From: Candidatus Dadabacteria bacterium
GTDB lineage: Bacteria; Desulfobacterota_D; UBA1144; Nemesobacterales; UBA2774
Reading direction: 5' to 3'
NCBI GenBank assembly: GCA_020849425.1
Contig: JADLGH010000024.1
Span: 1 to 33,097 of the forward strand
DNA: 33,097 nucleotides
Shown here: positions 1 through 33,097 of the stretch, piece by piece
Layout: the number at the start of each line of letters is the position of its first letter
Position numbering within the stretch: position 1 is the stretch's first letter
Notes under the pieces: generated by a model
What the model was told of the DNA's origin: nothing
Database searches by the model: none
Seen by the model: only the letters and a program-made list of their open reading frames with translations
Program-made: the position numbers and the translations under genes

Positions 1-508
1 CCCACATCGGATTTTTAACGCTCATCCACTCGATGTCTTCGGCGGGGCAAGTAAGGTGGTTAAAAGGGATAGACGACCGAGCGGTGCTATGAATTTCCAA
101 AGCTGCTACGTCGATATCCAGCACGCGTGGACACGTAGTGTCATTTTCGGCATAGCGCAGTAGTTGCCAGAGTCATTTGAAGTGCGTCAGGCGATAATAG
201 CAAGGATGGTGCTACTTCGAAAGTCGGCGGACACGGTCCGCACGGCCTGGAGGGGTATTGCTGCGCCGTTTGCACGGCTTGCAATGTTAAGGAATTCATG
301 GCGGATAACTGGCGGAAAACTGAATGGGTTCCTGCCTGTCCGGCTTCGCAAATCTAATGGCATTAAACAGGACAATTCCTCCTGGTTTTTGAAGGAGTGC
401 GAACGGCGCTTCGATGGAGGCTGCCACCAACAGCTTCCAAGCCGGCTAAAATACTGGTATAAACACTCTAAACACTAGCCCTTAAATGGAATAGCCCCTG
501 GAATTATT
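1..508. other. Gene-poor left end
   Basis: Apart from the transposase-like relic I see no supportable gene here. Its base composition is more even than that of the rest of the window. A possible IS end lies near 475-498, where the reverse complement reads GGGGCTATTCCATTTAAG, of a style compatible with IS1595 inverted repeats. The partner repeat would lie outside the window, so this cannot be confirmed. No tRNA T-loop, tmRNA tag or other RNA gene was recognised. Confidence 0.4.
164..478 (+). pseudogene. Relic of an IS1595-family (ISXO2-like) transposase, C-terminal part
   Basis: This 104-codon frame has no intact gene structure, but its second half resembles the C-terminus of IS1595-family DDE transposases. 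RLRKSNGIKQDN and FLKECERRFDGG correspond to the family pattern RLRKFNGI...FLKECEWRFN, and the tail LKYWYKH fits the usual LKQW-type ending. Upstream, TVRTAWRGIA resembles the TVYTDGWRGY segment that carries the second catalytic Asp. Here that Asp is missing, and the NGIE(S/N)FW segment with the catalytic Glu is not recognisable, so the product would be inactive. No further transposase similarity is visible in 1-163, and the frame is closed there by a stop. The stretch is less GC-rich than the genes to its right. The family call comes from remembered motifs and is tentative. The open frame itself may be chance. Confidence 0.5.
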
Positions 509-1288
509 ATGAGATACCTTCTGAAAGCGCTTAAAATAGCGGGGTTCGCGCTGCTCGTGGTGACGTTCCTCGCGATATCGTTCGCCGTCGATCTCGCGGT
601 CAGGAACGAAAAATCGAAGCGCCTTTATTTCTCACGCATATCGTCCTTTTACATGAAAATGGCGCTCGCCGTTCTGGGCGTCCGGGTGAGGGTGATAAAC
701 CCGGAAAGGCTCGCACCCGGCCGCGGCTCGTTCATGGTGTGTAACCACCTCTCTTACATAGACGTATTCGCCATATCTTCGACAGTCCCTGCCGTATTCG
801 TCGCGAACTCGGAGCTCGAAGAGGCCTTCCTCCTCGGGACCATTATAAAATACTCGGGCGGGGTATTCGTCGAGAGGAGGGGACGCGCCCGGCTCCTCCG
901 GGACGTGGAAGGCATAACGGGCATGCTCGACCTCGGGCTGAACGTGGTCCTCTTCCCCGAGGGCACGACGTCCGACGGGAGCGGCGTTTCGCCGTTTAAG
1001 AGCTCCTTTCTCGCTGCCGCCGAGGGAAGGGAGGTTCTTCCACTCTGCATAAAGTACGGGACCGTCAACGGCGGGCCCGTAACGCCCGAGAACTCGCCGC
1101 TCGTCTATTACCATGGAGATATTACATTTTTCGAGCACTTTTTCAGGTTCCTCGGGCTCGAATCGGTCGCCGCCGAGCTCACGGCGCTGGGGCCGATAGA
1201 CACGCGCGGGCTTTCGAGGAAGGATATCTCCGATGCCGCATACAGGGAGATAAGCTCGTGCTATCTCGATGATACTTGTACCGGTTAA
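509..1288 (+). CDS. plsC: 1-acyl-sn-glycerol-3-phosphate acyltransferase (PlsC family)
   Basis: PlsC-type enzymes acylate lysophosphatidic acid to phosphatidic acid at the inner face of the cytoplasmic membrane, the second step of phospholipid synthesis. The 259-aa protein starts with a hydrophobic helix (about residues 9-29), followed by the HX4D catalytic motif as NHLSYID (79-85) and the glycerol-phosphate-binding block FPEGTTSDG (149-157), at normal spacing. The length is typical. Some members of the family use other acceptors (lyso-ornithine lipid, lysophospholipids), so the substrate is inferred. The ATG start places the membrane helix at the extreme N-terminus, as is usual. The ribosome-binding site is weak. 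The gene stands alone: 141 bp with a separate promoter separate it from dapL. Confidence 0.88.
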   Translation: MRYLLKALKIAGFALLVVTFLAISFAVDLAVRNEKSKRLYFSRISSFYMKMALAVLGVRVRVINPERLAPGRGSFMVCNHLSYIDVFAISSTVPAVFVANSELEEAFLLGTIIKYSGGVFVERRGRARLLRDVEGITGMLDLGLNVVLFPEGTTSDGSGVSPFKSSFLAAAEGREVLPLCIKYGTVNGGPVTPENSPLVYYHGDITFFEHFFRFLGLESVAAELTALGPIDTRGLSRKDISDAAYREISSCYLDDTCTG

Positions 1289-1362
1289 ATCCCGCTATGT
1301 ATTTACGCAGGTTTATGTTATTCAGTTGTTATATCCGGGGAGGATGCAGACCCGTCGAAAGC

Positions 1363-1391
1363 TTGCCCTAATACTTTAGTTTGGTTATGAT
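1363..1391 (+). promoter_or_regulatory. Candidate sigma-70 promoter of dapL
   Basis: TTGCCC (1363-1368), a 17-bp spacer and TATGAT (1386-1391) match the sigma-70 consensus at 4/6 and 5/6. It lies about 40 bp upstream of the dapL start, which has its own strong Shine-Dalgarno AAAGGAG. Prediction from sequence only. Confidence 0.5.
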
Positions 1392-1429
1392 AGAAGCTCT
1401 TAAAGGGCAGTAATAAAGGAGAATTTCAA

Positions 1430-2596
1430 ATGGATTTGAAGTGGGCGAAGCGAATCGCGGACCTTCCGCCGTACCTTTTCGCGGAGATCGACGCCAAGAA
1501 AAACGAGATGAGGGCAAAGGGGATGGAGATAATCGACCTCGGCGTGGGCGACCCCGACATCCCGACCCCGGATTTCATAATAGAAGCGCTCAAAAAGGCC
1601 GCGGACGACCCCAGAAATCATCGCTATCCCTCGTACGAGGGCATGCCCGCTTACAGGGAGGCGGTGGCGGAGTGGTACAAGGAGCGTTTCGGCGTTTCGC
1701 TCAACCCCGCGACGGAGGCCGTCGCGCTCATAGGCTCGAAGGAGGGCATAGCCCATACGCCGCTCGCGTTTTTAGACCCGGGCGACGTCGGCCTCTACAC
1801 CGACCCCGGCTATCCCGTCTATCCGACGTCCATAAGCTTCGCGGGGGGTATGCCGCACGCGGTGCCGCTCCTTAAAGAAAACGGGTTCCTTCCCGACCTC
1901 GACGCCATACCCGAGGACGTAAAGCGGAAGGCGAAGATGTTTTTCGTGAATTACCCCAACAACCCGACGACGGCCGTGGCCGACGCGGACTTCTACAAGA
2001 GGCTCGTAGAGCTCGGGCAGAAGTACGACATACTCATCTGCCACGACGCCGCCTACACCGAAATCGCGTACGACGGATACGAGCCCTACAGCTTCCTTCA
2101 GTTCGACGGCGCGAAAGAAGTGGGGATCGAGTTTCATTCCCTGTCGAAAACGTTTAATATGACAGGATGGAGGATTGGTTTCGCCGTGGGCAGCCCGAAG
2201 GCCGTGGGAGGGCTCGGCAAGATCAAGACGAACATCGATTCCGGTGCTTTTCAGGCCGTGCAGGCGGCGGGCATAGAGGCGCTCAAGCACTACAAGCTCG
2301 GACTCGAAGACAGGAAGAAGATATTCCAGGAGCGGCGCGACATATTCTGCAAGGGACTCGACGAGGCGGGGCTCAGGTACGAGAAGCCCAGGGCGACCTT
2401 TTACGTATGGTTCGAGGTGCCCGAGGGCCTGACCTCGAAGGAATTTTCGGCGAAGCTCCTGACCGACACCGGTATAGTCGTAACGCCGGGCACGGGGTTC
2501 GGAAAGTACGGGGAAGGCTATGCGAGAGTTTCGACGACCTTCAGCACCGAGAAGATAATTCATGCGGTGGAAAGGCTGAAAGAGGTCAGATACTGA
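1430..2596 (+). CDS. dapL: LL-diaminopimelate aminotransferase
   Basis: DapL converts tetrahydrodipicolinate directly to LL-2,6-diaminopimelate using glutamate and PLP, bypassing the succinylase and acetylase branches of lysine and peptidoglycan-precursor synthesis. The 388-aa protein is a class I/II fold-type I aminotransferase. It opens with the DapL-like start WAKRIADLPPYLFAEIDAKK, has GVGDPDIPTP (38-47), the PLP-contacting NYPNNPT (174-180), the Asp/Tyr pair in DAAYTE, and the Schiff-base lysine in SLSKTFNMTGWRIGF (Lys240). A good Shine-Dalgarno (AAAGGAG, 9 nt upstream) supports the ATG. Related aspartate/alanine aminotransferases share most motifs, but the N-terminal signature and overall pattern favour DapL. 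The next gene starts 37 bp downstream on the same strand. Confidence 0.85.
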   Translation: MDLKWAKRIADLPPYLFAEIDAKKNEMRAKGMEIIDLGVGDPDIPTPDFIIEALKKAADDPRNHRYPSYEGMPAYREAVAEWYKERFGVSLNPATEAVALIGSKEGIAHTPLAFLDPGDVGLYTDPGYPVYPTSISFAGGMPHAVPLLKENGFLPDLDAIPEDVKRKAKMFFVNYPNNPTTAVADADFYKRLVELGQKYDILICHDAAYTEIAYDGYEPYSFLQFDGAKEVGIEFHSLSKTFNMTGWRIGFAVGSPKAVGGLGKIKTNIDSGAFQAVQAAGIEALKHYKLGLEDRKKIFQERRDIFCKGLDEAGLRYEKPRATFYVWFEVPEGLTSKEFSAKLLTDTGIVVTPGTGFGKYGEGYARVSTTFSTEKIIHAVERLKEVRY

Positions 2597-2633
2597 CCCC
2601 TTTCCCAAACGAAAAGGCGGCGGGAAATTAGAA

Positions 2634-4175
2634 GTGGAATATTTTATTTTAACTTCTAAAATCGTAATAACCCTGCTTTACACGCTAACCCTTATACTCC
2701 TCTGCATTTTCGGCCTTCACAGGTATTACCTCTCGTACCTTTACGGCAGGTGCAAGAATAAAAAGCCCGTTCCGAAAGAGAGGTTCAAAGTCCTTCCGAA
2801 GGTTACCGTGCAGCTTCCCATATATAACGAGATGTACGTCGTCGAGCGTCTCGTCGATTCGGTAAGCAGAATCGACTATCCGAAGGACCTCATGGAGATA
2901 CAGATACTCGACGATTCCACCGACAGGCCGGCCGAAATCGCCGCCGCGTGCGCCGAAAGGTACAGGGCCGAGGGTTTTAACATAAAGCATATACACAGGG
3001 AGAACAGGCAGGGGTACAAGGCGGGGGCCCTCCGCGAAGGGCTCGAAAAGGCCGAGGGGGAGCTCGTAGCGGTGTTCGACGCCGATTTCATGCCGCCTCC
3101 GGAATTCCTGAAAAACACGGTGGACTTCTTCACCGACCCCGGGGTCGGCATGGTGCAGGTGAGGTGGGGCCACGTTAACCTCGATTACTCGAATCTCACG
3201 AAGGCGCAGTCCATACTCCTCGACGGCCACTTCGTCATCGAGCAGACGTCCCGATTCAACCAGGGCATGTTCTTTAACTTCAACGGCACGGCGGGCGTGA
3301 TACGAAAGGAATGCATAGAGTCCTCGGGCGGCTGGCAGCACGATACCCTCACCGAAGACCTCGACCTCAGCTACAGGGCGCAGCTCGCCGGGTGGAGGCT
3401 CGTATACGTGAAGGACATGACGGCGGACGCCGAGCTCCCCGTGGACATGAACGCGTTTAAGAGCCAGCAGCACAGGTGGGCCAAGGGCGGCGTCCAGACG
3501 GCGATAAAGCTCTTACCAAGGATATTCAGGGATAAGAATCTTCCTTTCAGGGTGAAGCTCGAAGCCTTCTTCCATCTCTTCGGCAATATTTCTTATCTGC
3601 TCCTCCTCCTGCTCTTCCTACTCATGTTCCCGGTGGCGCTCTTCTGGAGGCATCTCGAATGGGAAAGCAGTATCGTCCTCAACATCTTCGCTATCACCGC
3701 AGGAACGCTGAGCTTCGTCCTATTCTATATAATCACGGTGAAGGAAGTTCACGGCAAGAGGTGGCTCGGCTACCTCAAATACGTCCCGCTCGCGATTTCC
3801 ATAGGGGCGGGCATGGCGGTCAATAATTCGAAGGCCGTGCTGGAGGCCCTCCTCGGCAAGACCTCCGAGTTCCGGAGGACGCCGAAGTTCGCCGTCACTT
3901 CCCGCGGAGACAACTGGCGCTCGCGGAGCTACGTCGCCTCGAAGGAGCTAACCGCGATAGTCGAAATAGTGTTCGGGCTCTTCTTCACGGTCCAAACGGT
4001 TTTCGCCCTGTACATGGGTTACCTTCCGTGGATACCCTTTCTTCTTCTCATACAATTCGGCTTTTTCTACACGGGGCTTCTCTCCATACTCCACGGCTCC
4101 GGCAAAAAGGGCATTCCGGCCGGCGTGAACGCCATCATACCGGAGCCCGCGCTCCCGAGGGATAAGGAATTCTGA
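2634..4175 (+). CDS. Cellulose-synthase-like processive glycosyltransferase (GT2)
   Basis: A 513-aa membrane glycosyltransferase of family GT2. After an N-terminal transmembrane helix (about 5-28) comes a cytosolic GT-A domain with VQLPIYNE (59-66), DDS (93-95), the metal-binding DAD (149-151), TEDLDL (240-245, catalytic Asp region) and QQHRW (278-282). This is the D,D,D,QxxRW set of processive beta-glycan synthases. Several membrane helices follow (about 312-335, 345-368, 435-490) and would form the translocation channel. The whole layout resembles CslA-type mannan synthases and similar bacterial proteins. No BcsB, PilZ domain or glycan-modifying gene lies nearby, so polymer and sugar donor are unknown. 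The start is GTG, 37 bp after dapL. A possible terminator follows the stop. Confidence 0.82.
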   Translation: MEYFILTSKIVITLLYTLTLILLCIFGLHRYYLSYLYGRCKNKKPVPKERFKVLPKVTVQLPIYNEMYVVERLVDSVSRIDYPKDLMEIQILDDSTDRPAEIAAACAERYRAEGFNIKHIHRENRQGYKAGALREGLEKAEGELVAVFDADFMPPPEFLKNTVDFFTDPGVGMVQVRWGHVNLDYSNLTKAQSILLDGHFVIEQTSRFNQGMFFNFNGTAGVIRKECIESSGGWQHDTLTEDLDLSYRAQLAGWRLVYVKDMTADAELPVDMNAFKSQQHRWAKGGVQTAIKLLPRIFRDKNLPFRVKLEAFFHLFGNISYLLLLLLFLLMFPVALFWRHLEWESSIVLNIFAITAGTLSFVLFYIITVKEVHGKRWLGYLKYVPLAISIGAGMAVNNSKAVLEALLGKTSEFRRTPKFAVTSRGDNWRSRSYVASKELTAIVEIVFGLFFTVQTVFALYMGYLPWIPFLLLIQFGFFYTGLLSILHGSGKKGIPAGVNAIIPEPALPRDKEF

Positions 4176-4178
4176 CGG

Positions 4179-4200
4179 CGCCCGGCGGCGGGCGGCCCGT
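4179..4200 (+). terminator. Weak GC-rich hairpin after the GT2 gene
   Basis: CGCCCG-GCGG-CGGGCG forms a 6-bp stem with a 4-nt loop directly behind the GT2 stop codon, but the following T-rich stretch (GTTTATT) is short and offset. It could be an inefficient terminator or a transcript-stabilising hairpin. Confidence 0.3.
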
Positions 4201-4283
4201 TTATTCGCCCCGGTGTATACACGGCGGGCGTCATCGTGTATGTTGCATCTAACCGGGATTTCGAGAGAGGCATGAATATATAA

Positions 4284-5042
4284 ATGAGGGTGTGCACGCT
4301 TGCGAGCGGTAGCTCGGGAAACTCCCTCTACATAGAATGCGGCGCGACAAGGATACTCGTCGACGCCGGTATCAGCCGGAGACAGATGACCCAGAGGCTG
4401 GCGGCCATAGGGGTCTCGCTCTCGGATATAGACGCCGTCGTCGTGACGCACGAGCATTCGGACCACACGACGTCCCTCCCGCGGCTCGGCCTCCCGGCCT
4501 ACGTCGCCTCGGCGACGGCTCATCTATGGAGGGAGAAGATCCCGGAGCTAGTCGAGTTCGAGAGCGACAGGCCGTTTACGATAAAGGACCTTTACATCAC
4601 GCCCTTTTCGGTCCCCCACGATGCGCTCGACCCCGTGGGATTTACGATAGAGGCGGGAAACGGCTCCAAAATAGGCATAGCGACCGACATAGGGACGGCG
4701 ACGTCTCTCGTAAGGGAGAGGCTAAGGGGCTGCACCGCGCTCGTACTAGAGTTCAATCACGACCCGGAGATACTCCTTTACAGCCACTACCCGTGGGACC
4801 TCAAGCAGAGGATAAAGGGCCGCCTCGGCCATCTATCGAACGGCCAGGCGTCTGAGCTCCTGGGTACGCTCATCCACCACGGGCTGAGGCGCGTCGTGCT
4901 CGCCCACCTGAGCCAGGTCAACAACAGGCCCGAGGTCGCATACGAGTCGGCGTTCGGGGTTTTAAGGAAAGCCGGCGGCGAGTCGGACATAGCGATATCC
5001 GTCGCGCCCAGAAAACAAGCAGGGGAGGTATTCGGAATTTGA
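4284..5042 (+). CDS. MBL-fold metallo-hydrolase, YycJ/WalJ-like
   Basis: A 252-aa metallo-beta-lactamase-fold protein. It begins with the characteristic RVCTLASGSSGNSLYIE and carries the metal-binding motif THEHSDH (55-61), a further metal-ligand candidate in VPHDALDPVGF, ATDIGTAT and a C-terminal VLAHLSQVNN segment. This pattern fits the YycJ/WalJ group of small cytosolic MBL hydrolases, some of which act as 5'-3' exonucleases. The exact substrate here is inferred, not shown. The ATG start lies behind a GAGAGG site, with a tiny ATG-AAT-ATA-TAA frame in between. The stop overlaps the purB TTG start by four bases, so the two genes are probably translationally coupled. Confidence 0.8.
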   Translation: MRVCTLASGSSGNSLYIECGATRILVDAGISRRQMTQRLAAIGVSLSDIDAVVVTHEHSDHTTSLPRLGLPAYVASATAHLWREKIPELVEFESDRPFTIKDLYITPFSVPHDALDPVGFTIEAGNGSKIGIATDIGTATSLVRERLRGCTALVLEFNHDPEILLYSHYPWDLKQRIKGRLGHLSNGQASELLGTLIHHGLRRVVLAHLSQVNNRPEVAYESAFGVLRKAGGESDIAISVAPRKQAGEVFGI

Positions 5043-6331
5043 TAGAGAGATATTCGAGGCCCGAGATGTCGGCCATATGGACGGACGAGGCCAAGTACAA
5101 CAACTGGCTCAAGGTGGAGATCGCCGTTTGCGAGGCTTGGGCCAAGTACGGGCGCATACCGAAGAGCGCCGTCAAGGTGATAAAAAAGAAGGCGGGGTTC
5201 GAGGTCGTCAGGATTAACGAGCTCGAAAAGGAGCTGAAGCACGACGTCATATCGTTCCTGACGTCCGTTTCGGAGCACGTCGGCGAGGAGGCGAGATTCA
5301 TACACCTGGGCCTTACGTCGTCGGACGTTCTCGACACGGCCTTCGCGCTTCAGTTGAGGGACGCTTCCGACATACTGGTAAAGGACCTGAAACAGGTAGC
5401 GAAAATACTGAAAAAACTGGCGTACAAGTACAAGGACACGCCGATGGTGGGAAGGACCCACGGCATCCACGCCGAGCCCAAGACCATGGGGCTCGTCTTC
5501 GCGCTGTGGTACGACGAGATGAAGCGGAACACGGAGCGCATGAAGAGGGCGCGCGAGGTCGTAAGCGTCGGCAAGATATCGGGCGCCGTGGGCACGTTCG
5601 CTAACGTCCCGCCCGAGATCGAGGAGGACGCGTGCAAGAGGCTCGGGCTCAGGGCCGCTCCGATATCGACGCAGATCGTACAGCGGGACATACACGCGGA
5701 ATTTTTCGTGACGCTTGCCATAATCGCGTCCGGCGTGGAGAAGATCGCGACAGAGATAAGGCACTTTCAGAGGACCGAGGTTTTAGAGCTCGAAGAGCCG
5801 TTCACGCACGGACAGAAAGGGTCGTCGGCGATGCCGCACAAGAGAAACCCCGTACTTTCCGAGAACCTCTCCGGGCTCGCGCGGCTCGTAAGGTCTTACG
5901 CGCTTCCGGCGCTGGAAAACATTCCGCTCTGGCACGAGAGGGACATAAGCCATTCGTCGGTCGAAAGGGTGATCGGCCCGGACGGGACGATTCTCCTCGA
6001 CTTCATGCTGACGAGGCTTGCGGGCCTGCTCGACGGACTTCAGGTCTACCCCGAGAACATGAAACGAAACCTCTGGCTGACCCGAGGGCTCATATTCTCG
6101 CAGAAGGTGCTCTTAAAGCTCGTCGAGAAGGGGCTTTCGAGGGAGGACGCCTACAGGCTCGTCCAGGAAAACGCCATGAGGACGTGGAGGGGGGAGGGGG
6201 ACTTCAGGGAGCTCCTCTCGGGGGACAGGGCCGTGTCCGCCGCCCTCACGCCCGGCGAGCTCGACGAATGCTTTGACGAAACGGCCGATTTAAAGAATGT
6301 CGATCGCATATTCGAAAGGGTGTTTGCATAG
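5039..6331 (+). CDS. purB: Adenylosuccinate lyase
   Basis: PurB cleaves adenylosuccinate to AMP and SAICAR to AICAR, releasing fumarate, in purine synthesis. The 430-aa protein belongs to the fumarase/aspartase superfamily. It has the substrate-binding GLTSSDVLDT (91-100), GRTHGIHAEP (138-147, with an active-site His) and the signature GSSAMPHKRNP (261-271) with the catalytic serine loop. The length is that of the short bacterial PurB class. The start is a TTG that overlaps the preceding stop as TTGA. The Shine-Dalgarno AGGGGAGG about 10 nt upstream fits this start, and the N-terminal sequence IERYSRPEMSAIW is the family's typical beginning. Shortly after the stop lies a run of seven Ts (6379-6385) behind a short GGCT/AGCC stem, a poor terminator candidate. 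Confidence 0.95.
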   Translation: MIERYSRPEMSAIWTDEAKYNNWLKVEIAVCEAWAKYGRIPKSAVKVIKKKAGFEVVRINELEKELKHDVISFLTSVSEHVGEEARFIHLGLTSSDVLDTAFALQLRDASDILVKDLKQVAKILKKLAYKYKDTPMVGRTHGIHAEPKTMGLVFALWYDEMKRNTERMKRAREVVSVGKISGAVGTFANVPPEIEEDACKRLGLRAAPISTQIVQRDIHAEFFVTLAIIASGVEKIATEIRHFQRTEVLELEEPFTHGQKGSSAMPHKRNPVLSENLSGLARLVRSYALPALENIPLWHERDISHSSVERVIGPDGTILLDFMLTRLAGLLDGLQVYPENMKRNLWLTRGLIFSQKVLLKLVEKGLSREDAYRLVQENAMRTWRGEGDFRELLSGDRAVSAALTPGELDECFDETADLKNVDRIFERVFA

Positions 6332-6386
6332 ACCAAAATCTAATGATTATAGATAGAAGCGGCTGATTTAAGCCCTCGTTTTTTTA

Positions 6387-6414
6387 TTGCATTATAAACA
6401 TTCAGTGGTATAGT
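6387..6414 (+). promoter_or_regulatory. Candidate promoter of the DsbA-like gene
   Basis: TTGCAT (6387-6392), a 16-bp spacer and TATAGT (6409-6414) lie about 30 bp upstream of the start codon in an AT-rich intergenic patch. Both hexamers are close to the sigma-70 consensus. Confidence 0.45.
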
Positions 6415-6444
6415 TTTAGCTAATCTATACCCAAGGAGGCAAGT

Positions 6445-7569
6445 ATGAGATTTAGATTTTTATCTCTTGCAATACTATCTATTACTTTCCTGATAGTAAG
6501 TGCGGCTGCTTATGCGCAGCAGATTTCCAAGGAAGAGAACGAAAGACTCCAGGAGTTCTTCAAGAACAGGTTCGGGGTGAATATACCGTCCGACAGCAAG
6601 ATAGAGATCGAGGGCTTCGAGAAGAGCTCGGTCGGCGATCTCAAGTCCGGTAAGTTCGTCATCAACTCGGCGGCAGGCGCCCAGGAAGTTCCCTTCGTCA
6701 TCGGCGGCGACGGCAAGTACATCCTTATGGGCAACGTGGTCGATACGAAGGAATTCGAGGCCACTCCGATAAAGGGTATAAAGAAGGGTGCGGTGCCGAT
6801 CCCGAGGGGCGATTTCCCCCTTCTCATGACCGACGACGGAAAGTATCTCATAATCAACAGCGAGATCGTCGATACGGGAACGTTCAAGGAGTCGGAGCTG
6901 AAGGGCTTTAGGGGCGGCTCTTTCGTAATGGGCGGATCGCAGCAGGTGCCGGTATTTATAAGCGATAACGGTCAGTATCTCGTCCTCGGCACCGAGATAA
7001 TGGACACCACCATAGACCCCCATCAGGAGATCATGGAAAAGATTTCTCTCGAGGGTGTGCCGGTCAAGGGCAACAAGGACGCCAAGGTCGTGGTCGTCGA
7101 GTATTCCGACTTCCAGTGCCCGTTCTGCAAGAGGGGCAAGGACATGCTTCCCGACATACTGAAAACGTATGAAGGCAAGATAAGCATCTCCTACAAGCAG
7201 CTTCCACTCCGAAACCACAACTGGGCAATGCCCGCGGCCATAGCGTCCGAATGCGCATACCAGCAGGGTAACGACAAGTTCTGGGAAATGCACGACAAGC
7301 TCTTCGACAACCAGAAGCAGATAACCCTCGAAAATTCCGAGCAGAAGTTCAACCAGTTCGCAAAGGAGATCGGGCTCGACACCAAGAAGTTCGATACGTG
7401 CATCGATTCGCCCGAGACAAAGGCCAAGGTCGAGAAGGATGTCGCAGAGGCGACGGCTATAGGCGTTCAGTCCACGCCGACCTTCGTCGTGAACGGCATG
7501 ATAGTCCCGGGTGCGAACCCGGAGGGCCTTAAATCTGCGATCGATATCAAGCTTTCGCAGGATTCGTAA
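6445..7569 (+). CDS. Secreted DsbA-family thioredoxin with three N-terminal repeats
   Basis: A 374-aa exported thiol-disulfide oxidoreductase. A Sec signal peptide (1-24, likely cut after AYA) leads into a short helical segment and then three tandem units of roughly 40 residues at about 66-100, 111-144 and 155-188. Each unit ends in a DxGxY(I/L)...(V/M)DT pattern (DGKYILMGNVVDT, DGKYLIINSEIVDT, NGQYLVLGTEIMDT). A DSBA-like thioredoxin domain follows from about 205, with active site CPFC (225-228), an AMPAAIASECAYQQG helix and the cis-proline TPT (344-346). Two more cysteines lie at 270 and 319. The C-terminal half resembles bacterial DsbA/BdbD-type proteins. The repeat region resembles the dimerisation part of DsbC-like proteins only in style. 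Strong Shine-Dalgarno AAGGAGG. The gene is monocistronic between a promoter and a good terminator. Whether it oxidises or isomerises disulfides is not decidable here. Confidence 0.85.
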   Translation: MRFRFLSLAILSITFLIVSAAAYAQQISKEENERLQEFFKNRFGVNIPSDSKIEIEGFEKSSVGDLKSGKFVINSAAGAQEVPFVIGGDGKYILMGNVVDTKEFEATPIKGIKKGAVPIPRGDFPLLMTDDGKYLIINSEIVDTGTFKESELKGFRGGSFVMGGSQQVPVFISDNGQYLVLGTEIMDTTIDPHQEIMEKISLEGVPVKGNKDAKVVVVEYSDFQCPFCKRGKDMLPDILKTYEGKISISYKQLPLRNHNWAMPAAIASECAYQQGNDKFWEMHDKLFDNQKQITLENSEQKFNQFAKEIGLDTKKFDTCIDSPETKAKVEKDVAEATAIGVQSTPTFVVNGMIVPGANPEGLKSAIDIKLSQDS

Positions 7570-7593
7570 ACGTTAAATCAAGACCACAAACGG

Positions 7594-7661
7594 TGCGTCC
7601 TATCCCGAAACAGCCGACGCCAGGCAGGGCCGGTGTTACGGGGTAGGGCGCATTTTTTTAT
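7594..7661 (+). terminator. Rho-independent terminator after the DsbA-like gene
   Basis: TGCGTCCTATCCCG (7594-7607) pairs over 14 bp with CGGGGTAGGGCGCA (7639-7652), with two G-U pairs, and is followed by TTTTTTTATTTTT. The loop is unusually long (31 nt) and GC-rich, so internal folding is likely. Confidence 0.8.
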
Positions 7662-7678
7662 TTTTAGCGTATCTTCTA

Positions 7679-7684
7679 TATAAT
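7679..7684 (+). promoter_or_regulatory. Candidate -10 element upstream of the RDD gene
   Basis: A perfect TATAAT lies 20 bp before the start codon. At the expected distance upstream there is only T-rich terminator sequence, with no recognisable -35, so this is a weak call. Confidence 0.3.
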
Positions 7685-7704
7685 ATTTCTTCCGGCAGGC
7701 AAAA

Positions 7705-8607
7705 ATGAAGTGCCCAACTTGCGGATACAACAGCTTCGATCACCTGGACACCTGCAGGAAATGCGGTTCCCCGCTAAAGGGCGACCCACGGATCAGGCCC
7801 GTGATCGGCAACGTCGCTGAAGACGAATACGAGCCCCGGCCCCGGGCCCGGCCCGAATATACGCCCGGAAAAGACCCTCAGCCGGACGAATTCCTCGACA
7901 TCCCGATAAATGAAGGCCGTTCCCCTTCCGGGCGCGGAACCGAAGAAGGCGCCCCGGAAACACGGCAGCGCAGGCAAGGTGAGCAGCCCGATCTGTTTCG
8001 TGAATCGGAAGCCGCATCGGGCGTCTCTAATGAATCGGTGGAGGAAGAGCCGGACCCCCTGGAAGAGGGCAGGCCCGAAGACTGGCTGCCCCCGGGCCAG
8101 GGCGGCGCGGATAGAGGGGATAGATACGAGGACCCCTTTGCCGAAGACGAGCCATATACGGAGCCCGGAGCCGCGTATCGCGGACGCGAGGCCGACGAGG
8201 TCTACAACCTGGCCGGATTCCTCCCGCGGGCGGCGGCGTTTCTTATAGACATCGCAGTGATAGCGGTGATAGCATACATTACGCTGAAAATAAGCTTCGT
8301 GGTTGCAGGCGTCGGCGGAGGGGCCCCGGGCATGAATTATCTGTACCCGGTTCTTTTTCTTCTCGCCTCCACGTACTTTATTTTTCTTCACGCCCTCGGC
8401 GGGAAGACCATAGGAAAGATGCTGATGGGCATAAGACTCATAAACGACGAGGGGGGAGACGTCGGGATATGGGACGCGTTTTTGAGGTGGTTCGGCTATT
8501 TTATCTCGGCGGCCGTTATGCTGGCCGGATTCTTCTGGGCGATATTCGATTCGGAAGGGCAGGCGTGGCACGATAAGATGGCCGGGACTTACGTCGTAAA
8601 GGATTAA
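7705..8607 (+). CDS. Zinc-ribbon and RDD-domain membrane protein
   Basis: A 300-aa protein in three parts. Residues 1-24 form a zinc ribbon with two CxxC knuckles (CPTC at 3-6, CRKC at 17-20). Residues about 25-168 are a proline-rich, strongly acidic, low-complexity linker, probably disordered. Residues about 169-297 are an RDD domain with LPRAAAFLIDIAVIAVIAYI (Arg and Asp in the first helix), a second helix (about 212-231), the conserved GGKTIGKMLMGIRL segment, a third hydrophobic stretch (263-282) and the terminal WHDKMAGTYVV. RDD proteins are polytopic inner-membrane proteins of mostly unknown role; some have been proposed as ion antiporters. It is separated by 7 bp from gshA and probably co-transcribed with it. 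Function unknown. Confidence 0.8.
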   Translation: MKCPTCGYNSFDHLDTCRKCGSPLKGDPRIRPVIGNVAEDEYEPRPRARPEYTPGKDPQPDEFLDIPINEGRSPSGRGTEEGAPETRQRRQGEQPDLFRESEAASGVSNESVEEEPDPLEEGRPEDWLPPGQGGADRGDRYEDPFAEDEPYTEPGAAYRGREADEVYNLAGFLPRAAAFLIDIAVIAVIAYITLKISFVVAGVGGGAPGMNYLYPVLFLLASTYFIFLHALGGKTIGKMLMGIRLINDEGGDVGIWDAFLRWFGYFISAAVMLAGFFWAIFDSEGQAWHDKMAGTYVVKD

Positions 8608-8614
8608 AACGTAA

Positions 8615-9889
8615 ATGAAAAAACTAAGGGAAATAAACGAAAAGATATCTCAAAACCGCGAGAGTCTTGAATCATGGGCGCTCGGCAAGGCCGAGAAGGA
8701 ATTCATTCCGCTCTATTCCTCGGTCGATCTTCGCATATCCGATTACAAGATAGCCCCCGTGGATACGAATATCTTCCCGGCGGGGTTCAACAACCTGTCC
8801 CCGGAATCGAGGGACAGGGCGTCCGGGCTGTTCAAGGCCTACTTCGGTCAAAAGCACCCGAACGTGAGGAACATCACGATTATCCCCGAGCTGCACACGA
8901 GGAACCCCTATTACTGGGAAAACGTCTCCGTTCTGAGGTCAATACTCGTAAAGGTCGGCTATTCGGTGGACATAGGGATAGTCAGCGACGACTTTACTCA
9001 GGACAGCGCGACGTTCAAGGCCCTGAACGGCGAAGACGTCACGGCGTACAAGGTCCAAAAGAAAGACCACAGGGTCTTTACATCGAACTCCGTCCCCGAC
9101 CTTCTCCTTATAAACAACGATTTTTCGGAGAGGTGCCCGAAGTCGCTCAACGACATAATCCAGCCCGTGGAGCCGCCGGTGGAAATCGGCTGGCACACGC
9201 GCCGTAAGAACGTTCATTTCGATTTCTACAACAGGCTCGCACGCGAGGCGGCGGAGATAATCGGCATCGACCCGTGGGTAGTCAGCGTCGAGACCGTGCC
9301 GGTGGAAGGGGTCGATTTCGACGATCCCGCCGACCGCGAAAGGGTAGCCGAGGCGGGCGCCAGAATACTCGACAGGCTGAAAAGGGAATACGAGGCGAGG
9401 GGGGTGAGCGACAAGCCCTACCTCTTCATCAAGAGTAACTCGGGCACTTACGGAATGGCGGTTATAAGCGCCGCGGGGCCGGACGAGATAAGAAACCTCA
9501 ACGCCGAGGGCAGGAAGCGGATGCGCGTGAGCAAGGGCGGAAAGCCCGTCCGCGATATAGTCATACAGGAGGGCATACCGACGACGCTCACCCACGGCTC
9601 CGACTCCGCCGCGGAGCCCGTCTTTTACCTCGTAAACGCCAAGGTCGCGGGGGGCTTCCTGAGGGTCAACAGCGGCAAGAGCGGCCTCGAGAACCTGAAC
9701 ACGCGCGGGATGGAATTCGTTCCCCTGTATTATCACGGCTCCCCGGTCGAAAGCGGGGCCGAGTGCGTAGTCTGCTCGCCCGCGCACGAGCTCGTCTCCT
9801 CCATAGCCAGCATCGCCGCGGGCTACGAGATAGAGGAGATATTGAGAGAGGGCGGATGCAAGGACGACGAAACCGGAGCGCGCGCCTGA
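8615..9889 (+). CDS. gshA: Glutamate-cysteine ligase, Acidithiobacillus/proteobacterial type
   Basis: GshA joins L-glutamate and L-cysteine with ATP to gamma-glutamylcysteine, the first committed step of glutathione synthesis. The 424-aa protein matches the non-E. coli GshA family first defined from Acidithiobacillus ferrooxidans. It shows VDLRISDYKIAPVDTNIFPAGFNNL near residues 37-61, IIPELHTRNPYYWENV, VSVETVPVEGVDF, and FIKSNSGTYGMAV as an ATP-grasp-like nucleotide-binding region. Identification rests on recalled family sequence. It begins 7 bp after the RDD gene, with only a weak Shine-Dalgarno inside the upstream stop region, suggesting coupling. No gshB lies in the window. The downstream neighbour is convergent. 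Confidence 0.82.
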   Translation: MKKLREINEKISQNRESLESWALGKAEKEFIPLYSSVDLRISDYKIAPVDTNIFPAGFNNLSPESRDRASGLFKAYFGQKHPNVRNITIIPELHTRNPYYWENVSVLRSILVKVGYSVDIGIVSDDFTQDSATFKALNGEDVTAYKVQKKDHRVFTSNSVPDLLLINNDFSERCPKSLNDIIQPVEPPVEIGWHTRRKNVHFDFYNRLAREAAEIIGIDPWVVSVETVPVEGVDFDDPADRERVAEAGARILDRLKREYEARGVSDKPYLFIKSNSGTYGMAVISAAGPDEIRNLNAEGRKRMRVSKGGKPVRDIVIQEGIPTTLTHGSDSAAEPVFYLVNAKVAGGFLRVNSGKSGLENLNTRGMEFVPLYYHGSPVESGAECVVCSPAHELVSSIASIAAGYEIEEILREGGCKDDETGARA

Positions 9890-9939
9890 TTCGTTCCTGA
9901 CGCGGCGCGTGACGGTTTCAGCATTCCCGTTACGGGTTT

Positions 9940-11292
9940 CTACTTTTTCGCCAGGTTGAGGGTCCTTCTCAGAAGCACCGTGTATATCGGCTTTCCGCCG
10001 AGACCTTCCGCGACGACCGTCGCCGTAAGGCACGTGATTATGAGCGGAAGTATGAGGAAATAGTTCCCCGTCATTTCTATCGTAAGCGCGATGCCGGTAA
10101 GCGGCGCTCTCACGGTTGCGCAGAAGAGGGCCGCCATTCCGGCCACGGCGAAGGATTCGGGACTTATGTCGACGCCCGGGAAATAGAAGCCCGCGTAGTG
10201 CCCGAACCACATTCCGAAGAGTGTGCCCAGGGCAAGCATCGGGGCGAATATCCCTCCGGGCGCGCCTGAGCCGTAGCTTACCATCGTCGTCCCGAACCTG
10301 GCCGCGAACAGTATCAACAGGACCATCACGGGAAAGGTTCCGGTAAGCGCCCTGGGTATGACAGCGTATCCGCCGCCTATAGTATCGGGGAAAAACCACG
10401 CGAGAAGGCCGATCAGCCCCCCGACCAGAAGGCCCGTCAGGGAAAAGAGATAACCCTTCAGGTTCGCGAAGAAGTCGAGCGTCCTTACGAGAAGGAAGTT
10501 AAAGAGCACACCGAATACCCCGAACACTATTCCGAATACGAGAAAGAGCCAGAGGGAGGAGAGGGCGGGGGCGGAGAGCATCTGCATGGATATATCCGGC
10601 TGCTGGCCCATTATCGCGCGGAGCGCGATATCGGACGCGGCCGACGCCACGAGCACGGCCTGCACCGAGAGGAAGCTGTATTTAAACTCGGGGCGCATCT
10701 CCTCGAAGACGAACAATATGCCCGCGAGCGGGGCGTTGAACGCCGCCGTCAGGCCGCCCGCCGCGCCCGCGGCTATGAGGGCGTGGGAGTCGTCCCTGGA
10801 TACCCTGAAAATGTCGGAGACCATCTTCCCGATGTTCCCGCCCATCTGTATTGTCGGCCCCTCGCGGCCGAGCACCATTCCCCCGCCGAGAGACAAGAGC
10901 CCCCCGATGAATTTTACGGGCAGGACGAGCTTCCACCTTATGGGCCTTACGTCGTCGAGGGCGCCCTCTATCTCGTGGACGCCGCTGCCGCTCGTCTCGG
11001 GCGCGACCCTCCTTACCAGTAGAAACGCCAGGAATACGAGAACCGCGGAAAATAAAACGGACGCCATGACGAGTACGTAGGGCGATTGCGGCAGGCTGTC
11101 CAGGAGCATCTGCCTCAGCCCGCCGATCTTGTCTATCGAGATTTGAAACAGCGCGCCGATAATCCCCGTCAGGGCCCCGGCTATGGCCGCCCAAAAGATG
11201 AGCGGGGTAAATTTTTTTTCAGACGCGAGAAATCTTTTAAGAACCTTCGACAGCCCAGCGCTGCCTGTCTTCCGCTCAGAGTGAATCTCCAT
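9940..11292 (-). CDS. clcA: ClC-type chloride/proton antiporter
   Basis: A 450-aa ClC-family membrane protein with about ten hydrophobic helices. The three anion-selectivity motifs are present: GSGVHE (102-107), GREGPTIQMGGN (142-153) with the gating glutamate Glu144, and GAPGGIFAPML (343-353). The internal proton glutamate region FEEMRPEF (196-203) and the pore tyrosine in GGKPIY (432-437) match E. coli ClcA. This points to Cl-/H+ exchange rather than a channel. The C-terminus (IALTIEMTGNYFLILPLIIT) also follows ClcA closely and there is no CBS domain. The likely role is acid or ionic homeostasis at the cytoplasmic membrane. Shine-Dalgarno GGAGGA precedes the start. It is convergent with gshA and follows the PPOX gene after a 78-bp gap. 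Confidence 0.93.
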   Translation of the reverse strand: MEIHSERKTGSAGLSKVLKRFLASEKKFTPLIFWAAIAGALTGIIGALFQISIDKIGGLRQMLLDSLPQSPYVLVMASVLFSAVLVFLAFLLVRRVAPETSGSGVHEIEGALDDVRPIRWKLVLPVKFIGGLLSLGGGMVLGREGPTIQMGGNIGKMVSDIFRVSRDDSHALIAAGAAGGLTAAFNAPLAGILFVFEEMRPEFKYSFLSVQAVLVASAASDIALRAIMGQQPDISMQMLSAPALSSLWLFLVFGIVFGVFGVLFNFLLVRTLDFFANLKGYLFSLTGLLVGGLIGLLAWFFPDTIGGGYAVIPRALTGTFPVMVLLILFAARFGTTMVSYGSGAPGGIFAPMLALGTLFGMWFGHYAGFYFPGVDISPESFAVAGMAALFCATVRAPLTGIALTIEMTGNYFLILPLIITCLTATVVAEGLGGKPIYTVLLRRTLNLAKK

Positions 11293-11370
11293 CCATTCCT
11301 CCGGGGGTCAAACAATAAATTATAATCCGGTATACCCGCTCGCGGCGAGTCCGGGATCGGGGCTTGTCTA

Positions 11371-11796
11371 TCAGGCCGTAACGTCGCGGTACGAGATTAT
11401 TTTCGAAGGGGTTATCCTGACGAGCACCTCGCCCTCCCCGGAATTCCTCTTCCCGAAAGCCTCGGCCTTCGCCTGTCCCATGTACCTTGCCGCTATCCGC
11501 TTTGCCCAGTGGTAGAGCTCTTCGGGGTCTTCGGACAGCTCGGCCGTGCCTTCTATCATCACGAAGGAGTAGGGCGGGGCCTGGTCGTCTACGGCCATGC
11601 AGACCCTGGGCTCCCTTTTAATGTTCCTTCCCTTGACCGTTTCGGCCCCGGTCGTGAAAACGAGGCTGTCGCCGTCGAGGTCGTACCACACGGGCACGAC
11701 GTGCGGCGAGCCGTCCTTCCTTACCGTCGCGAGCTTGCCGGTCTTGGTGCCGTCCAGCAGGAATTTCCTTCGTTCGGCGTCATTCATTTCAGGCAT
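11371..11796 (-). CDS. PPOX-class flavin/F420-dependent split-barrel protein
   Basis: A 141-aa single-domain split beta-barrel protein of the pyridoxamine-phosphate-oxidase-like superfamily. Features are GKLATVRKDGSPHVVPVWYDLDG (typical first strands), LVFTTG, KGRNIKREPRVCMAVDD and the C-terminal VRITPSKIISYRDV. The same arrangement occurs in Rv1155-type F420-binding reductases and in FMN- or heme-binding relatives, so cofactor and substrate are open. The start follows a GGGAGG site. It lies 42 bp downstream of argH on the same strand and may be in the same transcript. No F420 biosynthesis gene is in the window. Confidence 0.8.
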   Translation of the reverse strand: MPEMNDAERRKFLLDGTKTGKLATVRKDGSPHVVPVWYDLDGDSLVFTTGAETVKGRNIKREPRVCMAVDDQAPPYSFVMIEGTAELSEDPEELYHWAKRIAARYMGQAKAEAFGKRNSGEGEVLVRITPSKIISYRDVTA

Positions 11797-11838
11797 GGGT
11801 GCCTCCCGCCCGGGCCTACCGGGACCTGTTTGAACGTT

Positions 11839-13233
11839 CTAACCTTCTTTTTTCCAGGAAGAGATATCTTTTTTCGCCGTCTCTATCATTCCGAGGACAT
11901 TCTCACCGGCCGTCCCGCCGAAGGACTTCCTGTTCCCGACCGAACCTTCGAGCGTGATGTAATCGAAGAGGTCCTCGTCGAAGGTCCTGGAGAACATCTT
12001 GTACTCGGAGATGTGAAGGTTAACGAGCTCCCTTCCTTTCTCTTCGGCGTATCCTACGATCTTCCCCGTAACTTCGTGCGCCTTTCTGAACGGCATTCCC
12101 TTGCGCGTGAGATAGTCCGCGATGTCGGTCGCCGTGATGAAGCCCTCGCCGAGCGCCTTCTCCATGCTCTCCCTTTTGAACTCTATCGTGTGCAGCATTT
12201 CGTGAAGGACGGCGAGGCAGGACTTCACGGTGTCGGCCGCGTCGAACATGGGCTCCTTGTCCTCCTGCATGTCCCTGTTGTAGGAGAAGGGGAGCCCCTT
12301 CATTATCGTGAGTATCGCCACGAGGTCGCCGTAGACGCGGCCCGTTTTCCCGCGTATGAGCTCGGCCATGTCGGGGTTTCTCTTCTGCGGCATTATGCTC
12401 GAGCCCGTAGTGAATTCGTCGCCGAGGTCGACGAAGTCGAATTCCTTCGTAGACCACAGGACGAGCTCCTCGGATATCCTGCTGAGATGCGTCATGAGGT
12501 TCGCCGACACCGATATGAACTCGATTATAAAGTCCCTGTCGCTCACGGTGTCTATGCTGTTCCGGGTCACTTCGGGGAATCCGAGCGCCGAGGCCGTGTG
12601 CTCCCTGTCAATGGGAAACGTCGTCCCCGCCCCCGCGCCGGCGCCGAGCGGCATTACGTTCACCCTCCCGAAGCAGTCTATGTATCTCTCCCTGTCGCGC
12701 CTTAGCATCTCGAAAAGAGCGAGGAGGTGGTGCGAGAGGAGGACGGGCTGCCCTCTCTGGAGGTGAGTATAGAGCGGCAGAACTGTGCCGAAGTTCTTTT
12801 CCGCGAGGTCTACCAACCTTTCCGATATGAGACCCAGGAGCTCTACTATCTCTTCTATTTCTTTTCTGAGGTAGAGCCTCATGTCGAGGGCTATCTGGTC
12901 GTTGCGGCTCCTGCCGGTGTGGATCTTGCCCCCGACCTCGCCTATCTTCTCGATGAGTCTTTTTTCGATGTTGAGGTGGATGTCCTCGTATTCTTCCCTG
13001 AACGGGAATTTCCCGGAATCGATTTCCTTCTCTATCTGCCGGAGCCCCTTTATTATCTTCTCGGCTTCCTTTTCGGGGATGATGCCGTTCGCCGCCATCA
13101 TCCCGGCGTGCGCGACGCTGCCCTCGATGTCTTCCTTGTAGAGCCTTCTGTCGAAGTCTATCGACGCCGAGAATTTTTCGGCCACCTTATGCGTACCCTT
13201 CTTGAACCTTCCCGCCCATGGTTTCTTGATCAC
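11839..13233 (-). CDS. argH: Argininosuccinate lyase
   Basis: ArgH cleaves argininosuccinate to arginine and fumarate, the last step of arginine synthesis. The 464-aa protein has the family start KKPWAGRF, the HTGRSRNDQIA block (105-115), THLQRGQPVLLSHHLL (156-171) and the superfamily signature GSSIMPQKRNPD (277-288) carrying the catalytic serine loop. The length is standard. The start is GTG with a GGAGG site at good spacing, and the N-terminal alignment to the family supports it. argG is not adjacent. The other arginine gene in the window, argC, lies about 13 kb away, so the pathway is scattered. The upstream neighbour is the divergent nitroreductase. Confidence 0.95.
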   Translation of the reverse strand: MIKKPWAGRFKKGTHKVAEKFSASIDFDRRLYKEDIEGSVAHAGMMAANGIIPEKEAEKIIKGLRQIEKEIDSGKFPFREEYEDIHLNIEKRLIEKIGEVGGKIHTGRSRNDQIALDMRLYLRKEIEEIVELLGLISERLVDLAEKNFGTVLPLYTHLQRGQPVLLSHHLLALFEMLRRDRERYIDCFGRVNVMPLGAGAGAGTTFPIDREHTASALGFPEVTRNSIDTVSDRDFIIEFISVSANLMTHLSRISEELVLWSTKEFDFVDLGDEFTTGSSIMPQKRNPDMAELIRGKTGRVYGDLVAILTIMKGLPFSYNRDMQEDKEPMFDAADTVKSCLAVLHEMLHTIEFKRESMEKALGEGFITATDIADYLTRKGMPFRKAHEVTGKIVGYAEEKGRELVNLHISEYKMFSRTFDEDLFDYITLEGSVGNRKSFGGTAGENVLGMIETAKKDISSWKKEG

Positions 13234-13498
13234 ACTCGGCCTCCGCTTTAAGCCTTTATATTACCGTGATTTCTACGGCCTTAGAATAAGGGGATTGTGA
13301 AACTATATCACGTAAGGGCCGTTAACTTAAGCCGGGGAGCGCCGATTTTCCGGCCTTCAGCGGCGTCCGAAAGCATACGAAACGGAAATCGCAGCGCTCG
13401 CGCTACTCCCGTGCATGCTGATATACTTAATCGTGTTAGCTGCCGCCGCTTCCCGGGCATGTCCGGGGCATGGCGGCTTTAAAACCGGAGGTGACAAA

Positions 13499-14011
13499 AT
13501 GGAAGTATTCGAATGTGTCAAAACGCTTAGCTCTATAAGGAGCTTCGTTACGGGCGACGTTCCCGAGGAGGTAATCGGCGAGGTAATGGAGTCGGGAAGG
13601 CTCGCCCCGAGCGCCCGGAACCAGCAGCCCTGGGAGTTTATTCTCGTTACCGACAGGGGCGTGCTCAAGGGGCTCGAAAAATACTGCACCAGCGGGAAAT
13701 TCGTATCGGAGGCCGCCTTCGCCGTCGTCGTCCTGACGGACCCGTCGAGCAAGTGGCACGAGGTAGACAGCACGCGCGCGGTGCAGAACATGGTGCTTAC
13801 GGCCTGGGGGCGGGGGCTCGGCTCGTGCTGGATAGGGATGATAGACAAAAAGGGACTCGCGCAGTATCTCGGCATCCCGGGCTCGCTCAATATCCTGACC
13901 GTCCTTCCCTTCGGATACTTCGACGATGGGCTCTCGGGTCACGGGAAAAGCCGGAAACCCCCGCACGAGGTATTCCATCTGAACCGGTTCGGTGTGAAGC
14001 CGGGGGATTGA
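13499..14011 (+). CDS. Nitroreductase-family FMN oxidoreductase
   Basis: A 170-aa nitroreductase-fold protein. It shows the usual N-terminal FMN contacts as SIRSF, LAPSARNQQPWEF, a central AAFAVVVLTD, a dimer-interface helix TRAVQNMVLTAWGRGLGSCWIG and LPFGYFDD before the C-terminus. Such enzymes reduce nitro groups, quinones or other electrophiles with NAD(P)H through bound FMN. The physiological substrate cannot be read from sequence. I use the ATG at 13499 rather than the longer ORF start at 13415, because GGAGGTGA lies just before it and the family begins here. It shares a 265-bp divergent intergenic region with argH, in which I see no other gene. Confidence 0.85.
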   Translation: MEVFECVKTLSSIRSFVTGDVPEEVIGEVMESGRLAPSARNQQPWEFILVTDRGVLKGLEKYCTSGKFVSEAAFAVVVLTDPSSKWHEVDSTRAVQNMVLTAWGRGLGSCWIGMIDKKGLAQYLGIPGSLNILTVLPFGYFDDGLSGHGKSRKPPHEVFHLNRFGVKPGD

Positions 14012-14024
14012 TCGCGCCGGGCGC

Positions 14025-15098
14025 TCAGGGCAGGACGGAGCCCGCGTCGAAGTCGAGGGCCGCCGCGAAGTCCCTCGTGATTATGGCCCGCACCAGCTTC
14101 TTCACGCGTCCCGTGGCGCCCAGGGACCCGACGTGGAAATGGACCGGGAAGCAGAGGTTAAGGAGAAGGCCGAGCCTGTAGTCCCTGACCGCGTCGTCCC
14201 TCGTATAGAGGCCGACGCCGTTTTCGACGATCGTGTCGAGCCATTTGTCCACGACTTCGTAGTGATATTTTCTTCGCTCGGAAACGGGCTCGCTCCCGGC
14301 CGTAAGCCTGGCCACGTCGAAAGCGCCCATGCTCCTTATCGCGAGCTGCCAGTCGATTATAACCACCCAGTCGTCCGAGCCCGGCTTCCCGAATAGGAGG
14401 TTATCGGCCCTGAGGTCGCTGTGAACTATGGTTTTCGGGCGGGAGTTTATCTCGCCGGCCAGCCATGGGGCGTGCCTCCCGAGTTTTTCTCCGAGCTCGA
14501 CCGCGCGCCTGTCGAGGAGCCCCCCGAAGTGCTCGACCAGGGACGGCCATTTTTCTTCGTAGTCCTGCCAGACCGGATTCTCGCAGGGCATCCACTCAAG
14601 CCCGTCGAGCCCGGGGCTGTCCCAGTACCTGGCGTGGAGCTTTCCTATCTCGGCCGTAATTCCGAGCGCCTCTTTCTCGCTTATTCCCCTGACCTGGTCC
14701 CCGGGTCTTAAAGCGCTCATGTCCTCCATGGCCAGCGCATAGGCCGGCGGCTCTATAACGGAGCCGTATATGCGGGGGAGCTTCATCGAAACGCCGGGGG
14801 CGACGTCCCTGTAAAACATTATCTCCCTCGTAAAGGCGTGGAGCTCTTCGCCCGCCTGCCTGTAGGATTCGGATTCGGGCTCGATTTTTATCACGAGCGA
14901 CTCCGGCGCTCCCTCTTCCTTCACGTCGTAAGCCGGGACCGCCTTCACCACGCTGCTCATAAACCCCTCGACCCCGCCCAGGGGCAGTATCCTGAAGTCC
15001 GTTACGCGCGATTTTCGTATGGCGCCGCCTTCTCTCAGTATGCGCGTCAGCCACTCGGGTGTGATCTCGCTTACGTGGAGGGGGTTCTTTATGCTCAT
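14025..15098 (-). CDS. Aminoglycoside-phosphotransferase/ecdysteroid-kinase-like kinase
   Basis: A 357-aa small-molecule kinase-like protein with a protein-kinase-like fold. The likely ATP lysine is in LVIKIEPES (Lys71). The catalytic loop reads IVHSDLRADNLLF (Asp228, Asn233) and the metal-binding motif is IIDWQ (Asp249), which takes the place of DFG. The LAMEDMSALRPGDQ segment and overall layout resemble the APH/EcKinase-like families, annotated in bacteria as phosphotransferases or oxidoreductase-associated kinases. The substrate is unknown and I do not claim antibiotic resistance. Its Shine-Dalgarno AAGGAG lies in the last codons of the upstream Apd1-like gene, 6 bp away, so the pair is translationally coupled. 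Confidence 0.75.
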   Translation of the reverse strand: MSIKNPLHVSEITPEWLTRILREGGAIRKSRVTDFRILPLGGVEGFMSSVVKAVPAYDVKEEGAPESLVIKIEPESESYRQAGEELHAFTREIMFYRDVAPGVSMKLPRIYGSVIEPPAYALAMEDMSALRPGDQVRGISEKEALGITAEIGKLHARYWDSPGLDGLEWMPCENPVWQDYEEKWPSLVEHFGGLLDRRAVELGEKLGRHAPWLAGEINSRPKTIVHSDLRADNLLFGKPGSDDWVVIIDWQLAIRSMGAFDVARLTAGSEPVSERRKYHYEVVDKWLDTIVENGVGLYTRDDAVRDYRLGLLLNLCFPVHFHVGSLGATGRVKKLVRAIITRDFAAALDFDAGSVLP

Positions 15099-15104
15099 GG
15101 ACCG

Positions 15105-16031
15105 CTACTCCTTGCCGCCGGCCTTTATTATGCCGACGCCTCCGTTTATAAAGCCCGAAACCCAGTCTCTTTTGCTGTCGCCGCAGTTCTTGAGAACCCT
15201 TGCGACGCGTTTGGATTTTATGACGTTTACCCTGTACGTCTCGCCCGCGCCGGGGGATATGAAGTCGACGGCGATACCGTCCCTGGTTTTCTTCTCGCGC
15301 TCGAGCGTGAATTCCGAAAGCCCGGTCTTGCCCGTTTCCGTCCTGAGGAAGTATTCCGCCGCCTGGGCCCCGGCGCTGTAGGAGGAGCGTCCGCGAAGGC
15401 TCCTGAGGTCGATCTCGCCGCGAAGGTATTTATCCACCACTTCGTCCGCTCTCTTCCCTTCCCTCACCCTTCCGTAGCATATGCCGTGCGGGAGGCAGAC
15501 GAACGTGGCGGCGAACCTGTGCCCTCCGATGTGATTCGTCTGCCACACGTTCCGCCCGTGAGGACCGGCCGCGGCTTCGAGGTATACGGGCTTTCCGAAC
15601 TTCCCGCAGCACGTGTCGCGCTCGCCGTTCGTGCATACGATTACGAGGGGCTCCTTCCTCTCGTATTTATCGTCCTCGAATACGGAGTCCACGTCCAGCG
15701 AAAGGAGGTCGTCGTAGGAGCCGAGATTTATCTCGTAGAGCTTTGCGTCCGTATCGGACGCGCGCGCAATGAAGAGGCTTATGCCATCGTCCTCCCTGCC
15801 TTTTTGGCTCACGACCTGAAGGCGGGAGCCCTTGACCGCCTTCCCGATCTTCTTCAGCTTCTCCCTGGCCGCCTTTGGAATGGAGCTGTCCTTGTACGCG
15901 TCGCCCGACCACCTGCCCCTGTACTCGATTAGTATCCAGCCGCCCGCCTCGGCCGCCGTGCCGTAAAGCGGCTCGCAGGCGCCGAGTGAGTCCACGGCGC
16001 ATAGGCCGCCCTTTTTTTTGTCCTTGCTCAA
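15105..16031 (-). CDS. Sucrase/ferredoxin-like (Apd1-type) thioredoxin-fold Fe-S protein
   Basis: A 308-aa protein of the sucrase/ferredoxin-like family, whose best-known member is yeast Apd1. The C-terminal half carries the thioredoxin-like ferredoxin signature VCTNGERDTCCGKFG (Cys133, Cys141, Cys142) and TNHIGGHRFAATFVCLPHG (His167, His171). In Apd1-type proteins two Cys and two His hold a [2Fe-2S] cluster. The N-terminal CAVDSLGACEPLYGTA is also typical. The start is TTG with only a loose GAGAGG site, and it is followed at once by a run of eight As encoding Lys. The protein is probably cytosolic and redox active; its partner is unknown. It is coupled to the downstream kinase gene and divergent from the ROK kinase. 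Confidence 0.82.
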   Translation of the reverse strand: MSKDKKKGGLCAVDSLGACEPLYGTAAEAGGWILIEYRGRWSGDAYKDSSIPKAAREKLKKIGKAVKGSRLQVVSQKGREDDGISLFIARASDTDAKLYEINLGSYDDLLSLDVDSVFEDDKYERKEPLVIVCTNGERDTCCGKFGKPVYLEAAAGPHGRNVWQTNHIGGHRFAATFVCLPHGICYGRVREGKRADEVVDKYLRGEIDLRSLRGRSSYSAGAQAAEYFLRTETGKTGLSEFTLEREKKTRDGIAVDFISPGAGETYRVNVIKSKRVARVLKNCGDSKRDWVSGFINGGVGIIKAGGKE

Positions 16032-16081
16032 TGCGTCGCGCCTCTCGAATCCTTGTGAATTTTGGTTCTTCCTTCGGCTTG

Positions 16082-16110
16082 TTTACAAGACGAGAACAAT
16101 CGACGATATT
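16082..16110 (+). promoter_or_regulatory. Candidate promoter of the ROK kinase gene
   Basis: TTTACA (16082-16087), a 17-bp spacer and GATATT (16105-16110) lie about 45 bp upstream of the start codon in the 123-bp divergent gap. Match to consensus is 5/6 and 4/6. Confidence 0.4.
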
Positions 16111-16154
16111 TTACAGCAAAGCAGTGAATATTTAACCCCGGGACCGGTAATCGC

Positions 16155-17108
16155 ATGGAAAGGACCGTAATAGGAATGGACATCGGAGGGACTAACCTCC
16201 GGGGCGCGCTCGTCACCCCGGAGGGCCGCATACTGAAGCGGCTCAGGATCGCGTCCGACGCGGACGACGGTATCGACGCCGTCGTCGATAACATCGTAAA
16301 GCTCGCGGCCGAGCTGGGCGGAGGGGAAGTCCCGGGAATCGGAATAGGGATAGCGGGGGTCATAGACTCCAGGGCGGGCGTCATCACGCAGGCCCCCAAT
16401 ATCGCGAACGTAACGAATTATCCCATACGGGATAACCTCGTCAAAAAGCTCGGCCCGGGGGCGAACGTTATCGTCGAGAACGACGCCAACTGCGCCGCGC
16501 TCGGCGAATGGTGGACAGGCGCGGGGAAGGACGTCTCTTCGCTGGTCATGATAACGCTCGGCACCGGGGTAGGCGGCGGAATCATACTGGGCGGCAGGCT
16601 GTGGAGCGGGGCCGACGGCATGGGAGGGGAGGCCGGCCACATGACTATCTACCCGGACGGCGCGCTCTGTAACTGCGGGAATTACGGCTGCCTCGAAAGC
16701 TACGCCTCGGCGACGGCGGTGAGAAGGATGGTGAGGGAGGCGCTCGCGGAGCCGGGCGTCGAGACCGTCCTCGGGGATATGATCCCCGGGTCGGACCCCG
16801 ACGACATCCCGGAGGTCGTCATGAGCGCCGCTCTCAAGGGCGACGCGGCGTCTATCGATATTTGGGAGCGGTTCGGCGTCGCCCTAGGCATAGGGATGGC
16901 GAGCCTCGTAAACATACTAAACGTCGAGATGATAGTACTCGGCGGAGGGGTCGCCCGTGCGTGGGACATGTTCATAGAACCGGCGCGCGCCGAGCTGAAG
17001 AAGCGGGGCCTGAGAGCCCCGGCGGAGAGGGTCGTGATCGAAAGAGCCCGGCTCAACGGCGACGAAGGCATGCTGGGGGCGGCCTACCTCGCCCTCGGCG
17101 GGCGGTGA
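16155..17108 (+). CDS. glk: ROK-family glucokinase
   Basis: ROK kinases phosphorylate glucose or related hexoses with ATP in the cytosol. The 317-aa protein has the phosphate-binding GMDIGGTNLRGALV (7-20), the catalytic Asp in ENDANCAALGE (Asp110), ITLGTGVGGGIILGG (133-147), the ROK zinc site made of GEAGH (158-162) and CNCGNYGC (172-179), and a C-terminal EMIVLGGGVA. There is no N-terminal helix-turn-helix, so it is a kinase and not a NagC/XylR-type repressor. Glucose is the most likely substrate, but ROK kinases for N-acetylmannosamine or fructose look alike, so the symbol is provisional. The 3' end meets tilS head-to-head with only 10 bp between stops. Confidence 0.82.
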   Translation: MERTVIGMDIGGTNLRGALVTPEGRILKRLRIASDADDGIDAVVDNIVKLAAELGGGEVPGIGIGIAGVIDSRAGVITQAPNIANVTNYPIRDNLVKKLGPGANVIVENDANCAALGEWWTGAGKDVSSLVMITLGTGVGGGIILGGRLWSGADGMGGEAGHMTIYPDGALCNCGNYGCLESYASATAVRRMVREALAEPGVETVLGDMIPGSDPDDIPEVVMSAALKGDAASIDIWERFGVALGIGMASLVNILNVEMIVLGGGVARAWDMFIEPARAELKKRGLRAPAERVVIERARLNGDEGMLGAAYLALGGR

Positions 17109-17118
17109 AGGCGGCGTC

Positions 17119-18489
17119 CTAGAATCGCGGCCTTAGGAGGGTCAGCTTCAAGACCTTTTCCGGTTTTCCTTTTACCTTCGCCCGCTCGCCGATCCTCATC
17201 CCGCCTATCCAGATTATCTCTCCCGCGGAGAGGAATATCGGAACGCGAAGGCGCATGAATGCCGGAACTTTCCTGTCGATGAAGAAATCCTTCACCTTCT
17301 TCCGGCTCTTCATGCCGAGGGGGACGAACCTGTCCCCCGGTTTAAAGCTCCTCACCTCTATAGGAAACTTCACGCTATCTGAATCGAGGTAGACTACGTC
17401 TTCCCTCTCCTCTTCGAGTCCCTTAACGGGAGCCTCTTCTATCTCGACTTCGAGCTCTGGAAAGCTCCATATTCCCGTCGAGGGTATCACGTATGAAAAG
17501 CCTTTTGCCAGATCGTCCTTCGTCGTCACTAGGAAGGAGCCATGCCCCTTAACGACGACGCTCCCCCCCGGAAAGACGGACTCTCCGGACGCCGTCATCG
17601 ACGTCAGGAAGGCGTCCGCCGCGGAGAGGTGGATCGACGACACATTCTTGAGATTCTCCCTCGTTTCGGTGAGCGCGCGCATGAGGACGGCGATTCTCAC
17701 GGTGGAGTGAAGCCGGATATATTTATCGAGGTTTCCCGTGAGCTCACTGCCCTCACGTTTAAAAACCCTCCAGAATCCTTTCCCAGCCTCGCGCGAAATA
17801 AAGTCTTCTTCGAGCCGGAGTATGTCGGCGGTCCGCGCGAGGGTTTCCATTATCTTCGGGTTGTATTCCTTCAGGGCGGGCAGGAGGTCGAGCCTGATCC
17901 TGTTCCTGAGGTAGTCCCTCTCCAGGTTCGTCGAATCGTCTATCCATTCGATCCGGCGTGATTTAAGAAAGCTCTCTATGGCCGCACGGCCCGTCTCGAT
18001 AAGCGGCCTTACGATATATTCCCCGGACACGGGCGGGATGCCCGAGAGCCCCCGAGTCCCGCTCCCGCGAAGGAGCCGCATGAGGACCGTTTCGGCCTGG
18101 TCGTCGAGGGTGTGGGCCGTCGCGATCCTGGACGCCCCGTGCTTTTTCCGCACGTTCTCGAAAAATTCGTACCTCAGCACCCTGGCCGCGTCTTCGAGAG
18201 AGAGCCGGGACTTCTTCCTCAGCGCCGGCGCGTCCGCCTCGCCGAGCTCGAATTCCACGCCGAGGGATTCCGCCACGCCCCGGCTGAATTCAGCGTCGCG
18301 CGCGGCCTCCTTACCGCGTATGCCGTGGTTAAGGTGCGCGGCTAACAGGGTGAGCCTGTAGGCCTTGAGCCCGTGAAGCGCGTACAGGAGACACACGGAG
18401 TCCGCACCGCCCGAGAGGCCGACGACTACCCTGTCCCCCGGCCGGAGCATGTCATATTTCTCGATTGTCTTTCGTACCCGGGAGAGCAT
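17119..18489 (-). CDS. tilS: tRNA(Ile)-lysidine synthase
   Basis: TilS attaches lysine to C34 of tRNA-Ile(CAU), switching it from AUG to AUA decoding. The 456-aa protein opens with an N-type ATP-pyrophosphatase domain: the P-loop VVVGLSGGADSVCLLYAL (21-38), AAHLNHGIRGKEA, ATAHTLDDQAETVLMRLLRGSGTRGLSGIP, and WIDDSTN...RNRIR, all diagnostic of TilS. A C-terminal TilS domain ends in KPGDRFVPLGMKSRKKVKDFFIDRKVP. The Met1 start gives the family's normal N-terminus but overlaps the upstream DUF502 gene by 38 bp. Met14, immediately after the DUF502 stop, is an alternative. Last gene of the pheT-ihfA-DUF502-tilS operon. Confidence 0.93.
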   Translation of the reverse strand: MLSRVRKTIEKYDMLRPGDRVVVGLSGGADSVCLLYALHGLKAYRLTLLAAHLNHGIRGKEAARDAEFSRGVAESLGVEFELGEADAPALRKKSRLSLEDAARVLRYEFFENVRKKHGASRIATAHTLDDQAETVLMRLLRGSGTRGLSGIPPVSGEYIVRPLIETGRAAIESFLKSRRIEWIDDSTNLERDYLRNRIRLDLLPALKEYNPKIMETLARTADILRLEEDFISREAGKGFWRVFKREGSELTGNLDKYIRLHSTVRIAVLMRALTETRENLKNVSSIHLSAADAFLTSMTASGESVFPGGSVVVKGHGSFLVTTKDDLAKGFSYVIPSTGIWSFPELEVEIEEAPVKGLEEEREDVVYLDSDSVKFPIEVRSFKPGDRFVPLGMKSRKKVKDFFIDRKVPAFMRLRVPIFLSAGEIIWIGGMRIGERAKVKGKPEKVLKLTLLRPRF

Positions 18490-19129
18490 TTTCCGATGTA
18501 TTGGCGGCGAGTCCGCCCGACATTATTATCTTAAAGGCGTCTTCTATGCTTATATGGAGCTCTTTAACGTCCTCTTCCGGCAGCATGACGTAATATCCCG
18601 TGGTCGGGTTGGGCGTCGTAGGCACGAATACGCCTACGAGATTCCTTTCGGACCGGTTAAGGGCCGTACCGCTTTCGAGGTTACCCGTGATAAAGCCTAT
18701 CGAATACATGCCCTTCCTCGGAAATTCAAGGAGGGCGACCCTCTTTATATCCTTGATCCCCTTCCCCATGAATACGGTTTCGATTACCTGCTTCGTCGCG
18801 GTGTAGATGGTCCGCGCGAGGGGTATGCGGGCTATGACGGCCTCCCCGAGGCCGACGAGCTTGCCGCCCAGTATGTTCCTGGCCAGGGCCCCGACTATAA
18901 GGACGATGAGGAGCGTCCCCAGGAGCCCCGTGCAGAAGAGAAGGGCTTCGTAAACGCCTTTTGGAAGGTCTGCGGACGGGCCGCCCAGGACCCTTTCGGG
19001 TATTGCGCTTACGAGGCCGACGATCCACGTGCCGAGCTTGAATAGTATGAACAGCGTGAGGCCGAACGGTGCGGTGACCAGTATTCCGGCCAGGATATTA
19101 TTCCTGAAAAAACTATAGATGTGCTTCAT
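18452..19129 (-). CDS. DUF502 family membrane protein
   Basis: A 225-aa protein with two N-terminal membrane helices (about 8-40, NILAGILVTAPFGLTLFILF...; and about 62-87, ALLFCTGLLGTLLIVLIVGA). A cytosolic or periplasmic C-terminal part follows with the DUF502 features IPLARTIYTATKQVIETVF, VALLEFPRKGMYSIGFITG and VFVPTTPNPTTGYYVMLPEEDV. DUF502 proteins are widespread in Gram-negative bacteria and plants and have no firm bacterial function. The gene starts 6 bp after ihfA and overlaps tilS by 38 bp at the 3' end, so all are likely one transcript. Confidence 0.85.
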   Translation of the reverse strand: MKHIYSFFRNNILAGILVTAPFGLTLFILFKLGTWIVGLVSAIPERVLGGPSADLPKGVYEALLFCTGLLGTLLIVLIVGALARNILGGKLVGLGEAVIARIPLARTIYTATKQVIETVFMGKGIKDIKRVALLEFPRKGMYSIGFITGNLESGTALNRSERNLVGVFVPTTPNPTTGYYVMLPEEDVKELHISIEDAFKIIMSGGLAANTSENALPGTKDNREI

Positions 19130-19135
19130 GCAGCA

Positions 19136-19420
19136 TCATACAGTCTGCTTGTCTATGGCGTCGCGGAGGAACCTGCTGGGCTTGAACACGACCGCCTTCC
19201 TCTCGGCGATTTCTATGGTTTCGCCCGTTGCCGGGTTACGGCCCTTCCTCGCCTTGCGGTTCTGAACACGGAAGCTGCCGAAGCGGGGGAGCTTTATGCC
19301 TTCGCCCTTGCTCAGCCTCTCCTTGGCGATTTCAAAAAAGAATTCTACTATTTCCGCGGACTCCCTCTTCGAGAGACCGATCCTGGTATGTATTACGTCT
19401 GCCAGCTCCTTTTTAGTCAT
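19136..19420 (-). CDS. ihfA: Integration host factor alpha subunit (HU/IHF family)
   Basis: A 94-aa histone-like DNA-bending protein. The start MTKKELADVIHTRIGLSKRE and the DNA-arm region LPRFGSFRVQNRKARKGRNPATGE, followed by IEIAERKAVVFKPSRFLRDAI, are typical of the IHF/HU family. I chose Met at 19420 rather than the ORF start at 19462 because AGGAGGGG lies just upstream and the family begins there. Its place directly after pheT, 19 bp away, is the classic pheT-ihfA arrangement and is the main reason for calling IHF alpha rather than HU. No beta subunit is in the window, so it may act as homodimer or pair with a partner elsewhere. Confidence 0.88.
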   Translation of the reverse strand: MTKKELADVIHTRIGLSKRESAEIVEFFFEIAKERLSKGEGIKLPRFGSFRVQNRKARKGRNPATGETIEIAERKAVVFKPSRFLRDAIDKQTV

Positions 19421-19439
19421 CTCTTTACCCCTCCTTTCG

Positions 19440-21851
19440 CTATATTGTACGTAATTCGGCACCCAGAGCCAATCGAAGTTTTTTAAGCGCCTTGTCCTGA
19501 ATTCTATTGATTTCCTCTTCCGTAAGCGTCTTGTCGGACGCCCTCAGGTGAAGCGAAACGGCGACGCTCTTCTTCCCTTCCTGCACGGCGCCGCCGGTGA
19601 ACACGTCGAATATCCGGGCGTCCTCTATGAGCCCGGAGCCCATCGACCTTATCTCGTCGATTATGCTCCCTGCGGAAACGCCCTCGTCCACGACGAGCGC
19701 GATGTCCCGCCTTACGGACGGGAATTTCGGAAGCGGCCTGAATTCGCCCTTCTTCCCCGCCGTGAGGCGTGCGGCGTCGTCGAGGTCTATCTCGGCGACG
19801 TACACCCTCTTCGTAAGCCCGAACCTCTCTCTTAACCCGGGGTGAATCTCGCCGGCATAGCCGACGACCTCGCCGTCCATGACTATCTCCGCCGACTTCC
19901 CGGGATGGAGGAATTCGATTCCGGGCGCCGCCCTGAACGTGACGCAATCCCGCGCGTGGAGCGCGCCGAGCGCCTTTTCGAGCACCGCCTTTAAATCGAA
20001 GAAATCGAATTCCTCCCTGTCCCAGAGCTCCGGCTGTTTCCTTCCGGTTGCGGCCGCAGCCAGCTTGTTGGTCTCTTTCGGGAGCTTATCTCCCGACGAG
20101 GGTATGTAGATCTTCCCCGTCTCGAATATCTTTACGTCATTTTCCTGTCTGCTGAGGTTAAGTAGAACATTTTTCACGAGCCCGGCGGTGAGGCTCGTCC
20201 TCATGACGGCCCCGTCCTTGCTTATCGGGTTCAGTATCGGGAGCGCCCTCTCCGGGCTGAAGAGCCCGAGAAGCTCCTCGTCCTCGAAGCTGTAATTTAT
20301 CGCTTCGTAGAAACCGTTCGCCGTGAATACTTCCTTGAATTTCGACTGTACCGTCCTTACGCCGCCCGGGAGCTCCGTCTTCATGGCGACGGCCGGGAGG
20401 GTGACGGGCACGTTGTTATAGCCGTAAAGCCTGGCCGTTTCTTCCACGATGTCTATCTCGCGCGTAAGGTCCACCCTGTACGTCGGCACTCTAAAAGTAA
20501 GAACCCCGTTATCGGGCGACAGGAGCTCGAGCCCGAGCCTCTTCTGTATGGATATTATTTCTTCTTCGCTTATGTCGGTGCCGAGTATGGCGTTTATGCG
20601 CGAAGCCGTGACGCTCACGACCGCGGGCTCTATCTTCACCGGATACTCGTCTATCCTCCCCGCGGCTACCTCGCCCCCGGCGAGCCCGGCGATGAGGGCC
20701 GCCGCCCTGTCGAGCGCCTTTACGACGCCCTCGGGATCGACGCCCCTTTCGAACCTGTAGGACGATTCCGATTTGAGCCCGGTTTTCCTGGACGTTTTTC
20801 TCACGGTGTCGGGGCTGAAGTAGGCGCTTTCGAGGAGTATGCTCGTCGTCCCCCCGGTGACCTCGGTGTAGGCCCCGCCCATGACGCCCGCGAGCGCGAC
20901 GGGCCTTTCGCCGTCGCATATGAGAAGGTCGTCGGCGGAGAGCTTCCTTTCGGCGCCGTCGAGGGTCGTGATCGTCTCGCCGTCTTCGGCCTGCCTCACG
21001 ACTATCTTCTTCCCCCGGACGAGGTCGTAGTCGAACGCATGGAGCGGCTGCCCGAGCTCAAGCAGGACGTAGTTGGTGACATCGACGACGTTATTAATAG
21101 ACCTTATCCCCGACGATTCGAGCCGCGTCTTCATCCACTCGGGTGACGGGCCTATCTTTACGCCGCTTATCACGCGGCAGGTGTACCTGGGGCAGCCCCC
21201 GGGCGACTTTATCTCGACGGATATATAATCTCCGACAGGCACGCCCGACTCCTTTACGGACGTGTCGGGATACCCTGCCGCGCCGGAGAGCACGGCGGCT
21301 GCCTCCCTGGCCGTCCCGACCACGCTAAGGCAGTCGGGACGGTTGGGGGTTATACCTATTTCAAGTAGGACGTCGTTAATGCCCAGCTCGTCTATGAGCC
21401 GCGTCCCCGGGACCGCGCCGGGCGGAAGAATCATAATGCCGTCCGATTCCGTTCCCAGCCCGAGCTCGTTCTCGGCGCATAGCATGCCTTCGGAGACCTG
21501 CCCCCTTATCTTCGCTTTTTTGATGGTGATGCCCTCGGGGAATTTCGGCCCCGGCGGGAGGACCGTTCCGGTCCTCGCCAGCGCGACCTTGTCGCCCGTT
21601 TTCATATTGCTCGCCCCGCAGACGATCGGATACTCGTTCTCGCCGTCCGAAACCCTGCAGAGGGAGAGCTTGTCGGCGTCCGGATGTCCGCCCATGTCGA
21701 GTATCTCGGCGACGACCACGCTTTCGAGGGCTTTGCCCGCGTATTCAATCGATTCCACCTCGAGCCCGGACATGGTGAGCCTGTCCGCGAGCTCCTCCGG
21801 AGAGACGGAGAAATCGACATATTCCTTAAGCCAGTTTAGGGATATTATCAT
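19440..21851 (-). CDS. pheT: Phenylalanyl-tRNA synthetase beta subunit
   Basis: PheT is the large subunit of the alpha2-beta2 enzyme that charges tRNA-Phe. The 803-aa protein has the full bacterial domain order. It begins with ISLNWLKEYVDF, followed by the OB-fold tRNA-binding EMAP-like domain (about 40-150, with VVAEILDMGGHPDADKLSLCRV and GMLCAENELGL), the B3/B4 editing domain, the B5 domain (around 405-475) and the catalytic-like core with RDIALVVDEGVS. It closes with the C-terminal anticodon-binding FDX-ACB domain. The ATG start fits the family; its Shine-Dalgarno is weak. pheS, usually immediately upstream, is absent here: the 252 bp upstream hold only the katA terminator and possible promoter sequence. 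First gene of a four-gene operon. Confidence 0.96.
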   Translation of the reverse strand: MIISLNWLKEYVDFSVSPEELADRLTMSGLEVESIEYAGKALESVVVAEILDMGGHPDADKLSLCRVSDGENEYPIVCGASNMKTGDKVALARTGTVLPPGPKFPEGITIKKAKIRGQVSEGMLCAENELGLGTESDGIMILPPGAVPGTRLIDELGINDVLLEIGITPNRPDCLSVVGTAREAAAVLSGAAGYPDTSVKESGVPVGDYISVEIKSPGGCPRYTCRVISGVKIGPSPEWMKTRLESSGIRSINNVVDVTNYVLLELGQPLHAFDYDLVRGKKIVVRQAEDGETITTLDGAERKLSADDLLICDGERPVALAGVMGGAYTEVTGGTTSILLESAYFSPDTVRKTSRKTGLKSESSYRFERGVDPEGVVKALDRAAALIAGLAGGEVAAGRIDEYPVKIEPAVVSVTASRINAILGTDISEEEIISIQKRLGLELLSPDNGVLTFRVPTYRVDLTREIDIVEETARLYGYNNVPVTLPAVAMKTELPGGVRTVQSKFKEVFTANGFYEAINYSFEDEELLGLFSPERALPILNPISKDGAVMRTSLTAGLVKNVLLNLSRQENDVKIFETGKIYIPSSGDKLPKETNKLAAAATGRKQPELWDREEFDFFDLKAVLEKALGALHARDCVTFRAAPGIEFLHPGKSAEIVMDGEVVGYAGEIHPGLRERFGLTKRVYVAEIDLDDAARLTAGKKGEFRPLPKFPSVRRDIALVVDEGVSAGSIIDEIRSMGSGLIEDARIFDVFTGGAVQEGKKSVAVSLHLRASDKTLTEEEINRIQDKALKKLRLALGAELRTI

Positions 21852-22013
21852 TGTTCAGTGACCCAAAATTTAATAATTACATATTCTTAGGGCCGGGTCA
21901 ATACTCTTGCCGGAAGTCACGGCGGGGGGAGAGGCCGGCCGGGTGAGCGCCTCGCCGGCCTCGATCCCGACCTCCTTTTCCGTATCGGGCGGCTCTTCCG
22001 TTATTCGCGGGGG

Positions 22014-22060
22014 ACCCAAAAAAGAACGGCGGCGATCCTCGGTTCGAGGGATTGCCGCCG
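22014..22060 (-). terminator. Rho-independent terminator of katA
   Basis: On the minus strand CGGCGGC (complement of 22054-22060) and GCCGCCG (22027-22033) close a long hairpin with an inner CCTCG/CGAGG stem and a 3-nt loop, interrupted by one bulge. It is followed by TTCTTTTTT. It lies 44 bp after the katA stop. The surrounding 21852-22103 region contains no gene that I can support. Confidence 0.85.
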
Positions 22061-22103
22061 CTTCTCTTTACAAGGAGGAGGATATGGTCAAAGCTTTCGT
22101 TTT

Positions 22104-23651
22104 CTAGTTCTGGCCCGAAGCCTTCTTAACCTGTAAGGCGCTCCAGCCCTCTTCGGACGTCGCCTCGAAAAGCTCGTCGAGGCTCATCGTCAGAAGAACG
22201 TCGAGCGTCTTCCTGCCTACCCCGAGCGCCTTAGCCGCCGACTCTCCGTATCCGGGGTCAGCCTTCGTGAAATGATATACCTGGCGCGCCCTTATTCTCT
22301 CCGGCACGCCGTCCATGGCGGCCGCGATGTTGGATATCAGCCTCGCCTTGGCGTCGTCCGTCATGAGCCTGTAGAGGGCGCCCGGCTGCGAGTAGTCTTC
22401 GTTATACGCCCTGTGGTCGTAGCGGTCGGCCGCCCCGGTGATCGCAAGCGGCGGCTCTTTATATTTCGGATCCTGGACCGGCCCGCCGAAGCTGTTGGGC
22501 TCGTAGTTCACGGCCGCCCCGCCGTTCCCGTCGAATCTCATGGCCCCGTCCCTGTGGTAGGTATGGTACGGGCACTGCGGCTTGTTCACGGGAAGGGCCG
22601 CGTAGTTCGCGCCGATCCTGTACCTGTGAGCGTCCGCGTAGGACATGATCCTGGCCTGGAGCATTCTGTCCGGCGAAAATCCTATTCCCGGAACGACGTT
22701 CGAGGGCTCGAACGCCGCCTGCTCTATCTCTTCGAAGTAATTCTCGGGGTTTCTGTTGAGCTCGAATACCCCTACCTCGATAAGCGGGTAATCCCCGTGC
22801 GGCCAGACTTTGGTCAAGTCAAACGGGTTTATCCCGTAGCGGCCGGCCTCTTCCTCGGGCATAATCTGCACGTAGAATTTCCAGCGTGGATAATCTCCCC
22901 TCTCTATCGCATCGAAGAGGTCCCTCTGGGCGCTCTCCCTGTCCTCGCCGACTATCTTCGCGGCCTCTTCATTCGTCCAGAACTTGATGCCCTGCTCTGT
23001 CCTGAAGTGGAATTTAACGTAAAACCGCTCTTCTTCGGCGTTTATAAAGCTATACGTATGGCTGCCGAACCCGTGGATGTGCCTGTATCCGGTGGGAAGC
23101 CCCCTGTCGCTGAAAAGTATCGTAACCTGGTGGAGGCTTTCGGGCGAGAGCGACCAGAAATCCCACATGGCTGTGCTGGAGCGCATGTTGGTCTTGGGAT
23201 TCCTCTTCTGCGTATGTATGAAATCGCTGAACTTGTAAGGGTCCCTGACGAAGAAGACGGGCGTATTGTTCCCGACCAGGTCCCAGTTCCCCTCTTCCGT
23301 GTAGAACTTGAGCGCAAAGCCCCTTACGTCCCTCTCGGCATCGGCCGCGCCGTGCTCGCCCGCGACCGTAGAAAAACGCGCCAGCATCGGGGTTTCCTTG
23401 CCTACCCGGGAAAAAACCTTAGCCTTCGTGTACCTGGTTATATCGTGCGTAATCGTCAGGGTCCCGTGCGCCCCCGAGCCCTTGGCGTGAACGACCCTCT
23501 CGGGGACCCTCTCCCGGTTGAACGCCGCCATTTTCTCCAGGAGCTGGTAGTCCTGCATAAGGAGCGGTCCGTAAGGCCCCGCGGTGAGTGAATTCTGGTT
23601 GTCTGCTATAGGGCTCCCATGAGCCGTGGTGAGCTGTTTGCGTCTGCTCAT
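22104..23651 (-). CDS. katA: Monofunctional heme catalase (small-subunit, clade 3 type)
   Basis: Catalase dismutates hydrogen peroxide to water and oxygen in the cytosol. The 515-aa protein opens with [22 protein letters not shown] and has the distal heme His in [13 protein letters not shown] (His55), the distal Asn in [14 protein letters not shown] (Asn128), and the proximal heme tyrosine in [12 protein letters not shown] (Tyr338). The length, and the C-terminal tail without a flavodoxin-like domain, indicate the small-subunit group, most like clade 3 KatA. A strong GAGGAGGTAAC site precedes the ATG. Divergent from oxyR, with an OxyR-type operator adjoining its predicted -35, so peroxide-induced activation is likely. 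A clear terminator follows. Confidence 0.96.
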
Positions 23652-23685
23652 TTTGTTACCTCCTCGGGAATGTTTAGTTGGCAGT

Positions 23686-23713
23686 ATGGTACCCTGGAAC
23701 CCATAGTCGTCAA
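23686..23713 (-). promoter_or_regulatory. Candidate katA promoter
   Basis: Minus-strand TTGACG (23713-23708), a 16-bp spacer and TACCAT (23691-23686). The -35 directly abuts the OxyR box, the usual placement for OxyR-activated promoters. The predicted leader to the katA ATG is about 30 nt. Confidence 0.6.
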
Positions 23714-23750
23714 ATATTACTTATCTATCGATCATATAGACAGAGCCTAT
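23714..23750. promoter_or_regulatory. OxyR tetramer operator between katA and oxyR
   Basis: Four quarter-sites at exact 7-bp spacing: ATAT (23714-23717), CTAT (23725-23728), ATAG (23736-23739) and CTAT (23747-23750). Against the established ATAG-N7-CTAT-N7-ATAG-N7-CTAT consensus this is 15 of 16 bases. The element sits directly between the katA and oxyR -35 hexamers, next to a gene for an OxyR with both redox cysteines. Confidence 0.85.
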
Positions 23751-23752
23751 AC

Positions 23753-23781
23753 TTGACTCCTGGCGGCGTGTAGAATATATA
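23753..23781 (+). promoter_or_regulatory. Candidate oxyR promoter
   Basis: TTGACT (23753-23758), a 17-bp spacer and TATATA (23776-23781), 5/6 and 4/6 matches. The -35 starts 2 bp after the OxyR box, so bound OxyR could affect its own transcription. Confidence 0.6.
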
Positions 23782-23832
23782 TAAACCGGCCGGCTGGAGA
23801 GCCGCCGGAATCCCCCGAGGGGTATGTGGCCT

Positions 23833-24735
23833 ATGGAGCTTCACCAGCTTAGGTACTTCGTCGCCGTCGCCGAGTCGGGCGGGTTCAGCAAAGCCGCCCG
23901 GAGGTGCTACGTCGCCCAGCCTTCGCTCAGCCAGCAGATAATCAAGCTCGAACAGGAGCTCGGCCAGCAGCTCTTCGAAAGGCTCGGAAGACGCATCGCG
24001 CTCACGGAGGCCGGAAGCGCGCTCCTGCCGCGCGCGAGGCTCGTGCTACGGGAGGCCGAAGGCATCAAGTCCGGCATAGTCGAGGACGTCGAGGCGGGGG
24101 TCGGCACGCTTTCCGCGGGGCTCATTCCGACGATAGCCCCTTATCTCCTCCCGGGTGCGCTCAAGAGATTCTACGCCGGCTATCCCCCTGCCCGTATAAT
24201 GCTCCAGGAGAACCTTACCGATGTGCTCGTGAGGGGGATAGTCACCCTCGAAATAGAGGTCGCCATAATGAGCCTCCCCGTAGAAAACAGCCTGATAGCG
24301 ACGGAGCCGCTGTTCGACGATCCGCTCTATCTCGCCCTTTCCCCCGGCCACGAGCTCGTCAGGGCGCGCGAAATAAGGGCGAGGGACCTCAAAAACGTCC
24401 CGTTCATCGCCCTAGACGAGGACCACTGCCTCGGCGAGCAGATAAATAACTTCTGCTACGAGAGGCAGATAAACCCCGAGGTCGTATGCAGGACGTGGAA
24501 CCTCTCGACGATCCAGCACTGCGTCTCGTTCGGGAACGGCGTCTCCCTCGTCCCGCTGATGATGGTTCTTACGGATACGTCGAACACATGCACGTACAGG
24601 CCGATAAAGGGCCGGTCGCCGAGGAGGACCGTCGTCGCGGCGTGGCACAGGGACCGAACACCTTCCCGGCTCGCCCGGGAATTCGTGGGAATGGTGAAGG
24701 ACGAGTACGCCTCGCTTCTCGAAAGGGCGAAATGA
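23833..24735 (+). CDS. oxyR: Peroxide-sensing LysR-type regulator OxyR
   Basis: A LysR-type regulator of 300 aa. The N-terminal winged helix-turn-helix (ELHQLRYFVAVAESGGFSKAARRCYVAQPSLSQQI) is followed by a linker helix and a periplasmic-binding-protein-like sensor domain. The redox motif HCLGEQINNFC places cysteines at 199 and 208 when counted from the second Met, exactly the E. coli OxyR positions; E. coli Cys25 is also matched. This supports the ATG at 23833 rather than the ORF start at 23824, which lies too close to the GAGGGGT ribosome site. Two more cysteines (220, 230) follow the motif. Oxidised OxyR should activate katA through the adjacent box. Confidence 0.95.
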   Translation: MELHQLRYFVAVAESGGFSKAARRCYVAQPSLSQQIIKLEQELGQQLFERLGRRIALTEAGSALLPRARLVLREAEGIKSGIVEDVEAGVGTLSAGLIPTIAPYLLPGALKRFYAGYPPARIMLQENLTDVLVRGIVTLEIEVAIMSLPVENSLIATEPLFDDPLYLALSPGHELVRAREIRARDLKNVPFIALDEDHCLGEQINNFCYERQINPEVVCRTWNLSTIQHCVSFGNGVSLVPLMMVLTDTSNTCTYRPIKGRSPRRTVVAAWHRDRTPSRLAREFVGMVKDEYASLLERAK

Positions 24736-24821
24736 GCGTGGCTCCCCACGGCTCTCGCGGCCTGTTCGGTGTACGGGCCGCTTGTGTAAACTAAATACAT
24801 TACCAGACGGGTTTTGCCGGT

Positions 24822-25994
24822 ATGAAAAAAGCATATCTCGACTATAACGCGACGACCCCCGTAGACCCGCGCGTACTAGAAGCCATGATGCCGTACTTTA
24901 AAGACGGCTTCGGGAACCCTTCGAGCATCCACGCCTTCGGGAGCGCCGCGAGGGCCGCGCTCGATGAGGCGCGCGAGAGGGTTGCGGCCCTACTCGGTGC
25001 CGGGGCGAGGGAAATACTCTTCACCTCGGGGGGCAGCGAGGGTAACAACCTCGCCATAAAGGGCGCTGCGTTCGCCGAAGGGGGGCGCGGGGGAAAGCAC
25101 ATGGTAACGACGCGTGTAGAGCACGATTCCACGCTCGAAGCGTTCGTGTTCCTCGAATCACGCGGTTTTACGGTCACGTATCTCGGCGTGGACGGGAACG
25201 GTCTCGTCGATCTCGACGAGCTCCGCGAATCCGTCACCGCCGAGACGAGGCTCGTCTCCGTCATCTACGCGAATAACGAAACCGGGGCCGTCATGCCCGT
25301 GGAACGGATAGCCGGAATCGTGAAGGAAAAGGGAGCGCTCCTTCACGTGGACGCCGTTCAGGCCGCGGGGAAGATCGAAATAGACTTGAAAAGGATCGAG
25401 GCCGACCTCGTCTCGATATCGTCGCACAAGTTCTACGGCCCGAAGGGCGCGGGGGCGCTCTACGTAAGGGACGGGCTCGCAAGGCGCCTGACTCTCGCGC
25501 CGCTCATACACGGCGGCGGGCAGGAGAGGGGGCTAAGGTCGGGGACGGAGAACGTCCCCGCAGTTGCGGGGCTCGGGAAGGCTGCGGAGCTTGCGCTCGG
25601 CGAGCTCGCACCGGACAGGGAAAGGGTGGGGCGGCTCCGGGACGAGCTCCTGGCGCGCATATCGTCCGGCGCTGGCGGGGTCACGCTGAACGGGCAGCCG
25701 GACGGCATGGTCCGGAACACGCTCAACCTGTCGTTCGAGGGCGTTAACGGCGGCTCGCTCGCGATGGCGCTCGACCTCGAAGGCATAGCGGTTTCGACGG
25801 GCTCGGCGTGCTCGGAGGGGAACGTCGATCCCTCGCACGTCCTCCTGGCCATGGGGCTTACGAGGAAGGAGGCGCATTCGTCCGTGAGGTTCAGCCTCGG
25901 CAGGTTCACGACTCGGGAAGAGATAGAGCATGCCGCAGCGGCGGTCGTCTCGGCCGTGAAGAGGATAAGGGGGCTTAAGGGTGCGGGCTCGTAG
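24822..25994 (+). CDS. Cysteine desulfurase (NifS/IscS group)
   Basis: PLP enzyme that moves sulfur from cysteine to an active-site persulfide for Fe-S cluster or thionucleoside synthesis. The 390-aa protein shows YLDYNATTPVDP at the N-terminus, the cofactor-stacking His in RVEHDS (His101), VDAVQAAGKI, the PLP lysine in SISSHKFYGPKGAG (Lys203) and the catalytic cysteine in STGSACSEG (Cys330) on a long flexible loop, as in group I (NifS/IscS) enzymes. No iscU, iscR, nifU or mnmA gene is adjacent, so I leave the symbol blank. It could serve Fe-S assembly or tRNA thiolation. It follows oxyR on the same strand after 86 bp and is convergent with argC, 7 bp between stops. Confidence 0.9.
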   Translation: MKKAYLDYNATTPVDPRVLEAMMPYFKDGFGNPSSIHAFGSAARAALDEARERVAALLGAGAREILFTSGGSEGNNLAIKGAAFAEGGRGGKHMVTTRVEHDSTLEAFVFLESRGFTVTYLGVDGNGLVDLDELRESVTAETRLVSVIYANNETGAVMPVERIAGIVKEKGALLHVDAVQAAGKIEIDLKRIEADLVSISSHKFYGPKGAGALYVRDGLARRLTLAPLIHGGGQERGLRSGTENVPAVAGLGKAAELALGELAPDRERVGRLRDELLARISSGAGGVTLNGQPDGMVRNTLNLSFEGVNGGSLAMALDLEGIAVSTGSACSEGNVDPSHVLLAMGLTRKEAHSSVRFSLGRFTTREEIEHAAAAVVSAVKRIRGLKGAGS

Positions 25995-26001
25995 GCCGCG
26001 C

Positions 26002-27042
26002 TCAGGGGAAGAGGGGCGGAATCGCGAGCCCGGCCGATTCCTCGAAACCCATCATGATGTTCATGTTCTGGACCGCGACGCCCGAGGCGCCCTTCACGAG
26101 GTTGTCGATCACGGAGACGATCACGGCCGACTTCGATTCCGGGTCGGCCTTTAAGCCTATGTCGCAGAAATTGGAGCCCTTCACCTGGGACGTGGACGGA
26201 TAGACCTTCTCGGGCGAAATCCTGACGAACCTTTCGTTCTCGTAATGCTTTCCGTATAGCCCCAGGAGCTCCCCCGTCGTCATCGATTTGTTCAGCCTCA
26301 CGTATATCGTCGAGAGAATGCCCCTGTCCATGGGGATAAGGTGCGGGACGAACTGTATCCTGAGGTCGATGCCGGAATATTCCCTCATCACCTCTTCTAT
26401 CTCCGGCATGTGCCTGTGCTCGCCGACCTTGTACGCCTTTACACCCTCGTTCACCTCGCAGAAGTGGGTGTCGAGGGAGGGGTTCCTGCCCGCGCCGGAC
26501 ACGCCGGATTTCGAGTCGGCGATGACGAGCCCGGGCTCGAGAAGCTGCTCACACGCGAGCGGCAGGAGGCCGAGAATGACGGACGTCGGGTAGCAGCCCG
26601 GGTTCGCGACCAGCTTTGCGGACTTGAGCCGCTCCCTGTTTATCTCGGGGATGCCGTATACCGCTTCGGGGATGAGCCCGGGGTGCGGATGCTCGCCGTA
26701 CCAGGCTGTATATACCTCGTGGCTCAGCCTGAAGTCCGCCCCAAGGTCTATTATCCTGACGTCCCTTTTGTAAAGCTCGCCCACGACCCTGGCCGACGCC
26801 CCGTGAGGCAGGGCAAGGAAGACTACGTCCGTATCTTCGGGGAGAGTATTCGGATCGAGGGGTTTTAGCTCCAGGTCGCAGAACCCGGAAAGGTGCGGGA
26901 AGACGTCTGATATCCTCTTCCCGGCGTGCTTATCCGCAGTCAAATGTGTAATATCGACAGAGGGATGCGTAAGGAGAAACCTCAAAAGATCGCTCCCCGT
27001 GTAACCGCTCGCCCCCAGTATCCCGACTCTTATTTTCCGCAT
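26002..27042 (-). CDS. argC: N-acetyl-gamma-glutamyl-phosphate reductase
   Basis: ArgC reduces N-acetylglutamyl-5-phosphate to the semialdehyde with NADPH, the third step of arginine synthesis. The 346-aa protein has the dinucleotide-binding GILGASGYTGSDLLRFL (8-24), FLALPHGAS (75-83), IIDLGADFRL (97-106) and the active-site cysteine in ANPGCYPTSV (Cys150). These features and the length identify type 1 ArgC. The region upstream (27043-27225) is shared with the divergent gap gene. A minus-strand TTGACA at 27075-27070 is present, but I see no properly spaced -10. No other arginine gene is adjacent. Confidence 0.95.
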   Translation of the reverse strand: MRKIRVGILGASGYTGSDLLRFLLTHPSVDITHLTADKHAGKRISDVFPHLSGFCDLELKPLDPNTLPEDTDVVFLALPHGASARVVGELYKRDVRIIDLGADFRLSHEVYTAWYGEHPHPGLIPEAVYGIPEINRERLKSAKLVANPGCYPTSVILGLLPLACEQLLEPGLVIADSKSGVSGAGRNPSLDTHFCEVNEGVKAYKVGEHRHMPEIEEVMREYSGIDLRIQFVPHLIPMDRGILSTIYVRLNKSMTTGELLGLYGKHYENERFVRISPEKVYPSTSQVKGSNFCDIGLKADPESKSAVIVSVIDNLVKGASGVAVQNMNIMMGFEESAGLAIPPLFP

Positions 27043-27144
27043 AAGGATTGAAAATATACGGTAAAATTGTCAAATACAAGTTTGGGGGGAGAATTTCCCT
27101 TCGCCGATGCGCAGGAAAGGGCCCCCGGGAGCCCGCGCTATACC

Positions 27145-27173
27145 TTGACGCGCATTATTTGTAAAGGTAATTT
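27145..27173 (+). promoter_or_regulatory. Candidate promoter of gap-pgk
   Basis: TTGACG (27145-27150), a 17-bp spacer and TAATTT (27168-27173) in an AT-rich stretch about 50 bp upstream of gap. The -35 is strong and the -10 weak. Confidence 0.4.
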
Positions 27174-27225
27174 TTAGAGGATTTTCTTCAAATTAAATAA
27201 CATTTCAATTACGTGGAGGGATTAG

Positions 27226-28233
27226 ATGTCTATCAAGGTTGGGATTAACGGGTTCGGAAGAATCGGGAGGCACGTTCTCCGTATCGGGCTCGAAAGGGAA
27301 GGGCTCGAATTCGTAGGAATAAACGATATATCCGATTCCAAAACGCTTGCCCACCTTTTTAAATACGATTCCGTATTCGGCCCTTACAAAGGAGATGTAA
27401 AATCCGAAAACGGACATATAATTGTAGATGGAAAGGCTATAAGGGTATTCACGGAGAGGGATCCGAAGAACATACCGTGGCAGGATACGGGGGCCGAGAT
27501 CATAGCGGAAGCCAGCGGGGTTTTCCGTTCGAGGGAAGCCGCGGCCGCGCACCTCGGGAGCACGGTCAGGAAGGTAGTAATCACGGCGCCCGCCAAGGGC
27601 GAGGTGGATTTCACGACGGTGCTTGGCGCGAACGAAGAGGATTACAGCCCCGATTTCGACGTCATATCAAACGCCTCGTGCACGACGAACTGCTTTGCGA
27701 TGATAGTAAAGGTGCTTCACGAAAATTTCGGAATCAGGAGGGGTGAGATGACGACTATCCACTCCTACACGAACGACCAGCATATACTCGACGCCCCTCA
27801 CAAGGACCTACGCCGCGCAAGGGCGGCGGCCCTTTCCATAATCCCCACGAGCACGGGCGCCGCGAGCGCGATAGAGATAATATATCCCGTGCTCAAGGGC
27901 AAGCTGAGCTCGGTGTCCATGAGGGTGCCGACGGCCGACGTTTCCGTCGTCGACTTCACCTGCGAAGTGGAAAAGGACACGACGCCCGAAGAGGTAAACG
28001 AAAAGTTCAGGCAGGCCGCGAAGGGCGAGCTGAAAGGCTACCTGAGATACGTCGAGGAAGAGCTCGTATCGTCCGACTTCATAGGCGATCCGCACTCGGC
28101 GATTCTCGATTCCCAGCTTACTGCCGTCGTGGAGGGCAACCTGGTAAAGGTAGTGGGCTGGTACGACAACGAATACGGTTACTCGTCGAGGGTAGTGGAC
28201 CTCGTCGAGTACATAGGAGAAAGGCTGAAATGA
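27226..28233 (+). CDS. gap: Glyceraldehyde-3-phosphate dehydrogenase
   Basis: GAPDH interconverts glyceraldehyde-3-phosphate and 1,3-bisphosphoglycerate with NAD(P) and phosphate in glycolysis and gluconeogenesis. The 335-aa protein has the Rossmann start KVGINGFGRIGRHVLR (4-19), Asp34 in GINDISD (favouring NAD over NADP), and the catalytic SNASCTTNC (148-156, Cys152). It continues with THSYTNDQHILDAPHKDLRRAR and ends with WYDNEYGYSSRVVDLVEYI. Strong Shine-Dalgarno GTGGAGGG. The stop overlaps the pgk start as ATGA, so the pair is translationally coupled. The first gene of the carbon cluster gap-pgk-fbaB. Confidence 0.97.
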   Translation: MSIKVGINGFGRIGRHVLRIGLEREGLEFVGINDISDSKTLAHLFKYDSVFGPYKGDVKSENGHIIVDGKAIRVFTERDPKNIPWQDTGAEIIAEASGVFRSREAAAAHLGSTVRKVVITAPAKGEVDFTTVLGANEEDYSPDFDVISNASCTTNCFAMIVKVLHENFGIRRGEMTTIHSYTNDQHILDAPHKDLRRARAAALSIIPTSTGAASAIEIIYPVLKGKLSSVSMRVPTADVSVVDFTCEVEKDTTPEEVNEKFRQAAKGELKGYLRYVEEELVSSDFIGDPHSAILDSQLTAVVEGNLVKVVGWYDNEYGYSSRVVDLVEYIGERLK

Positions 28234-29450
28234 GTAAGCTCGTCATATCCGACCTCCCTGATTCGACATACAAGGGAAAACGCGTTTTTGTCAGGGTTGA
28301 CTTCAACGTGCCGATAAGGGACGGGAAGATAAGTGAGGATTACAGGATAAGAAGGGTAATCCCCACGATAGACTATCTTGTCGAGAGGGGCGCCAGGGTG
28401 ATACTCGGCTCCCACCTCGGAAGACCCAAGGGCATAGTGATGCCCGAGCTTTCATTAAAGCCGATCGCGGACCGCCTGTCCGAGCTCCTCGGAAAGTCCG
28501 TGAAGTTCACCGGGAAGGTGACGGGGACCGAGGTGAAGGAGTCGATAGAATCGCTCGCCGACGGCGAGGTCATGCTCCTCGAAAACCTGAGATTCCATAA
28601 AGAAGAAACAGACAACGACCCTAAATTTGCGAAAACGCTTTCATCCTACGCCGATATTTATGTAAACGACGCCTTCGGCACGTCTCACAGGAAGCATGCC
28701 TCGACGTACGGCATGGCCGCCAATTTCGAGCTCAGGGTAGCGGGCTTTCTCGTAAGCAGGGAGCTCAAGTTCCTCACCCGTCTCCGCGAAAACCCCGACC
28801 GCCCATTCATCGTCATAGTCGGCGGCGGCAAGATTAAAGACAAGATCCACGCCCTTCAGCGCCTCATCGACAAGGCCGACAAGGTCCTCCTCGGAGGGGG
28901 CGTCGCATATACGTTCCTCAAGGCAAAGGGCATCAGGATAGGTAATTCGATCGTAGAGGACGATCTGGTCGACTGGGCGAAAGACGCGCTCACAAACTAC
29001 GGTAAAAAGATATTCCTCCCGGTGGACCACGTCGTATCCAACAGCCTCGAAAAGAGAAAGAACTGCATGGTCGTGGACGGCTCCATACCCGACGACCTTC
29101 AGGGGTTCGACATAGGCCCCAAGACGGCGGCGAAATATAACCACCAGATAAAGGGGACGGGCTCCATATTCTGGAGCGGCCCGATGGGCGTGTTCGAGGT
29201 CGGCGATTTTTCGGCCGGAACGACCCAGGTCGCCCGCACCGTTGCGCTCGCCACGTGGCGCGGCGCGACAACAGTGGTCGGCGGCGGCGAGACGATAGCT
29301 TCCATAAGAAAGGCCGAGGTGCTCGATTCCGAGATCACGCACATATCCACCGGCGGCGGGGCGCTTCTCGAATTTCTGGGAGGCGACGAGCTCCCCGGAA
29401 TATCAATACTCAACGACAGGGAAGAGCGCATATCCCTGGCTGCCAATTGA
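28230..29450 (+). CDS. pgk: Phosphoglycerate kinase
   Basis: PGK transfers the acyl phosphate of 1,3-bisphosphoglycerate to ADP. The 406-aa two-domain enzyme shows KRVFVRVDFNVPI near the N-terminus, LGSHLGRPKG (substrate side), LLENLRFHKEE, VNDAFGTSHRKHAS, the hinge and nucleotide region VIVGGGKIKDKIHAL and LLGGGVAYTFLKA, FWSGPMGVFE, and the C-terminal ISTGGGALLEFLGGDELPGI. Fully canonical. It overlaps gap by four bases. About 109 bp separate it from fbaB, with a short imperfect hairpin (CCCG/CGGG) but no clear terminator, so read-through into fbaB is possible. Confidence 0.97.
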   Translation: MSKLVISDLPDSTYKGKRVFVRVDFNVPIRDGKISEDYRIRRVIPTIDYLVERGARVILGSHLGRPKGIVMPELSLKPIADRLSELLGKSVKFTGKVTGTEVKESIESLADGEVMLLENLRFHKEETDNDPKFAKTLSSYADIYVNDAFGTSHRKHASTYGMAANFELRVAGFLVSRELKFLTRLRENPDRPFIVIVGGGKIKDKIHALQRLIDKADKVLLGGGVAYTFLKAKGIRIGNSIVEDDLVDWAKDALTNYGKKIFLPVDHVVSNSLEKRKNCMVVDGSIPDDLQGFDIGPKTAAKYNHQIKGTGSIFWSGPMGVFEVGDFSAGTTQVARTVALATWRGATTVVGGGETIASIRKAEVLDSEITHISTGGGALLEFLGGDELPGISILNDREERISLAAN

Positions 29451-29559
29451 AACCCGATTGTTAAACGGGCTTTCACTCGGGGGTAATTTATTTTAAACTT
29501 CTGATAATCTCCGGCATGACTGCGCCGCCAATCTCAAATACCGTAAGAGGAGTGCAATA

Positions 29560-30645
29560 ATGGCAAAAGTAAAGAGCACGGAAGGGATAGATTCGATAAG
29601 AAAGCTCCTCGGAAACGAGGCCGATTACCTTCTCAACCACAAGAGCAAGACCGTACCAAAGAACCAGCTCCATCTGCCCGGCCCCGATTTCGTCGACCGC
29701 ATCTTCATTCCCTCCGACAGGCCCAACTCCGTTCTCCGTAACCTCCAGCTCATGTATAACACTGGCAGGCTCGCGGGAACGGGTTATATGTCGATACTCC
29801 CGGTCGACCAGGGGATAGAGCACTCGGCCGGAGCATCGTTCGCTCCTAACCCGATTTACTTCGATCCCGAGAATATTGTAAAGCTCGCGATAGAAGGCGG
29901 CTGTAACGCCGTCGCTTCGACGCTCGGCGTACTCGGCGCGGTTTCGAGGAAATATGCGCACAAGATCCCGTTTCTCGTGAAGCTGAACCACAACGAGCTT
30001 CTGACGTATCCTAACAAGTTCGACCAGATAATGTTCGCCAACGTAGATCAGGCCTACCAGATGGGCGCCGTGGCCGTTGGCGCGACGATATACTTCGGCT
30101 CCGAGGAGAGCGACCGCCAGATCCAGGAGGTGAGCGAGGCCTTCGCCTACGCCCACACACTCGGATTAGTCACCGTACTCTGGGCCTATCTCCGTAACTC
30201 GGCGTTTAAAACGGACAAGGCCGACTACGACCTTTCCGCCGACCTCACGGGGCAGGCGAACCACATAAGCGCGACCATAGAGGCCGACATCGTGAAGCAG
30301 AAGCAGGCCGAGAATAACGGCGGCTTCCTCGCCCTTAAATTCGGGAAGACAGACCCCAGGGTCTACTCCAAGCTCACGACGGAGCACCCGGTAGACCTCA
30401 CGCGTTACCAGGTCGTAAACTGCTACATGGGCCGCGCCAGCCTCATCAATTCCGGCGGCGCATCTACGGGCAGCGACCAGGACGACCTCGCACAGGCTGT
30501 GCGTACAGCGGTCATAAACAAGCGCGCGGGAGGCATGGGCCTCATCACCGGGCGGAAATCCTTCCAGAAGTCGATGAAGGAAGGGGTCGAAATACTGAAC
30601 GCCGTTCAGAACGTTTACCTCTGCGAAGAAGTCACGGTAGCCTGA
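29560..30645 (+). CDS. fbaB: Class I fructose-bisphosphate aldolase (FbaB/DhnA type)
   Basis: Metal-independent aldolase that interconverts fructose-1,6-bisphosphate with DHAP and glyceraldehyde-3-phosphate through a lysine Schiff base. The 361-aa protein follows E. coli FbaB through most of its length, with [59 protein letters not shown] (probable Schiff-base lysine at 246) and [18 protein letters not shown], ending in [16 protein letters not shown]. It belongs to the DhnA family and not the class II zinc enzymes. Good Shine-Dalgarno AGAGGAG. With gap and pgk it covers three consecutive steps of lower glycolysis/gluconeogenesis. A weak hairpin with a T-rich tail (about 30667-30698) follows. 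Confidence 0.94.
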
Positions 30646-30745
30646 GTCCCGCTCTTAAAGACATCGGCCTCGCATGTCAGTGCGGAGCTTTATTGTTCCA
30701 CGCACAGGATTCCTACACTATTCTCACGCCAGGATTTATACTTGA

Positions 30746-31906
30746 GTGCGGGCGGCTAACCGCCTGCGCCTCGTTATGAACTGGAAAATAGAAGGGCTCA
30801 AAAGGATTGACGGCATCCTCGGGGGGATTGCGTGCAGGGTTTCGCGGCTCCTCGCAAGCCCGGGGAAGGACCCTCGAAACGTCCCTCCGAAGATACTCGT
30901 AATACGGCCTGGCGGGATAGGCGACGCCGTGCTTCTCTACCCGGCGCTCGCCGTGTTGAGGCAGGAATTCCCCGGCTCGGCGATTCACGTACTCGCCGAA
31001 AAACGAAACGGCGGTATCCTCGCCGGCTGCCCCTATATCGACGGCGTCCTCCTTTACGATTCCTCGCCGGTTAAAACCCTCGCAGGCGTCGTCAAGGCGG
31101 GGTACGACATAGTTATAGACACGGAGCAGTGGCACCGTATGACGGCTGCTCTCGCTTACCTTACGCGCGCCCCGGTGAGGGCCGGGTTCGCGACGAACGA
31201 AAGGGCCCGGCAGTTCACGCACCCCGTCACGCACGGACGCGGGGATTACGAGGCGGTGAGCTTCCTTAACCTCGTCTCGGCCGTCACCGGAAAGGAGTAC
31301 ATGTTCGACGAGGAGAAGCCGTTTTTACCGATAGATCCGGGCAAATATGGAAAGACCCTTTCCGCGCTCGGAGAATTTAAAAATGGGAAGAGGGGCGTCG
31401 TCGGCATATTCACGGGCGCGACTGTTAAGGAAAGGCGGTGGGGGACACTGAAATTCGCAGGGCTCGCGAAGGCGCTCGCAGGAGAGGGGCTCGGAATAGT
31501 GCTCCTCGGCGGGCCGGGGGACGTCCGGAGCTCGGCGGAGGTCAAAAAGGGCCTCGACTATAAAAGCGTCCTCGACCTTACGGGAAAGACGCCGCTCATG
31601 GAAACGGCGGCCGTTATCTCGATGCTGGACGTGCTGGTTTCGGGGGATACCGGCCTCATGCACATCGCGTACGGGGCCGGCACCCCCACGGTTTCTCTTT
31701 TCGGCGCGGGCATCGAGGAAAAGTGGGCCCCTCGCGGGGGGCGGCATGCGGTTATAAACAAGCGCCTTCCCTGCAGCCCCTGTACGGAGTTCGGATACAC
31801 GCCGCCATGCCCCTACGGAGTCAGATGCCTCCGGGACATATCTGTAGATGATGTGAGAAAATCCACACTGGATATTTTGTCTAATATGCAAGTTAGAAAA
31901 GTTTAA
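30746..31906 (+). CDS. Glycosyltransferase family 9 (heptosyltransferase-like)
   Basis: A 386-aa GT-B-fold glycosyltransferase of family GT9, which adds heptose or related sugars to the LPS core from ADP-activated donors at the inner membrane. It shows the N-terminal ILVIRPGGIGDAVLLYPAL, YDIVIDTEQWHRM, the central VGIFTGATVKERRW and the donor-binding VSGDTGLMHIAYGAGTPTVSLFG, followed by a cysteine-rich tail LPCSPCTEFGYTPPCPYGVRCL. That tail occurs in many GT9 proteins. The acceptor is unknown. The start may be GTG 30746, with AGGA upstream, or ATG 30776; neither has a strong ribosome site. The last codons are AT-rich, which marks the left edge of the AT-rich patch. Confidence 0.87.
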   Translation: MRAANRLRLVMNWKIEGLKRIDGILGGIACRVSRLLASPGKDPRNVPPKILVIRPGGIGDAVLLYPALAVLRQEFPGSAIHVLAEKRNGGILAGCPYIDGVLLYDSSPVKTLAGVVKAGYDIVIDTEQWHRMTAALAYLTRAPVRAGFATNERARQFTHPVTHGRGDYEAVSFLNLVSAVTGKEYMFDEEKPFLPIDPGKYGKTLSALGEFKNGKRGVVGIFTGATVKERRWGTLKFAGLAKALAGEGLGIVLLGGPGDVRSSAEVKKGLDYKSVLDLTGKTPLMETAAVISMLDVLVSGDTGLMHIAYGAGTPTVSLFGAGIEEKWAPRGGRHAVINKRLPCSPCTEFGYTPPCPYGVRCLRDISVDDVRKSTLDILSNMQVRKV

Positions 31907-31934
31907 ATCTTATCTAACATAATTTGGCGCAATT

Positions 31935-31957
31935 GTTGAATTAGGATTTCAACTTTT
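31935..31957 (+). terminator. Weak terminator-like hairpin after the GT9 gene
   Basis: GTTGAA (31935-31940) pairs with TTCAAC (31948-31953) around a 7-nt loop and is followed by TTTT. The stem is AT-rich and overlaps the stop of the convergent small gene. Confidence 0.3.
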
Positions 31958-32192
31958 CATGGACTTGCTTAATCAAGTCCTCACAACACCCAGATACATT
32001 AAAACTAAGCTGGTCTATGCTGCGACCTTTTACCGCAATAGATGGAGCATTCCCATGCGCTTTGCAACGTACCGAGCCTACAGACTTCTCTATAAGGCCT
32101 TGCACTCTTTGCATTGCAGCTCGTTCTAAGATACTACCTATTTGATTCGGGGGTACTTTTCTTCCGTTTAATTCAAAGGTTACCTTAACCAT
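31941..32192 (-). CDS. Small Cys/His protein of unknown function
   Basis: An 83-aa protein that I cannot assign to a named family. The start MVKVTFELNGRKV at 32192 is preferred over the ORF start at 32213 because GGAGG lies 9 nt before it, inside the longer frame. The N-terminal third looks like a short beta-strand followed by a helix (ILERAAMQRVQGLI). The second half carries CKAHG and, after DQLSFNVSG, a CC pair in GCCEDLIKQV, which together could bind a metal ion or form a redox site. It is the last of three leftward genes in the AT-rich patch, 38 bp after the DUF2188 gene, and is probably co-transcribed with it. Confidence 0.65.
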   Translation of the reverse strand: MVKVTFELNGRKVPPNQIGSILERAAMQRVQGLIEKSVGSVRCKAHGNAPSIAVKGRSIDQLSFNVSGCCEDLIKQVHEKLKS

Positions 32193-32230
32193 ATGTATTT
32201 CCTCCATAAACATAGACTCAATACTTTGTT

Positions 32231-32467
32231 TTAATATTTTTTATCTTTTGGAGGAACCGGGTCGTTGCCATAACTATCACTATCTCGGATTGTGCCATCT
32301 TTGCGATGGATCACAACTTCGGATTTCTCACGTTGTGCCTGTACCTTGGCACGTTCGATTGCCTCTAGTTGTGTATAGTGAACAGATCCAGCTCGGTTTA
32401 CCCCTTCCCTCTGTGTTGCCCATCCTTTCTCATGGGGTACTACATGTATATCTTTTTTCTTAGTCAT
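32231..32467 (-). CDS. DUF2188 domain protein
   Basis: A 78-aa protein with the complete DUF2188 pattern: HVVPHEKGWATQREGVNRAG, HYTQLEAIERAKVQAQREKSEVVIHRKDGTIRDSDSYGNDP. The family consists of short proteins, probably a beta-alpha-beta fold, common in accessory regions of bacteria, with no established function. Strong Shine-Dalgarno AGGAGG precedes the ATG. It lies 12 bp after the DUF3892 gene and upstream of the 83-aa Cys/His gene. Confidence 0.85.
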   Translation of the reverse strand: MTKKKDIHVVPHEKGWATQREGVNRAGSVHYTQLEAIERAKVQAQREKSEVVIHRKDGTIRDSDSYGNDPVPPKDKKY

Positions 32468-32479
32468 AACGCCTCCTGT

Positions 32480-32743
32480 TTAATAGCAATTTGGTAGATC
32501 GTCTAAATTATTTCTTGATGTGTTATCTCGGTCCGTACGCAAATATTTTCCGTTAGGACCGTTTACAACTCTTATTTCCGTGCGTCCCGATTTCCACGGC
32601 ACATAATACGTATGTAATCCAGTCTCTATGTCTCTTATTGCATCCCATTTCATTCTTGGAGACCAAGATGATCCAGAGTCACATAGGGCAGTAATATCAC
32701 CATCCCTATCTTTCCCTGTTTGTCTAACTGGTCTATCCGCCAT
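32480..32743 (-). CDS. DUF3892 domain protein
   Basis: An 87-aa protein matching DUF3892. It shows DGDITALCDSGSSWSPRMKWDAIRDIETG, then YYVPWKSGRTEIRVVNGPNGKYLRTDRD and the terminal NNLDDLPNC. These short proteins are of unknown function and often sit beside other small DUF proteins. The ATG has an AGGGGAG site. It is the first gene behind a perfect sigma-70 promoter on this strand, so it probably leads the three-gene unit DUF3892-DUF2188-83 aa. Confidence 0.8.
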   Translation of the reverse strand: MADRPVRQTGKDRDGDITALCDSGSSWSPRMKWDAIRDIETGLHTYYVPWKSGRTEIRVVNGPNGKYLRTDRDNTSRNNLDDLPNCY

Positions 32744-32771
32744 TTTTATTTCTCCCCTGCTAATTGATTTT

Positions 32772-32788
32772 TCCCTGCGTTGCAGGGA
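32772..32788 (-). other. Small hairpin in the leader of the DUF3892 transcript
   Basis: TCCCTGC and GCAGGGA form a perfect 7-bp stem around a 3-nt loop, between the predicted transcription start and the DUF3892 ribosome site. No T-run follows on either strand, so it is not a normal terminator. It may be a structured leader or an additional protein-binding palindrome. Confidence 0.4.
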
Positions 32789-32802
32789 TACTGTTTCACT
32801 AG

Positions 32803-32859
32803 TGATACATTATATCGATTGGCGTATCAGTTGTCAAACATTTTTCTTACGAATGATAC
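32803..32859. promoter_or_regulatory. TGATAC repeats, candidate operators of the XRE regulator
   Basis: TGATAC (32803-32808) and its inverse GTATCA (32824-32829) are 15 bp apart and bracket the -10 of the leftward promoter. A third copy, TGATAC (32854-32859), ends where the ribosome site of the rightward XRE gene begins. The pattern fits operators for a helix-turn-helix repressor acting on both genes, by inference. Confidence 0.5.
32809..32837 (-). promoter_or_regulatory. Perfect-consensus sigma-70 promoter for the leftward small genes
   Basis: On the minus strand TTGACA (32837-32832), exactly 17 bp, then TATAAT (32814-32809). Both hexamers are 6/6. It drives DUF3892, DUF2188 and the 83-aa gene. 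Confidence 0.85.
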
Positions 32860-32868
32860 GGAGGTTCA

Positions 32869-33097
32869 ATGTCCAATATCGGTCTTCAAATTCTGAGCAG
32901 GAAACTACTTAGGAAGAGAGGAGATAGGGGAATAAGAGAAGTAGCAAAAGAAATTGGAATTAGTCCTTCCACTTTATCTCGTATAGAGCGTGGCCATTTG
33001 CCCGATATAGAAACCTTTGGGAAAGTATGTAAGTGGCTTAATCTAGATCCCTCTCGAATACTAGGCATAAAGACCAGCTCGGAAAAGTCTTCGAAAA
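32869..33097 (+). CDS. XRE-family helix-turn-helix regulator (partial, runs off the window)
   Basis: This frame is absent from the ORF track because it has no stop before the window ends. The ATG at 32869 follows a strong GGAGG site. The 76 visible codons begin MSNIGLQILSRKLLRKRG and contain a Cro/C1-type helix-turn-helix: GIREVAKEIGISPSTLSRIE, then RGHLPDIETFGKVCKWLNLDPSRILG. This is the standard XRE pattern of two central helices followed by the stretch that picks a start codon-like ordered repertoire. The C-terminus is unseen, so it may be a short regulator or carry a second domain. It faces the leftward small genes across a control region with TGATAC repeats, suggesting that it regulates both itself and them. 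Base composition is AT-rich like its neighbours. Confidence 0.85.
   Translation, partial: MSNIGLQILSRKLLRKRGDRGIREVAKEIGISPSTLSRIERGHLPDIETFGKVCKWLNLDPSRILGIKTSSEKSSK

Follow-up and report, generated by a model that had tools for sequence, protein, structure and literature searches.

Between the divergent genes oxyR and katA, the 33,097-nucleotide window (the whole stretch of DNA that was analyzed) carries a predicted peroxide-sensing control site that, judged by comparison of related genomes, is genuine and deeply conserved. The explanation that best joins our results, and that we consider probable, is that this site is a five-box operator on which OxyR would shift with its redox state, that the OxyR regulon would consist of a single locus, and that the operator stayed fixed in related genomes while katA was overwritten by katG. 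All of the evidence is computational. The features of the locus are collected in Table 1.

Table 1. Features of the oxyR-katA locus, in window coordinates
Feature	Position	Strand	Basis
pheT-like gene, syntenic neighbour downstream of kat in relatives	19440..21851	-	synteny
Terminator-like hairpin after katA	22020..22061	-	sequence; surroundings align with 3' region of G001 katG
katA, monofunctional haem catalase, 515 aa	22104..23651	-	Pfam catalase 5e-195; haem-site motifs
katA -10, candidate, TACCAT, 16-bp spacer	23686..23691	-	weak, 4/6
katA -10, alternative candidate, CATACT, 19-bp spacer	23688-23683	-	weak, 4/6
Five-box OxyR operator (predicted), ATAG-N7-ATAT-N7-CTAT-N7-ATAG-N7-CTAT	23703..23750		exact match, 11-bp phase, conservation
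IR3, repressing site, ATAG-N7-ATAT, over katA -35; predicted bound by reduced OxyR	23703..23717		ATAG and ATAT in 15/15
katA -35, TTGACG, within the N7 that separates box 0 from box 1, 0 bp from box	23708..23713	-	-35-like hexamer there in 15/15 genomes
IR2, activation site, ATAT-N7-CTAT; predicted bound by oxidized OxyR	23714..23728		corresponds in position to IR2 in Oliver et al. 2016; conservation
IR1, recognition site, ATAG-N7-CTAT, beside oxyR; predicted to hold OxyR whether reduced or oxidized	23736..23750		15/15 relatives
oxyR promoter, alternative, TATACT-17-TAGAAT, overlapping box 4 (last box)	23748..23776	+	common to G001 (TATACT-17-TACAAT)
oxyR promoter as originally proposed, TTGACT-17-TATATA	23753..23781	+	present; -35 not conserved in G001
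oxyR, LysR-type regulator, 300 aa	23833..24735	+	Pfam HTH_1 and LysR_substrate; structure matches; Cys pair
Cysteine desulfurase gene, syntenic neighbour downstream of oxyR	24822..25994	+	synteny

The original prediction had placed an OxyR box between two -35 hexamers, and we reproduced both its coordinates (23714-23750) and its spacings (0 bp to the katA -35 and 2 bp to the proposed oxyR -35). The sequence of the box, ATATTACTTATCTATCGATCATATAGACAGAGCCTAT, matches 15 of the 16 fixed bases of ATAG-N7-CTAT-N7-ATAG-N7-CTAT. It is the sole site in the window when up to three mismatches to this pattern are allowed (dinucleotide shuffles of the window gave a mean of 0.04 sites) and, at up to two mismatches, the sole site in the 2.02-Mb genome assembly, which is fragmented and 77.6% complete, so that the missing parts could hold other regulon members or a katG. 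A fifth box, the ATAG at 23703, had been missed by the earlier reading. The resulting five-box pattern has 20 fixed bases and one exact match in the window; across 100 shuffles, no match with up to three mismatches was found, and about 5e-7 exact copies per 2 Mb would be expected by chance. In the family genomes searched, exact sites of the ATAT form were found only between oxyR and kat. A chance match, or an unrelated LysR site, is a reading that could draw on nothing beyond the general caution due to short motifs; against a site that is unique in its genome, absent from shuffles, and invariant across genera, its probability is negligible, and conservation rules out the chance match itself.

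Does the same motif mark other genes? The genome-wide search that had been suggested for finding further regulon members returned none. Sites with three mismatches were about as frequent as those found with a reversed control pattern. The sites of this genome with two or three mismatches lie in coding sequence or, at C48:8252, upstream of a gene that resembles NAD-dependent epimerases, and we rejected them as regulon members, attributing them to chance, since their counts are near those of the reversed control. On present evidence, the OxyR regulon would be this one locus.

To place the operator in a wider context, we aligned the window with the corresponding regions of 14 related genomes that have an oxyR orthologue and a divergent catalase locus (13 from the same family and 1 from another family of the order), giving 15 regions. 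The boxes of the relatives also match the canonical pattern at 15 of 16 positions, except in the outermost relative (13/16). The mismatch is identical across the relatives: the first quarter of the box reads ATAT, which is kept in all 15 genomes. The added ATAG is as invariant as ATAT and stands in strict 11-bp phase with it. The 4-mers kept in at least 14 of the 15 genomes, leaving out one-base shifts around box 1, are ATAG, ATAT, CTAT, ATAG, and CTAT at -11, 0, +11, +22, and +33, and the 7-bp spacers between them are much less conserved. Because ATAT is the conserved state and box 0 is invariant, the operator has five boxes, and the four-box site with one error that had first been described gives way to this longer element. 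The accompanying claim that divergent oxyR and catalase genes have one OxyR site in common is supported: the site is kept wherever oxyR and kat adjoin, and the OxyRs carry the redox cysteines.

Could box 0 and ATAT be kept as elements of the catalase promoter instead of as OxyR contacts? Both flank the -35, and neighbouring bases (G, T, and C) are conserved as well. However, a CTAT immediately 3' of the -35 is no requirement of sigma-70 promoters, the letters of the -35 vary (TTGACG, TAGACA, TGGACA, and TTGATT) while the boxes stay, and the phase with the other boxes is exactly 11 bp, all of which makes a pure promoter role improbable.

Read as OxyR contacts, the five boxes form three inverted repeats with centres at 23743 (IR1), 23721 (IR2), and 23710 (IR3), 22 bp apart between IR1 and IR2 and 11 bp apart between IR2 and IR3. 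IR2 and IR3 overlap and would be mutually exclusive, their common half-site being box 1, ATAT. This geometry is that of a three-repeat LysR operator, with two overlapping repeats and spacings of about 22 and 9 to 11 bp. In Escherichia coli oxyR-oxyS, three 15-bp repeats are centred at -66, -44, and -35; the sites in use are IR1 plus IR3 in the absence of inducer and IR1 plus IR2 in its presence, and there, too, the second and third repeats overlap (Oliver et al. 2016, PMC5002191); autorepression of E. coli oxyR is stated in the same paper. The sliding-dimer model of LysR recognition and activation sites (RBS/ABS) expresses the same idea more widely (PMC4730206). ATAT reads the same on both strands and agrees with ATAG as well as with CTAT at three of four positions, and it can thus supply the left half-site of IR2 and, equally, the right half-site of IR3. 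This shared role would explain why ATAT never becomes ATAG.

We propose that one dimer of the OxyR tetramer would stay on the high-affinity IR1 beside oxyR, and that the second dimer would change place with the redox state of the protein. In reduced OxyR, the second dimer would sit on IR3 and cover the katA -35. Upon oxidation, it would shift 11 bp to IR2, freeing the -35 so that katA could be activated. The position of IR1 on the oxyR side would lead to autorepression of oxyR.

The two sides of the operator are not equal. On the catalase side, the -35 adjoins the operator at 0 bp in 15/15 genomes, its own letters varying. On the oxyR side, between 15 and 96 bp separate the operator from the ATG over the 15 genomes, and many relatives, as well as loci of other phyla, have no room for an oxyR promoter beyond the box; where the distance is 15 to 18 bp, a promoter cannot fit there and must overlap the operator. 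In the window, the oxyR promoter first proposed consists of TTGACT at 23753-23758 and TATATA at 23776-23781. Its -35, TTGACT, is absent from the sister species G001 and is therefore not kept even within the genus. The alternative promoter that overlaps the last box has its hexamers at 23748-23753 and 23771-23776. Of the idea that one tetramer site serves two mirror-image promoters, the single shared site stands and the mirror symmetry does not. A canonical four-box tetramer site with one tolerated mismatch and symmetric service to both promoters would account for the 15/16 match and for the two -35 spacings, but it is an unlikely reading of a mismatch that never reverts in 15 genomes, of an equally invariant box 0, and of an oxyR side on which neither the -35 nor the distance to the start codon is kept. 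The unequal sides and the promoter overlapping box 4 fit better with catalase activation plus oxyR repression. Our comparisons thus favour the usual LysR arrangement of target activation and predicted autorepression over a symmetric double activator.

The regulator has the domains of the LysR-type fold (Pfam HTH_1, 2.9e-24; LysR substrate, 2.6e-43), and its nearest solved structures are 4x6g, an OxyR (7.3e-40), followed by 6g1b, a hydrogen peroxide-inducible genes activator. A C-x8-C cysteine pair (HCLGEQINNFC), nine residues apart, is present in 15/15 OxyRs. The best NCBIfam family is PRK11151 OxyR at 175.6 bits versus an equivalog cut-off of 329, which is not a biochemical definition, and HcaR scores nearly as high. 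Since the cut-off is not reached, the name rests on the cysteines, the structural relatives, the operator, and the neighbouring gene. KatA has the catalase domain and the haem-site residues of a monofunctional haem catalase; it does not reach the HPII equivalog cut-off and is not filed as HPII. The full-length relatives of KatA are mostly from Chloroflexota (74-80%). The GC3 of katA is 78.5, like that of oxyR (81.1), and its composition is native.

What lies beside oxyR in the relatives? In 14/14 of them the divergent gene is katG, which encodes a catalase-peroxidase of a different protein family, and among the genomes compared an intact katA under the operator was found only in that of the window. 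The cysteine desulfurase and pheT neighbours are the same across the family of the window wherever the loci could be read that far, except in G009, which has no pheT directly after katG; the same neighbours identify one and the same locus. Many KatGs start with the N terminus of KatA, MxKKKTLTTAHD, which the katGs of G009 and G021 lack. In G010, G012, G014, and G015, katA codon 35 follows directly on the katG stop, in frame, and is followed by internally deleted pieces of katA. Scraps of katA follow katG in G006 and G007, and G011 retains the katA tail only. In G017, from the other family, katA codons 1-66 are followed by katG and then by the katA tail. In G001, the closest relative of the window, katG ends in the last codon and stop of katA, and the 3' region aligns with that of the window.

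The katA relics after katG at four loci (L037, L038, L039, and L040) each form one open reading frame of about 53 to 82 codons, despite differing internal deletions. These frames may be a sign that the deletions are recent or that a small protein has been kept. In G012 and G014, the relics are joined at the same point, where VPER codons are repeated (around KatA residues 49-52 and 449-452). In G006 (L189), oxyR and the whole operator are gone together, and a katG with the first codons of katA still lies beside the cysteine desulfurase gene.

Between genera whose oxyRs show 67-70% identity, the katG DNA reaches 93-94%, and the GC3 of katG is 60-68 in AT-rich hosts with a GC3 of 32-38. The OxyR tree keeps the genera together, and the KatG tree conflicts with it, rejecting a monophyletic genus g2 (p-AU 0.0002) and placing the other-family G017 inside the set. 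These data indicate that katG moved horizontally. In G009 and G021, the katG variants are host-like in composition and show no katA traces; part of the order may have an older native katG, in place of an invasion throughout. Some katG ends (G002, G004, and G017) keep a different 3' flank, which calls for at least two insertion events. The katGs of G004 and G017 (L043 and L156), which belong to different families, have the same 3' flank, TTTCAGTGSTGTTTGKCTGGCCGAAAGGC, presumably that of the donor and a clue to the original source of katG. We discarded a simple single-insertion history for katG (katA codons 35-66 precede katG in G017 and come after it in the family relics) and a plasmid origin (the best plasmid matches are from Rhizobiales at about 80% protein identity, with no close donor). 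The assemblies are drafts.

The neighbours and the control region are conserved, the resident gene has been replaced, and the newcomer is foreign, as in in situ gene displacement. We propose that the operator remained where it was as its target was exchanged, katA being overwritten in place by horizontally spreading katG genes, which would have taken over the promoter of katA and, in several genomes, also the codons at its start or its final codon together with the stop. As for the route, there is an even chance that a katG cassette with short katA ends has passed repeatedly from species to species, entering resident katA genes through homologous recombination and exchanging one enzyme for a nonhomologous isofunctional one; the operator, the promoter, and, in several cases, the start or stop codon would have been kept, with the window as the unconverted locus.

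Is katA in the window the old resident, or was it recently reacquired in place of katG? Reacquisition would agree with katG being the commoner state and with its presence in the sister species, but we found no katG trace at the oxyR-katA locus of the window and no katG in the 77.6% complete assembly, the composition of katA is native, and katA relics occur inside katG loci and never the reverse. In addition, the relics from the C-terminal end in G012 and G014, the only ones to group clearly with the window's KatA, have their best match in its C-terminal region (the N-terminal relics were set aside as evidence of ancestry, being too conserved to tell). The oxyR-operator-katA arrangement is also present in other phyla, and altogether we consider reacquisition rather unlikely. 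The window thus appears to keep intact an older oxyR-operator-katA module that is wider than this family. At 18 oxyR-katA loci from other phyla, the ATAG of IR1 is kept in 16/18 and its CTAT in 18/18; IR1 overlaps the oxyR start in most, and the catalase-side boxes are degenerate.

A divergent OxyR-like gene lies directly upstream in 25 of 80 close relatives of katA, from several phyla (L077, L078, L094, L127, L148, and others), and at many of these loci the last CTAT box extends into the start codon of oxyR. One Chloroflexota genome (L077, 4728-4775) has an exact five-box operator between a katA and a divergent oxyR that is 51.5% identical to that of the window, which suggests transfer of the whole module between phyla.

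Divergent oxyR-catalase promoters, for example in Rhizobiales, and the three-repeat layout are already known. In the open-access literature we found no description of a catalase gene overwritten by a nonhomologous one under the same operator, with inherited codons and relics. The locus would extend the redox-shifted OxyR layout of E. coli to a distant bacterial family and would explain an odd, invariant half-site. The relatives also offer a readable series of states, from intact katA through katG inside katA with relics and katG alone to katG without oxyR and operator, which shows how a foreign gene may acquire ready-made regulation. This series amounts to a natural experiment on what leads bacteria to give up a monofunctional catalase in favour of a catalase-peroxidase.

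Among known systems, E. coli oxyR-oxyS is similar in its divergent oxyR, its three repeats of the ATAG-N7-CTAT type (Toledano 1994, as reported in PMC5002191; Oliver et al. 2016), its overlap of IR2 and IR3, the position of the IR3 region over the target promoter, and its comparable centre spacing (PMC5002191). It differs in that its target is the small RNA oxyS and not a catalase gene; here, moreover, a single box is common to IR2 and IR3, in every case the self-complementary ATAT, and the operator is the sole strong site found in the genome. The bidirectional oxyR-katG promoter of Rhizobiales (Agrobacterium katA/katG) likewise has a divergent oxyR and catalase gene, with the catalase-peroxidase regulated by OxyR and oxyR autoregulated (PMC11975290). 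This comparison is at the level of genes, and the window has a monofunctional catalase. The sliding-dimer operator of BenM at pbenA, with an RBS and two activation sites and a shift on activation (PMC4730206), is comparable in layout, although its switch is a ligand, and the one proposed here is redox. The catalase exchange resembles in situ, or xenologous, gene displacement (Omelchenko et al. 2003, as cited in PMC1274311), in which a horizontally acquired gene replaces the resident in a conserved neighbourhood. It differs in that the newcomer katG is not homologous to katA, carries katA start or end codons, and has left truncated katA relics behind.
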